Assembly (NCBI GenBank): GCA_026389365.1
Contig: JAPLHZ010000139.1
Location: 1 to 56,086 of the forward strand
DNA from: Cyanobacteriota bacterium
Lineage (GTDB): Bacteria; Cyanobacteriota; Cyanobacteriia; Leptolyngbyales; Leptolyngbyaceae
Direction: 5' to 3'
DNA: 56,086 nucleotides
In this document: piece after piece, positions 1 to 56,086 of the stretch
How the letters are laid out: each line of letters opens with the position of its first letter
Position numbering within the stretch: position 1 is the first letter of the stretch
Made by a program: the position numbers and the translations under genes
Notes under the pieces: generated by a model
The model's database searches: none
Seen by the model: only the letters and a program-made list of their open reading frames with translations
Told to the model about the DNA's origin: nothing

Positions 1-154
1 ATGTGAATCGTCTCTTTCAACGCCTCACTCTCGACCTTAATGGGTATACGCGATTTCCAGCAACCTAAATTCCCTAGGATTGTCAATTGCCTTCAAACCA
101 CATCTAGCGTCCTCCACGGGAATTCTGGGAGAACCAGAAAAATCTAAATAGCTC

Positions 155-367
155 TTATGCTTCTTCAGGCAGATCAGTTTTGATGGCTGGAATGAAGCTA
201 GGACGGGCACGATCTTCCCAACCGACAGGACGCTTTGAGTTGTACCAAGCGATCGCACCGACAACGCCTGCGGCCAAAGCGCCAACGGAATACACTGCAT
301 TGAAAAGGACGAGGTAAAATTCGGAGTGAACTGCGCCGTTAGTCGTGGTGAGGAGAAGATTTAACAT
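155..367 (-). CDS. Small single-span membrane protein, cyanobacterial type
   Basis: A 70-residue protein if started at the second Met (367); an upstream in-frame start at 382 would add five residues. It has a short N-terminus, one hydrophobic helix at about residues 18-40 (rich in V, G and A) and a basic, aromatic stretch right after it (WYNSKRPVGWE), then a soluble acidic tail. This one-helix pattern with conserved W/Y/K at the membrane edge is typical of small cyanobacterial thylakoid proteins. I suspect a photosystem-associated small subunit of the Psb35 kind, but I cannot confirm that from memory. It is divergent from the oxygenase gene at 483 and shares a short promoter region with it. 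Confidence 0.6.
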   Translation of the reverse strand: MLNLLLTTTNGAVHSEFYLVLFNAVYSVGALAAGVVGAIAWYNSKRPVGWEDRARPSFIPAIKTDLPEEA

Positions 368-482
368 GTTGGTTGGCCGCAATCTTTGCGGAGATGAAGG
401 GTGTTGTTTACATACCTTAACATACTGTTACATTCTTGTTGCATTCGTAAGAAGTTCGGGTTTACGCCCTAGGAGGCGAGTG

Positions 483-1376
483 ATGGTGGATTCTAGGGCG
501 ATCGATCGGATTGATTTTGGATTAGTGGGGACAGCAGAATTTGCCCAGAGAATAGGCCGATCGCTTAGTACGACTGGGTTCTTTGTGTTGGAGAATGCAG
601 GAATTGATGCGGAATTATTGCAGCGGGCTTACGCGGTGACGGCAGATTTTTTTGAGTTGTCGGAGTCGGTAAAACAAGGCTATTGTTTACCAGAATTGCA
701 CGGACAACGCGGGTTTACGCCCTTTGGTCAGGAACATGCGAAAGACTCACCCCATCCGGATCTCAAGGAGTTTTGGCATGTGGGAAACCCTGATGTACAG
801 CCGAACCTTGTCCCCGTCGAAGTCCCAGAGTTTTCCCAGGCCTTGAGTGTGTTGTATTCACAACTAGATCACTGTGCTCAATGTTTATTGGCGGCGATCG
901 CAGATTTTTTGGGTGAGCCTCTAAATGCGATTTATCAACCGGGCGGCGACTCTATTTTGCGGGTAATTCACTACCCCCCACTGGAAAAAACTACGCCGTT
1001 AGGCAGTCTACGATCGGCACCTCATGAGGATATTAATCTAATTACGTTGTTGCCTACAGCGACGGCTAGCGGATTAGAACTCTTGCGAGATGGAGTGTGG
1101 GAGCCGATCGATGCCTCGCCCGGATCGGTGATTGTGGACAGCGGGGACATGTTGCAATGGCGAACCAATGGCCGCCTCAAAAGTACTACTCATCGCGTTG
1201 TGAATCCTGATAATCGACGCGATCGGCGTTTTTCCATGCCCTTTTTTGTACATCCCCATCCAAAAACTGACTTAACACCATTGGCAAGCTGTGTGATAAA
1301 TGGCGATGTAAAATTCCCACCCATCACTGCCGGACGCTATCTGAAACAACGACTGGCAGAAATTGGGCTAGCTTAA
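483..1376 (+). CDS. 2-oxoglutarate/Fe(II)-dependent oxygenase, isopenicillin-N-synthase-like
   Basis: The protein has 297 residues from the ATG at 483; the longer frame back to 345 is not favoured because it runs through the promoter region of the divergent gene. The N-terminal half matches the DIOX_N type (TTGFFVLENAGID). The C-terminal jelly roll carries the Fe(II) ligands H-x-D in APHEDINLITLL (about residues 183-185), the distal His in STTHRVV, and the RxS 2-oxoglutarate clamp in RRFSMPFF. This family hydroxylates, desaturates or cyclises small molecules, and the substrate cannot be read from sequence. The length fits the family (about 290-330). Confidence 0.85.
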   Translation: MVDSRAIDRIDFGLVGTAEFAQRIGRSLSTTGFFVLENAGIDAELLQRAYAVTADFFELSESVKQGYCLPELHGQRGFTPFGQEHAKDSPHPDLKEFWHVGNPDVQPNLVPVEVPEFSQALSVLYSQLDHCAQCLLAAIADFLGEPLNAIYQPGGDSILRVIHYPPLEKTTPLGSLRSAPHEDINLITLLPTATASGLELLRDGVWEPIDASPGSVIVDSGDMLQWRTNGRLKSTTHRVVNPDNRRDRRFSMPFFVHPHPKTDLTPLASCVINGDVKFPPITAGRYLKQRLAEIGLA

Positions 1377-1396
1377 ACAAAACAATTGTGCTGAGA

Positions 1397-1492
1397 CTAG
1401 CCGCCCGCTGCAAAGGCTGCCATGACCAATGTAGACAGCAGCAAGCCGGGGCTGAGCATGAGGGCAAGGGTGAGTAAATCGTGAGCTGTCAT
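1397..1492 (-). CDS. 31-residue hydrophobic microprotein (single TM)
   Basis: An ATG on the minus strand at 1492 opens a 31-codon frame ending in TAG at 1397-1399. It is preceded by an AGGA Shine-Dalgarno-like motif about 8 nt upstream. The product begins MTAHDLLTLALMLSPG and is one continuous hydrophobic segment ending in AAFAAGG, so it can only be a one-helix membrane peptide. Size and composition are like the smallest photosystem, cytochrome b6f or NDH-1 subunits, but it does not match any I know by sequence (PetM, PsaM, PsaI, PsbM and Ycf12 are different). It sits convergent to the oxygenase gene. Existence is supported by the ribosome-binding site and coherent hydrophobicity; function is unknown. 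Confidence 0.5.
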   Translation of the reverse strand: MTAHDLLTLALMLSPGLLLSTLVMAAFAAGG

Positions 1493-1719
1493 TTTAAAAA
1501 TCCTGTCCTATAAAGTTACAGATGAGTACAATTACAGTTGATAAGAAGGTCAAGGCTGAACAGCGTGGTTTGAAGTGGTTTGAAACAAATCATTCCGCCA
1601 GATGGTCAGGTTGTCGCTCTCCCTCTATGCTAAAGCAGCGATCGTCTCTCTAGCAGAGGAAGAGGCTTGAGAAAAGCTAAAGGTTTTCGAGTTACTTGAA
1701 CTTTAAACAGTTATTAATT
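1493..1719. other. Intergenic region, likely promoter for both flanking small genes
   Basis: This AT-rich gap separates the minus-strand microprotein (start 1492) from the plus-strand membrane gene (start 1720), so it should hold two divergent promoters. I see no clear operator or strong terminator. Confidence 0.3.
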
Positions 1720-2082
1720 ATGGGTCGTTTTTCGTCAGAAGAAGGTCAGCGTCGGGACTTAGTTGAGTCCTTAACTCTTTGGGTGGCGGCTGAATTTATA
1801 GGGTTGCTGTTTCTGCCTTCGATCGTGGAAGGATTTGACCCGTCTGGGATACTGCGGCGAACCTGGTTTCCTTGGAGTCTGGTCTACGGGATTGGGGGCA
1901 TAGTGCTGTTGACGGCCAGCTCTCGGTTTATGGCAACGGCTGGCGATCGTGCAGGAGACGCAGACTCAAAGAGGATCGGGAAGCTTTTTGCTCAGGGCTT
2001 GGGCTGGCTAGGTTTGGTGGGTGTGCTATATCCATTGATTATGTTTGTCACGACTTTTTTCGCTCTGAAATTTGGGAAGTGA
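1720..2082 (+). CDS. Small membrane protein, function unknown
   Basis: The protein has 120 residues from the ATG at 1720; a TTG at 1696 would add eight. It has a short charged N-terminus (SSEEGQRRD) followed by three probable membrane helices at about residues 22-38, 50-68 and 92-115, the middle loop being polar. It ends one base before the start of the DUF1802 gene, which suggests co-transcription and translational coupling. I do not recognise the family; it is probably a conserved cyanobacterial protein. Confidence 0.6.
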   Translation: MGRFSSEEGQRRDLVESLTLWVAAEFIGLLFLPSIVEGFDPSGILRRTWFPWSLVYGIGGIVLLTASSRFMATAGDRAGDADSKRIGKLFAQGLGWLGLVGVLYPLIMFVTTFFALKFGK

Positions 2083-2083
2083 T

Positions 2084-2665
2084 ATGGGCAATCCGTTATC
2101 ACAGCCATTTCAAGCTGCACTCAAGGAATGGGCCGTGGCTGTTGATGCTTTGATTGCCGCAGAAACAGTGATGTTGCTTCGGAAGGGCGGAATTCGGGAG
2201 GCGGGGTTTAAGGTGGACAATAGACCATTTTGGCTGTATCCGACCTACGAACATCAGAAACCGGAGTTGCTCAAACCGCAGTATGTAAATCTCGTGACGA
2301 CAGTTGCACCCGGTTGGCATCCTGATTTGGTGTCCATTGGGGCTTGGGCGATGGTTACGCATCAGTATGAGTTAAAGGAACAAACGCAGCTCGATCGGTT
2401 GATGCCGCACCATATCTGGAATGAAGATTTTACGGAAATGCGACTGAAATGGAAACCGAACTTGGCGTTGACGGTGGTCTTTCTTCGGGTATTTCGGTTA
2501 AAAGAATCGGTGGAAATTCCATTCGAGCCTGTCTATGGTGGATGCCGATCGTGGACTACGTTACACCCTAAAATTGACGCTTCGGACTCGGTGGCGGTGT
2601 TGAGTGACGATCGGTATGCGCAGACCGTACGAGAAATTATGGCATTGAGGGATACGAGGGATTAA
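2084..2665 (+). CDS. DUF1802 family protein
   Basis: The protein has 193 residues from the ATG at 2084, chosen because it directly follows the TGA of the upstream gene. The opening (QAALKEWAVAVDAL), the segment ETVMLLRKGGIREAGF and the FWLYPTYEHQ block are those I associate with the DUF1802 family of cyanobacteria and some other bacteria. The biochemical role is not established. No signal peptide or membrane segment is visible, so it is probably cytoplasmic. It forms a likely two-gene operon with the small membrane protein before it. Confidence 0.75.
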   Translation: MGNPLSQPFQAALKEWAVAVDALIAAETVMLLRKGGIREAGFKVDNRPFWLYPTYEHQKPELLKPQYVNLVTTVAPGWHPDLVSIGAWAMVTHQYELKEQTQLDRLMPHHIWNEDFTEMRLKWKPNLALTVVFLRVFRLKESVEIPFEPVYGGCRSWTTLHPKIDASDSVAVLSDDRYAQTVREIMALRDTRD

Positions 2666-2974
2666 GCAGTAATTCCAAATTCGGAATCGGCTCCAAGCTC
2701 TGAAATTTTTAAATTTCTGCCACCCAACGGTGCGCTTGAGCGTCTGCAAACAAGCTTTGCTACCCCATAAGCACTAACCAACAAGTCCGCTGCAACCGAA
2801 TTGTTAGGCTGATCACGGCTAGGGTATCTCAACGAGAATATTAGCTTGACACCATTATTTTGCGCGTCTAGCCAGCAATCGTTGCAAAACATCACAAAAA
2901 ACTGTAGTAACAGTAATAGACCTAACTCGTCTAGAATTCTCGGAAGTAAGCATCTGAATAGGATTTTTGGATAA
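2666..2974. other. Intergenic region upstream of parA-like gene
   Basis: About 310 bp with no gene I can support. A 77-codon minus-strand frame covers much of it but has no family resemblance and no good ribosome-binding site. The last 100 bases are AT-rich and probably carry the promoter of the ParA-like gene, whose ATG at 2975 follows GGATTTTTGG. Confidence 0.3.
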
Positions 2975-4033
2975 ATGGCAATCTACGCGATATGGAACAA
3001 CAAAGGTGGTGTGGGGAAAAGCTATCTAACTTTTCAACTGGCTTCAGAATATGCACGTCAGAATCCGCACAAGAAAGTTTTAGTGGTTGACCTATGCCCG
3101 CAAGCCAACTCTTCTTCTATGCTTTTGGGCGGTATGGATCAGGGGGAGGCGAGACTTACTCAAATCCATACACAGCCACCAAGACGCACAATTTCTGGAT
3201 ATATCGAAGATCGAATTCTGAGTCCATATGTATCTCCGAGTTCAGGCGCTGGATATATTACACAAGTTTCGCAGTATAACAATGCCGTGCCGTGCAATGT
3301 GTATCTTGTGGTTGGAGATGAGCAACTTGAAATACAATCTTCAAGAGTGTCAAGTGCCACAAATCCAGGTCCACAAGATGCTTGGCGCATTGTCCATTTG
3401 TGGATAAGAGATCTGATCGTAGATATTCAAAACTCTTGGAACGATGAAGAAAACTGTGTTTTTATTGACTGTAATCCGAGTTTCTCTATTTACACGGAGT
3501 TAGCACTAACGGCTGCTGAACGATTGATAATTCCTTTTTCTGCTGATGGTTCTTCAAAGAGAGCAGTCAAAGCAGTATTAGCACTGGTTTATGGTATCCG
3601 AAGACATGTTGGGGACACTCAATCCGAATTTTTCTTGGAGACAGAAAGGTATCGTATGGCTCAACCAACGATATATATGTATGTGGGTAACAGGCTTACA
3701 CAGATGAATAGTTCTTCTGCGACTGCCTTTAGGACTGTAGTGAGTGAAATCGGCAAGGAGATATGGGACGTTTGGAAAACAACCCCTCAGTTTTTCTGTA
3801 TTCACCCTGGTGGTGCCTCAACACCAGTGAGTCAAAAAGCTTTTAAAGATATGTTTCAGTACGAAGTTAATGATGCCAACACAGCCTCTGTTGTTTCGGG
3901 TGCCTTGGGTATCCCGATAGCATGTTTAACTGCTGGTCAAAAACTTGTAGCTGGCAAAAACATCTCCGTCAATCAATCTCAATTAGATAGACAGGTGCCG
4001 AATATAAAAGATTTGGTACAGAAAATTGAGTAG
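2975..4033 (+). CDS. Orphan ParA/MinD-family ATPase
   Basis: The protein has 352 residues. It carries the deviant Walker A motif KGGVGKS at about residues 10-16 (with the signature lysine), a switch region in VLVVDLCPQANSS, and a Walker B-like hydrophobic strand ending in FIDCNPSF, as in AAA_31/ParA proteins. These ATPases dimerise on ATP, bind DNA non-specifically and position plasmids, chromosomes or protein complexes. The length is larger than a minimal ParA (about 210-260) because of inserts. No parB is adjacent. The codons are more AT-rich than those of the core genes in this window, suggesting acquired DNA. The downstream gap holds three similar 16-bp repeats that could serve as binding sites for a partner. 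Confidence 0.85.
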   Translation: MAIYAIWNNKGGVGKSYLTFQLASEYARQNPHKKVLVVDLCPQANSSSMLLGGMDQGEARLTQIHTQPPRRTISGYIEDRILSPYVSPSSGAGYITQVSQYNNAVPCNVYLVVGDEQLEIQSSRVSSATNPGPQDAWRIVHLWIRDLIVDIQNSWNDEENCVFIDCNPSFSIYTELALTAAERLIIPFSADGSSKRAVKAVLALVYGIRRHVGDTQSEFFLETERYRMAQPTIYMYVGNRLTQMNSSSATAFRTVVSEIGKEIWDVWKTTPQFFCIHPGGASTPVSQKAFKDMFQYEVNDANTASVVSGALGIPIACLTAGQKLVAGKNISVNQSQLDRQVPNIKDLVQKIE

Positions 4034-4092
4034 GGAATGCTTTAAGCCTAACAATTATATAAATGGAAAGTTTTCGCATAATTACCCCTTGA

Positions 4093-4189
4093 GGGTCTTA
4101 GATCGACTCTTTCTATCTAAGTCCACTTTATGGGTCTTAGACTGACAATTTGTAAGCATAAATGCCGAAATTGGGATTTTAGACCGACT
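4093..4189 (+). repeat. Three spaced 16-bp repeats downstream of parA-like gene
   Basis: Copies lie at 4093-4108, 4132-4147 and 4174-4189 and share the core GG(G/A)T(C/T)TTAGA followed by a variable base or two and GAC. Start-to-start spacing is 39 and 42 bp, close to four helical turns, so the copies lie on about the same face of the DNA. A weaker inverted copy is at 4114-4125. The arrangement resembles a centromere-like or iteron array, but no binding protein is identified. Confidence 0.5.
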
Positions 4190-4261
4190 ACTTCAGTATA
4201 TTCCCATGAGAAAGAATATCGTTAGTCTGCTAAAAATTCCAAAATTAGGCACTATACAAAA

Positions 4262-4522
4262 TCAACGATCGGCTCGATCGTTCTGCTTAATCAAATTCGA
4301 GGGCCGATCGTCTATCCGATCGCGTTTGCTGGAGTTGCATCGTTTGCATAGGGTTTGGAGATTACTCAGATCATTGCTGCCGCCGTGATTGATTGGGATG
4401 ATATGGTCGATCGTAAGATTCTTTTGGGTGTTGCAGCTTTGACATTGGTGATTGTCACGATCGAAGACATAGTGGCGAATAGCGTCAGGAAGTTTGCTGC
4501 GTGGAGTTTTGTCGGGTTTCAT
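4262..4522 (-). CDS. HNH endonuclease
   Basis: The protein has 86 residues. A CxxC pair (CQSC) is followed by the catalytic DHIIP block, an Asn in GGSNDLSNLQTLC, and the closing CKRCN...K motif, giving the complete zinc-stabilised beta-beta-alpha-metal HNH fold. The N-terminus RHYVFDRDNHQCQSC is typical of small stand-alone HNH proteins of cyanobacteria. Such proteins nick or cut DNA; many are solitary, some belong to mobile elements or phages. It is divergent from the Uma2 pseudogene, and no partner gene is evident. Confidence 0.85.
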   Translation of the reverse strand: MKPDKTPRSKLPDAIRHYVFDRDNHQCQSCNTQKNLTIDHIIPINHGGSNDLSNLQTLCKRCNSSKRDRIDDRPSNLIKQNDRADR

Positions 4523-4585
4523 GGGAAGTCAAAATTGATGTGTGTATAATTGGGGTTAAAGCAATAGTCGGGAGGGAGATGGGCG

Positions 4586-5176
4586 ATGGCATTGACCAAG
4601 GCGAGATTTGCAAGCTTTGAAACGTATCTAGCGGCTGAGCCATCAGATTTGCCGGAAGCTCGCTGTGAATATTGGAATGGAGAATTGATTCCGGTTATGT
4701 CTGAGTCTATTGGTAATGATACGATCGCAAATTTTATTTTTTTGGCATTACTTGCGATCGGTTTACCGTTTAAACTCGTCAGACCGGGCAGCATAGAAGT
4801 TGTCGTTAATAGAAAACCTCGGGCGTGATTCCCCGATTTAACAGTGTTGGAGGAGATTCATTTAACGCTTCTCAAACGCCGTGCGACGATTAGTCAAGAC
4901 ATGCCTGCGCCTAGGATGGTTTTAGAAGTTGTTTCTCCGGGTGATGAGAAGTCTGATAATTACAGACGAGATTATCAAGAAAAACTATATCAGTATGGCA
5001 ATCGGGGAATTCCTGAGTATTGGATTGTTGATCCCGATCGGGAATGGATAATGGTTGGATGTTTGATTCAAGGAGAATATCAATTTGATACTTTTCGGGG
5101 TGACGATACTATTGTTTCTCCGACATTTCCTGAATTCATATTGACGATCGCAGAAGTCTTGGAAGCTGGACGGTAA
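4586..5176 (+). pseudogene. Uma2-family endonuclease, interrupted by one in-frame TGA
   Basis: The frame opens at 4586 and reads as a Uma2 (DUF820) nuclease: FASFETYLAAEP, then CEYWNGELIPV. A TGA at 4826-4828 follows RKPRA. The same frame continues without shift into FPDLTVLEEIHL, PRMVLEVVSPG and [11 protein letters not shown], which is the normal second half. Intact homologues usually read R-(F/Y)-PDLTV here, so TGA most simply replaces CGA. The full length would be 196 residues, which is usual. The PD-(D/E)xK-type core residues (D in PDLTV, E-V in LEVVSPG) are intact. A GTG at 4844 could restart translation, but the product would lack the N-terminal third. Either a pseudogene or a sequencing error. 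Confidence 0.8.
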
Positions 5177-5253
5177 GCTTTTCATGAGTTTTCGCGAAAG
5201 GTGTCGAGGGAAGGTTCGATCGGACTTACTCCTGCTGTCCTGTTCTGCTGTAA

Positions 5254-5730
5254 TCACCCACTGATAGGTTGTTTTGAGAGCGATGCTTTTTGGAGTTCGG
5301 CTAGGTAGTAACGATCGGTGCCTTCTTCTGTATGGTGGGCGATGATGCCGAGGGTTTCTAGGCTTTCGAGACAGTCGGGAATGGTGGCTTTTTGTTTGGC
5401 GGTGCCTTTGAATTGGGCGGCGATCGCGGCCACGGTCCATTCGTTGCCTTGGGTTCGCAGAAGATCCCGGACGGCGGCGAGTAGGTCTTTGAAGGCTTTT
5501 GGGAATTTTTGTTGTTCGGTGGGGATGGGAATGGTTTCGATCGGGGGTTCTATGCCGGGGAGAGTTTGTTGTGATCGGCCCGCCTTGAGGATTTGGACGA
5601 TCGACCCCCAGCGCATCACACATCTCCGCAAAAAACATCTGATAATTTGCCCGTTCCTTCCCACCGGCCCTCTCCCACCGCACTACAAACACATTCACGC
5701 GCTCGGCTGTTTGTGGATCTAATGTTGTTG
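5254..5730 (-). pseudogene. Internally deleted MmeI-like (type IIL) methylase remnant
   Basis: Two pieces of one family are joined. The higher-coordinate part reads [19 protein letters not shown] then [13 protein letters not shown], the conserved N-terminus of class I SAM-dependent DNA methyltransferases of the MmeI/type IIL kind. At about 5570-5590 the reading passes into another frame that gives [20 protein letters not shown], then an about 80-residue winged-helix-like segment ([13 protein letters not shown]...[11 protein letters not shown]) typical of their C-termini. The several hundred residues of methylase and target-recognition domain between them are missing. The usual ATG seems lost too. 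A second N-terminal remnant lies at 7679-7924. Confidence 0.65.
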
Positions 5731-5877
5731 TCGTAGAAGAAATCGCTGTAATGAAAACCGGGGAAACTAAACTCTAGCCAAAGCCACTCACATTGTAGAA
5801 CATCTCTTCCGCACTGAACCGATCTGATGATTTGTGAATCTGCGACTTAACTTTGGAATCTCAGAAAAGGTACAAAA

Positions 5878-6753
5878 TTATGGCAACCAATCTAGATCTT
5901 TCGCAATAATTAACTCTGTCTTTTTCGCATGATGAGTATTCTTCATTGCGATTAACCTTGTTTCAAACTTGCAATTCTTTGCCATTTTCATAACATCTTC
6001 AGAATCATCATACGTCATCAAAAAATCACCTTGTAGACTATTTACCACTTGAAATAAATATTCATGATCAACTTGTGAATATCGATAAAGTCGTTTTCCC
6101 GCTTTAATGTAAGGTGGATCAATAAAATAAACGATATTACTCCTGTCAGCATTCATTTCACATACGCTAATAGCATCACCTTGAATGAACTGAATACGAT
6201 GTTTAACTTTGTCAATTTCAAGAATCCGTTTCTTCAGGGTTTCAGGATACCATCGTGATGTAATTCCCTTCCCACTCTCTCCATTCTTGATAAAACTCGC
6301 TCCATCAGCTAAGATTCCACCTCGGTTAACCCGATTTTTAACAATTGTTGCAAAAGCGAGAGACTCTAATGATTCACTCGCTTTTAAGATCGCATCTCTT
6401 GCTGTTTCAGGTGTAAGCTGAAATTTTAAAATTGTATTGCCTAGCCATTCTGCGCCACCATTGAGGATCACCTTCCAAACTGCTGCAACCCCTTCATCTT
6501 TTTCGACCATCGTTACACGATCAACCAAATTTTCCATCACTGCGGTAAGACTAACAATTCCTCCCCCCGCAAAGGGTTCGATCAATTCTATATCGGGACC
6601 ACCAGAATATTGTAGCCACTGTCGGATGCGAGGAACGAGCCAAGTTTTTCCACCCGCATAGCGAAAAGGGCTGCGCTGAGGGACAGTGGCAATGTTCACG
6701 ATGGGATATCGATCTTTTCTGGAAATGGGTTCTAGCAGTTCAAGCTGGTGCAT
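5878..6753 (-). CDS. DNA adenine-N6 methyltransferase, D12 (Dam) class
   Basis: The protein has 291 residues. The Dam-type opening FRYAGGKTWLVPRIRQWL is followed by SAM-binding motif I (IEPFAGGGIVSLTA, about residue 58) and the catalytic motif IV DPPY (FIDPPYIKAGKRLY, about residue 213). The order and length (260-300) fit the MethyltransfD12 family, which methylates adenine N6, often in GATC. It starts 12 bp after the NotI-like nuclease gene on the same strand and is presumably its protective partner. Because that nuclease is now frameshifted, the methylase may act as an orphan. The first 25 residues precede the conserved core and might be a lineage extension. Confidence 0.85.
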   Translation of the reverse strand: MHQLELLEPISRKDRYPIVNIATVPQRSPFRYAGGKTWLVPRIRQWLQYSGGPDIELIEPFAGGGIVSLTAVMENLVDRVTMVEKDEGVAAVWKVILNGGAEWLGNTILKFQLTPETARDAILKASESLESLAFATIVKNRVNRGGILADGASFIKNGESGKGITSRWYPETLKKRILEIDKVKHRIQFIQGDAISVCEMNADRSNIVYFIDPPYIKAGKRLYRYSQVDHEYLFQVVNSLQGDFLMTYDDSEDVMKMAKNCKFETRLIAMKNTHHAKKTELIIAKDLDWLP

Positions 6754-6765
6754 TTTACTAGTCTC

Positions 6766-7645
6766 CTAGAGCAAGGGTAAATCAGTGATAGTTTGTGTAT
6801 CAGGTGAGCTATCTAATTTGCTATCTAGCTTCCGCTGTAAAACATCTATAAAATCTTCTAGTTTGCCAACTTGCGGAGTTGAAATACGGTTAAGAGCCGC
6901 CCAATACTCTGTATAAATAGTTTTAGTGAGTGTTAGATTAAACTTCTCTCCTTGTGGTTCTAAATCGTAGAGTTTCCAAGCAATCTCGGCATCTTGTTGC
7001 TGAACCTGAGGCAATTGTGGAAGGGTCTCAAAAAATCTTTTCTGAACAGCAATCGCTTGTTTTTTACCCCATTCTTGTAAGATTGTCCCTTTATACAGAA
7101 GCTGAGGGACGAGTCGTTTTCGGGAAGAGGATAGATAATCTGGAGTAGGATAATAGGCAGCTAGCTTAGACCAATCTACCGAATCCCATCCTTCAGGATT
7201 ATTCATATAGGTTATAGGTTTCAAAGGGCTGACGGACGTTGCCTGAAATGTACACTGCTTGTACTTCAATCGCTCCAAAATCGAGAACTCTACCTCGATC
7301 GTCATAGGAAACCAACACAATATCAATATTGCCCGCAGATTGGCCCTGAGCATCTTTTAGGCGAACTTCAGTTAGTGAAGTCCAGTTCGCTTGTTCCCCA
7401 AAAAAGAATGACGCAGCATTTTCAGCAATCAACCAGTCTTGCCGGAAGCGAACAGGACAAGTAATAACAGGCGATTCTTTATGATAAATACTACAAACAC
7501 CCAGTGGATCGTTGGCCTTGTCTTTTGTGCAATTTGGAACTTTATTATTGTAAGGACATAGCTTGTTCTTTCGATATCGTTGTGCTGATTCCGAGAAGCT
7601 ATTACTGGGAAATCCAAAGACCTCTGCAAGGGGATTATTAGACAT
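6766..7645 (-). pseudogene. NotI-family type II restriction endonuclease, frameshifted by a 7-bp tandem duplication
   Basis: The first frame (7645 to 7199) gives MSNNPLAEVFGF, the Cys-rich block LCPYNNKVPNCTKDKAN, GVCSIY and CPVRFRQDW, then TSLTEVRL...GNIDIVLV...FGAIEVQAVYISGN. These are features of the NotI restriction enzyme family, with Fe-binding cysteines and a PD-(D/E)xK-type core. It stops after ETYNLYE. A second frame continues from MNNPEGWDS through PDYLSSSRKRL, which is the expected remainder. At 7206-7219 the plus strand contains TATAGGT twice in tandem; removing one copy gives one open frame of 290 residues reading ETYMNNPEG. The duplication therefore explains the break. It may be a dead gene, a reversible variant or an assembly error. 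Confidence 0.8.
7206..7219. repeat. 7-bp tandem duplication inside the NotI-like gene
   Basis: TATAGGT is present twice, head to tail. Because seven is not a multiple of three, the second copy shifts the reading frame; one copy would leave the nuclease gene open. Confidence 0.9.
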
Positions 7646-7678
7646 GGAATTGAGGCTTTCCTGTAAACAATAAGAAAA

Positions 7679-7924
7679 TTAAGGATACCGTGTAAATTCG
7701 ATTATCGCCGGAATCTGCTGCGGGTTTATCGAATAATCAAACCCATAAGCGATCGTGCCTCCCTGCGGATTCGGTCGATCGACCCCCAGCGCATCACACA
7801 TCTCCGCAAAAAACATCTGATAATTCGCCCGTTCCTTCCCGCCCGCCTTCTCCCACCGCAGCACAAATTTCTCAACCCGCGCAATATCCAAATCCGTCAT
7901 CGTAGTCGTCAGGGCATTGATCAT
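7679..7924 (-). pseudogene. N-terminal remnant of an MmeI-like DNA methyltransferase
   Basis: An 81-residue frame begins MINALTTTMTDLDIARVEKF and continues [20 protein letters not shown] and [13 protein letters not shown], the conserved N-terminal helix bundle of type IIL/class I DNA methyltransferases (full proteins are usually over 900 residues). It ends after FDYSINPQQIPAIIEF in a stop 33 bp before the NotI-like gene. No methylase domain follows. Positions 7776-7867 are about 92% identical to 5598-5689 in the other remnant, with the flanking sequence more diverged. Confidence 0.7.
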
Positions 7925-8076
7925 TGCATTACTCAGCAGTCAGGAAAAAACTAAAAACCTTTCCCCTCATCATCTCCCCTTCTCACCGAAATCGCGCACA
8001 AAAAATAGTTCAAAAAAGATCAAAAAAAAGCGATCGTATTGGAATTACCCAACCGATCGGGCGTTTTTATGAACGT

Positions 8077-8646
8077 TCAACGTCCCGCATTTCGCTTCAA
8101 TTGTTGTAACTCTTCTTCGGTTTCCCACAGCGCAAACTTCTTTTCTAACGGATCGCTTGGTGTTTTTGCCGTCGGCTTCACATCTTGCCAAGAATTTGTG
8201 GCGGAACTACTGCGAGCGGTGGCACGCTCTGATCGGGCTTCTTCGAGTTTGACTTGTAATTCTTGACGGCGTTGTTGAACTTGAAGGGCTAGTTTTTCAG
8301 CTTGGGGAATGCGATCGCGCAGGAGTTCCATTTGGCCCCACACTTGATTCCCCTCACGCAAAAGCTCCGATTCGTGGGCCTCGGCCAATATCACCAGATC
8401 ATTTCGACCCGCTTTTCTAGCCTTTTCAATCCTAATATGCCAGCGTTTGATTTCTTCTCCAGTCGCTCGGATTTTGGATTCCACGGTTTGCAATCGAGAT
8501 TTTAAATCCGACAACAGCCGATCGGACTCGCGCTGCTGTTCAGCGAGTTTTTCATCAAGGGCTTGCAGTTCTAAATGAGGATTATTTTTCAGAAATTCAT
8601 CAATCTGTGTTTCTAAAAATTTGCTGACATCATCAAAAAGTCCCAT
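8077..8646 (-). CDS. TIGR04376-type coiled-coil protein
   Basis: The protein has 189 residues. It opens MGLFDDVSKFLETQIDEFLKNNPHLELQAL, then runs as an almost unbroken heptad-rich coiled coil to about residue 135 (EKLAEQQRESDRLLSDLKSRL, LREGNQVWGQMELL), followed by a Ser/Ala/Thr-rich linker and a short LEKKF.LWETEEELQQLK tail. I recognise this architecture as the cyanobacterial TIGR04376 family; its role is not established, and the layout is reminiscent of PspA-like membrane-associated proteins. There is no signal peptide. It stands alone between the restriction remnants and a small membrane gene. Confidence 0.7.
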   Translation of the reverse strand: MGLFDDVSKFLETQIDEFLKNNPHLELQALDEKLAEQQRESDRLLSDLKSRLQTVESKIRATGEEIKRWHIRIEKARKAGRNDLVILAEAHESELLREGNQVWGQMELLRDRIPQAEKLALQVQQRRQELQVKLEEARSERATARSSSATNSWQDVKPTAKTPSDPLEKKFALWETEEELQQLKRNAGR

Positions 8647-8762
8647 AACTCGCCTGCTTAATAATCTTTTCGACTATTGTAAAGGCGATCGTCAATCTAT
8701 GCGATAGCTCAAAAGATAGGATTTTGCGGTACGGTTATAAAAGTTTTTTGATGAGGATTAGG

Positions 8763-8861
8763 ATGAGCGGAAATTGGCAAGATTGGGTATTTACTGTGGG
8801 ATATGTTTCAATATTGGGATTTGTGATTTTTATGGTCTTACGACCGAGTAAAAATGAATAA
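8763..8861 (+). CDS. 32-residue single-TM microprotein
   Basis: An ATG at 8763, preceded by AGGATTAGG, opens a 32-codon frame closed by TAA at 8859-8861. The product starts MSGNWQDWVFTVGYVSILG, forms one hydrophobic helix (about residues 8-26) and ends RPSKNE, a basic cytoplasmic-type tail. It is clearly a one-helix membrane peptide by composition. I do not recognise it; size and topology would suit an accessory subunit of a photosynthetic or respiratory complex. It is convergent to mnmG, with 47 bp between the stop codons. Confidence 0.5.
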   Translation: MSGNWQDWVFTVGYVSILGFVIFMVLRPSKNE

Positions 8862-8908
8862 CCGATAGAATCTATCAAGATAAATTTTATTGTTATTTTT
8901 GAAAGGTA

Positions 8909-10810
8909 TTATCCCGCCGCCACTAAACGCGATCGGACTTCCAGATAGACTAATAAAGCATTCACATCAGCAGGATTCACGCCACCAATTCGCATGGCCT
9001 GACCAATGGTAAGAGGCTGAACTTTGGCGAGTTTTTCCCTAGCTTCTTTGGATAGTGTTTCGATCGAATGGTAATTCAAATCTGCGGGCAATTTACGATG
9101 TTCTTGTTTAGCCGTTTGAGCGATTTGATGGGTTTGCCGTTGAATATATCCCGCATACTTAATATCAATTTCTGCACCTTCACGTTCGGCCCGATCGAGG
9201 GTCATATCACCCAATTCAAATTGTTCTAAATGGGTATAGTGAAATCCTGGTCTTTTGAGCAATTCGGCCAATGTTACTGATCCATGAATAGCTTGCTGAG
9301 TCTGGGTTATAATTGCTTTACCTGTTTCCTCATGTTCTTTGACACGTTGAGTATTAAGCCGTAGTTTTTCCTCAGCGATATTAGACATTTTAGTTTGGAA
9401 TAAGGTCCAACGCCGATCGTCAATCAAACCAATTTCACGACCTAACGGTGTGAGTCGTTGATCGGCATTGTCCGATCGTAAAATCAATCGATATTCCGAT
9501 CGTGAGGTGAGCATTCTGTAGGGTTCACGTAAGTCTTTAGTGCAAAGATCGTCAATCAATGTTCCTAAATAACTACTTTCACGGGTAAAGATAACCTCTT
9601 CACCGCCTTTTGCTAATTTAGCTGCATTAATTCCCGCAACCAACCCCTGCGCGGCAGCTTCTTCATAGCCTGTGGTTCCATTAATTTGCCCCGCACAAAA
9701 CAATCCGGAAATCTTTTTAGTCATCAGGGTCGGAAAACATTGAGTTGCGGGTAAATAATCATATTCCACAGCATAGGCTGGCCGCAGCATTACGCTCTTT
9801 TCCAACCCCGGCAGCGTGCGCAACATTGCTAATTGCAATCGCTCGGGCAATCCTGTCGAGAATCCTTGAACATAGATTTCAGGGGTTTCGCGACCTTCGG
9901 GTTCTAGGAAAATTTGATGACTTTCTTTATCGGCAAATCGAACAATCTTGTCTTCAATACTCGGACAATAGCGTGGTCCTTTTGAATCAACCCAGCCGCC
10001 ATATACGGGGGATAAATGTAAATTGTCTTTAATGATTTGATGAGTTGCGAGGGTTGTTCGGGTCAAATAACAAGGTAATTGTTCGCGCGGTGTCCAGGCT
10101 TCTGGATCAAAGCTAAACCATCTAACTTCTTCATCTCCAGGCTGTTCTTCTAATACTGTAAAGTCGATCGATCGCTTATCTACACGTGCAGGAGTTCCGG
10201 TTTTCAATCGTCCAGTTTCAAAGCCCAAACGGTTTAAGGTATCTGTCAATCCGATCGCCGCAAATTCACCCGCCCGTCCTGCTTCCATAGACCGATCGCC
10301 CACCCAAATTCGCCCACCGAGAAATGTCCCCGTTGTCAAAATTACGGCTTTACAAGCAAACCCAACCCCAAAATAAGTCTCAACTCCAATCACTTCTTCA
10401 TTTGCATTCAAAACTAAATCCGTGACCATTCCCTCACGAATGAACAGATTCTCTTGATTCTCCACAACTTGACGCATGGTCATTGCATATTCGCGTTTGT
10501 CAGATTGTGCGCGCAAGGCCCAAACAGCCGGACCACGGGATGCATTTAGAATCCGTTTTTGCAGATAAGTCCGATCGCTAACCCGCCCCATTTCTCCGCC
10601 GATCGCATCGACTTCGTGAACCAATTGAGATTTTGCCGGACCCCCGATCGCAGGATTGCAAGGCTGCCAAGCAATTTTATCCAAATTAAGGGTGAGCAGC
10701 ATTGTCCGACATCCCAGGCGCGCACTCGCTAAAGCCGCCTCACAACCCGCATGGCCGCCCCCGACGACCACTACATCAAATTCATCCAAAAATTCTACTG
10801 CGCCGCTCAT
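8909..10810 (-). CDS. mnmG: tRNA uridine-5-carboxymethylaminomethyl modification enzyme MnmG (GidA)
   Basis: The protein has 633 residues from the ATG at 10810; a frame upstream to 10849 adds 13 unlikely residues. The FAD-binding [17 protein letters not shown] motif is near the N-terminus, followed by the GidA blocks [32 protein letters not shown] and a C-terminal helical domain ([12 protein letters not shown]). MnmG with MnmE adds the carboxymethylaminomethyl group to U34 of certain tRNAs in the cytoplasm, using FAD, NADH and methylene-THF. Length is the usual 620-640. mnmE is not in the window. Confidence 0.97.
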
Positions 10811-10966
10811 TCCTAATCCCCATTTCAGCCGAAAACAATTCACTGCCAACCGTAGTGATTATTCTAGCATTTTCACTGACTTCAGACTCTAAATTGAGCT
10901 TAGAATTAGGATACGGGGAGTTATTTGTACCGCAGAAGGCTGGACCTCAACTCCTAAAAAATAGAG

Positions 10967-11578
10967 TTATCCAATCTGAACGAATGTTTCATCTTTTAAA
11001 TCAATTTGATTATCTTTAGCGATCGCCTTCTTCAATTTTTCGACATCATAATACCCTACACCAACAGACCAATGGGGTAGTCCCAATTCTGTCGCAAAAG
11101 CTTGATGTCGGATTGTTTCTAATGGATATTTATTACGCAAAATCTTCTTAACTTTTGCAAGATCAATATTTAATTTTAAACAATCCTTCAATTTTTCAGG
11201 CCGACTAATCTGAGTTGTATCAATATCTTTCATTTCATCATCGTCCTCCTCATTCAAATCTAAAAAGAACTTATTAAAATAATCAGGTCTGGAATCATAG
11301 GCATCCACGATCGCCCCTGCCTCAAAAAGCCAATACCGCAAAATCCGATCGTCATGATTCAACGTCCCTAATACAGATACATTCAGAGATTGAGATAACA
11401 AATTCCCAATCAAGACGATCGAAGCTAATGCCTGCCGATCGGTCTCCTCGTCATAGACAACCACATAGCCCGCTTGAGGCGGAGAGACGATCGCCACCCG
11501 TCCAGCATCGCGTAAAACAGCTACCACCTGCTGCTGGTCCGATGATTTCACCGAGAAATTAACGTAAAATTTTCCCAT
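10967..11578 (-). CDS. Conserved protein of unknown function
   Basis: The protein has 203 residues from MGKFYVNFSVKSSD (start 11578; an upstream Met at 11587 is possible). The N-terminal half (residues 1-95) is mixed alpha/beta and reads like a small ferredoxin-like or DUF-type domain (VVAVLRDAGRVAIVSPPQAGYVVVYDEETD). A strongly acidic stretch (DLNEEDDDEMKD) separates it from a helical C-terminus with FATELGLPHWSVGVGYYDVE. I do not recognise a family or motif. It is oriented divergently from ppa, 121 bp away. Confidence 0.6.
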   Translation of the reverse strand: MGKFYVNFSVKSSDQQQVVAVLRDAGRVAIVSPPQAGYVVVYDEETDRQALASIVLIGNLLSQSLNVSVLGTLNHDDRILRYWLFEAGAIVDAYDSRPDYFNKFFLDLNEEDDDEMKDIDTTQISRPEKLKDCLKLNIDLAKVKKILRNKYPLETIRHQAFATELGLPHWSVGVGYYDVEKLKKAIAKDNQIDLKDETFVQIG

Positions 11579-11699
11579 ACATTCCAAGAGTAAGTCTGAA
11601 CTTAATTATAGTCGCTCAAAAAAATAGTAGATATACTCACTATTCCCCTACAATCGAACTCGGTAACTAAAAGACCCGTAAAATATCAGAGAAGTACGC

Positions 11700-12209
11700 A
11701 TGGACCTGACTCGTATTCCCGCCCAGCCAAAACCCGGCTTACTCAACGTACTGATTGAAATCGCAGCCGGAAGTAAGAACAAGTATGAATTTGACAAAGA
11801 CCTCGGTGCACTAGCTCTCGATCGTGTCCTGTCCTCAAGCGTCATGTATCCCTACGACTACGGCTTCATTCCCAACACCTTGGCAGACGATGGCGACCCA
11901 CTTGATGGCATGGTGATCATGGACGAACCGACCTTCCCAGGTTGTGTCATCGCAGCGCGCCCGATCGGCATGATGGAAATGATTGACGGCGGCGATCGGG
12001 ATGAGAAAATCCTCTGCGTCCCCGACAAAGATCCTCGCTACGCCCATGTGAAGTCCCTCAAAGACATTCCCCAGCATCGCCTTGACGAGATTTCTGAGTT
12101 CTTTAAGACCTACAAGAATCTAGAGAAAAAAGCCGTTGAAGTCTTGGGCTGGAAAGATGTCGATACCGTTCTGCCTCTGGTCGAGAAATGCATCAAAGCG
12201 GCCCAATAG
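11700..12209 (+). CDS. ppa: Inorganic pyrophosphatase, family I
   Basis: The protein has 169 residues, the standard size for soluble bacterial family I pyrophosphatases. The substrate and Mg-binding segments are present: ...[30 protein letters not shown], and the signature [11 protein letters not shown]. It hydrolyses pyrophosphate to two phosphates in the cytoplasm and pulls biosynthetic reactions forward. It is monocistronic, with a hairpin about 57 bp after the stop. Confidence 0.97.
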
Positions 12210-12265
12210 GCCAACGAATCGGCTAGTCCTATGGCCTAACTGACTCAGATCACAGACAGTGCAAT

Positions 12266-12309
12266 CTAAAAAGCGGCATAGTAGCTAAAGAGATTATGCT
12301 GCTTTTTAG
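12266..12309 (+). terminator. Hairpin after ppa, probable terminator
   Basis: The arms 12266-12280 and 12295-12309 pair over 14 of 15 bases with a 14-base loop. The T-run (TTTTT) is inside the right arm. The hairpin is 57 bp past the ppa stop and nothing on the minus strand needs it nearby. Confidence 0.55.
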
Positions 12310-12514
12310 TAGATGATCGCAATCTAAAGTTATTAGGGCTAAAATTGAGAGCAATCCTGATTCAAGCAATTTTTTCGGTATAGTTCTCTATTGCTAGATC
12401 CATGTCTAGCAATAATAAGCGCCTAATCGTGCCCTTTATTCCTAAATCTGCGCATGTATCAGTTCAAATGGGTACGTTCATTACTACTGCATTAAGCGGA
12501 TTAAGAGTCGGGAA
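12310..12514. other. Upstream region of the MBL hydrolase gene
   Basis: About 200 bp between the ppa hairpin and the hydrolase start. A plus-strand frame at 12402 runs into the hydrolase gene in another phase and looks like a shadow. I see no defined operator. Confidence 0.25.
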
Positions 12515-13459
12515 ATGGTTCAGTCAACAGAGTTTGCGGTTCATTTTTGGGGCGTTCGTGGAAGCGTCGCTACTCCAGGGCCATCCACGGTTCGATACGG
12601 GGGCAACACGTCCTGTGTCGAAATGCGGGTGGCGGGGAAGCGGATCATTTTTGATGGCGGGACGGGGCTGCGTGTCCTGGGTCAACAGCTTTTAAAAGAA
12701 ACGCCGATCGAGGGCCATCTGTTCTTTAGTCATTCGCACTGGGACCACATCCAAGGCTTTCCATTTTTTCGGCCTGCCTTTATGTCCGCTAATCGATTTC
12801 ATATCTACGGCGGAGTTGCACCCAACGGAGCGAGCATGCAGCAGCGCCTGAGTGACCAAATGCTCCACCCGAACTTTCCCGTCCCGATGCAAGTCATGCA
12901 GGGAGATCTCCAGTTCCATGACGTGTTTCCCGGCCAAGTGCTTGACCTAGGCGATGGGGTGACGGTCGAAATGGGTTTGCTCAATCATCCCAATACGGCT
13001 CTGGGCTACCGTGTGAGCTTGAATGGTCGCAGTGCGGTGTATGCGACAGATACGGAACACTATGCCGATCATGTAGATGAAAATCTTGTACATCTGTGCC
13101 GCGATGCCGATGTCTTGATCTATGACGCGTGTTACACCGATGAGGAGTATCACGATGAGATATCTTCTAGACGCGGCTGGGGACATTCCACTTGGCAAGA
13201 GGCATTACGGTTAGCCAAAGTGGCCAAGGTTAAGCATCCGATTATGTTCCACCATGATCCAGACCATGAGGATGAGTTTCTCGAAGCTGTGGAGATGGAC
13301 GTTAAGGCGGCTTATCCGGGGGCTTGTTTGGCTCGGGAAGGGATGGTGATTAATCTCGTGGGTAAAGAAGATACGGAGATTGTCTATCATCCGCCTTCGG
13401 AGCTAGAACCAGATACGGAAATGGAGGCACAGTCTATTCCTTCTATGGCGACAAAATAG
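12515..13459 (+). CDS. MBL-fold metallo-hydrolase
   Basis: The protein has 314 residues. The metallo-beta-lactamase signature HSHWDHIQGFPFF supplies the HxHxDH zinc ligands (about residues 74-79). The start, FWGVRGSVATPGPSTVRYGG, is that of the PhnP/ribonuclease Z-like branch, often annotated as an MBL-fold hydrolase near cyclic-nucleotide phosphodiesterases. Later ligands are in YATDTEH and HHDPDH. The substrate is not predictable. No signal peptide is seen, so it is probably cytoplasmic. A C-terminal acidic tail of about 20 residues follows the domain. Confidence 0.85.
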   Translation: MVQSTEFAVHFWGVRGSVATPGPSTVRYGGNTSCVEMRVAGKRIIFDGGTGLRVLGQQLLKETPIEGHLFFSHSHWDHIQGFPFFRPAFMSANRFHIYGGVAPNGASMQQRLSDQMLHPNFPVPMQVMQGDLQFHDVFPGQVLDLGDGVTVEMGLLNHPNTALGYRVSLNGRSAVYATDTEHYADHVDENLVHLCRDADVLIYDACYTDEEYHDEISSRRGWGHSTWQEALRLAKVAKVKHPIMFHHDPDHEDEFLEAVEMDVKAAYPGACLAREGMVINLVGKEDTEIVYHPPSELEPDTEMEAQSIPSMATK

Positions 13460-13537
13460 TGCCGATCGAGTTCATGGATTGCAAACCCCTTAATGAACTC
13501 ATTGGGCATCTTCAAAAGGCTTTTAGGGTCATCAATC

Positions 13538-13576
13538 GATCGTCCCTTTCTCAATTTGGCATTCTTGATTCTTTCG
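13538..13576 (+). repeat. Left direct repeat flanking hicBA
   Basis: The first 19 bases (GATCGTCCCTTTCTCAATT) recur exactly at 14127-14145, and similarity continues for about 20 more bases (roughly 33 of 39 identical). The two copies bracket the HicBA module. Confidence 0.6.
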
Positions 13577-13646
13577 ACCGGGACCGCGTTGGACGATCGG
13601 CATTTGGCTGAAATTATGTTCAGGGCGGAGGTCGTCATTCATGAAT

Positions 13647-13875
13647 CTACTGATTTTCTAAGAACTCGTCGATCGTTAGTCCAATATCACTGGCGATTTT
13701 GCGAAGAAGAGAGGGGGGAAATATCACTTCCCTTATGAAAAGGTACAATTGTTCCTCGGCCATCTTCATGTCGAAACTGTTGGTGAGATCCTTTTTGTCG
13801 AACTTTTACAAACCCAAAACGCACCAAAATATTTACGACTTCTTGCGGTTTTAGAACTGGAATTTTTCCACTCAT
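13647..13875 (-). pseudogene. hicA: HicA-type mRNA interferase toxin, frameshifted at a G6/C6 tract
   Basis: The frame from the ATG at 13875 reads SGKIPVLKPQEVVNILVRFG, then RQKGSHQQFRHEDGRG and VPFHKGSDISP, the double-stranded-RNA-binding-like HicA fold with its catalytic His in GSHQQF. After DISP the frame goes into LSSSQNRQ and stops at 13687. The other frame gives LLRKIASDIGLTIDEFLENQ and stops at 13647, the normal HicA ending. With one base fewer in the run of six G (plus strand 13713-13718) the gene is open and reads DISPSLLRKIA. HicA cleaves mRNA and is neutralised by HicB. The start overlaps the hicB stop by four bases (ATGA). Confidence 0.8.
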
Positions 13876-14090
13876 GCACATTGCACAACAATCTGTTGAG
13901 TTCCGATAAACTCAGTTTCAAATTTTGGCTCCCAATATTCCATGAGCATTTCAATGACTTCAGATAAATTATCTCTGAGTTCATCAAGAGTTTTTCCTTG
14001 CGAGTGTGCGCCGGGGAAGTTTGGGATATATCCGACGTATAAGCCTGTATCTCGATCGCGTTCGATGATGGCCGTGAAGTTTTGCGTCAT
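13872..14090 (-). CDS. hicB: HicB-type antitoxin
   Basis: The protein has 72 residues. FTAIIERDRDTGLYVGYIPN and FPGAHSQGKTLDELRDNLSEVI are the classical HicB partial RNase H-like fold. It lacks an added DNA-binding domain, as many short HicB proteins do. It lies upstream of hicA in a hicB-hicA order with an ATGA overlap, so the two are translationally coupled. The antitoxin is intact while the toxin is frameshifted, which is a safe combination for the cell. Confidence 0.85.
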   Translation of the reverse strand: MTQNFTAIIERDRDTGLYVGYIPNFPGAHSQGKTLDELRDNLSEVIEMLMEYWEPKFETEFIGTQQIVVQCA

Positions 14091-14126
14091 AGGTTGCTAC
14101 TGGCATTGTTGTTTTCAATTGTAGCC

Positions 14127-14165
14127 GATCGTCCCTTTCTCAATTCAGTGTTCGTTATTCAGGGA
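14127..14165 (+). repeat. Right direct repeat flanking hicBA
   Basis: Partner of the copy at 13538-13576; the first 19 bases are identical, the remainder is diverged. Confidence 0.6.
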
Positions 14166-14169
14166 GGCC

Positions 14170-14349
14170 CGATCCCCCTAACCCTCTTGAAAAGGGGAAA
14201 CCGGAGATGGAGGGGAAATGATGGTTGGGGAATGAATTCAAATTCAAGCAAAACTAACAATATCAAAATCACTTCTTGTTCCCCTTTTTTCTTGTTCCCC
14301 CTTTTTTGTGGCGTAGCCTGCCCGGAGGGCGTAGGGGTTAGGGGGATCG
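14170..14349. repeat. MITE-like element with 15-bp inverted ends
   Basis: The terminal sequences at 14170-14184 (CGATCCCCCTAACCC) and 14335-14349 are perfect inverted copies, enclosing about 150 bp with no credible gene. Inside lie CTTGAAAAGGGGAA and two TTCCCCxTTTTTT segments. GATCCCCCTAA(A/C)CCC ends are common in non-autonomous repeats of cyanobacteria. A related element sits between nrtA and nrtB. Confidence 0.6.
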
Positions 14350-14419
14350 AAATTATGTCGTAGGAAGTGAGGCTATAACTTATTCTTATTTTCGGGCTGG
14401 AAAGCAGGCGTGCTACAGT

Positions 14420-16462
14420 TTAAAAATCGCTGCGCGAGAAAAGAGAATGACAAAACACCTTACACCACTGAAGCCAACCCGGGAACTCTCCCCTCGGAGA
14501 AAGAGTGGATGAAAATTTGTACTGACTGTAGCTCACAAAGTTATCTCCCGATCGCCATCCCACTGCTTCCATGAATTTCTCGTAGTCGTCATTGTACGAC
14601 ATTGGACTCCCGCATTTCTCCCAGATCTTTTTCTGCACTGAGAACCCAAAATGGCCATTACTCGCTGTTACCCAGAGGTTATCGAGCGCTCTTAAATCCT
14701 CACAAGGAAAGTTCTCTAGATCTTCTCGATCAAACTCTTGCCCTTCGTTCTTCCCAACCGTCGTAATCATTAATCGATAAGTTTCTTGGTCCGCTGCTTC
14801 CCATTCTCCCGCCTTGAGCAAGTCACGCAATTTGGTATAGTCCACTCCTTTTTCGGATTTTAAAGTAATTGCATCGATCGCAGAAACCACTTCAATATCA
14901 TCATGTTCTACTTCAATCTCGATCGTTGGACAGTCCAGCCCGCGCTTTAAAAAGGCAACGCCTCGATCGCTTACTCCCTGCCCACTGATCAACTTACGCC
15001 AGTGTGGTAAATGGCCATCCACGGTATTAAGACTGAAATTATAGAAATTCGCGTAATCTCTGCGCCAATCTACTAATTCATCAAATAATGGCCATACATC
15101 AGATTTCGACACTTCCAAATGTCCAAAATTTTGTGCAAAGAGTCTTCCTTGAATACCTAACCCAAACTTACCATCACTAGCTTGTGACCATAGACCATCG
15201 ATCGTATTCAATTGATCTTGGGGAAATTGACGAATCATCCAAGCATGTAAGTTCTCATCTGGCTTACGATTTGCCATTACTAAAAACAACCGTAATGTCT
15301 CATCATTAGCTTCTTTCCATTTGTGGGATTGTAGAAGCTCTTCTAGGCGATCGAACTCTACTATTACAGGCTCAACATAATGATCACTCGAAGGTAATGC
15401 CGCAAGAACTTCCGCTTCCACCACTGCAACATCTTCATCCAAAAGTCCCAGAAGTTTTTTAATCTCCATCAGATTCTGAAGTTGGGTTTCATCAAATGGA
15501 TATCCTTCCTGTTTAACTCCTTCAGTGAAGATTTCGCGATATTCACTAATCTTTTCCTTACGTAATCGAATGGGTTCTAAAACGCGATCTTTAATTTCCG
15601 CAACAACAGAGTCTTCTAAATTCAACTGTCGTTGCAATAATCTAAGTCTAGCAAGTCCAAAACCTCTAATCTCTTCCCCGAATTGCTGAACCAATTCCTC
15701 AAAAACAACTTCATACTTTCGTCTTGGATCTCCGATCGCCACCTTCGCAATCCGTAATCCCTGGCCTGCACCCTTCGCAAACCACTGCGGTACCATAGCC
15801 GGAGCCTCCGACTGCACTTTTTGGCTGACATATTGATGCAACTCATCCAGCGTAATTTGATCACTTCCGTGAGTTGCCGCTGCACCCGTTCTCAGCCCTT
15901 CCACTAAATAATGTCCATAGATTGATAACTCTCGCCCCTTTGATTCAAAGGCATAAGCCATCGAACTCGTCGCCGTCATCACTACCCGTCCCTCAGGCCC
16001 AAGAATCTCGTTTATCTCGATTTCCCCGTCGTCCATCGGCACTAGATCCCCAAATGCACCACTAAAACAACAATTCAGAATAACAGCTTGCCGCTTTGCC
16101 CTAGATTTCCCCATCCATTCACTTAGATTGCTTGCCGAAATTGCGGTTGTCTTGACTAAGTTCTCACCGATTTTTTGGGTATCCATCATCGCAAAATGCA
16201 ATTTACGATCGCCATCTTTTACGCCATGTCCTGCCAAAAACAACAGCGAAAAATCATCTCTGCTGTGACCTAAATACCAAGTCTCAATCTTAGGCCGCAA
16301 GTTTGATGAGGGCAGATCTGTCAGAATCTCCACCTCAAATCCCCCAATCTCTGGATTCCTCAACAACTCTCCCAAAACCCGGACATCTTCCAGCGGAGAT
16401 TTGAGTGGGCCAAAATTATTTGAGTAAGTTCCTGTGCCGATCAATAAAGCCTTGCGTGCCAT
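14420..16462 (-). CDS. Caspase-family (C14) protease with two GUN4 domains
   Basis: The protein has 680 residues. The N-terminal 240 form a caspase/metacaspase domain: strand KALLIGTGTY, catalytic His in FLAGHGVKDG (His79) and catalytic Cys in ILNCCFSGA (Cys131-132, probably Cys132; most relatives have D-C-C-H-S-G, so N and F here are unusual). A helical linker (residues 250-370) follows. Two GUN4 domains come next, at about 373-520 (RLEELLQSHKWKEANDETLR, WSQASDGKFGLG, WRR) and 540-670 (LRDLLKAGEWEAADQET, WVTASNGHFGFSVQ, GW). GUN4 binds porphyrins in chlorophyll synthesis; fused GUN4 domains are thought to be sensors. The EACC1-like gene ends 5 bp upstream of this start, making a two-gene operon. 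Cytoplasmic; there is no signal peptide. Confidence 0.88.
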   Translation of the reverse strand: MARKALLIGTGTYSNNFGPLKSPLEDVRVLGELLRNPEIGGFEVEILTDLPSSNLRPKIETWYLGHSRDDFSLLFLAGHGVKDGDRKLHFAMMDTQKIGENLVKTTAISASNLSEWMGKSRAKRQAVILNCCFSGAFGDLVPMDDGEIEINEILGPEGRVVMTATSSMAYAFESKGRELSIYGHYLVEGLRTGAAATHGSDQITLDELHQYVSQKVQSEAPAMVPQWFAKGAGQGLRIAKVAIGDPRRKYEVVFEELVQQFGEEIRGFGLARLRLLQRQLNLEDSVVAEIKDRVLEPIRLRKEKISEYREIFTEGVKQEGYPFDETQLQNLMEIKKLLGLLDEDVAVVEAEVLAALPSSDHYVEPVIVEFDRLEELLQSHKWKEANDETLRLFLVMANRKPDENLHAWMIRQFPQDQLNTIDGLWSQASDGKFGLGIQGRLFAQNFGHLEVSKSDVWPLFDELVDWRRDYANFYNFSLNTVDGHLPHWRKLISGQGVSDRGVAFLKRGLDCPTIEIEVEHDDIEVVSAIDAITLKSEKGVDYTKLRDLLKAGEWEAADQETYRLMITTVGKNEGQEFDREDLENFPCEDLRALDNLWVTASNGHFGFSVQKKIWEKCGSPMSYNDDYEKFMEAVGWRSGDNFVSYSQYKFSSTLSPRGEFPGWLQWCKVFCHSLFSRSDF

Positions 16463-16467
16463 CGTTC

Positions 16468-16863
16468 TTACTTCGTTTGAATCAACTGGATCATGAACGT
16501 ATCAATTGTCTTCAAAGCCTCGATTTGCTCCTCAAGCTGCGCCGAGTTTTGATACTCCAGCACCACCTCACGCCCATCTTTTTTGTAGGTGATCTTCTGA
16601 ACCGCATTCGGTTTCAACGTCCATAGCCACTTCAGGACCTTACCAACATTTGCGATCGACACTTCAGCCTTCAGCACTCCCAAAACCAATGCAGCGGCTC
16701 CAGACATTGCGCCATCAGGAACGCTCTCTTCCCGAACCAACCCAGCATCTTCCGCCAAATCACTTCGCAATTCTTCTACAAGCCGCAGACTATAAGCCTC
16801 TAGCTCATCTGGCTCCAAATCCAATCCCGCCTGATTTAGGTCAATAATCAGTTCAGACAACAT
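16468..16863 (-). CDS. EACC1-like effector-associated constant component
   Basis: The protein has 131 residues from the ATG at 16863; an upstream start at 16926 would add 21 residues of weak character. Residues 1-50 are acidic and helical (AYSLRLVEELRSDLAED). A hydrophobic Ala/Gly-rich helix follows (GAAALVLGVLKAEVSIANVG), then KVLKWLW, then a beta-hairpin with KKDGREVVLEY, and a final helix. This layout (N-terminal strand/helix, hydrophobic helix, W, then dG-containing strands) resembles the EACC1 family described by the Aravind group as a constant partner of proteases and NTPases in conflict systems. The match is by pattern only. It is the first gene of an operon with the caspase-GUN4 protein. 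Confidence 0.55.
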   Translation of the reverse strand: MLSELIIDLNQAGLDLEPDELEAYSLRLVEELRSDLAEDAGLVREESVPDGAMSGAAALVLGVLKAEVSIANVGKVLKWLWTLKPNAVQKITYKKDGREVVLEYQNSAQLEEQIEALKTIDTFMIQLIQTK

Positions 16864-17003
16864 TATTGGCCTCAAAACTCTTTCTACAACTACATCGTAA
16901 CTATCTCCTAATTCTACACCCACCAAAAACTAAATTTCGGGGAAAAGCCACGATTTCTTGTAAGGCTGCAAAATAGGACCGATCGAGTTGAATATCAAAA
17001 TAA

Positions 17004-17038
17004 AAAACAGCAACTCCAAATTATGGAATTACTGTTTT
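17004..17038 (-). terminator. Rho-independent terminator of the nrt operon
   Basis: The arms 17004-17018 and 17024-17038 pair with two G-U wobbles around a 5-base loop. On the minus strand the stem is followed by TTATT, directly downstream of nrtD (stop at 17076). Confidence 0.7.
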
Positions 17039-17075
17039 CTATGATTGAAAGAATCGATCGAATTTGAATACTCTT

Positions 17076-17909
17076 TTAGTCTTCGTGGTGTGCAAAACGG
17101 TTGTAAAGGAAATCTAGAGCTTGATTTCGCAATTTAATATAGCGTGGGTCTTCCATGACCACAGCCCGATCGCGAGGTCGATCGAAGGGAATGTCTAAGA
17201 TTTCGCCAATTTTTGCTGACGGTCCATTACTCATCATCACCAGCCGATCGCACAGGAAAAGTGCTTCATCAATATCGTGAGTAATCATCATCACAGTGAT
17301 GCGATGCTCTTCCCAAATATCAAGTAATTCTTCTTGAAGCTCTTCTTTAGTGATGGCATCCAATGCGCCAAAGGGTTCATCAAGAATTAGAATCTCAGGC
17401 CGAATGGACAGCGCACGGGCGATCGAAACTCGTTGTTTCATCCCACCCGAGATTTGACCTGGTTTTTTATCGATCGCCTCATCTAGGCCCACCATGTGCA
17501 GATTTGATCGAACAATTTCATCTTGTTCTGCTTTGCTTTTTTCAGGAAAAACCGAGCTAACAGCCAGATGAACATTTTCGTAAACTGTTTTCCAAGGCAG
17601 CAGACAATAATTTTGGAAGACCACCATCCGATCGGGACCGGGCTTAGTAATCGCTTTGCCATTCAGTAAAACTTGGCCACTAGTCGGCGTGTTAAAGCCA
17701 GAAACCATATCGAGTAAGGTGGATTTACCGCACCCCGAATGACCGATTACGCAGACAAACTCGCCTTCTTTTACGCTTAGGTCGATGCCATCAAGAACAA
17801 TGTAGTCACCTGTTTTAGTGGGATAGACTTTACTAACTTGATCGATCACTAAAAAAGGTTTATCCATCGTTTTCTCTGTCACTTCGATCGGGCTAGTCAA
17901 GGTTTGCAT
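17076..17909 (-). CDS. nrtD: Nitrate ABC transporter ATP-binding protein NrtD
   Basis: The protein has 277 residues. The ABC ATPase features are Walker A GHSGCGKST (about residue 56), Q-loop VFQNYCLLPW, signature ISGGMKQR, Walker B LILDEPFGALD and the switch His in ITHDIDEAL. The opening VIDQVSKVYPTKTGDYIVL and the C-terminal DPRYIKLRNQALDFLY are typical of NrtD/TauB-like nitrate importers. Together with NrtC it powers nitrate/nitrite import through NrtB at the plasma membrane. It is the last gene of the operon and follows nrtC by 44 bp, with a terminator behind it. Confidence 0.95.
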   Translation of the reverse strand: MQTLTSPIEVTEKTMDKPFLVIDQVSKVYPTKTGDYIVLDGIDLSVKEGEFVCVIGHSGCGKSTLLDMVSGFNTPTSGQVLLNGKAITKPGPDRMVVFQNYCLLPWKTVYENVHLAVSSVFPEKSKAEQDEIVRSNLHMVGLDEAIDKKPGQISGGMKQRVSIARALSIRPEILILDEPFGALDAITKEELQEELLDIWEEHRITVMMITHDIDEALFLCDRLVMMSNGPSAKIGEILDIPFDRPRDRAVVMEDPRYIKLRNQALDFLYNRFAHHED

Positions 17910-17953
17910 GGATGGGTTGGGAATGAAGAATGGTGAATTGAGAATAAATGAAT

Positions 17954-20005
17954 TTAAGCGGCGGTTTTTAGGGAGCGAGAAGTTCGTTTTAAGACGGGTT
18001 CATCGATCGCAATTTCTTCAATACAAATTTCGCGGTGAATCGTCACGCTATCCAGGTAACTGAGGGGATCGTCAGGGTTGAAGAGAACGCCATCAAAGAG
18101 TTTGACTAAGGTGTGATCGTCTACACCATCCTGTAATCCGAGTTCCCGAGCGGCTTTTCCATAGATCTCTCGGGAGTAAACTCGTTCTAGGAGTTCGACC
18201 CAGTTTTTTGGGAAAGGTGTGATGCCCCAGCGTGCCATTTGAGTAAGGATCCAGACCGCTTCCGATCGGCGGGGACAGGTGGATTGTTCGACATAATATT
18301 GATTAAATCGTAGCAAGAGTTCCGGGGCTTGATCCTGGCTGCGTTGAAAGGGTTCGATGAAGCCGGGACGCAGTTGGGCGGCAGGTAAGTTTAGATAGTC
18401 TGGTCTCGCGAGCATTTGGACAATTTCTTCGCGGTTACGACGATCGTCGCAGTATTCACAGGCTTCAATTAAGGCTTTGATTAAAGCAACGTGAGTCTTT
18501 GGGTTCTCCTGTGCCCAATTCTCGCGAACGCCCAAGACTTTATTTTGATGGCCGTCCCAAATCTCTAAATCAGTAGCAACGACGAATCCTGTATTGTCTT
18601 TTACAGCGGCGCTGTTCCAAGGTTCGGAGGCAAGGTAGCCATCAATGAATCCTTTGGAAAGTTGGTTTTTCATTTCTGCCGAACTCATCAGCGAGAGGGA
18701 GATATCTTGGTCGGGGTCGATGCCGCCAGATGCCAGCCAATACCGCGTCAAGAGGCTGCCCATAGAGACATTATCGACTAGGCCAAAACTGTGGGGCAGT
18801 TCAGGAGTTGCTTCGATCGCTTCTTTCAGTCCTTGTAAGTCCCGAACCCCATCGTCGTAAAGCTTTTTACTTAAGGTAATGGCGTTTCCGTTACGGGCTA
18901 GGACCATGGCGGTGACGATAGGCGTAGGGCGTCTACGATCGACTCCAATGGTCATGGCCAGAGGCATTCCTGCCAAAAGCTGAGCGCAGTCGAGACGTTG
19001 ATTGGCGAGACCATCGGCAATGGTCTGCCAACTTGAATCGGCAATGAGTTCGACTTGCGTTAGGCCATATTTTGCAAAAAATCCTTTTTCTTTTGCCACA
19101 ATCAACGGCGCGGCATCGGTGGTGGGCACGTAGCCTAGGGTGACTACTGATTTTTCTACAAGCCGAACGGCTGCGATCGCAGGGACGGCCATTTTCTCGA
19201 CTTCAACCTTACGTTTACGACGTTTATCGCGTTTTTGTTGGTTGAGGAAGGTGATTATTTCGCCCCGGTTTACGTAATATTTGGGGTCATTGACGACTTC
19301 CATGCGCTTCCGAGGACGCGTAAATTCGACGTTGAGGATTTGGCCGATGTGGGCTTCGGGTCCGTTGGTCAACATGATGACGCGATCGCTCAGCAATAAG
19401 GCTTCATCGACATCATGGGTCACCATGACACAAGTTGTTTTGTATTCTTCGCAAATGGCCATCAGTTGTTCTTGCAAATTCCCACGGGTCAAGGCATCCA
19501 GCGCACCGAAGGGTTCATCGAGCAGCAAAACCTGAGGACGAATGGCTAGGGCACGAGCGATCGCAGTCCGCTGTTTCATGCCGCCCGAGAGTTGGCTGGG
19601 ACGTTTTTCGGCAGCAGCGCGGAGACCCACTAAATCAATATGCTTTTCAATAATTTCTTTGCGCTCTTCAGCAGGTAAGTCAGTCATGACCTTATTTACT
19701 GCTAGAGCAATGTTTTGACGAACCGTGAGCCAAGGGAGCAGTGAATAGTTTTGGAAGACCATCATCCGATCGGGACCGGGAGCGGTAATCAGTTTGCCGG
19801 AGAGCACGACTCCACCAATGCTAGCTTGTTCAAATCCCGCAATAATATTCAGTAATGTGGACTTCCCACAACCAGAGTGACCAATTAAGGAGACGAATTC
19901 ACCTTGATTGATTTTAAGATCAACATTTCGCAATGCGACATATTCACCACCATTTTTAAGGGGATAGATTTTGTCAATGTGATCGATATCTACAAGGATT
20001 GTCAT
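17954..20005 (-). CDS. nrtC: Nitrate ABC transporter NrtC: ATPase fused to NrtA-like regulatory domain
   Basis: The protein has 683 residues from MTILVDIDHIDKIYPL (start 20005); an in-frame Met at 20077 lies in the leader. Residues 1-260 are an ABC ATPase (Walker A GHSGCGKST, LSGGMKQR, LLLDEPFGALDALT). A very basic linker (KRDKRRKRKVEVEK) leads into an about 390-residue domain homologous to NrtA (VTLGYVPTTDAAPLIVAKEKG, GYLASEPWN). This fusion is specific to cyanobacterial nitrate transporters, where the C-terminal domain mediates ammonium-dependent inhibition of uptake. It lies between nrtB and nrtD. Confidence 0.96.
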   Translation of the reverse strand: MTILVDIDHIDKIYPLKNGGEYVALRNVDLKINQGEFVSLIGHSGCGKSTLLNIIAGFEQASIGGVVLSGKLITAPGPDRMMVFQNYSLLPWLTVRQNIALAVNKVMTDLPAEERKEIIEKHIDLVGLRAAAEKRPSQLSGGMKQRTAIARALAIRPQVLLLDEPFGALDALTRGNLQEQLMAICEEYKTTCVMVTHDVDEALLLSDRVIMLTNGPEAHIGQILNVEFTRPRKRMEVVNDPKYYVNRGEIITFLNQQKRDKRRKRKVEVEKMAVPAIAAVRLVEKSVVTLGYVPTTDAAPLIVAKEKGFFAKYGLTQVELIADSSWQTIADGLANQRLDCAQLLAGMPLAMTIGVDRRRPTPIVTAMVLARNGNAITLSKKLYDDGVRDLQGLKEAIEATPELPHSFGLVDNVSMGSLLTRYWLASGGIDPDQDISLSLMSSAEMKNQLSKGFIDGYLASEPWNSAAVKDNTGFVVATDLEIWDGHQNKVLGVRENWAQENPKTHVALIKALIEACEYCDDRRNREEIVQMLARPDYLNLPAAQLRPGFIEPFQRSQDQAPELLLRFNQYYVEQSTCPRRSEAVWILTQMARWGITPFPKNWVELLERVYSREIYGKAARELGLQDGVDDHTLVKLFDGVLFNPDDPLSYLDSVTIHREICIEEIAIDEPVLKRTSRSLKTAA

Positions 20006-20104
20006 AAAAGTAATGTCCAGAGTATGAATAATATTTGCTAGAAATGCGAGGACTAGCAAATCCTCGCTATTGAACAAGACTATTTGAGATACAGGTAGTT
20101 GAGA

Positions 20105-20926
20105 CTATTCTGCAACAACCAAAGAACCCAACCAACCGACAATCCGATCGAGAACTAAGCCGACCAAACCGACACTAAATACGGCCAATATAATTTTGCT
20201 GATACTGTCGTCAAGCATAGATGTGTATTCATTCCAGATATAAGCACCAATTCCGCCAGCACCTGTGGATAGCATCTCAGCCGCAACAATAGCGAGCCAT
20301 GCCAAGCCGATACCAATGCGTAATCCAGTGAAAATATAAGGAACGGTTGAAGGAATCAGAATACTGAGTAGAAAATCTTTACCTGAAAGTTTTAGTACTT
20401 TCGCAACGTTGGTATAGTCTTTCGGGATTTGTTGAACTCCGACGGCTGTGTTGATGATAATTGGCCAAATTGCGGTAATAAAAATCAGGAATATTCCGGC
20501 ATTTTCCGCAGGTTTGGGCGTTTGTAAAAATAGAATGGTAGAGATCGGCAACCAGGCCAAAGGTGGTACAGTTCGCAGGATTTGAATCAATGGATCAAAG
20601 CCATCGCGCAAGAATTTGTTAACCCCGATCGTAACCCCAATCGCAATCCCCAGAATCGCCGCTGCAACGTAACCAATTCCTACTCGGGTCAGGCTATTGA
20701 GAAGTTGCATCCAAATGCCTGTTTCTGAAAATCCGCCCGTAATGGTGCCAACGGTTTGACTGACGACCTTAATCGGACCGGGCATTTTTGAATCAGCACC
20801 AGAACATAGCAACTGCCAAAGCAAAAGGGTTGCGGAACTACAAATAACAGGTGGAATTAAGCTTTGGAAAATCTCGATCGCTTTTTCAGCAGTAGGACTT
20901 GCGGGACGGGCGGGGGCTGTTGTCAT
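20105..20926 (-). CDS. nrtB: Nitrate ABC transporter permease NrtB
   Basis: The protein has 273 residues and is a BPD_transp_1-type permease with about six membrane helices. After an N-terminal helix (VICSSATLLLWQLL) come GIGYVAAAILGIAIGVTIGV, the loop FDPLIQILRTVPPLAWLPIS, and the EAA-like cytoplasmic loop around VAKVLKLSGKDFLLSILIPS. It ends in GLVLDRIVGWLGSLVV. It forms the plasma-membrane channel for nitrate/nitrite. It is separated from nrtA by 155 bp that contain a hairpin repeat, and from nrtC by 99 bp. Confidence 0.95.
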   Translation of the reverse strand: MTTAPARPASPTAEKAIEIFQSLIPPVICSSATLLLWQLLCSGADSKMPGPIKVVSQTVGTITGGFSETGIWMQLLNSLTRVGIGYVAAAILGIAIGVTIGVNKFLRDGFDPLIQILRTVPPLAWLPISTILFLQTPKPAENAGIFLIFITAIWPIIINTAVGVQQIPKDYTNVAKVLKLSGKDFLLSILIPSTVPYIFTGLRIGIGLAWLAIVAAEMLSTGAGGIGAYIWNEYTSMLDDSISKIILAVFSVGLVGLVLDRIVGWLGSLVVAE

Positions 20927-20957
20927 GGTGGGATTACCTTGAGGTTAGGGATTAAGA

Positions 20958-21075
20958 GATCTCCCCATCAATCCTCCTTGGTAAGAGAGGACCGGATAGG
21001 GAGAATATTTGGACTAAGTTCAATGTATTACAACATTCTCTTAGTCCCCCTTACCAAGGGGGATTTATGGGGATC
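20958..21075. repeat. Inverted-repeat element between nrtA and nrtB
   Basis: The outer arms 20958-20985 and 21050-21075 are near-complementary (both related to GATCCCCATAAATCCCCCTT followed by GGTAAG). Inside them a second inverted pair, GGACTAAG at 21011-21018 and CTTAGTCC at 21040-21047, would form another stem. No gene is inside. It looks like a MITE of the GATCCCC family seen also at 14170, inserted within the operon. In the transcript it would fold into a long hairpin right after nrtA. Confidence 0.7.
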
Positions 21076-21081
21076 GATCGA

Positions 21082-22392
21082 CTACGCTTTTTTGATTTTC
21101 AAGCTAGCCAAATATGCTTTTGGATCGGCTGGATCAAAGGTCACGCCGTCAAAGAAAGTTTCCTTACCTCGGCTGTCTTCCTTAGGAATTTCAGCATCGG
21201 GGACTTTGAGGGCTTTAGCCGCTTCACGCCAGAGGTCCGATCGGTTGACGGTATCAACCATTGCAAGATCGGCTTCAGTAAAGGTGCCCCAACGGGTATT
21301 TTCCGTGACGAACCATTTGTCATGGCTCTTGAAGGGGAATGACGCATTCTCACGCCAGAACTTCATCAGCAATGGAGACTTCTCAAGCTTGCGACCGTTG
21401 CCTAGGTCGAAGGTCCCCTGCATCCGACCCAGAATGTCCGCAGCTGGCGCTTTCACGTAGATATCGCCTTCGATGATCTTACACATCTCAGCCTTGTTTT
21501 CATCTTTATCGCACCACATTTGAGCTTCCATAACCGCCATCAGAGCCGCTTTTGCAGCCTTAGGATTCTTGTCAGCCCAATCTTTACGAACGGTGAAGGA
21601 TTTTTCGGGGTGATTTTTCCAAATCTCGCCCGTGGTTACAGCGTTATAGCCGAGTTTCTTGGTCACGATGCGCTGGTTCCAAGGCTCACCGACGCAGAAT
21701 GCATCCATGGATTTGGTTTCCATATTGGCAACCATTTGGGCCGGTGGAATCACCTTGATGTCCACATCTTCATCGGGATTAACCCCGTTGGCCGCCAGCC
21801 AGTACCGCGTCCATAGATCGTGGTTTCCACCGGGGAAGGTTACGGCGCATTGGAATTTTTTCCCAGCAGCTTTCATCTCATCAATCTTGGCTTTGAGCTT
21901 ATCTGACTTGGCCTCAAGCTTCAAATCTGCATATTCATTGGAAATCGAAATTCCTTGGCCATCCGTGTTGAGGCGAGCCAAGATATACATGGGGATCTTT
22001 ACATTCCCCTTGGTAATCTTGCCGGAACTCAGCAGGTAAGACATGGGAGTCAGAATGTGACAGCCATCAAGACCGCCTTTTTCGCTACCCAGCTCCAGAT
22101 TATCTCGGACACTAGCCCAAGAAGTCTGTTTCTTCACCTCGGCGTTTTTCAGCCCGTACTTCTCAAATAATTTTTTTTCTTTAGCAATGATCAACGGTGC
22201 AGAGTCCGTCAATGCGATAAAGCCCAGGGAAATTTTATCGGTTTCAGGCGTGTCTCCAGTACCACTGCTAACCGCAGGAACCGAAGGAGAAGAGCTAGTA
22301 GTAGGGGTGGAGCTACAGCCATTCGCCAGCGCGGTGCCGACAGCAGTAACGCCTAAGGTCACAATGAATTTACGTCGCGAGAAATTAGCCAT
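21082..22392 (-). CDS. nrtA: Nitrate-binding lipoprotein NrtA
   Basis: The protein has 436 residues. The N-terminus is FSRRKFIVTLGVTAVGTAL, a twin-arginine-type signal, followed by a lipobox ending at the Cys of LANGC (about residue 26), then an S/T/P-rich tether. The mature part is a type II periplasmic binding protein: ISLGFIALTDSAPLIIAKEK, FPGGNHDLWTRYWLAANGVNPDED, FCVGEPWNQRIV, matching NrtA. It captures nitrate or nitrite outside the plasma membrane and delivers it to NrtB. It is the first nrt gene after narB, with a 363-bp leader containing an NtcA box. Confidence 0.96.
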   Translation of the reverse strand: MANFSRRKFIVTLGVTAVGTALANGCSSTPTTSSSPSVPAVSSGTGDTPETDKISLGFIALTDSAPLIIAKEKKLFEKYGLKNAEVKKQTSWASVRDNLELGSEKGGLDGCHILTPMSYLLSSGKITKGNVKIPMYILARLNTDGQGISISNEYADLKLEAKSDKLKAKIDEMKAAGKKFQCAVTFPGGNHDLWTRYWLAANGVNPDEDVDIKVIPPAQMVANMETKSMDAFCVGEPWNQRIVTKKLGYNAVTTGEIWKNHPEKSFTVRKDWADKNPKAAKAALMAVMEAQMWCDKDENKAEMCKIIEGDIYVKAPAADILGRMQGTFDLGNGRKLEKSPLLMKFWRENASFPFKSHDKWFVTENTRWGTFTEADLAMVDTVNRSDLWREAAKALKVPDAEIPKEDSRGKETFFDGVTFDPADPKAYLASLKIKKA

Positions 22393-22755
22393 GAGTCCGT
22401 ATGTCCGATCGATGAGTATGAATTGAGAATCAGCTAGCTGTTGTCAAGCCTAATTAAGTCTATCCAGCGACATTTTGCCTGAACTACTAGGCAGAATGTC
22501 TGATTGCTTGATGGACGTAGTGGTTACAGAGAATGCACTCTTAGCCACAACCAATTGTTTCAATAGTGAGACGTTAATTTACTTGAAGAGTTTGTTTTGT
22601 ATAACAAGGAACAAATAGGAGGGTTATATGCCTTTTCTCGATATGACTAATCTATGGGTTGCAATTTGTATCCCTTGCTACTGTTTTACAATGACCTGAA
22701 GAACAAGGAGATTTTGAAAAGGGATTTTAAGAGATTACTTTTAAGTGTTTAAATT
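22393..22755. other. narB-nrtA intergenic region
   Basis: These 363 bp between two minus-strand genes are too long for a simple operon joint. They contain the NtcA box at 22668-22681 and an AT-rich leader of about 270 nt before nrtA. No open frame of interest was seen. Confidence 0.6.
22668..22681 (-). promoter_or_regulatory. NtcA-binding site upstream of nrtA
   Basis: GTATCCCTTGCTAC is a perfect GTA-N8-TAC palindrome, the consensus of the global nitrogen regulator NtcA. It lies 276 bp upstream of nrtA and 75 bp past narB. On the minus strand a TAN3T box (TAGATT) begins 13 nt after it, closer than the usual 20-23 nt; TCATAT is at the normal distance but is a poor -10. Confidence 0.6.
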
Positions 22756-24990
22756 TCAAACAGGGGCCAGTTGAAAGAGTTTTTCGAGTAGCCCACTGGT
22801 CCAACTCAGTTCTTTAGTCGGGCTAGCGGTCCCAGATACAGGAACTAAGCTCACAGCACAGGCTTTAAGTTCAGGTTGCTTAGACACGGGACAGGCGATC
22901 GGATGGGTCAATACATTGGCTTCAGCATTCTCTGCCCAAAGCGCCCCCCAATGGATCGGCATGAAGACTGTTCCGGGTGCAATGCCCTTCGTCACCACCA
23001 CCGGAAGCCGGACAAATCCACGGCGCGATCGGACTTCGACGAAATCACCTTCTTGAAGCGATAAGGTCTTGGCATCCCGAGGATGGACTTCCAAAAAGGG
23101 CTTCGGGTGCATTTTCATGATTTTTTCAATACGGGCCGTGCGGGACATGGTGTGCCAATGGCCGTAGAGTCGTCCGGTGGTCAAAATGAGGGGAAAACTG
23201 GGATCGGGCGGTTCGGCGAGTCCTTTAGAGTGGCAGGCGATGAACTTGGCACGGCGATCGTCGGTGTGAAACTTTAGATCAGTATAGAGACGACTCGACA
23301 CCCCAACGGCGGGGAGCTTACCCTTGGGCGCGGGCCATGACGTAGGACCATTCGCCATCAAATATTCGTGACTCAACCCCGTCTGATCGCAGGGCCGATC
23401 TTTCGTGAGCCGCACAAATTCGCTGTATACTTCCGCCGCATCATTAAACGAAAACTCACGCACAAATCCCAGACGCTGACCGACTTCGGCAAAAATCACC
23501 CAGTCTGCCCGTGCTTCTCCTGGCGGTGTTCGGAATTTAGGGCAGAGCGTAAGACGGCGTTCGGAATTAGTCATCACGCCAGTTTTTTCACTCCATTGGG
23601 CTGCCGGGAGCAATAGATGAGAAAACTCCGCCATTTCCGTTGGGGAATAGCATTCTTGATGGATCACAAAGGGGCAATTACGCAAGGCTTTTTTGACCCG
23701 ATCGAGATCAGGCAAACTAACCACCGGATTCGTCGCCACCACCCAGAAAACACCAATGTCGCCCAATTCCATGGCCTTAATCGTCTCCCACACCGTCAAT
23801 CCAGGCTGAGGCGAAATTCGCCCAGGGGGAAGCTTCCAGAATTCTTCAACCTGCCGCCGGGACTCGGCATTCGTAACAAATCGGTATCCCGGCAACAAAT
23901 TCGCCAATCCACCCGCTTCCCGCCCGCCCATGGCATTGGGTTGACCTGTGAGAGAAAACGGTCCAGCACCGGGGCGACCAATTTGGCCAGTCAGTAGATG
24001 GAGATTGATCAGGGTTCGAGCTTTGGCGGTGCCTTCACTGGATTGATTGATCCCCATGGACCACATGGAGAGGACGTTTTTGGCTTTACCCCAATAGCGG
24101 GCAGCTTGTTTGATTTCGGCGACGGTAATGCCACAGGTTTCAGCGACTTTTTCGGGAGTATAGTCTTTGACAATGTTGCGGTATTCTTCAAATCCGTCAG
24201 TGAATGTTTGAATGAAATGCTGAGCAACATATTGAGGGGATTGCTCACTCCATTGCAAGAGTAAATAGGCCATGCCATGCATCAAATCAATGTCAGTTCC
24301 AGGTTTGATGGCGAGGTGAAGATCCGCATGTTTTGAGGTATCTGTTGCACGGGGATCAACAACAATCAAACGGGTTTGAGGATTTTTTTTATGGTTTTTG
24401 CGCAGTCGATTAAAGATAATCGGATGGCATTCGGCAGTATTGGTGCCAATTAAAAATGCGCAGTCTGTGATGTCGAGATCGTCATAGTTACAAGGGGGTC
24501 CGTCCGCCCCAAAACTCTGCGCATAAGCTGATACTGCCGAGGACATACAAAGGCGGGAGTTGGTATCAAAATTGTTGGTGGCCAAACAGCCTTTTAATAG
24601 CTTTTGAGCAACATAGTAGTCCTCGGTTTGCAATTGACCAGACCCATACATAGCGATCGCATCTTGACCTTGGGTGGCGATTACTGTTTTGATCCTGTCA
24701 GCAATCGCATCTAGGGCGACCTCCCAACTAACCCGCTTAAATGGATGATCCAAAGACTCCCGCATCATGGGATAGCGCAATCGATCTTTGTGAAGTGATT
24801 CGCCTATTGTTGCTCCTTTGACGCAGACTTGCCCTAAGCTAGACGGATGGGTCCGATCGCCCCGCGCCTGCCAAACGGGATAACCATCACTGGCCCGCGT
24901 AATGTTTTTTCCTGGCATTGCTGGAGGAAGGACCTCTAAACCACAGCCTACGCCGCAGTAAGGACATTGAGTTTTAGCCGTTTCAGTCAT
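22756..24990 (-). CDS. narB: Ferredoxin-nitrate reductase NarB
   Basis: The protein has 744 residues. The N-terminal [4Fe-4S] ligands are in [13 protein letters not shown], with the fourth Cys in GQVCVKGA. Molybdopterin oxidoreductase blocks follow: [69 protein letters not shown], and the C-terminal molydopterin-binding domain ([22 protein letters not shown]). It reduces nitrate to nitrite with ferredoxin electrons, using Mo-bis-MGD, in the cytoplasm. Size matches cyanobacterial NarB (about 730). Here it precedes nrtABCD, whereas many cyanobacteria have nirA-nrtABCD-narB. nirA is not in the window. Confidence 0.96.
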
Positions 24991-25025
24991 ACATACCAGT
25001 CAATGGTGAATCGACGGACCAAGAA

Positions 25026-25054
25026 CAGTCACTATATAGATATATAGGTGACTG
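25026..25054. promoter_or_regulatory. Imperfect palindrome upstream of narB
   Basis: The arms CAGTCAC and GTGACTG enclose complementary TATATA tracts with one bulged G, giving 13 paired bases around a 2-base centre. It lies 35 bp from the narB start, in the shared region with the divergent dus gene. The TATATA core could double as a -10 element. Candidate operator, regulator unknown. Confidence 0.45.
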
Positions 25055-25080
25055 AGTGTATCAAGGGCAACTGTTTCAAA

Positions 25081-25097
25081 ATGTTACTAGATAACAT
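25081..25097. promoter_or_regulatory. Perfect 17-bp palindrome upstream of dus
   Basis: ATGTTA-N5-TAACAT, 22 bp before the dus ATG. Possibly an operator for a dimeric regulator acting on dus or on the divergent narB. It does not fit GTA-N8-TAC. Confidence 0.4.
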
Positions 25098-25119
25098 CCC
25101 CTAAGTTAGGATTTCAAGC

Positions 25120-26139
25120 ATGGCTCTGACGCTCACCAAACAACTCGCATCTCCCCTCACGATCGGCCATGGAGAGAGTGCCGTCACGCTTTATAGTCGA
25201 GTTTTACAATCCCCTTTATCAGGAGTAACAGATCTAGTATTTCGGCGGTTGGTACGGCGATATGCACCAGCATCGATGATGTATACGGAAATGGTACAGG
25301 CTGCGAGTTTACAGCATTTAAAAGAAATACCAATCATTATGGATATTGATCCAGATGAACGGCCCATTAGTATTCAATTATTTGATTGTCGTCCAGACTT
25401 TTTAGCATCAGCGGCGGTGAAAGCGGTCGCTCAGGGTGCAGATACGATCGATATCAATATGGGTTGCCCTGTGAATAAAATCACAAAAAATGGCGGGGGT
25501 TCATCTCTCTTGCGTCAACCAGAATTGGCGGCACAAATTGTTCGTGAAGTAGTAGATGCTGTTGATGTTCCAGTTACGGTTAAGACTCGCATTGGTTGGG
25601 ATGATAACGAAATCAATATTTTAGATTTTTCACAACAATTACAAGATGCGGGAGCCGAAATGATTACGGTTCATGCCAGAACTCGGGCACAAGCTTACAA
25701 TGGACCTGCGGATTGGGATTGGATTCGTCAGGTTAAAGAACAATTGGATATTCCGGTAATTGCAAATGGCGATATTGATTCGGTGGGGTCTGCGGTGAAA
25801 TGTTTAGAAATCACGGGAGCGGATGGTGTGATGTGTTCTCGGGGGACGTTGGGTTATCCGTTTTTGGTAGGAGAGGTTGATTACTATCTGAAACATGGGA
25901 TTGAGAAAGTAAAGCCAACCCCTATTCAAATTCTTCAATGTGCGGCTGAACATTTACAAATGCTAGCAGAATACAAAGGCGATCGTGGCATTTATCAATC
26001 GCGGAAACACATGACTTGGTATTGCAAAGGATTTGCGGGTGCAAGTGAATTGAGGGCCAACTTGAGCCAAATTCGATCGGTTGAAGAAGGCCAGACTTTG
26101 ATCAATACCGCTATTCAAAAGTTGAAGTCACAACTATAA
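25120..26139 (+). CDS. dus: tRNA-dihydrouridine synthase (Dus family)
   Basis: The protein has 339 residues. The FMN-barrel motifs are in order: SPLSGVTDLVFRRLVRRY, the signature DINMGCPVNKITKNGGGSSLL with the catalytic Cys, VTVKTRIGWDD, TVHARTRAQAYNGPADWDWI, IPVIANGDI and GVMCSRGTLGYPFL, then a helical tRNA-binding C-terminus (SRKHMTWYCKGF). It reduces specific uridines of tRNA to dihydrouridine with NADPH and FMN. Subfamily (DusB-like) is inferred from the overall pattern only. It is monocistronic and divergent from narB. Confidence 0.92.
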   Translation: MALTLTKQLASPLTIGHGESAVTLYSRVLQSPLSGVTDLVFRRLVRRYAPASMMYTEMVQAASLQHLKEIPIIMDIDPDERPISIQLFDCRPDFLASAAVKAVAQGADTIDINMGCPVNKITKNGGGSSLLRQPELAAQIVREVVDAVDVPVTVKTRIGWDDNEINILDFSQQLQDAGAEMITVHARTRAQAYNGPADWDWIRQVKEQLDIPVIANGDIDSVGSAVKCLEITGADGVMCSRGTLGYPFLVGEVDYYLKHGIEKVKPTPIQILQCAAEHLQMLAEYKGDRGIYQSRKHMTWYCKGFAGASELRANLSQIRSVEEGQTLINTAIQKLKSQL

Positions 26140-26317
26140 TCAGAATAAGTCATTCCAGGCAACAATAGCAATTACGGGCACCAATGCCAGATACGTCCGC
26201 ACCCTAAAACGTAGTTTAGGTCGCCTCCCCTTGAGCGCGGAACAAGGTCAAGCCTTAGGGGTTGCTGTGAACAAGCAACTCAGCCCGTATTTAGAATTAT
26301 GCTGCTTACGCGTCAGC

Positions 26318-26650
26318 GAATGTTAGCTACGTCAAGCGCAAGCCTACTTATGGAAAGGTCAGGTGGATGAGACGATTGCGCTCTTCAAGGATATGAAGCG
26401 GAAACAGGCTCACAACGTCTGCACCTATCTCGAAAAGCATCACCATCGAATTATCAACTACGCTTACTATCAACCTGAGGACATTTGTTCCATTGGTTCT
26501 GGTACGGTCGAGTCGGCGATTAAGCAAATCAACCGTCGGGTGCAAATCTCCGGGGCGCAGTGGCAAGCAGAAAATGTGCAACAAGTCTTGGCTCACCGTA
26601 CCACTTACCTCAACAGGTTATTCTCTCTAAAAAGCAACATACTTCCCTGA
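26318..26650 (+). pseudogene. C-terminal remnant of an ISKra4-type transposase
   Basis: The frame reads RQAQAYLWKGQVDETIALF, then YLEKHHHRIINYAYY, and the diagnostic SIGSGTVESAIKQINRRVQI followed by GAQWQAENVQQVL, the C-terminus of ISKra4-family transposases with the late catalytic Glu in the TVESA motif. About 100 codons remain; everything upstream (26140-26317) shows only disconnected fragments, and no terminal inverted repeats were found. It is a decayed insertion between dus and accA. Confidence 0.75.
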
Positions 26651-26784
26651 AGATCTGTGTATCGATCGCCATGCCCGAATTTTGCATTCGTCCAGCGTGA
26701 TTATCAGCAGTCATCCCATTAAGCTCTATGCTTATCAATGGTAATTGGTGGGACCAAGATTCCGCCTTAAATTTTCCCTTTGCC

Positions 26785-27765
26785 ATGCCTACGACCGATC
26801 GTAAACCCATTCTCCTTGACTTTGAAAAACCCCTGGCCGAGCTTGAAGAGCAAATCAAGCAAGTGCGAGATCTTGCCGCTGAAACCGAAGTGGATGTGGC
26901 AGGGCAAATTTTACAGCTAGAGGAACGCGCCTCTCAGCTCCGCAAGGAAATCTTTAGTAGCCTAACGCCTCAGCAGCGTCTACAAGTGGCCCGACATCCA
27001 CGCCGCCCGACTACGCTGGATTACATTCAAGCCATTAGCGATGACTGGCTGGAGATGCATGGCGATCGAGCTGGGTTTGATGACTTAGCGATGGTGGGAG
27101 GCGTGGGCCGAATTGATGGTCGTGCTGTGGTGATGTTGGGGCAGCAAAAAGGCCGCAATACTAAGGACAATATTCAACGAAACTTTGGTCAAGCCTCACC
27201 CAGTGGCTATCGCAAGGCGATTCGACTGATGGACCATGCCAATCGGTTTGGAATGCCAATTCTCACCTTTATCGATACTCCTGCGGCTTGGGCTGGCATT
27301 GAGGCAGAGGAGTATGGTCAAGGGGAAGCGATCGCGTTCAACTTGCGAGAAATGTTCAAGTTTGATGTGCCGATTATCTGTACGGTGGTGGGCGAAGGCG
27401 GATCGGGCGGTGCCTTGGGCATTGGTGTGGGCGATCGGTTATTAATGATGGAGCATTCCGTCTACAGCGTTGCGCCCCCCGAAGCCTGTGCCGCAATTCT
27501 GTGGCGCGATGCCGGGAAGTCGTCGAAAGCCGCAGAAGCCTTAAAAATAACCTCTGAGGATCTGATGGGGCTGGGCATTATTGATGAGGTGATCACCGAA
27601 CCCACGGGAGCGGCCCATGCTGATCCAGTGCTGGCTACCGAACAAGTCAAAGCCGCCATCCTCGCCAACCTTGTCCGTCTTGATAGCATGACTAGCCAGC
27701 AGCGCCGTGATCTGCGATACAGTAAGTTTCGGAATATCGGAAAATTCTCTGAGGGCTTGGGTTAG
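26785..27765 (+). CDS. accA: Acetyl-CoA carboxylase carboxyltransferase subunit alpha
   Basis: The protein has 326 residues from [20 protein letters not shown] (26785); a Met at 26728 would add 19 residues without homology. The crotonase-like carboxyltransferase domain shows [13 protein letters not shown], the GDRAGFDD block, [42 protein letters not shown] and [12 protein letters not shown] (oxyanion hole). With AccD it transfers CO2 from biotin-AccB to acetyl-CoA, the first step of fatty acid synthesis. accB is in this window at 38.7 kb, but accC and accD are not. Confidence 0.97.
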
Positions 27766-27978
27766 AAGCTTGCGACTTTAGGACGGTTGCTCTGCTGGAA
27801 ATTCCGTCCATGGTGCTACAATTAGAAGCTGTAATATTTGTTTACATATCCATTTACTCGATCGCCCTCTGCTGCGGTGAAATCCTAGAGTCCATTCCTA
27901 GCAAGGTGGTCCAGTGGTTCATCAAAGTGACGCAGCGATCGGGGCTAGATTTTTAAATCATTAGTTCGTTGCGAGAGT

Positions 27979-28704
27979 ATGACTTTGACTCAGACACAGT
28001 GCGCCTTGATTACAGGGGCGAGTAGTGGTATTGGCAAGGCGACGGCGATCGCGTTTTCTAAGGCTGGAATTGATCTGGTTTTAGTAGGACGAAATCAGCA
28101 GAAGCTGGATGAGGTGGCGCTTCAGACCCGATCGTTTGGGGTTGAGGTGAAGGTTTTTATTATTGACTTGGCAGATGTATCCCAGGTTCAGGGCAAGATT
28201 AGCGCTCTTGTTAGCACCTTACCTCGGCTTGATATTGTGATTAACAATGCGGGAATGGGGTACACCAATGGTCTACTGGAAACGCCCTTAGCGGACTGGC
28301 AGCGGGTGATTGATCTGAATTTGACGAGTGTTTTTCAGGTGATTCAAGGCGTGTTGCCAACGATGCGATCGCAAAAGCGCGGGACCATCATCAACCTTTC
28401 TTCTGTTGCTGCCCATCAAGCATTTCCCAATTGGGGTTTGTATTGCGTCAGTAAGTTTGGCCTTTTAGCATTGACCAAAACTCTGGCCGCAGAAGAGCGT
28501 AGCCATGGCATTCGGGCGATTTCCATGTCTCCCGGTTCGGTTAACACTGAACTATGGGACACAGATAGCGTTCAGGCCGACTTCGATCGTAGCGCCATGC
28601 TCACACCGGACGTGGTGGCTGCCTCGATTTTGTATGCCGCTCAAATGCCTCAGGGTGCGGCCATTGAAGAAATGATTCTACTCCCAACTGCCGGAACGTT
28701 CTAA
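27979..28704 (+). CDS. Short-chain dehydrogenase/reductase (classical SDR)
   Basis: The protein has 241 residues. The NAD(P)-binding motif TGASSGIGKATA is at about residues 13-24, the stabilising NNAG in VINNAGMGY, catalytic Ser in INLSSVAAH and Y-x-x-x-K in YCVSKFG. Basic and acidic determinants (VGRNQQKL) suggest NADP preference. The substrate cannot be predicted. It lies 50 bp upstream of folE on the same strand, so the two could be co-transcribed; a pteridine-related reductase is possible but not shown. Confidence 0.9.
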   Translation: MTLTQTQCALITGASSGIGKATAIAFSKAGIDLVLVGRNQQKLDEVALQTRSFGVEVKVFIIDLADVSQVQGKISALVSTLPRLDIVINNAGMGYTNGLLETPLADWQRVIDLNLTSVFQVIQGVLPTMRSQKRGTIINLSSVAAHQAFPNWGLYCVSKFGLLALTKTLAAEERSHGIRAISMSPGSVNTELWDTDSVQADFDRSAMLTPDVVAASILYAAQMPQGAAIEEMILLPTAGTF

Positions 28705-28754
28705 GCATTGTCAATTCTAAAGTTTCTCATTTCAAATTCTTAAGGACTTAACTC

Positions 28755-29411
28755 ATGACTCTTGTAAATGATTCTGCTCTAAATTCTTCTTTAGAGGCTG
28801 AACTAATGCGCAATGCAAACCGGGCCGATGGCGGTGCGGATTATTTTGCATCCATGGAAGCAGCGGTGCGCGAAATGATTATTGGGATCGGGGAAGACCC
28901 CGATCGTGAGGGTCTATTGAAGACTCCAAAGCGCGTGGCCAAGTCAATGCAATATTTGACCGGCGGCTATGCTCAATCTCTGGAAGAGTTGCTAAATGGG
29001 GCGATTTTTGACGAAGGCCACAACGAGATGGTCTTGGTTCGCGACATTAATTTTTTCAGCATGTGCGAACACCACATGTTGCCCTTCATGGGACGAGCGC
29101 ACGTTGCTTATATTCCTAACCAAAAGGTGGTGGGCTTGAGCAAGTTGGCCCGGATTGTTGATATGTATGCTCGGCGGATGCAGGTCCAAGAGCGGTTGAC
29201 GAGCCAAGTTGCTAAAGCCTTACAAGAAGCTCTCCAGCCTCGTGGAGTGGCGGTGGTTTTGGAAGCGTCTCACATGTGTATGGTAATGCGCGGCGTTCAG
29301 AAGCCCGGTTCTTGGACTGTAACGAGTTCTATGGTGGGCTGCTTCCAAGAAGATTTGCGGACCCGTGAGGAGTTCTTGAACTTGATTCGTCATCAGCCTT
29401 CTTTCTGGTAA
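28755..29411 (+). CDS. folE: GTP cyclohydrolase I
   Basis: The protein has 218 residues, as expected for the type I enzyme (E. coli 222). The zinc ligands are in [10 protein letters not shown] (Cys and His) and [12 protein letters not shown] (Cys). [41 protein letters not shown] and the C-terminal REEFLNLI are family blocks. It converts GTP to 7,8-dihydroneopterin triphosphate, entry to folate and, in cyanobacteria, other pterins. A hairpin plus T-run follows 31 bp after the stop. Confidence 0.97.
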
Positions 29412-29442
29412 TTTTCGGTATCAACTGAATCAATTAAAACGC

Positions 29443-29480
29443 GATCGGACTAATTCATAAAAAGTTCGATCGGTTTTTTT
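29443..29480 (+). terminator. Rho-independent terminator after folE
   Basis: The arms CGATCGGACT (29443-29452) and AGTTCGATCG (29463-29472) pair with one wobble around a 10-base loop, followed by GTTTTTTT. Confidence 0.8.
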
Positions 29481-29503
29481 CTAAATCTTATACCTCTTTC
29501 AAA

Positions 29504-30394
29504 TCAATGTTGATTCAGCCAAGTTTCAACCTCTGCAACAGTCTCAAGGTCCAAGATCGCGATCGTTAAGGCTTCTAACTTCGGTAAATCCAACGCCGCA
29601 ATTTTCTTCTTTGTCCGAGCAGATAATTTACCTGCTTTCCGCTTCAGGAGCAGAAGAACGATCGATCGTCGCTCCTCAAGCTTTCCTTCAAGCTTTCCTT
29701 CTTTTAGACCACGTTTTTCCCCAATCACCTCACCTTCCGCTTTGACTTCCTGATAAAAACGGGTGTCTTGAAGCATGACTTCTGCTGCTAGCATTTTTTC
29801 TACCTCGGCTCGATTTAAATTATTAAAGGTGTAGATCAGGATAGTCGTCAACAGTTCCATTATTGCGCGATTTTCCTGAGGATCGGAAAGCTCTTTCTGA
29901 ACGCGGCCCGCCAGATAACGAGCAGTATCAGGTGCTTTTTTCCGCTTCTCGACCGTTAAGGCCATCAAGGCTAACCCTAACGGTAAATCCCTCGCATCGC
30001 CAATTTCATCTAGATAAACCCGATGAAATTGGTCACTGTTAAGCATCATCCGGAACGGATAAACCTCCTTCTGTTCTACATTTCGAGAGGTATAGATTGC
30101 CACGCCCTTCCAATCAGAAAATTTTTCTCGGTTTCGATAAAAGTGATTGGAAGATTCGCTGGCCATGCGTTCGTACAGCTTGTCATCCCGTTGAGCCTGA
30201 AACTCAACGTAGTAAACAACACCAGGAGTATCGTCCGGCGGCAAGAACACACCATCGATTTCAAATTTTGGTTCTTTCACTGCAACTGAATCAAACCGAT
30301 AGCGCGCGGCACTCTCTGGCATTTCCGCCAGTAATTCAAACAACAATGTCGGCGACTGCTGAAACAATCGAAAAAAAATAGAATCTCGTTTCAC
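29504..30394 (-). CDS. Rpn family recombination-promoting nuclease-like protein (DUF2887/DUF4351)
   Basis: The protein has 296 residues. MKRDSIFFRLFQQSP opens the Rpn/PD-(D/E)xK transposase-like fold, with core acidic residues in FEIDGVFLPP and YYVEFQAQRD (E-x-Q variant of the usual E-x-K). After about residue 215 comes a charged, Lys/Glu-rich coiled coil (GLKEGKLEGKLEERRS) and a DUF4351-like end (LLLLKRKAGKLSARTKKKI). Such proteins are multicopy in cyanobacteria; E. coli RpnA is a DNA nuclease promoting RecA-independent recombination. Monocistronic and convergent to folE. Confidence 0.85.
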   Translation of the reverse strand: MKRDSIFFRLFQQSPTLLFELLAEMPESAARYRFDSVAVKEPKFEIDGVFLPPDDTPGVVYYVEFQAQRDDKLYERMASESSNHFYRNREKFSDWKGVAIYTSRNVEQKEVYPFRMMLNSDQFHRVYLDEIGDARDLPLGLALMALTVEKRKKAPDTARYLAGRVQKELSDPQENRAIMELLTTILIYTFNNLNRAEVEKMLAAEVMLQDTRFYQEVKAEGEVIGEKRGLKEGKLEGKLEERRSIVLLLLKRKAGKLSARTKKKIAALDLPKLEALTIAILDLETVAEVETWLNQH

Positions 30395-30447
30395 GGGTAC
30401 AAAATCATCATTAATCTAAGCTTCTTGATTATGGCTTCGGCATCAGG

Positions 30448-31083
30448 TCAATGGCAGTAGGGAGCGAGTTGATTAATTAAAGCCTTAGCCCGATCGTGCA
30501 ATCCATCCCAATTCCGATCGTGAATTAAACTCGGTAAAAACAATTCACTGGACAGCCCAAGGGCGATCGCTCCAGCCTTTAGGAACTCAGCCGAATTCTC
30601 AATACTGACCCCTCCCGTGGGAATCAATGGAATGCCGTGAAGAGGGGCTTGTAGACTGCGGATATAACTCGCTCCGCCAAGACTGTGGACGGGGAAAACT
30701 TTGACGCTGTTGGCTCCGGCTTGCCAAGCGGTGATAATTTCGGTCGGGGTGAGCGCGCCAGGGACTATAGGAATCCCTAACGTCTTAGCTCGTGAAATTA
30801 GGTCAGGGTCACAGTGGGGCGAGAATAAAAATTGGGCATCTGCACTGATAGCTTCCGTAAATTGGGCTTGGGTGATTAGAGTTCCGGCCCCTATTGTGCA
30901 ATCTGTCAATTCTTGGCGTAGTGTGGCAATCAGATGAGCGGGTCGATCGCTATTCCAAGTGATTTCAATTAATTTGATGCCAGCCCTTGCCACAGATCGC
31001 GCCATTTCTAAACCGAGTTCAAACTCCGGCGCACGAATGACCGCGATCGATCGGTGTTGCATAAGCAAACTAGTCCAAGACAT
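30448..31083 (-). CDS. eda: 2-dehydro-3-deoxyphosphogluconate (KDPG/KHG) aldolase
   Basis: The protein has 211 residues. This is a class I aldolase barrel with EITWNSDRPAHLI near the catalytic Glu, GAGTLITQAQ, FLFSPHCDPDLI, the Schiff-base Lys in NSVKVFPVHSLGG, and the phosphate-binding IPTGGVSIEN. It splits KDPG to pyruvate and glyceraldehyde-3-phosphate in the Entner-Doudoroff route. The first 20 residues (LMQHRSIAVIRAPEFELGLEM) fit the family. It appears monocistronic; edd is not in the window. Confidence 0.92.
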   Translation of the reverse strand: MSWTSLLMQHRSIAVIRAPEFELGLEMARSVARAGIKLIEITWNSDRPAHLIATLRQELTDCTIGAGTLITQAQFTEAISADAQFLFSPHCDPDLISRAKTLGIPIVPGALTPTEIITAWQAGANSVKVFPVHSLGGASYIRSLQAPLHGIPLIPTGGVSIENSAEFLKAGAIALGLSSELFLPSLIHDRNWDGLHDRAKALINQLAPYCH

Positions 31084-31320
31084 AAATAATCACAACTAAT
31101 CATAAATAATGAATCATAGAGGGATTGCTAACCCGAATTAAACGTTTGGACAAGGTTTGAACGGTACCTCGGTCCATAATGAAACCAATGAAACCATAGC
31201 AACTATCTCTTAAAACTCTCTTAAAAAACTAGTTCGCCCTTGTAAATAAGCTTTTATGAATAAGCTTTTTTGCTTCAGCGGTAAACCAAAACAGATTAAA
31301 TTCTCTACCCAAACCAATCC
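31084..31320. other. Divergent intergenic region eda / DUF1822
   Basis: About 240 bp with two divergent promoters expected. A short direct repeat, AATAAGCTTTT, occurs twice near 31247-31271. No gene was seen. Confidence 0.3.
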
Positions 31321-32412
31321 ATGACCTCCTCCATCTTTAACCCAACGGATCTCCAAGCCTTTGAATCGCTGCATGAGCAATCCATCGTGCTAACTCCAGA
31401 GCAAATTCAACAGGCCACTCAATTAAATCAGTTGAATCAGTCTTCGCAAGAATCCTGGAACGAGTATGGCGATCGGTTAGCGCAGTTTGGGTTGATGACT
31501 TGGTTAGCGGAACATAATTTGGCAGTGGCTGAGTCTTCATCGACATCAAAGACCAGAGAGTTGCAAGTTCGGGACTTTATCGTCCGATCGCAATTTGTTA
31601 GCGCATCGGAAGATGAATTTGTAACGGTGCATCAACCTCAAACTCCAGCGCATTTTTATGTCTTGACAACAGTGGCGGAAGAGCAAGGTCAGGTCTGGGT
31701 TTCGGTTTTTTTGAGTCATACCGAGTTGCAAGAAAAATTATCGGGTGCGGCAACCAGTGAAATTCTGTTGTCAGCATTTAACCCGAAGATGGAGACGCTG
31801 TTGTTGGCATTGCGCTTAACCGAGCCGATCGCGTTGACCGAGAGCACCAGGAATCAGGTTGTGAATCTACGCACTTGGTTATCGCGTCAATGGGATGAGG
31901 CCCGATCGGTCTTAGACGGTTGGGAGCCATTGGGGAATCCATTGGGAAATTCATTGGGGAATTCATTGGGGAATTCATGGGTTGCATCCGCGCTGCGAGG
32001 GGACGATCGGACTAGCGGCGATACAACCAATGACCACCTGCCTCAGATTTTGCAGTCATTGGCCCAAAGAGGGATTCGTCTCGCCAACAGCGCCCAAGGT
32101 ATGTCCCAAATTTTAAATATTGCACCGATTCCATTGCGGTTGTATGTGGTGCCCAGCGACGCGACAGAAACCCAAGAATGGGAACTATTAGTGGTATTGG
32201 AATCGGCCACATCTGAACCGATGCCGAGTGGATTGATGCTGCGGATTCGGGACGATTTTCAGGTGCTTTTAGAACAGACCTTTGACCCACAAACCACCAG
32301 CGATCGATCGCTTTTTGCTGAAATCGTAAGTGGTCAAGATGAAAGCGTCTTCGTCGATATTGTCCTGCCCAATGGCACCGTACATACACTGCCAAAATTC
32401 ATCAATCAATAA
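31321..32412 (+). CDS. DUF1822 family protein
   Basis: The protein has 363 residues. It belongs by pattern and context to the cyanobacterial DUF1822 family, which is regularly encoded just upstream of CHAT-CHASE2 genes. The N-terminus (ADLQAFESLHEQSIVLTPEQIQ-like) is helical. Residues 205-220 contain a (G)NPLGNSLGNS repeat caused by a tandem duplication in the DNA near 31930-31980. The C-terminal half is beta-rich (GLMLRIRDDFQVLLEQTF, FVDIVLPNGTVHTLP). No catalytic motif is visible. The role is unknown; it is probably a partner of the CHAT-CHASE2 protein 67 bp downstream. Confidence 0.65.
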   Translation: MTSSIFNPTDLQAFESLHEQSIVLTPEQIQQATQLNQLNQSSQESWNEYGDRLAQFGLMTWLAEHNLAVAESSSTSKTRELQVRDFIVRSQFVSASEDEFVTVHQPQTPAHFYVLTTVAEEQGQVWVSVFLSHTELQEKLSGAATSEILLSAFNPKMETLLLALRLTEPIALTESTRNQVVNLRTWLSRQWDEARSVLDGWEPLGNPLGNSLGNSLGNSWVASALRGDDRTSGDTTNDHLPQILQSLAQRGIRLANSAQGMSQILNIAPIPLRLYVVPSDATETQEWELLVVLESATSEPMPSGLMLRIRDDFQVLLEQTFDPQTTSDRSLFAEIVSGQDESVFVDIVLPNGTVHTLPKFINQ

Positions 32413-32479
32413 GCTAAGTCCGTAAGCTAAGTCCGTAAGCTAAATCTGTAAGTAAGCTGCTAGTCAAGGATACGTGACC

Positions 32480-34843
32480 ATGCGATTGAAAGTCTTTCGA
32501 GTTGAACAGGTTTGTTTTTTTGAATTGGGCTGGGGAAAAGGGCAGCAAATGACCGCCCAAATTGCCTATCCAGAAACCTTGACTCAACGGTATGAGACTT
32601 GGCAAACTTGTTATCTGGATTTTTATCGCACAAGCCTTCGATCGCCCCTCTCTGACAATTACCAAAATGATGGCCAAAACGATTTAGATGGATTGCGAGG
32701 TCGGATAAAAAATAGTGGAACCTTATCGGCCTCGCCCATTGATTACCGATCGCGATTAGTGTCGGCTGAAGCTGGGTTTTTAGCTGAATTTTATGACTGG
32801 TTGAAGAGCCGAGAATTATTGGAAATCCGATCAAAAATTGCTTCATTAGCTTCATTGGGAACAGAATCCGATTTATTTTTGACCTGTGAACCGTTAGCCT
32901 TAGCCCGATTTCCCTGGGAAATTTGGGAAATTTTGGGCGAATTTGGTCAGCGATCGAATGTTCGTATCATTCGGACTCCAGCTAACCTGCGTCACGAAGT
33001 TACCCCACATCCGCGATCGGGAAAAATGCGGATATTGGTTATTTTGGGCGATGAGACGGGATTAAGTTTTCAGTCTGAAATTACCGCCCTGAAATCCTTG
33101 GAGCGGTTCGCTGATGTCCAGTTTGAAGGCTGGCAGATTGGACAATCGATCGCTGGATTAAAAGAACGCATTGCCCAGCGATTAGTGGATCCAGAGGGCT
33201 GGGATATTTTATTTTTTGCGGGACATAGTAATGAGTCGATTCTAACGGGCGGGGAGTTGGCGATCGGGCCGCAGACTTCGATTTTTTTACAGCCGCAACT
33301 CTTAAAAGCAAAAGAAAATGGCTTGCAATTTGCAATCTTCAATTCGTGCAAAGGATTGGATCTAGCGAATACCTTGATTGATTTGGGGTTGAGCCAAGTT
33401 GCCATCATGCGTAAACCGATTCATAACAGTGTGGCTCAGGATTTTTTGATTCAATTTATTCAGTATTTAACCCAAGATAACGATCGCGCCCAAAGGAACG
33501 TGTACGATGCGCTGCACCATGCTTGTGAATATCTAAAACTCGATCGCAATCTTACCTATCCGTCTGCTTACTTTATTCCGTCATTTTTCTGCCATCCCGA
33601 AACATTACCCTTCACGCCCCGAGTGTTAGGCATGGGGCACCGAGTTCGGGCGTTACTGCCGAGCCGTCGTCAGACTATTACACTAGGGGCGATTTTGCTT
33701 GCAACGACCATCACGCCACTCCAAGATTTATTGTTGGATGGACGGTTGATGGTCCAATCGATTTACCGTCAGACCACCGGACAAATTCCAAAAGATAGGC
33801 CCGAAATTAAAATTGTCCAAATTGATGAAGCGTCGATTCGGGCTGGATTAATTCCCGATCGCAAACTGAATCCGATCGATCGAACAGCCTTAGCAAAAAC
33901 GATCACGGCAATTGGTGCGCAATCTCCCAAGGTATTGGCCATTGATTATTTGCTCGATCGGCCATCACCCGAAGATCCTGTGTTAGCAAAAAGTCTGGCC
34001 CAATTGCAGAGCAGCAATATTAGCTTAGTTTTTGGCAGCGATCGGCAAGCCTTACAAACCATCGGCGTTTCCCCCACATTGCTGCTTCCGATCGACCCCG
34101 TGGGGACGCTCACTCGCAGCGGTTATGTCAATTTTTATCCTGGTTATTTGTCTCAACCGACGGGTTCAAACTGCTCCCAAGGCTGTCCGTTTGGATTTAT
34201 GGCAGCGGAGGCTTATTTATCTACTTCGCCCGAGGCAAAGGCAACCTCACTTCCTCGAATTCCAACTTGGCGATCGACGCTCCAGAATTTTGGAATAACT
34301 GGATTTACGCCCATTGTGGACTTCTCGATTCCCAGCGATCGCGTCTACCTCACCGCCAGTGCGATCGACATTACCTCGAAGCGCAGCGAACCCAGTTCAG
34401 AACCTATCATTATTCTTGCCGCTGGAGATTATCCAGAAGCAGGCATGGGATCATCCACCGATAAATTTCCGCTGCCATCGGCCATGGCCTATTGGCGACG
34501 GGTTCAAGGTAAACCCGCGCTGTCCCAGTTAACGGGAGCCGAGATTCACGCCTACATGATCTATCATGCCTTGCATAAGCGCACCGTAACGCCTATTCCC
34601 GAGGTCTTAATGATATTGCTGGCTGGATTATTCGCAGGTACTTTGCAGTCGAGACGGATTTTAGCGACCACTCCCCGATCGTCCTCAAAACTGCCTTGGA
34701 ACATTGTTCTGACTTGTGCAATCTATGGAGGAATAAGCTTACAGAGCTTTATTTCTGCTGGCGTTTTGTTGCCATGGCTGCTGCCCAGTCTAGTGCTCTG
34801 GATTTATCAGATTCCCATTCACTCTAGGAAACGTTCACCATGA
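32480..34843 (+). CDS. CHAT domain - CHASE2 domain protein
   Basis: The protein has 787 residues from the ATG at 32480, which is 9 bp after AGGA (a GTG at 32474 is too close). Residues 1-370 are soluble and include a caspase-like CHAT fold with catalytic His in LFFAGHSNES (about residue 250) and Cys in FNSCKGLDLA (about 290). A membrane helix (GAILLATTITPLQDLLL) leads into a CHASE2 extracytoplasmic sensor at about 420-700 (IVQIDEASIRAG, LAIDYLLDRPSPEDPVLA, YVNFYPG, HAYMIYHAL), closed by two or three helices. The protease-like head is thus cytoplasmic and the sensor outside. It is the middle gene of DUF1822 / CHAT-CHASE2 / DUF928-like, which probably form an operon. Confidence 0.85.
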   Translation: MRLKVFRVEQVCFFELGWGKGQQMTAQIAYPETLTQRYETWQTCYLDFYRTSLRSPLSDNYQNDGQNDLDGLRGRIKNSGTLSASPIDYRSRLVSAEAGFLAEFYDWLKSRELLEIRSKIASLASLGTESDLFLTCEPLALARFPWEIWEILGEFGQRSNVRIIRTPANLRHEVTPHPRSGKMRILVILGDETGLSFQSEITALKSLERFADVQFEGWQIGQSIAGLKERIAQRLVDPEGWDILFFAGHSNESILTGGELAIGPQTSIFLQPQLLKAKENGLQFAIFNSCKGLDLANTLIDLGLSQVAIMRKPIHNSVAQDFLIQFIQYLTQDNDRAQRNVYDALHHACEYLKLDRNLTYPSAYFIPSFFCHPETLPFTPRVLGMGHRVRALLPSRRQTITLGAILLATTITPLQDLLLDGRLMVQSIYRQTTGQIPKDRPEIKIVQIDEASIRAGLIPDRKLNPIDRTALAKTITAIGAQSPKVLAIDYLLDRPSPEDPVLAKSLAQLQSSNISLVFGSDRQALQTIGVSPTLLLPIDPVGTLTRSGYVNFYPGYLSQPTGSNCSQGCPFGFMAAEAYLSTSPEAKATSLPRIPTWRSTLQNFGITGFTPIVDFSIPSDRVYLTASAIDITSKRSEPSSEPIIILAAGDYPEAGMGSSTDKFPLPSAMAYWRRVQGKPALSQLTGAEIHAYMIYHALHKRTVTPIPEVLMILLAGLFAGTLQSRRILATTPRSSSKLPWNIVLTCAIYGGISLQSFISAGVLLPWLLPSLVLWIYQIPIHSRKRSP

Positions 34844-34921
34844 CTTGCCCTAAAAAATATCCTGTCTGTCAATCCCGCGCTCAAGTTATCTGCGCTCAAG
34901 GTTAAAGTTACCCTTCGATCG

Positions 34922-35620
34922 TTGTTTACGCCGCTTCTCCTTTTGCCATTGTTGCTACTTCCCCCCTCAGATGTCGTCCTAGCTCAGAGTCGTCCCTTAA
35001 CGTGGCAAGAGGTGCTGAGAAATTTGTTTGCCCGACGACCGCAGCGTGGTGGATCTCGCGGGGAACCCCCAATTTGCTCAGTGACACCCATGGTAGGCAA
35101 CAATCCCATAAATTCAGGCCTATTTCGTAAGCCCAACCCTAATTTTATACTGAATGAAAAACCTCTCATCGCATGGTATGGGGCGGTTGGAGCGATTAAA
35201 ATTCGGGATAAAGTCACGGGCGAAGAATGGACACGTTTTACACCAAATAGTACGGCTGGTTTAAATCAGGTGCAGTATGACGGTGAGGCGCTGAAGAGCG
35301 ATTGGGCCTATGAGTTACGTTATATCTCTAAGAAAAATTTTAAAACCGTCTTGGACCCTATCCAGCGGTTCCAAATTTTAAATGCTGTCGATCGGGCTAA
35401 TGTGAATGCCAGTCTAAAGGCCCAATCCGTGACCGGATCATTGCAGGATCCGGTGCTTCAAAAGGTGAGTATTTTATTGCAAAACAATCTGCCTAACGAT
35501 GCCCATGCGCTATTACTTCAGCAAAGCTCGCCAACTGGTGCGTTGAAACAGGCGATCGCTGAATATCCGGATCCATGTATGGAGCTGTCTAAGCCGTCGT
35601 CAGATCTACAGACTCCCTAA
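34922..35620 (+). CDS. DUF928-like secreted protein
   Basis: The frame from the TTG at 34922 gives 232 residues beginning with a hydrophobic signal segment (LLLLPLLLLPPSDVVLAQS, cleavage after LAQ likely). The mature part has RRPQRGGSRGEPPICSV, the short Arg/Gly-rich and Cys opening typical of DUF928, then beta-rich sequence and helical C-terminus (VSILLQNNLPNDAHALLLQQ). The same frame is open upstream to the TGA at 34841 and encodes a basic stretch (LKLSALKVKVTLRS) like the n-region of a signal peptide, but there is no ATG/GTG/TTG there. Real start may therefore be an unusual codon. It follows the CHAT-CHASE2 gene directly. Function unknown. Confidence 0.6.
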   Translation: MFTPLLLLPLLLLPPSDVVLAQSRPLTWQEVLRNLFARRPQRGGSRGEPPICSVTPMVGNNPINSGLFRKPNPNFILNEKPLIAWYGAVGAIKIRDKVTGEEWTRFTPNSTAGLNQVQYDGEALKSDWAYELRYISKKNFKTVLDPIQRFQILNAVDRANVNASLKAQSVTGSLQDPVLQKVSILLQNNLPNDAHALLLQQSSPTGALKQAIAEYPDPCMELSKPSSDLQTP

Positions 35621-36570
35621 GGAATTTCAAAGGTACAGAACCGATCGCGTCCAGATTTCTTGGCTTGATATAGGGCACGATCGGCGGCATTAATCAACAT
35701 TTCAGGGCTAATGAGAGCGCAAGGTATTGTGCTGGCCACACCCATGCTAAGGGTGAGTCTGTCGCCTATTTTGGAGCCGCTATGGGAAATATCTAGCTCT
35801 CTTACGGCCTCTTGAATATCCTTCGCCACCTGAGTCGCACCCTCTAACCCTGTATTGGGTAAAATGACGGCAAACTCTTCCCCGCCATAACGGGCCGCCA
35901 AATCGATGGATCGTTTTGCCGCCCGGTCCAAAACTTTTGCCACTTTCTTCAAGGAGTCATCGCCTTCTTGGTGCCCGTAGGTGTCGTTATAAACTTTAAA
36001 GAAATCAATGTCACACATCACCAACGACAACGACAATCGATCGCGCTGCATTCGACTCCATTCCTGCTGAAGATATTCATCAAACCGACGACGATTTGCG
36101 ACTTGGGTGAGGCCATCAGAGGTAGCCAGACGCTTGAGTTCTTGGTTGGCATTTTGAAGCTGCTCATAGAGCTTAACTTGGTTCAGTAGGTGCTTGACCC
36201 GTTGACGCAAGACAGCCCAGTTAATCGGTTTAGTGACAAAATCTACCGCTCCCGATGCAAACGCTTGCTCCACCGATTCCTCATCATCTAAGCCTGTAAT
36301 CATCAACAACGGAGTGCCATTCCCCTCCAAATGTTGTTCCATTTTTTGAATTTGTTGGCAACAGGTGAAGCCATCCATGTGGGGCATCACCGCATCAACT
36401 AAGACCACATCCGGCTGCATTTTGCTGAACATGGCCAGACAATTTTCACCATCAACGGCTTCAATCACCCGATAGCCCTCTTGTTCCATGGCCTGACGCA
36501 GACAAACCCGGATGACTTTGTCATCGTCGGCAATCAGAACAAGCGGTGGATTGTGAGATGCAAAGGTCAT
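35617..36570 (-). CDS. Response regulator with GGDEF diguanylate cyclase domain
   Basis: The protein has 317 residues from the ATG at 36570; a TTG at 36582 is less likely. The receiver domain (1-125) has the acidic pocket in VLIADDDKVIR, the phospho-acceptor Asp in DVVLVDAVMPHMDGF and Lys in DFVTKPIN. A short coiled coil (LYEQLQNANQELKRL) connects to the GGDEF domain (about 160-317) with ARYGGEEFAVILP, an active-site variant (GGEEF), and no obvious RxxD inhibitory site upstream. It makes c-di-GMP in response to a histidine kinase not in this window. Convergent to the DUF928-like gene, with a 4-bp overlap at the 3' ends. Confidence 0.93.
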   Translation of the reverse strand: MTFASHNPPLVLIADDDKVIRVCLRQAMEQEGYRVIEAVDGENCLAMFSKMQPDVVLVDAVMPHMDGFTCCQQIQKMEQHLEGNGTPLLMITGLDDEESVEQAFASGAVDFVTKPINWAVLRQRVKHLLNQVKLYEQLQNANQELKRLATSDGLTQVANRRRFDEYLQQEWSRMQRDRLSLSLVMCDIDFFKVYNDTYGHQEGDDSLKKVAKVLDRAAKRSIDLAARYGGEEFAVILPNTGLEGATQVAKDIQEAVRELDISHSGSKIGDRLTLSMGVASTIPCALISPEMLINAADRALYQAKKSGRDRFCTFEIP

Positions 36571-36750
36571 GGGTGGAGACAACCGAGTGAGGAAAGGCGA
36601 GCGCGTCAGGGAAAAGGCGGGAACAGTTACTAATCGCTTAAGCCGTTACAGATACTATGAGTTGAGAGTGCCCTATTCTTTAGCATTCCCAACTTTTCTA
36701 GGTCGTATGTGTGATTCCTAAGTATTGTTTAAAACTTAAGTCTTTGAAAC

Positions 36751-37836
36751 TTAAGCTGCGCCTTGCTTAAATTTATCCAGTCCAGTCACGACTTTTACAC
36801 TGTTTATTTTATCGCCAGCTTTAATTTCATGGAGAACCTCTTGACCGCCTGTGACGTAGCCAAAGATGGAATATCGTCCATCTAGGAGATTAAGTCCAGC
36901 GGGGGTGAGTTCTGGTTCAAACAGAAAGAAGAAAAACTGCGACGATCCGCCATTCGCTTCTTCATTCGGGCGGGCCATCGCGATCGCACCATAGGCACTA
37001 AAGGGCAGAACGGGCTGATCTAAATACCGACCTGCATCTTCTAATGTCACACCATAGGTTGGGACTTTATCACCTTGGGCCAAGATTTCCAAGGGCACCG
37101 ATCGGTATGTGTTAGTTTTAGGGTCAATGAACCCTTCGTCTGGACCATCGGGATCGCCTGTTTGCAATACATAAAAATCTTCAGCCCGAGTAAATGGCAG
37201 GCCATCATAGAAGCCGCGCTGAATTAGGTCGACAAAATTTCCGCCCGTCACTGGGGCACTGTAGCCATCTAAAACGGCTGTAACTACACCTTTGTCGGTT
37301 GTAAATTCAACTTGAGCGCGGCCTTTGAGTTGAGGAAGATCTTTATATTCCTCAGGAACTTCATAGGGAAAATCGCCCAACATGGCTTCTTCAAGCGTTG
37401 TGACTCGGCTCAATAATGCCGATCGGTGCATTAAGATATCGTTTTTATTTTTAGCCGCAACATCAATGCGCAGTAAGTCAATATCCCCCTGAATCGCATC
37501 TAAAATCTCATTGCCTTGGGACTTGAAGCTCTCCGATACGCTGGCGAGAACTTGCGATCGTTTATCTCGAATCACAGTCTCAGCTCGCGTCAAGTCGGCC
37601 CTGATCGCCCCCCAACGACGGTTTGCTCGGATTTGTTGCGAAATGTCTTCAATAGAGGTTTGCAGTTTACGAATATCGGGATTGGTAATGGGCAGCGAGT
37701 TTCGCAGGATAGCCTTGGGGTCTGTGACTGCATTGCCTTGGGGCAGAGCTAGAGCCGGAGCGCAGGTCATCATGAGCGTTAGAACTGCTACAACAACCAG
37801 CAACGCTCTAGATTTGAAGAAAAAATTAAACGACAT
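36751..37836 (-). CDS. Cyclophilin-type peptidylprolyl isomerase, TLP40-like lumenal protein
   Basis: The protein has 361 residues from the ATG at 37836; a GTG at 37854 is possible. A Sec signal peptide (ALLVVVAVLTLMMTCAPALA) directs it to the thylakoid lumen or periplasm. Residues 45-180 form a long helical region (IEDISQQIRANRRWGAIRADL), and 185-361 a divergent cyclophilin (GGNFVDLIQRGFYDGLPF, SQFFFFLFEPELTPAGLNLLDGRYSIFG). The arrangement matches plant TLP40/CYP38 and its cyanobacterial homologues, which assist photosystem II assembly. It is divergent from efp, with 148 bp between the starts. Confidence 0.88.
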   Translation of the reverse strand: MSFNFFFKSRALLVVVAVLTLMMTCAPALALPQGNAVTDPKAILRNSLPITNPDIRKLQTSIEDISQQIRANRRWGAIRADLTRAETVIRDKRSQVLASVSESFKSQGNEILDAIQGDIDLLRIDVAAKNKNDILMHRSALLSRVTTLEEAMLGDFPYEVPEEYKDLPQLKGRAQVEFTTDKGVVTAVLDGYSAPVTGGNFVDLIQRGFYDGLPFTRAEDFYVLQTGDPDGPDEGFIDPKTNTYRSVPLEILAQGDKVPTYGVTLEDAGRYLDQPVLPFSAYGAIAMARPNEEANGGSSQFFFFLFEPELTPAGLNLLDGRYSIFGYVTGGQEVLHEIKAGDKINSVKVVTGLDKFKQGAA

Positions 37837-37984
37837 TTCAATACCTTGATTCACAACTTAACTCCCTTTCTAGAGCGTATTGTCCCATAGCAGTTTGAGA
37901 ATTTGTGAGAAAAATCCGTATAGCGGTTCCCAGGGCGTTACAATAAAGCGCTGACAGTTCTGCCGAATCGATTTGTAGAAACCC

Positions 37985-38545
37985 ATGATTTCCAGTAACG
38001 ATTTTCGCTCCGGTGTCAGTATTGAATTAGATGGTGCTGTTTGGCGCGTCATCGAATTTTTGCATGTCAAACCCGGTAAAGGTGCCGCATTTGTCCGCAC
38101 CAAGCTCAAGAATGCTCAGACGGGTAGCGTAATGGAAAAAACGTTCCGGGCTGGGGAAAGCGTTCCTCAGGCCGTCCTTGAAAAAAATGTAATGCAATTC
38201 ACCTATAAAGATGGTGATAAGTACGTTTTCATGGATATGACTACCTTTGAAGAAAGCCTTCTTACCAAGGCCCAAATTGGGGAGCAGAGCAAATATCTCA
38301 AAGAAGGGATGGATGCAATGGTGGTCCAATGGGGTGATCGTATTTTAGAGGTAGAATTGCCAAACTCGGTAGTTCTGGAAGTGACTCAAACCGATCCCGG
38401 TGTCAAGGGCGATACCGCGACTGGGGGCACTAAGCCTGCTACTGTCGAAACGGGTGCCGAGGTGATGGTGCCGTTGTTTATTACGATCGGTGAAAAGATT
38501 AAAATCGACACCCGCGACAATAAATATCTGGGTCGTGAGAACTAG
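37985..38545 (+). CDS. efp: Translation elongation factor P
   Basis: The protein has 186 residues. Three beta-barrel domains: the first with [21 protein letters not shown] (tip Lys that may be modified), the central one with [11 protein letters not shown] and [15 protein letters not shown], the C-terminal ending [19 protein letters not shown] relieves ribosome stalling at polyproline. It is followed by accB, as in most cyanobacteria, with a hairpin in the 118-bp spacer. Confidence 0.97.
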
Positions 38546-38587
38546 GACGAGAGAGCGATTTGTGGGGCTGTGTCAGGGCTGTATGGT

Positions 38588-38610
38588 GGGAGTTTTTCCG
38601 CTAAACTCCC
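38588..38610 (+). terminator. Hairpin between efp and accB
   Basis: GGGAGTTT (38588-38595) and AAACTCCC (38603-38610) are perfect inverted copies with a 7-base loop. There is no T-run after the stem, so it may only attenuate or process the efp-accB transcript. Confidence 0.4.
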
Positions 38611-38663
38611 CACGCAGGCTCTCCCTGTCGCCAATAGCTTTGATTTAAGGAGTGATCACTGCC

Positions 38664-39140
38664 GTGTCAGTAAATTTCAGCGAATTGCGAGACTTATTAT
38701 TAGCCGTCAACGAGACCGACATCTCAGAGTTGACCCTTGAAGATGATGGCTTCAAGATGACCATGCGGCGAGGAGCGCTTCCCGTAATGGTGGTCGCGCC
38801 GCCTGTCACCTCGTCCTCAATGGGAAACTATGAGACGGCGGCCCCCACAATGGTTACAACCGGGGGACCATCTACGTCATTGCCTCCGGTGGATCACAAA
38901 TTATTTGAAATCAAGTCCCCGATCGTTGGGACATTCTATCGCGCACCTAGCCCTGATGATGCTCCTTTTGTGGAGATAGGCGATCGGATTAAGGTTGGCC
39001 AAGGCATTTGTATCGTTGAAGCGATGAAGGTGATGAATGAGATTGAGGCAGAGGTTTCGGGCGAAGTCATAGAGATTTTGGTTGATAATTTCCAGCCGGT
39101 AGAATTTGATCAAGTTCTGATGCGGGTTCGATTAAGCTAA
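38664..39140 (+). CDS. accB: Acetyl-CoA carboxylase biotin carboxyl carrier protein
   Basis: The protein has 158 residues from the GTG at 38664 ([11 protein letters not shown]); a GTG at 38652 is also in frame. There is an N-terminal dimerisation-type segment ([20 protein letters not shown]), a Pro/Thr/Ser-rich linker (60-85), and a biotinyl domain with the target Lys in [12 protein letters not shown]. It carries carboxybiotin between AccC and AccA/AccD. It follows efp, with a strong terminator 74 bp downstream. Confidence 0.95.
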
Positions 39141-39213
39141 TTCCACTTAGCCGAATGTCATTAAGCTTTGGATTGACGGTAAAAGTTAATTTTTAAGCTT
39201 ATTTAAATCTTGG

Positions 39214-39238
39214 GCTGCCTAGTGATGGCAGCTTTTTT
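39214..39238 (+). terminator. Rho-independent terminator after accB
   Basis: GCTGCC and GGCAGC pair perfectly around a 7-base loop, directly followed by TTTTTT. Confidence 0.9.
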
Positions 39239-39338
39239 GGTGATTGTTACTACTTTGTGAGGATTACTATATTGCTATGGGGCGAAATATAGAGATAATG
39301 GAACAGATCGCTGGTATGTCAAGATTTAGCTGTTAGTG

Positions 39339-39354
39339 TTGCAATTTTTTGCAA
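39339..39354. promoter_or_regulatory. TTGCAA-N4-TTGCAA palindrome before the ArsR gene
   Basis: Two self-complementary TTGCAA hexamers separated by TTTT, 9 bp before the ATG at 39364. The position over the ribosome-binding region suggests autoregulation, but it does not look like the 12-2-12 repeat of SmtB-type operators. Confidence 0.35.
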
Positions 39355-39363
39355 GTGATCCCC

Positions 39364-39819
39364 ATGGCAAATGAAAAGAATTTTTTGAATGACACTTCAT
39401 CTGATGATGAGGTCAATCTGATTGTCCATGAAGCTTTGGTCAGGGGTGTTGATAGTGGATCTCAAGCAGTAGTGGAGCAAGTAGCGAATTATTTTCGGGT
39501 GTTGGGAGAGCCAATGCGTTTGAAGTTACTTAATGTCCTACGAGACGGGGAGCGCTGTGTTCAGGATTTGGTGGATGAGACCCAAACCAGTCAGGCGAAT
39601 GTCTCAAAACATTTGAAAGTGATGCTGCAAGCTGGGATATTGGCAAAGCGCAGTCAGGGCACCCAGGCATTTTATCGGGTGACGGATGATTTGATTTTTG
39701 AACTGTGTAATTTGGTCTGCGATCGGCTTGCGACCCGAATTGAACAGCAAGCTCAGCATTTTCGGACGTTCAGTTTGGCTAGTAAACCGGAATCCAATAT
39801 CGAAAAGACTGCGGCTTAA
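39364..39819 (+). CDS. ArsR/SmtB-family transcriptional regulator
   Basis: The protein has 151 residues from the ATG at 39364; a TTG at 39349 is also in frame. Winged-helix core: RVLGEPMRLKLLNVLRDGE, recognition helix TSQANVSKHLKVMLQAG, wing KRSQGTQAFYRV. Potential sensing cysteines: one in ERCVQDLV (alpha3-like) and two in ELCNLVCDRL (alpha5-like). The classic CxCxD metal site is absent, so a thiol/redox or different metal sensor is possible. Long polar N- and C-terminal extensions. No target gene is adjacent on the same strand; the next gene is convergent. Confidence 0.87.
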   Translation: MANEKNFLNDTSSDDEVNLIVHEALVRGVDSGSQAVVEQVANYFRVLGEPMRLKLLNVLRDGERCVQDLVDETQTSQANVSKHLKVMLQAGILAKRSQGTQAFYRVTDDLIFELCNLVCDRLATRIEQQAQHFRTFSLASKPESNIEKTAA

Positions 39820-39829
39820 AACTTGGACC

Positions 39830-40504
39830 CTACAACTTGGATTTGATCGATTCTTCTGTCTGTTCAAGGTTTTGGAGCGATACTCCTGTATAACCGGTTA
39901 CTAGCCACACAATTGCTCGCCCACTATCGCGCAATGCCTTCAAAATAGGCTCAGTTGATCGATCAGTCGGGATAGGCACAATTTTAAAAATAACGCCCCG
40001 CTGCGCACCAATGATTTCAGCAATCCACTGAGCGCGGCGCATGTGATAGTCGGAGGTGACGAGGTAGACGCTGGTGATGCCTCGATTTTTGAGATCGTCA
40101 ACTAACGTCGTAAAGTTTGTCAGCGTATCTACAGCACGATAGTCTAGATGGAGGCGCTGACGATCGACTCCAGCTTGATCAAACACCCAATAGCTATATT
40201 CCTCTGGACTACCGGATGAAACCCACAGCGGTAAATCTGGATATTTAAGCGCTAAATCGGCGGCAAATTTTTCCCGATCGGGGGAACCGCCCAAGACAAA
40301 AATAGCCTGAGGCTCGGAAAACTGGGTCGCTAATTGTCGATATCCGACCCCACAACAGACCGAAATTGCCAATAGTCCAGCCCAAGGTAAACGTAAAAAA
40401 TTACGACGCTTAGACCGTTTAGGCTCAGAACGTCGTGCAAGTGAAGGGATATTCTTCTTAGAGCGTTGTCTTGGTTTCAATAGACGCTGGTATGGGCTAG
40501 ACAT
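39830..40504 (-). CDS. YdcF/ElyC-family membrane protein (DUF218)
   Basis: The protein has 224 residues. A highly basic N-terminus (RLLKPRQRSKKN...RRSEPKRSKRRNF) precedes one signal-anchor helix (LPWAGLLAISVCCGVGY). The DUF218 domain follows: AIFVLGGSPDREKFAADLAL, PLWVSSGSPEEYSYWVF, LTNFTTLVDDLKNRGITSVYLVTSDYHMRRA. ElyC/SanA relatives affect envelope integrity and vancomycin sensitivity; the substrate is unknown. It lies 13 bp downstream of the TPR gene, so the two probably form an operon. Confidence 0.85.
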   Translation of the reverse strand: MSSPYQRLLKPRQRSKKNIPSLARRSEPKRSKRRNFLRLPWAGLLAISVCCGVGYRQLATQFSEPQAIFVLGGSPDREKFAADLALKYPDLPLWVSSGSPEEYSYWVFDQAGVDRQRLHLDYRAVDTLTNFTTLVDDLKNRGITSVYLVTSDYHMRRAQWIAEIIGAQRGVIFKIVPIPTDRSTEPILKALRDSGRAIVWLVTGYTGVSLQNLEQTEESIKSKL

Positions 40505-40517
40505 ATTACCAGGATTT

Positions 40518-41426
40518 TTAACGCTGTGGTGGGGATTGAGCTTCTGTGGCTTTGGCCGTGACGATCGCGGTCCGAATTCGAGGCTGTTCTAGAAATTGAG
40601 CCGTGTCTGCCAGGAGAGTTTTACCCCAAAGATTATCCTGCAAAAACTTTAGATCCCCGTAACGGCTGTCCAGTTGGATAGCAGATTCACCCAGTTTAAG
40701 TCCTTCCTCTTGATTGCCTTGTTTATACAGGGCAACCGCCAAGGCTAGTTTAGGTTCCGAGGCTTTACTATCGACTTTAATGGAGACATTCCATAAACCG
40801 ATCGCTTCTTTGACATTGCCCGCCTCATAGCGAATCAAGGCGATGTTGTTGAGGGGGAACCAGAATTTTTCATCTAGCTTATTGGACTCGGTATATCGTG
40901 CAACGGCTTCATCCGTTTTCCCCAACATGAAATAGGCATTTCCTAAATCAAAGAGGGCAGGAGGCATCGCTTTTGAAGCGGCTTTAAGCTTCGGATCGCT
41001 CTTGAGAATTTTGATACCGGACTGAAGCGCATCGACGGACTTAACATACTCCTTCTTCTGGAAGTAAGCATTACCGAGGCGCAATAAGATAGCCGGTTCC
41101 TTGGGATCTAGAACTTGGGCTTTCTTGAGCGCAACGATGCTTTTGTCAGCTTGATTGTCTGCCAGATATAATCCGCCTAAAACAGACCAAGCATCCGGGT
41201 TCTGGGGAATAAGCTGGGTGGCGAGCTTGGCGCGAGTGATGGCCAAGTCTACCTGTTGAAGCTGAGCAAGTTGAAGAGATTCACCCAATAAATCACGACC
41301 CTCTTTTTCCAGACTGTTGCTGTCAAAGTCGGGTAGGCGCGGCAAAAACTGAGCGATCGCAGGCTGTCGAACAATGCCTGAGTTCAGAAGAAGTATGGTA
41401 CCGAGAAGCGCAATCCGTTTATACAC
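40518..41426 (-). CDS. TPR-repeat protein with signal peptide
   Basis: The protein has 302 residues. N-terminal signal peptide (IALLGTILLLNSGIVRQPAIA), then five to six tetratricopeptide repeats from about residue 45 to 260 (PQNPDAWSVLGGLYLADNQADKSI, PAILLRLGNAYFQKKEYVKSV, LFDLGNAYFMLGKTDEAVARY, FPLNNIALIRYEAGNVKEAIGLW). Such proteins scaffold complexes in the periplasm or thylakoid lumen. It is upstream of, and likely co-transcribed with, the YdcF gene. The specific partner is not known. Confidence 0.85.
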   Translation of the reverse strand: MYKRIALLGTILLLNSGIVRQPAIAQFLPRLPDFDSNSLEKEGRDLLGESLQLAQLQQVDLAITRAKLATQLIPQNPDAWSVLGGLYLADNQADKSIVALKKAQVLDPKEPAILLRLGNAYFQKKEYVKSVDALQSGIKILKSDPKLKAASKAMPPALFDLGNAYFMLGKTDEAVARYTESNKLDEKFWFPLNNIALIRYEAGNVKEAIGLWNVSIKVDSKASEPKLALAVALYKQGNQEEGLKLGESAIQLDSRYGDLKFLQDNLWGKTLLADTAQFLEQPRIRTAIVTAKATEAQSPPQR

Positions 41427-41752
41427 AGGAGTCTCTAGAAAAGTTTAAAGGTTAGGACTGGATACTAAGAAATGCTTAGTTTCAACAGGTTTTAACATAA
41501 AACATTGACGCATTGCGTAAGCCCATGATAACCCATCAACTAAGTTGCCCTTATTCTAGACTGATTTTCCACTTCTTCTAAAGGTTGTCTTAATTTTTTT
41601 TGGCGATCGTCTAGGCATTGGATAAAACTTCGGCTTCACTTCGGACAATTTTAAGTGTGGCAATAGATTAAGAGATTAAGTGCGGCAATAGATCCTAAAT
41701 TCAACTATTGTAGGGACGATTACTGAAACTTTTGCGAATTTTCGTCAACGCC
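41427..41752. other. Divergent intergenic region upstream of TPR gene and thyX
   Basis: About 325 bp. It holds a direct repeat of TTAAGTG(T/C)GGCAATAGAT at roughly 41651 and 41676, 25 bp apart, upstream of thyX, and a short inverted repeat around TACTAAGAAATGCTTAGT at 41462-41479. No gene was seen. Confidence 0.4.
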
Positions 41753-42478
41753 ATGGATCCTCTCTTTAAGGTTGAAGTCCTTTCCCAAACCCCGAACCCG
41801 CAGCAGACTATTTATGCTGGGATGCACCAGGACTATGCTGAAGCGTTTGTCTGGGACGATCGGGCTAGCTTCCCGGATGAGGAAAAAGCGGGCGATCTGG
41901 TTATTCGCAATCTCTTGGGCGGCAATCGAGGCCATTTCGGTCCCTTAGAGCATCCCCAAATCGTCCTGAATTGCGGCTGGTTTCCCCACAGCACCATGCA
42001 GCAGATTAGAACTCATCGGGTCGGAATCAGCTTCGACGTACAGTCTTTTCGTTATACAGGGAAAAATATTTTAGAGGCGGCAGACGGCACAAAGGATGTT
42101 GAGGAAGTCTTCTATCTGCGGCCTTTGGGGGCGTATACCGATCGTCAGGGCAAAAAATATGAGTATACCGAAGAACTCCGAAAGGAAGATCTAGCCTGGT
42201 GTCTAGAGGGCGCAAAACTCTATGCAAAGCGGATTAGCCAAGGCTTCAGCGAAGAACATGCGCGCAGTTTGATTGCCTTTGATGTGCGACAACACTGGGT
42301 GATGTCGGCAAATGTCCGATCGCTGATGCACCTGATGGATTTGCGGGCTAAGGACGATGCCCAATTAGAATGCCAGCAGTTATGTGACTTGATCTTTCCG
42401 CATTTTCAGGTTTGGGTTCCGGCGATCGCGGCTTGGTACAAAAAAAATCGTTGGGGCAAAGCTCGTCTATCTCCTTAG
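41753..42478 (+). CDS. thyX: FAD-dependent thymidylate synthase ThyX
   Basis: The protein has 241 residues from MDPLFKVEVLSQTPNPQQ (41753); a TTG at 41732 is also in frame. The ThyX signature appears as QQIRTHRVGISFDVQSFRY (R-x-H-R-x7-S type), with NRGHFGPLEHPQIVL before it and RQHWVMSANVRSLMHLMDLR (active-site Arg and Ser) later. It makes dTMP from dUMP using methylene-THF and FAD; thyA is not needed. Length is usual for cyanobacterial ThyX. Confidence 0.95.
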   Translation: MDPLFKVEVLSQTPNPQQTIYAGMHQDYAEAFVWDDRASFPDEEKAGDLVIRNLLGGNRGHFGPLEHPQIVLNCGWFPHSTMQQIRTHRVGISFDVQSFRYTGKNILEAADGTKDVEEVFYLRPLGAYTDRQGKKYEYTEELRKEDLAWCLEGAKLYAKRISQGFSEEHARSLIAFDVRQHWVMSANVRSLMHLMDLRAKDDAQLECQQLCDLIFPHFQVWVPAIAAWYKKNRWGKARLSP

Positions 42479-42576
42479 AGTTAGATAGAAAAATTAGATA
42501 GAATTTTCTCTGAAATATATCTAAATTTGTTGACGATTAGAACTTGACAACTAGAACTTAATCGGTGTGAGGAATC

Positions 42577-43275
42577 ATGGGTATTGGCGATTTATTTAAC
42601 AAGGGCGGGGTTACGATGTGGCCTTTGTTGCTCTTGTCGATTTTGACCGTAACGGTGATTTTTGAACGATCGCGGTTTTGGTTCAATGTTTTAAACAAAG
42701 AAAAGGAAATCGTCAATCGGATTCTGGATGCAACCCGTCGAGACTGGGACATGGCCACCGAAATTGCTCGCCAAGCCTACGATCAACCCGTCGGACGTTT
42801 TTTGCTCCAAGCCCTTCAGCTTCCATCGCCCGACCCGGATTTGTTCCGGTTAGCCCTTGAGTCTAGTGCCGATGATGAAATTGCAGGAATGCGACGCGGC
42901 GACAAGATTCTAGAAGCTGTTATTGCGATGGCTCCCTTGCTGGGATTGCTGGGAACCGTGCTGGGCTTGATTCGGACCCTAGGCGCGATCACCTTTACGG
43001 CCCTTGGAACGGAGGCTGGCAAGGATGCAGCGGGTGGGATTGGCGAATCGTTGATCAGTACGGCAGCTGGAATTATTGTGGCGTTGGTTGCCTTGAGTTT
43101 TTATCGAATCTTTCAAGGATTGGTATTCAATCAGGCGAAAGTGTTCAGACGTGCTGGTAATGAAGTGGAATTGCTTTACCGTCAAAAGTGGCAGTACAAA
43201 AAAAATGACGATCGGAATGTGCCAAGCCTCGATCGCTACGAATCCAATTCGGATGACGAAAAACGCACCTTCTAA
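42577..43275 (+). CDS. exbB: MotA/TolQ/ExbB proton-channel protein
   Basis: The protein has 232 residues. One helix at the N-terminus (MWPLLLLSILTVTVIFERSRF), a cytoplasmic stretch to residue 105, then MAPLLGLLGTVLGLIRTLGAI and GIGESLISTAAGIIVALVALSFYRIF, the conserved channel helices of the family. It forms the pentameric proton channel that works with ExbD/TolR. Its partner gene begins 19 bp downstream. The partner receptor (TonB) is not in the window. Confidence 0.92.
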   Translation: MGIGDLFNKGGVTMWPLLLLSILTVTVIFERSRFWFNVLNKEKEIVNRILDATRRDWDMATEIARQAYDQPVGRFLLQALQLPSPDPDLFRLALESSADDEIAGMRRGDKILEAVIAMAPLLGLLGTVLGLIRTLGAITFTALGTEAGKDAAGGIGESLISTAAGIIVALVALSFYRIFQGLVFNQAKVFRRAGNEVELLYRQKWQYKKNDDRNVPSLDRYESNSDDEKRTF

Positions 43276-43294
43276 CTTGATTTGAGCAATTCCT

Positions 43295-44047
43295 ATGAAA
43301 ATCAATCTTGACAATGCCACCGACGACGGACAGATTCAGATTTTGCCGTTGATTGATGTGATTTTTTGTATCCTGACGTTTTTCATTCTGGCTGTGGTGC
43401 AAACGGAGCGCCCCCAAGCCGTGAATGTTGATTTACCCCAAGCCAGAACCGGAACCGTTCAAGCCCCCGATCGATTGATTATCACGCTGAGACCGGGGGG
43501 GCAGATTTTAGTGGGACAAGAAGAAGTGGCCGATCGGGCCGCACTAATCGATCGGGCCAAAACCTATCTGGTCCAACGTCCTGACGGATTACTAGTCTTA
43601 AATGCGTCCCAGACGGCCATGTACAGTGATGTGGTTGGGATGTTGGACTCACTAAGAGAAGTAGGCGGTGCGCGTCGAGTCGCTCTCGCAACCAAACCAA
43701 AAATTGAAACGACTCCCCCACCCAATCCCTATTTGCCAAATCCCTATTTGCCAAATCCCAGTTCAAATCCCTATGGAACTCCAAGCGGATTTCCCGGTTC
43801 CAACCCTAGTGGCTTACCTAGTTATGGATCGCCCGGTTCAAACCCACTGCTTTACCCAGATAGGACTTTAGGCATTCCGGGAGCGTCCCCCAATAGTCCA
43901 GGATTAACTCCTAATCCAACCATTCCCAACCCTGGGAATCCAAATCTTGTCCTTCCAAATACACCCACCACCACGCCGCCCAAAACTGGATCTGGAGCGC
44001 AAGATTTTAATACCAAGACGCAGACGATTCCACTAACCCCTCGATGA
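43295..44047 (+). CDS. exbD: ExbD/TolR-family protein with Pro/Asn/Gly-rich tail
   Basis: The protein has 250 residues. The ExbD core covers about residues 1-132: ILPLIDVIFCILTFFILAV with the essential Asp, then VNVDLPQARTG, RLIITLRPGGQILVGQEEV, RPDGLLVLNASQTAMYSDVVGMLDSLREVGG. The last 115 residues are low-complexity Pro, Asn, Gly and Ser, with NPYLP repeated (a 15-bp duplication at about 43727-43756). The tail is far longer than in standard ExbD (about 140 residues in total) and would extend into the periplasm. It pairs with the ExbB gene upstream. Confidence 0.9.
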   Translation: MKINLDNATDDGQIQILPLIDVIFCILTFFILAVVQTERPQAVNVDLPQARTGTVQAPDRLIITLRPGGQILVGQEEVADRAALIDRAKTYLVQRPDGLLVLNASQTAMYSDVVGMLDSLREVGGARRVALATKPKIETTPPPNPYLPNPYLPNPSSNPYGTPSGFPGSNPSGLPSYGSPGSNPLLYPDRTLGIPGASPNSPGLTPNPTIPNPGNPNLVLPNTPTTTPPKTGSGAQDFNTKTQTIPLTPR

Positions 44048-44318
44048 TTCTCGAAATCCTGAGCCTGCGAAATAATTTGTAACGTGATTCTCTTGAAAAC
44101 ATTTATTAAGTTAGATGTCGATAGTAGGCTTGGTAAATAAAGTCCTAGCAAAATCCTAAATTGAATCGAAGAAAATCAAGTTTTTGGCCTAATTCATACT
44201 ATTTTTTAGAGATATGAATTGGGATTAACTTGGGATTAACTTTGGGTGCTGAGCGCCTAAAGCCTCACTTCAATGCCTTCATTTATTCTGTCACCTGTTT
44301 TCCTAGGAGTTACGCATC
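44048..44318. other. Intergenic region before the holin-like gene
   Basis: About 270 bp of AT-rich sequence with probable promoter elements. A short repeat TTGGGATTAACTTGGGATTAAC is at about 44219-44239. No gene was recognised. Confidence 0.3.
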
Positions 44319-44792
44319 ATGGATTTAATGTTGAACAATCAGCTCATGACCTTCCTTTTGTCGGACCATCCGATCGCGCTCTTGGCTCAGGCTGGTGCAA
44401 AGGTTGGTACCAAAGCGGTCCAGAAAGCTCCCGTAAAGTCAACCAATTGGATTTTGGCTGCATTATTTACCCTTGCCGTCACAGCAGTTGCTTTTTATTT
44501 ACTGTCTCTAGCTTTTCCCTTCATTGAAATTGACAGTCCTGTCACTGCTATTGTCTGCGCCTTAGTATTTGGCGCAATTAATATTTTTACCCAGCGAGTT
44601 GAAGATCTTCTCAATATGACCTGGATTTTGGCCCCGATCTCTCTCCTAATCAATATGGCAGCGTTCTGGATAACAGACGTTGCTGTTCCAGGCTTCCGAA
44701 TTACGAATGGCATTCTTGGTATTTTGGTCGGGTCCGTATCCCTGACCATTCTGCAATTCTTGATCAAATACGTAATTGGCATAATTTTCTAA
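44319..44792 (+). CDS. Phage-holin-4-like membrane protein (DUF360 type)
   Basis: The protein has 157 residues. A short hydrophobic N-terminus, a polar basic linker (KVGTKAVQKAPVKS), then four membrane helices: LAALFTLAVTAVAFYLLSLAF, SPVTAIVCALVFGAINIFT, LAPISLLINMAAFWITDVAVPG and GILGILVGSVSLTILQF. This is the Phage_holin_4_2 pattern, usually a chromosomal membrane protein rather than a lysis holin. It is upstream of the groEL promoter. Function unknown. Confidence 0.75.
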   Translation: MDLMLNNQLMTFLLSDHPIALLAQAGAKVGTKAVQKAPVKSTNWILAALFTLAVTAVAFYLLSLAFPFIEIDSPVTAIVCALVFGAINIFTQRVEDLLNMTWILAPISLLINMAAFWITDVAVPGFRITNGILGILVGSVSLTILQFLIKYVIGIIF

Positions 44793-44849
44793 AACTGCCC
44801 CAAGAGACAGGATCTCAACGATCAATACGGTTTTCCGACCCTGAACTTT

Positions 44850-44876
44850 TTAGCACTCCCTAACCGAGAGTGCTAA
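44850..44876 (+). promoter_or_regulatory. CIRCE element (HrcA operator) for groEL
   Basis: TTAGCACTC-N9-GAGTGCTAA, a perfect match to the CIRCE consensus, 39 bp before the groEL start. It predicts heat-shock control by HrcA. Confidence 0.95.
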
Positions 44877-46595
<1,719 letters not shown>

Positions 46596-46989
46596 TCGAT
46601 TGATCACTATTGCTCATCAATAATGCCAGTCCGATCGGTGTAGGGATAGGGTTCGCCCTGTCCTGAACCCAATGAAAAACAACAAGCCGTCTCTGGAATA
46701 CTGGAGGCGGTTTTTTAATGTCCAAAGACAGTTTTGGAATATCCAAAGACATTACTCTGTGCTCCTTACTGCATCACGCTTTGCCCACACGAGGGAATGT
46801 GTCAAACTAAGATAGAGACTATGTAGTTTCTGTAATGGTCTAAAAAAGCTCTTTTCTCAGAAAATATTTTCACTTAATGTGTAAAGAGAAATCTGTGAAA
46901 TTAGGGAGCGATCGCTTGTCCGATCGCCTAGCCCTCAATCTGTTAACCCTCACCCTATTCAAAGCGCAGTCGCGTCTATAGCCAGTCCT
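46596..46989. other. groEL-metH intergenic region
   Basis: About 390 bp. It contains the groEL terminator at 46687-46716, then AT-rich sequence and HIP1-like GCGATCG motifs close to metH. I searched for a cobalamin riboswitch B12-box and did not find one. Confidence 0.5.
46687..46716 (+). terminator. Rho-independent terminator after groEL
   Basis: CCGTCTC (46687-46693) and GAGGCGG (46704-46710) pair at six of seven positions, with TTTTTT directly after. Confidence 0.75.
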
Positions 46990-49900
46990 ATGAAAAGTCT
47001 CTTCCTCGAACGTCTTCATAGCCCTGAACGCCCCGTCTTAGTTTTTGACGGAGCCATGGGGACGAACATTCAATCCCAGGATTTGACCGCTGAGGATTTC
47101 GGCGGAGCGGACTATGAAGGTTGTAATGAATATCTTATCCACACGAAACCGGATGCGATCGCAAAAGTCCATCGAGATTTCTTGGCCGCTGGAGCTGATG
47201 TAATTGAAACCGATAGCTTCGGCAGTAGCCCTTTGGTGTTGGGGGAATACGATTTGCAGGACATGGCTTATGACTTGAGTAGACGATCGGCTGAACTCGC
47301 TCGAATCTGTGCGGATGAATACTCAACGCCTGAAAAACCTAGATTTGTTGCAGGTTCGATCGGGCCTGGAACTAAGCTGCCGACCCTAGGCCACATTGGT
47401 TACGACGAGTTAAAAGAATCATTCATTGTTCAAGCCGAAGGACTATTTGACGGCGGCATTGATTTGTTTTTAGTTGAAACCTGCCAAGACGTATTGCAAA
47501 TCAAAGCAGCATTGAATGCGATCGAAGCGGTGTTCACTAAAAAAGGCTCCCGTTTGCCCTTAATGGTTTCCGTCACAATGGAAGTCCAAGGCACGATGTT
47601 GGTAGGAACTGACATTTCAGGGGTATTGGCAATTTTGGAGCCGTATCCTATTGATATTTTGGGCTTGAATTGTGCGACTGGACCCGATCGGATGGCGGAC
47701 CATATCAAATATTTGGCTGAGAATGCGCCATTTGTTGTGTCTTGTATTCCCAATGCTGGATTGCCTGAAAACATCGGTGGTCACGCGCACTACAAACTCA
47801 CCCCTATGGAAATGCGAATTGCATTACATCGGTTTATTGAAGATTTGGGTGTGCAAGTAATTGGCGGCTGTTGTGGAACTCGTCCGTCGCACATTCAAGC
47901 GCTGGCAGAACTCGCCGCCGAAATGACTCCAAAAGCGCGGGCAACTCGTCCCTCATTACTAATATCTGCTAATGCAGGCAATGCCATTCGTCCTGCCATG
48001 AACTATGTTCCTTCGGCAGCTTCAATTTATGGTTCGCAGCCCTATGAACAAGACAATTCATTCTTGATTGTGGGTGAACGTTTGAATGCGAGTGGCTCAA
48101 AGAAAGTTAGAGATTTACTGAATGAGGAAGATTGGGATGGATTGGTTTCTATTGCCAAATCTCAAATCAAAGAAGGTGCGCATATTCTCGATGTGAATGT
48201 GGATTATGTCGGGCGTAATGGTGAAAGCGATATGAAAGAACTTGCGTCGCGGCTGGTGACAAGTTCTACTTTGCCGTTGATGTTGGATTCGACGGAATGG
48301 GAAAAAATGGAAGCCGGACTCAAAGTGGTCGGTGGAAAATGTATTCTCAATTCCACTAACTATGAAGATGGAGACGATCGCTTTTTCAAAGTACTAGAAC
48401 TCGCAAAAGAGTATGGTGCGGGGGTTGTGATTGGGACGATCGATGAAGAAGGCATGGCACGAACGGCGGAAAAGAAATTCCAAATTGCACAGCGGGCCTA
48501 CCGTGCAGCACTTGAGTTTGGTATTCCGGCCCATGAATTGTTCTTTGATACTCTAGCATTGCCGATTTCAACCGGAATTGAAGAAGACCGTGAGAATGCA
48601 AAAGCGACGATCGATTCGATTCGGATGATTCGTGAAACACTTCCTGGCGTTCACTTTATGTTAGGCGTGTCTAATGTTTCCTTTGGTTTGAATCAAGCTA
48701 CACGAATTACGTTGAATTCGATGTTCTTACATGAAGCGACTCAAGCGGGAATGGACGGCGCGATCGTTTCGGCTGCAAAAATTCTACCTTTGGCGAAGAT
48801 CTCCGAAGACCATCAAAAGGTTTGTTTAGATTTGATTTACGATCGGCGTGAATTCAATGATGACGGCATTTGTACCTATGATCCATTAACAGCCTTAACC
48901 AAACTCTTTGAAGGGGTGAGTGCGAAGGATGCACGATCGACGGCAACATTGGCAGATTTGCCGATCGACGAACGCTTAAAACAACACATTATTGATGGGG
49001 AACGGATTGGTTTAGAAGATGCCTTGAAGATTGCCTTAGAAGCTGGCCATGAACCGCTTTCAATTATTAATACCTTCTTGCTTGATGGGATGAAAGTCGT
49101 GGGTATTTTGTTTGGTTCTGGGCAAATGCAGCTTCCCTTTGTATTGCAATCGGCAGAAACAATGAAGTCGGCTGTCGCGTTCTTGGAGCCGCTAATGGAA
49201 AAAGAAGAAGGGCAAGATGATTCGGGTAAGGGTAAATTCTTAATTGCAACCGTAAAGGGCGATGTTCACGATATTGGTAAAAATCTCGTTGATATTATCT
49301 TGACTAACAATGGTTATAAGGTAATCAATCTGGGGATTAAACAATCAGTTGATGCGATCGTGGATGCCTATGAAGCACATAAACCTGATTGTATTGCAAT
49401 GAGTGGTTTATTGGTGAAGTCTACAGCATTCATGAAAGAGAATCTGAATGTATTCAACGATCGGGGTATTAGCGTCCCGGTGATTCTCGGCGGTGCGGCC
49501 TTGACTCCAAAGTTTGTATATGGCGATTGTCAAGATGCCTACAACGGTCAAGTGATCTACGGCAAAGATGCATTCGCCGATCTCATCTTCATGGACAACT
49601 ACATGCCCGCGAAAAAAGCCGAGGCGTGGGTAGACACCGAAGGCTTTATCGGAGACTTCGCGCAGTTCAACCAAAAAGGTAAAAAAGCGATCGAACAAGC
49701 GGAACTTGAACTCAACGGTCCGCCTGTTGAAAAATCGGACCAACCCGACGTGGTTGATTTGGTGCGATCGGAAGCTGTAGACATTGACGTACCCCGCCCG
49801 ACCCCGCCTTTCTGGGGAACCCAAGTGATCCGCGCCGCCGACTTAGATCTCGAAGATCTCTTCTGGCACATGGACTTGCAAGCATTGATCGTAGGCCAAT

Positions 49901-50622
49901 GGCAATTCCGCAAACCTAAAGACCAAACCCGCGAAGAATACGACGCCTTCCTCGCCGAAAAAGTCCATCCCGTCCTCGCCACCTGGAAACAAAAACTCCG
50001 CGACGAAAACTGGCTCGACCCAACGCTCGTCTACGGCTACTTCCCCTGTGCAGCCGAAGGGAATTCCATTCACGTCTACGACCCAAGCGTGATTGAACAA
50101 GGCTTAACCCCAAAAACCGCAAAACCCTTCGTCACCTGGACCTTCCCTCGTCAGAAGTCCATGCGTCGCTTGTGCTTGTCGGACTTCATTCGTCCGATCG
50201 AACAGGACGTATTCGACGTATTGCCCATGCAAGCCGTAACCATGGGTGAAGTCGCTTCCCAAAAAGCGCAGGAACTCTACAAATCAAACAGCTATACGGA
50301 CTATCTCTACTTCCACGGGATGGCGGTACAGCTTGCCGAAGCGTTGGCTGAATGGTCCCACGCCAGAATGCGCAAAGAGCTAGGTTACGGCGATCTCGAA
50401 CCCGATAATATTCGCGATATGTTGGCGCAACGTTATCAAGGTTCGCGCTATAGCTTTGGTTATCCCGCTTGTCCGACGGTGATGGATCAGGTGCCGCAAT
50501 TGTCTTTGTTGGGAGTCGATCGCATTGGGATGACGATCGATGAGAGCGAACAACTCTACCCCGAACAATCCACAACCGCGTTCGCGATTTACCACCCAGC
50601 CGCGAAGTACTTTAGTGCGTAG
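46990..50622 (+). CDS. metH: Cobalamin-dependent methionine synthase
   Basis: The protein has 1210 residues, full length. Homocysteine domain (1-320) with zinc ligands in [10 protein letters not shown] and [10 protein letters not shown]; pterin/methyl-THF domain (about 350-620) starting [20 protein letters not shown]; cap and B12-binding domains with the cobalamin His in [15 protein letters not shown] (about residue 760); and the C-terminal SAM-dependent activation domain ([38 protein letters not shown]). It methylates homocysteine to methionine. Its last 92 bp (50533-50624, including the stop) recur at 55548-55639, so it marks the edge of an accessory island. Confidence 0.98.
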
Positions 50623-50624
50623 GG
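50533..50624 (+). repeat. metH 3'-end repeat, copy 1 (inside metH)
   Basis: 92 bp comprising the last codons, stop and two bases past the metH stop. 89 of 92 positions match 55548-55639. Confidence 0.9.
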
Positions 50625-50675
50625 TTTCGATCGGATATTCTGAAGTTAATTAGACGTAAGTTGTCAGGAGGTTTT

Positions 50676-50936
50676 ATGAATCATGAATTTGAGGATGATC
50701 TGAATGACGACTTACTGCCTCACTATGACTTTGCAAATATGGCGGGTGGAGTGAAGGGGAAGTATGTTGATTATCTTTCAGAGACACTCCGTGAACGCTA
50801 CCGATCGGGCACTAATATAGTTCTTCTAGACCCAGACGTGGCTGATGCGTTTCCGACTGCTGAATCGGTCAATGAGGCGCTGAGGATGTTGTTGACGATC
50901 GCTCAACGGCAGAAGAAGGCTGTTTCGGTTGAGTGA
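50676..50936 (+). CDS. Small antitoxin-like protein
   Basis: The protein has 86 residues from the ATG at 50676, preceded by a strong CAGGAGG site. The acidic N-terminus (HEFEDDLNDDLLPHYDF) is followed by YVDYLSETLRERYRSGTNIV, VLLDPDVADAFPTAESVNEA and LRMLLTIAQRQ. This kind of acidic small protein is widespread in cyanobacteria next to toxin genes; I read it as an antitoxin by resemblance and location. No direct toxin partner is adjacent unless it was displaced by the DUF433 module. Its last 58 bp recur at 51564-51621. Confidence 0.65.
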   Translation: MNHEFEDDLNDDLLPHYDFANMAGGVKGKYVDYLSETLRERYRSGTNIVLLDPDVADAFPTAESVNEALRMLLTIAQRQKKAVSVE

Positions 50937-50975
50937 TTGAGTTAAACTGAAGAGATTGTTTACCGAATAGGTATT

Positions 50976-51206
50976 ATGCAAGTTCTATCTAGAATTACGT
51001 TTAATCCTGAAGTAATGGGTGGTAAGCCTTGTATTCGGGGGTTGCGAGTGACGGTGGGGACGATCGTGGGACTGATGGCAGCAGGGCGATCGTTGGAAGA
51101 GATCTTGGTGGCTTATCCGTATTTGGAGTCCGCCGATATTTATGAGTCGCTGGCGTATGCGGCTTGGCGGGCTGAAGAGATCGAGGTGCCTTTGGTCTCA
51201 GCATGA
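50976..51206 (+). CDS. DUF433 (VapB-like) antitoxin
   Basis: The protein has 76 residues. RITFNPEVMGGKPCIRGLRVTVG and IVGLMAAGRSLEEILVAYPYLESADIYESLAYAAWR are the DUF433 winged-helix pattern. These proteins are antitoxins to DUF5615 PIN-like toxins. The stop overlaps the start of the toxin gene by four bases (ATGA), as usual for the pair. Confidence 0.92.
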   Translation: MQVLSRITFNPEVMGGKPCIRGLRVTVGTIVGLMAAGRSLEEILVAYPYLESADIYESLAYAAWRAEEIEVPLVSA

Positions 51207-51568
51207 AGATTTTGATCGATATGAATTTGTCGCCGTTTTGGGTGGATGCCTTGACGGACGCAGGCATAGAAGCGGTCCATTGGTCTACGATCGGCGATCC
51301 GGCGGCCACCGATCGGGTCATCATGAGCTATGCCCAAACCCATTGCTACGTTGTGTTTACGAATGATTTGGATTGTGGAACATTGTTGGCGATCGCGAAA
51401 TCACAGTTGCCGAGTGTCGTTCAAGTTCGCAATCAAGATTTACTTCCGGCTGCGATCGGAGATGTTGTGATTTCAGCATTGCGTCAGGTTGAGGAGCAAT
51501 TGGCAGTAGGGGCTTTGGTGACGATCGATCGTTTTCGTTTGCGAATACGAATTTTGCCGATCGGCTGA
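51203..51568 (+). CDS. DUF5615 PIN-like toxin
   Basis: The protein has 121 residues. MKILIDMNLSPFWVDALTDAG carries the first acidic PIN residue, DPAATDRVIMSYAQ follows, and YVVFTNDLDCGTLLAI contains the Mut7-C/PIN-like Asp pair. It is a predicted Mg-dependent RNase toxin neutralised by the upstream DUF433 protein. Its TGA lies inside a duplicated copy of the end of the 50676 gene, suggesting that the pair arrived as a cassette. Confidence 0.92.
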   Translation: MKILIDMNLSPFWVDALTDAGIEAVHWSTIGDPAATDRVIMSYAQTHCYVVFTNDLDCGTLLAIAKSQLPSVVQVRNQDLLPAAIGDVVISALRQVEEQLAVGALVTIDRFRLRIRILPIG

Positions 51569-51621
51569 GGTTGAGGGTCGCGATCGCCCAACGGCAGAAG
51601 CAGACGATTCCGGTGGAGTAA
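51564..51621 (+). repeat. Duplicated 3' end of the 50676 gene
   Basis: 58 bp aligning without gaps to 50879-50936; both encode ...IAQRQK... and end at a stop codon. The copy starts four bases before the end of the DUF5615 gene. Confidence 0.75.
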
Positions 51622-51848
51622 TTTTGGAGAGTGCGATCTACTCAATCGATTGTTCAGAACGTGAGATGCTTGGTCAAGATTAGAAAAATCAGTGTTCACA
51701 CATTATCAAGAGATTTTTCTTTCCGATTATTTAAGGAAAATTCATAGGCAGATCGGATATATTCTGATTAAAATGATTTTTGTAACAGCATGTCCAAACG
51801 CATTGTTATTCAAAATCTTCCTAGCTAATAAAAAGTTGTGATCTAATC

Positions 51849-52067
51849 ATGAAAACTTGTAATAGATGTGGATCCAAAAAACTCAGGACTGGAAGGCTTG
51901 GCCCCATAGTTGAAGATGGCAATCGACATTTTTTTCATCCGAATGGTAGATCATTTTGGAAAGCCATGCGACATCAATTAATACCGCAGTCTGAACTATG
52001 TCTTGAATGTGGAAATATTATGTTGCTTCTAAGTCAAGCAGATTTGACTAAGTTAAAAGAGGAGTAA
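51849..52067 (+). CDS. Small zinc-ribbon protein
   Basis: The protein has 72 residues. Two Cys pairs, CNRCGSKK at the N-terminus and CLECGNIML at about residues 52-56, form a four-Cys zinc ribbon. Between them is an aromatic/basic stretch (HFFHPNGRSFWKAMRHQ). Zinc-ribbon microproteins bind nucleic acid or partner proteins; I cannot assign this one. AT-rich codons and location in the metH-end island suggest acquisition. Confidence 0.7.
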   Translation: MKTCNRCGSKKLRTGRLGPIVEDGNRHFFHPNGRSFWKAMRHQLIPQSELCLECGNIMLLLSQADLTKLKEE

Positions 52068-52101
52068 TAGCGAGACCAATGTTTACTTTCAGCGATCGCC
52101 G

Positions 52102-52151
52102 CAGCCTACACAGAAGCCACAACCGTCTGTCTAAGCCGTCATCACGACAAC
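52102..52151 (+). repeat. Direct repeat left of the CPBP gene
   Basis: About 50 bp (CAGCCTACACAGAAGCC...GACAAC) matching 53079-53126 with a 2-base gap and a few substitutions. In one frame it reads AAYTEATTVCLSRHHDN, so it is likely the relic of a gene. Confidence 0.65.
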
Positions 52152-52230
52152 TTTATTTCCGATCGCCCAAGGATTATAATCGAAGCTTATGGTTGCCAAC
52201 CATTCAATGATTCGTTTGAGGTTATGAATT

Positions 52231-53073
52231 ATGTCATCGGAATTATCTCCATTAGATTTCAAATATCTTAAAGTCCGTCATCTCGTCATTATATTTATCT
52301 TAGCTAATATCGCTAGTGGAGTTCTATTTAGTATTATAAAACTCAATCCAAAGAGCACATTTTTTACATGCTCATTGTATATTTCAGGGATGTTTTTGAG
52401 TTGTTTCTGGATCTTTCAAAGATGTTATCAATTAAAAATCGAAGTCAAAAAAATCATAGGAGATTTCCCCAACACTATTCAATGGCGAAAAATATTAAAT
52501 ATTGTATTTTCAATTTTTTTCTTTTCAACCGGATCAGGATTGGTCATGTTTTGGATGCTGTCATACCTCTCTCCTAGCTTCCTCCAAAGCCTCTTACAGC
52601 CTAAAAGCCTAGCCCTCTCTCAATCCATGCCAGCTCTGGAACAAGGAATAGTCTTTGTCACGATGGTGATTGTCGCTCCGATTACAGAAGAGTTTCTTTT
52701 TCGTGGAATTATCTTGAACCGATGGATCAAAAAATGGGGACTCGTTCAGGGATTGATTACTTCATCACTTCTATTTGGTTTTTTGCACATTAATCCCATT
52801 GGATTATCCATGTTTGGATTGATCATGGGGCTACTCTATCTCCAAACTAAAGAACTCTGGACTCCAATTTTATGCCATGCTTTAAATAATTTAATTGTAT
52901 TTAGTTTTATGTTCTTTTCACGATCGAACAATCGCCAAACCTCAATTGAGAACTTCCAATCTATGGGATGGGTAGGTGTTATCATTGCACTCATTGCATT
53001 ATCGTTTTTAGTCCCATTTCTAAAGGAAAGTTTTCACAAAGTTCGCATAAAATTGCATCCTCCAGCGATTTAA
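52231..53073 (+). CDS. CPBP-family intramembrane glutamic protease (CAAX/Abi)
   Basis: The protein has 280 residues and about seven to eight membrane helices. The catalytic motifs are in order: APITEEFLFRGIILNRW (EExxxR), SSLLFGFLHINPIG (FxxxH) and CHALNNLIV (HxxxN). Rce1/Abi-family enzymes cleave prenylated or peptide substrates; in bacteria some provide bacteriocin self-immunity. The gene is clearly AT-rich compared with core genes and is bracketed by short direct repeats, so it seems to be a mobile cassette in the island. Confidence 0.92.
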   Translation: MSSELSPLDFKYLKVRHLVIIFILANIASGVLFSIIKLNPKSTFFTCSLYISGMFLSCFWIFQRCYQLKIEVKKIIGDFPNTIQWRKILNIVFSIFFFSTGSGLVMFWMLSYLSPSFLQSLLQPKSLALSQSMPALEQGIVFVTMVIVAPITEEFLFRGIILNRWIKKWGLVQGLITSSLLFGFLHINPIGLSMFGLIMGLLYLQTKELWTPILCHALNNLIVFSFMFFSRSNNRQTSIENFQSMGWVGVIIALIALSFLVPFLKESFHKVRIKLHPPAI

Positions 53074-53078
53074 ACTAC

Positions 53079-53126
53079 CAGCCTACACATAAGCCCACCG
53101 TCTGTTTAAGCCATCATCCTGACAAC
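53079..53126 (+). repeat. Direct repeat right of the CPBP gene
   Basis: Partner of 52102-52151; it begins six bases after the CPBP stop. Confidence 0.65.
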
Positions 53127-53340
53127 CCACTGACTTCGAGCTAGAAGACCATGACGAATCGATAATCGTTCCCCTTCTCTGGGAGGCTTGATCGCCGCAA
53201 ACCCGAATGGCGTGGGCAAACTCCGAGCTTATGCTTGTGACTCGGGGCGATCGGATCTGGAGGGGAGTGGTGAGATTGTGGCAAGAGCGTTAGGTCGGTG
53301 CGTTAGAATGATGACAGTTGTTTGGAGTGGAGGGATTACG
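53127..53340. other. Decayed sequence upstream of the PIN toxin-antitoxin pair
   Basis: About 210 bp. One frame gives short gene-like fragments (PTDFELEDHDES, then GLIAANPNGVGKLRAYACDSG) with no coherent start, so it may hold parts of broken genes. The promoter of the antitoxin gene must lie here. Confidence 0.35.
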
Positions 53341-53583
53341 ATGCTAGCGATCGATGAAATTTCTATCCAAGTTCCGTTAGACATTGCGGAAGCTTACCGC
53401 CAGTCTTCACTAGAGGACCGACAAAAAATGTCGCTGCGCATTGGAGCCATGTTGCGGCAAGATCTGGCTCAACCGATCGGAACGTATGCCAAGCTTCGGC
53501 AAACCATGAATAAACTCGCGACTGAAGCAGAACAAAACGGACTGACCCCAGAAATCTTGGAGTCCATTTTAAATGACGAATAG
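53341..53583 (+). CDS. Antitoxin of a PIN toxin pair
   Basis: The protein has 80 residues from the ATG at 53341; the frame is open further upstream without support. IQVPLDIAEAYRQSSLEDRQKMSLRIGAMLR is an amphipathic helical antitoxin-type sequence, and the C-terminus (KLATEAEQNGLTPEILESIL) is the toxin-binding-type tail common in cyanobacterial modules. It overlaps the toxin start by 11 bases. Confidence 0.8.
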   Translation: MLAIDEISIQVPLDIAEAYRQSSLEDRQKMSLRIGAMLRQDLAQPIGTYAKLRQTMNKLATEAEQNGLTPEILESILNDE

Positions 53584-53989
53584 TTCGCGACGATTTGTTC
53601 TGGATACTAACATCATCGTCAGCGCGGTATTTTTTCCAAAAGGCTTGCCACTTCAAGCGATGGATTTGGCAGAGCAGCAAGGCAAAATTTTAGCGTCCGA
53701 AACAACCTTCGCAGAGCTTTCAGAAGTCTTGCGACGCCCTCGCTTTGAACGCTATGCGAGTTTAGCCGATCGCGAGGAGTTCTTGAGAGACTTTGCTGAA
53801 AATGCTGAATTTGTTGAGATTCGAGAATCGATCGTTGCTTGTCGAGATCCCAAAGATGATCAGTACTTATCACTTGCCATCAATGGTTGTGCAGAGTGCA
53901 TTGTGACAGGCGATGATGATTTATTAGTCTTAAATCCTTTTCGAGAGATTCCAATTCTCACAGCACGAATGTTTTTAGAGAGAAATTGA
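53573..53989 (+). CDS. PIN-domain toxin (TIGR00305 type)
   Basis: The protein has 138 residues. Acidic PIN residues: RFVLDTNIIVSAVF (first Asp), TTFAELSEVL (Glu), CRDPKDDQYLSLAI (two Asp), and VTGDDDLLVL (final Asp). This is a complete RNase active site. TIGR00305 proteins are putative toxins paired with small antitoxins, as here. The gene is intact. Confidence 0.92.
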   Translation: MTNSSRRFVLDTNIIVSAVFFPKGLPLQAMDLAEQQGKILASETTFAELSEVLRRPRFERYASLADREEFLRDFAENAEFVEIRESIVACRDPKDDQYLSLAINGCAECIVTGDDDLLVLNPFREIPILTARMFLERN

Positions 53990-54077
53990 TGATGCCGGGG
54001 TGAATCAAAAACGTTTCTACCAAACCCTGATCAGATCGGTTTAAACAACATCTTCAAGACTTGGAGAACAACAAACC

Positions 54078-54397
54078 ATGACCGTTTCTTTTCAACAAAT
54101 TCTAAATGACCTTCCCCCCGATCGCCGTCAAAAAATCGAAGCTGTTCATCGGCAGAACTCATTGCCGATGAACAGCTTCGCCAAGACTTAAAATTAGCGC
54201 GAACATTGGCACAGGACAAAATGGTCGAGCGTCTACAACTTCCCAAAGAAGATCTCCTCAATCTCGAACGTCAATCTGATTTGCATCTCTTGATGCTAAG
54301 AAACGTACTCCGTGAAATGGGTGGAGACTTACGTGTCGTCATTGATCTTCCCAATCATTCATCGATCGACATAGATGACATTTTAGAAGCTTCTTGA
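54078..54397 (+). pseudogene. HTH antitoxin (HigA/XRE-like), frameshifted within a perfect inverted repeat
   Basis: The frame from the ATG at 54078 reads TVSFQQILNDLPPDRRQKIEA, the standard N-terminus of short XRE antitoxins, then runs out of phase. Another frame from about 54153 continues AELIADEQLRQDLKLARTL, DKMVERLQLPKEDLLNLERQ and LRNVLREMGGDLRVVIDLP, the rest of the protein. One missing base between 54141 and 54152 explains the shift. The break falls in an inverted repeat with 18-bp arms (54137-54154 and 54163-54180). The cognate toxin is not next to it. Confidence 0.8.
54137..54180. repeat. Perfect 18-bp inverted repeat inside the antitoxin pseudogene
   Basis: CGAAGCTGTTCATCGGCA and its exact reverse complement are separated by eight bases. 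The right arm encodes conserved residues (ADEQLR), while the left arm is where the reading frame is lost. Confidence 0.95.
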
Positions 54398-54428
54398 GCC
54401 GTGCAATTCAAACCCTGGAGGACTAAGT

Positions 54429-54817
54429 ATGAGTTGGATAGAGCATCATCAACGCAGTGAAGAATTTGCCAGCCTTGCCGAAATCCTTCATCGTCAAGGA
54501 GAACTCGAAGCTGCCCAACAAAACTATGCGATGGTCTACGACCGACCGTAGGTCATCGCCGCCGCCGCCGAAATCCAAGCCATCAACCACATCTCCCCCG
54601 ACGAACCGCGAACCTTAGCCATTACCGTCGTTAGTTCGATTCTCTTCCGAGACACTCCGTGAACGCCCTCTCCTTCAAAGCCAAAGACTATTTCCAGGCA
54701 AAACAACTCGCTTACCACTGGCTCGATCGCCAACAACTCCCCAAGTTTGCTGTCGTTCAGGTGGAAGAAATGTTGCGGGAAATCTTGACGATCGAAGCCT
54801 TAGTGATGGCGGGGTGA
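54429..54817 (+). pseudogene. TPR-like helical protein, several lesions
   Basis: MSWIEHHQRSEEFASLAEIL then EAAQQNYAMVYD is the beginning of a cyanobacterial helical-repeat family in which SWIEHHRRSE is common. A TAG follows at 54549-54551, and a TGA later; the last part (FKAKDYFQAKQLAYHWLDRQ then FAVVQVEEMLREIL) lies in another frame. At least one nonsense and one frameshift change separate the pieces. The product is most likely non-functional. Confidence 0.7.
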
Positions 54818-54834
54818 TAAGAAGAGACATGCCA

Positions 54835-54856
54835 CGAAGTACTTTAGCGCGTAGGG
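54835..54856 (+). repeat. metH 3'-end repeat, partial copy
   Basis: 22 bp identical to the end of the 55548-55639 copy (CGAAGTACTTTAGCGCGTAG then GG); one mismatch to metH itself. It lies 17 bp after the TPR-like pseudogene. Confidence 0.75.
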
Positions 54857-54959
54857 TCTAGAATGGAATCGATCGGCTGCTCCTCGGATTCAGTCGATCG
54901 CAACTTTGAACTATACCTTGGCTGAGACAATTCTTGAAAGTAATGTGGAGCGATCGCCC

Positions 54960-55547
54960 ATGGTTCTTGCTACAGTCGAAACTGCCATCACCAACAAGTC
55001 CTACACGGCTGAACAATACCTTGAGTTAGAGGTATCGGCAGAGACTCGAAATGAATATTGGAATGGAGAAATTAGACCCATGCCTGGTGGAACTCCGACG
55101 CATAATAAAATTGGTAGTAATATGAATGCGTTGCTATGGTTTGGATTGAAGGGAAAACCCTACGATCTGTTTATTGCCGATCAACGTCTTGCAATTCCCG
55201 ATCGTAGTATTTATGCCTATCCTGATATCATGGTTGTACCTCGTCCGATCGAGCTTCAAGCTGGACGAAAAGACACGGTGATGAATCCGATTTTGATTGT
55301 TGAGGTTTTGTCTAATTCAACTGAAGCTTACGATCGGGACAAGAAATTTTCAGCCTATCGAACCATTCCAACGTTTCAGGAGTATGTACTCATCGATCAA
55401 TATTATCCTCACGTAGAACATTACGTAAAACAAAGTGCGCATCAGTGGCTTTTCACGGAATATGACGGTCTGGATGCGCAGGTAATGCTAACTTCGATTT
55501 CAATTGAAATTAGTTTGGCAGATTTGTATGAGAATGTTGAGTTTTAG
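54960..55547 (+). CDS. Uma2-family endonuclease
   Basis: The protein has 195 residues from the ATG at 54960; the open frame extends upstream to 54906 at a TTG. SYTAEQYLELEVSAETRNEY and YWNGEIRPMPGGTPTHNKIG open the domain. Core PD-(D/E)xK-like residues: AYPDIMVVPRP (Asp) and LIVEVLSNSTEAYDRDKKF (Glu...Lys), then FQEYVLIDQYYPHVEHY. This family (DUF820) is hugely multicopy in cyanobacteria, related to restriction endonucleases, with no proven role. It ends one base before the second metH 3'-end copy. Confidence 0.9.
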   Translation: MVLATVETAITNKSYTAEQYLELEVSAETRNEYWNGEIRPMPGGTPTHNKIGSNMNALLWFGLKGKPYDLFIADQRLAIPDRSIYAYPDIMVVPRPIELQAGRKDTVMNPILIVEVLSNSTEAYDRDKKFSAYRTIPTFQEYVLIDQYYPHVEHYVKQSAHQWLFTEYDGLDAQVMLTSISIEISLADLYENVEF

Positions 55548-55639
55548 ACGATCGATGAGAGCGAACAACTCTACCCCGAACAATCCACGACGGCGTTCGC
55601 GATTTACCACCCAGCCGCGAAGTACTTTAGCGCGTAGGG
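55548..55639 (+). repeat. metH 3'-end repeat, copy 2
   Basis: 92 bp with only three mismatches to 50533-50624, in the same orientation, five kilobases away. It contains the remains of the last 30 metH codons and the stop. Confidence 0.9.
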
Positions 55640-55711
55640 ATTGATACGGTTCCCTGGAATGGTGACACATTATCCGATTTCCAGGGATAACTGTTTGTGG
55701 CAAAATAGAGA

Positions 55712-55951
55712 GTGTATGAAATATCCCGCAAGGATTTGTTTCATAATTTGGTTAAGCAGGCGTTGAGCCAGTCGGGTTGGGTGATTACGGATGACCCGCT
55801 CTACTTGAGCATCGGCAACGTGAATATTCAGATTGATTTAGCGGCTGAACCGCTGATTGCCGCAGAAAAGGAGGGGCAAAAGATCGCCATTGAAGTGAAA
55901 AGCTTCGTGAATATCTCTCAAATCACCAGTTTTTATGGTGCTTTGGGGTAA
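55712..55951 (+). pseudogene. xisH: Truncated XisH-like protein
   Basis: The frame from the GTG at 55712 reads SRKDLFHNLVKQALSQSGWV, ITDDPLYLSIGNVNIQIDL and IAIEVKSFVN, the N-terminal 75 residues of XisH (fdxN element excision controlling factor). It stops after FYGALG, where full proteins continue GQYLNYR for another 55 or so residues. The normal start (MPAKD-like) is also altered. From 55951 the sequence is unlike XisH and contains an inverted repeat, suggesting replacement by an inserted element. XisI, its usual partner, is not seen. Confidence 0.75.
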
Positions 55952-56086
55952 CTACTCAGGCTTAAAAAATAGTGTAATTTCTAGCCTGAGTCTTGAGCAA
56001 GATTGTAGGATCGAAGAATTGATACCTGACGAAAGTAGCAAACCTCTTGAAAAAGCGCACCCCACTCCTGACCATTAGCCGAGACG
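55952..56086. other. Possible end of a mobile element at the window edge
   Basis: It begins ACTACTCAGGCT directly at the XisH break. CTCAGGCT at 55955-55962 is matched by AGCCTGAG at about 55983-55990, an inverted pair spaced by 20 bases. The rest runs off the window, so the element cannot be named. Confidence 0.4.

What the first reader, a model, noticed from the sequence alone, without database searches (positions are those of the whole stretch)
6766..7645. NotI-like restriction gene broken by an exact 7-bp tandem duplication
TATAGGT occurs twice in tandem at 7206-7219. With one copy the gene is a single 290-codon frame reading ETYMNNPEG across the joint; with two it is split. The rest of both halves looks well conserved, so the event is recent or reversible. 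The neighbouring methylase is intact, which is the safe state.
Basis: seen in the sequence. Interest (0 to 1): 0.6.

Follow-up and report, generated by a model that had tools for sequence, protein, structure and literature searches.

The report
Broken restriction gene, intact partner methylase
A cyanobacterium carries a DNA-cutting enzyme gene knocked out by a 7-base stutter while its protective partner gene is intact; this is an ordinary, safe way for such defence systems to decay, and the same family has lost the cutter repeatedly elsewhere.

Summary
TATAGGT occurs twice in tandem at 7206-7219, exactly where the frame of a conserved 290-codon gene switches. A 7-bp tandem repeat alone is not rare (4 in the window, 3.6 expected); its position makes it a lesion. 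The gene is a NotI-family (PF12183) restriction endonuclease, confirmed by Pfam and by fold: a model of an intact relative matches NotI 3C25 at E 1.2e-8. Its partner is an intact D12-class N6-adenine methylase, so the target must contain adenine and is not NotI's GCGGCCGC. Both halves keep all 59 family-invariant residues, so the break is recent (below about 2.2% neutral divergence). No strain or read data could be reached, so one versus two copies in the population is untested. In relatives R is broken beside an intact M in seven more loci by different lesions; M was truncated beside a largely intact R in only one lineage. Neighbouring nuclease genes are decaying too: Uma2 has a nonsense codon and a type IIG gene is gutted around the cassette. 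Best reading: recent loss of restriction leaving a solitary methylase, probably through a slippage duplication. Reversible switching is possible but unsupported. A known kind of event, of low interest.

The parts
7199..7645 (-). N-terminal half of the NotI-family restriction gene: Cys4 region, catalytic DFGAIEVQ strand, first 144 codons plus 4 out-of-frame codons and stop
   Evidence: Pfam PF12183 119 bits; aligns to residues 1-144 of L005 R at 85%
7206..7219 (.). two exact copies of TATAGGT (ACCTATA on the coding strand); the frame-breaking tandem duplication
   Evidence: frame switch at residue 144
6766..7206 (-). C-terminal half of the restriction gene, open from an in-frame ATG at 7206-7204 that overlaps the N-half stop codon (ATGAATAA)
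   Evidence: Pfam PF12183 85 bits; aligns to residues 144-289 of L005 R at 73%; overlap read from sequence
5878..6753 (-). intact D12-class DNA N6-adenine methyltransferase, 12 bp downstream of R
   Evidence: PF02086; 52 of 52 invariant residues kept, DPPY at residue 212
7728..8059 (-). upstream part and first about 66 codons of a type IIG (MmeI-like) restriction-methyltransferase gene: remnant
   Evidence: 94.6% to congener G006 contig C10, where the gene is an intact 1160-aa ORF (PADLOC REase_MTase_IIG 1378 bits)
5215..5689 (-). second remnant of the type IIG gene: a copy of codons about 20-58 (5573-5689, direct repeat of 7751-7867) joined to the C-terminal end (5215-5571)
4586..5176 (+). 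Uma2-family gene with a nonsense codon TGA at 4826-4828 where two congeners read CGA

Best explanation
A two-gene type II restriction-modification operon (NotI-family R followed by a D12 N6-adenine M) has recently lost restriction. A 7-bp tandem duplication after codon 144 shifts the frame, so translation yields a 148-aa stub that carries the catalytic strand but lacks the C-terminal core strands. M is intact and probably still methylates the genome, leaving a solitary methylase, the only order of loss that does not expose the host to cutting. The duplication most likely arose by polymerase slippage. Shown: the lesion, family membership, an intact M frame, recency, and repeated R loss in relatives. 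Inferred: absence of R activity, M activity, and the slippage mechanism.
For: The frame switches exactly at the duplication and 26 intact relatives read through it. The fold of an intact relative is NotI. All 59 invariant R residues are kept, giving less than 2.2% neutral divergence since the break. M keeps 52 of 52 invariant residues. Seven further loci have R broken by other lesions beside an intact M: L041 (IS with 9-bp target duplication), L009 and L069 (deletions), L040, L016 and L027 (frameshifts), L029 (nonsense). Only one lineage (L033/L036) has M truncated beside a largely intact R. One-sided binomial p = 0.02. Degraded REases beside orphan MTases are documented (PMC6471742, citing Seshasayee et al.).
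Against: No reads, expression or methylome data. The relatives were found mainly with the N half of R and many are metagenome bins; two of the eight lesions (L016, L027) lie in T-runs and could be sequencing errors, and without them the asymmetry is 6 to 1, p = 0.06. The C half keeps its own ATG overlapping the N-half stop, so both halves could still be made.
Confidence: 0.82

Rival explanations
1. Reversible on/off switch: loss or gain of one 7-bp copy toggles restriction while M stays on.
For: The lesion is an exact tandem duplication and both halves are fully conserved. Short duplications inside pneumococcal capsule genes are reported as phase-variable (Waite et al. 2001 and 2003, cited in PMC4022640).
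Against: Only two short copies; no single-copy allele found anywhere. Relatives show other, mostly irreversible lesions rather than copy-number variants. Neighbouring Uma2 and type IIG genes are also broken.
Confidence: 0.07
2. Assembly or sequencing artefact: the true genome has one copy and an intact R.
For: The genome is a 412-contig draft and no read support could be checked. All 59 invariant residues are kept, as expected for a live gene.
Against: An exact 7-bp duplication in non-repetitive, non-homopolymer sequence is not a usual error of either short or long reads (general knowledge). R loss is common in this family, and two other genes beside it carry lesions of different kinds.
Confidence: 0.06
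3. Two-piece enzyme: the N half (148 aa) and the C half (146 aa, ATG overlapping the N-half stop as ATGAATAA) are both translated by coupled reinitiation and assemble into an active endonuclease. No conserved residue is lost, only a peptide bond.
For: The overlap is in the sequence. The break, 144/145, lies near the end of helix 138-146, before a short turn, in the model. All invariant residues are present across the two pieces.
Against: Core strands (194-199, 219-243) are in the other piece from the catalytic strand (120-129). The split is seen in this genome only. The Met at 145 also occurs in intact relatives, so it did not arise for this purpose. No evident ribosome-binding site by eye.
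Confidence: 0.04
4. Transposon footprint: the gene is dead as in the best explanation, but the 7 bp is a target-site duplication left by an excised element rather than a slippage product.
For: A relative (L041) has an insertion sequence at codon 138, six codons away.
Against: That element makes a 9-bp duplication, TGTACGCAG, at a different position. Bacterial excision rarely leaves a bare duplicated target (general knowledge). No element residue lies between the copies.
Confidence: 0.05

Closest known systems
NotI (PDB 3C25, 3BVQ) and Pfam PF12183
   Same: Same fold (Foldseek E 1.2e-8, TM 0.70), Pfam match to both halves, E-x-Q in the active site, glutamine in place of lysine as in NotI (PMC4081073), four conserved cysteines as expected for its Cys4 iron site
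   Different: About 14% identity over the fold alignment; shorter (290 aa against about 350 residues in the NotI chains); partner is an N6-adenine methylase, so the target must contain A, unlike GCGGCCGC
NotI-family REase plus DNA adenine methylase pair of Thermus brockianus plasmid pTbrSNM4-1c (NZ_AP025595.1)
   Same: Same gene order and strand, R then M; R N-half 71% and M 53% identical
   Different: R intact in one frame; on a plasmid
Solitary DNA methyltransferases beside degraded REase genes (Seshasayee et al., cited in PMC6471742; PMC3874152)
   Same: Intact M beside an inactivated R
   Different: R here is almost undamaged, so the transition is very recent
Phase-variable genes switched by tandem duplication (pneumococcal cap genes, Waite et al., cited in PMC4022640)
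   Same: Short in-gene tandem duplication shifting the frame
   Different: No evidence of reversion or of a second allele here

Membership tests
NotI-family type II restriction endonuclease (PF12183) | Profile match above the curated cut-off | tested here: met
   119 and 85 bits for the two halves, cut-off 22; intact relative L005 210 bits
NotI-family type II restriction endonuclease (PF12183) | NotI fold | tested here: met
   Model of L005 R, pLDDT 85; top PDB hits are the three NotI chains
NotI-family type II restriction endonuclease (PF12183) | Catalytic D...ExQ and four cysteines | tested here: met
   C30, C39, C51, C63, D108, E127, Q129 invariant and kept in the window's N half
NotI-family type II restriction endonuclease (PF12183) | Single uninterrupted reading frame giving an active enzyme | tested here: not met
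   Frame broken at 7206-7219: this copy is a broken member
NotI-family type II restriction endonuclease (PF12183) | Cleavage at GCGGCCGC (NotI's own specificity) | not testable with these tools
   Unlikely because the partner is an N6-adenine methylase
Type II restriction-modification system | Adjacent cognate R and M genes | tested here: met
   R then M, 12 bp apart; in 386 cyanobacterial genomes R and M hits fall in the same 5
Solitary (orphan) methyltransferase | M present without functional cognate R | tested here: met
   By sequence only: R frame broken, M intact
Solitary (orphan) methyltransferase | M active in the cell | not testable with these tools
   Needs a methylome
Phase-variable restriction gene | Two alleles in one population or species | tested here: inconclusive
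   No second allele in the own assembly, three congeners or viral contigs; no sister strains or reads available
Phase-variable restriction gene | Hypermutable tract (many short repeats or a long homopolymer) | tested here: not met
   Only 2.1 copies of a 7-mer

The most novel reading that the evidence does not exclude
The split gene is a natural two-piece NotI-type endonuclease, or a two-copy switch, in which an overlapping stop-start (ATGAATAA) keeps both halves expressed, so that restriction is reduced or toggled rather than lost.
Probability: 0.07. Interest if true: 0.5.

Novelty: new member of a known kind. Interest (0 to 1): 0.2.

Why it matters
It is a clean, very recent example of the first step from a restriction-modification system to a solitary methylase. 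At family level it gives a small natural experiment: eight different lesions in R beside intact M, one lineage with the reverse. The uncharacterised NotI-fold plus adenine-methylase pairing also implies an unknown, adenine-containing specificity.

Tried and rejected
The lesion of L019 was rejected as a run of N. L034 is a solitary NotI-like gene beside nitrogenase-type genes with a degenerate LSSSRKR motif and was left out of the tally. Sequence search of the PDB missed NotI; only the fold search found it. Transposon footprint was considered and rejected because the neighbouring relative's element makes 9-bp duplications. A first test of M invariants wrongly included the window itself and was rerun without it.

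Full report
What is there. On the - strand of a cyanobacterial contig (G000:C230 in a 412-contig draft) lies a two-gene unit: a restriction gene from 7645 to 6766 and, 12 bp further on, a D12-class DNA N6-adenine methylase from 6753 to 5878. The motif TATAGGT is present twice in tandem at 7206-7219. The two parts of the restriction gene match adjacent stretches of Pfam NotI, profile positions 6-149 and 148-236, with 119 and 85 bits. Against an intact 290-aa relative (L005) they align to residues 1-144 and 144-289 in different frames.

Is it more than chance. A perfect 7-bp tandem duplication alone is not: the window has 4 and composition predicts 3.6. Its position is what counts, because it lies at the point where the frame of a conserved gene switches and 26 intact relatives read straight through.

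What the protein is. An AlphaFold model of the intact relative (pLDDT 85) has the three NotI chains as its top and only convincing PDB matches (E about 1e-8, TM 0.70, 14% identity). The active-site strand reads DFGxxEVQ, with glutamine in place of the usual lysine as reported for NotI (PMC4081073), and the four cysteines expected for NotI's metal site are invariant. Membership is thus good by sequence and fold. Specificity is another matter: the partner is an adenine methylase in this genome and in the annotated Thermus brockianus plasmid pair, so the target must contain adenine and cannot be GCGGCCGC.

State of the gene. The duplication falls after codon 144, near the end of helix 138-146 and after the catalytic strand; core strands at 194-199 and 219-243 are cut off from the N half. 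All 59 columns invariant among intact relatives are unchanged in the window, which puts the break at less than about 2.2% neutral divergence (95% bound). The methylase keeps all 52 invariant columns.

Comparison within the family. Relatives were collected from genome contigs, plasmids, viral contigs and cyanobacterial genomes. R is broken beside an intact M in seven other loci, each by its own lesion: an insertion sequence with a 9-bp target duplication (L041), a 273-bp in-frame deletion (L009), a short frameshifting deletion (L040), a large internal deletion (L069), frameshifts in T-runs (L016, L027) and a nonsense codon (L029). The reverse, M truncated with R largely kept, is seen in one lineage (L033/L036), where a HaeII-like gene sits between. 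Eight to one gives p = 0.02; leaving out the two T-run cases, six to one gives p = 0.06. L009 and L040 carry different lesions although their methylases are 99% identical. Cyanobacteria alone give five to none. Caveats: the search used the N half of R, and many loci are metagenome bins; sequencing errors should however hit R and M alike.

Surroundings. The unit sits inside the remains of a type IIG restriction-methyltransferase gene that is a whole 1160-aa ORF in a congener. In the window only its two ends remain, and a 117-bp piece of its start is present on both sides of the unit (5573-5689 and 7751-7867, 104 of 117 identical). If these repeats were identical at insertion, the unit arrived well before R broke. 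Just beyond, a Uma2-family gene has a nonsense codon that two congeners lack. Three nuclease genes of one cluster are thus dead or dying by three different routes, which fits decay better than regulated switching.

How it most likely works. Translation of R stops after 148 residues; the methylase downstream is untouched. Losing R first is the safe order, since losing M first would expose the chromosome (argument as in PMC6471742). Degraded REases beside orphan methylases have been reported (Seshasayee et al., cited there). The duplication probably came from polymerase slippage; only one base of homology beyond the unit is present. A switch, an artefact, a transposon footprint and a two-piece enzyme (the C half has an ATG overlapping the N-half stop) are not excluded but have no positive evidence beyond the anatomy.

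Verdict. Observation confirmed; reading partly supported (loss yes, reversibility not shown). A new example of a known kind of event, low interest.

Noticed in passing
window 4586-5176 (+): Uma2-family gene interrupted by TGA at 4826-4828 where congeners G006 and G007 read CGA.
   Followed up: yes
window 5215-5689 and 7728-8059: Two remnants of a type IIG gene flank the R-M unit with a 117-bp direct repeat (89% identical), resembling R-M insertion with a long target duplication. Synteny with G006 and G007 breaks at both outer edges.
   Followed up: partly
L041/L003 (same-family genome G015): The same R gene is interrupted by an insertion sequence with a 9-bp target duplication at codon 138. 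Together with L009's deletion start, three of five cyanobacterial lesions begin within codons 138-144 (post hoc p about 0.02 by a scan-statistic estimate of mine).
   Followed up: partly
L033 4332-5523, L036 4853-6046: A HaeII-like gene lies between NotI-like R and a methylase reduced to its last about 73 residues.
   Followed up: no
L034 3449-4819: Solitary NotI-like gene in a Chlorobiaceae bin beside nitrogenase-type genes, with LSSSRKR changed to VSAQRES and no methylase near.
   Followed up: no
window 5878-6753: The methylase's best PADLOC match is PD-Lambda-5_B (155 bits), above ordinary type II methylases.
   Followed up: no
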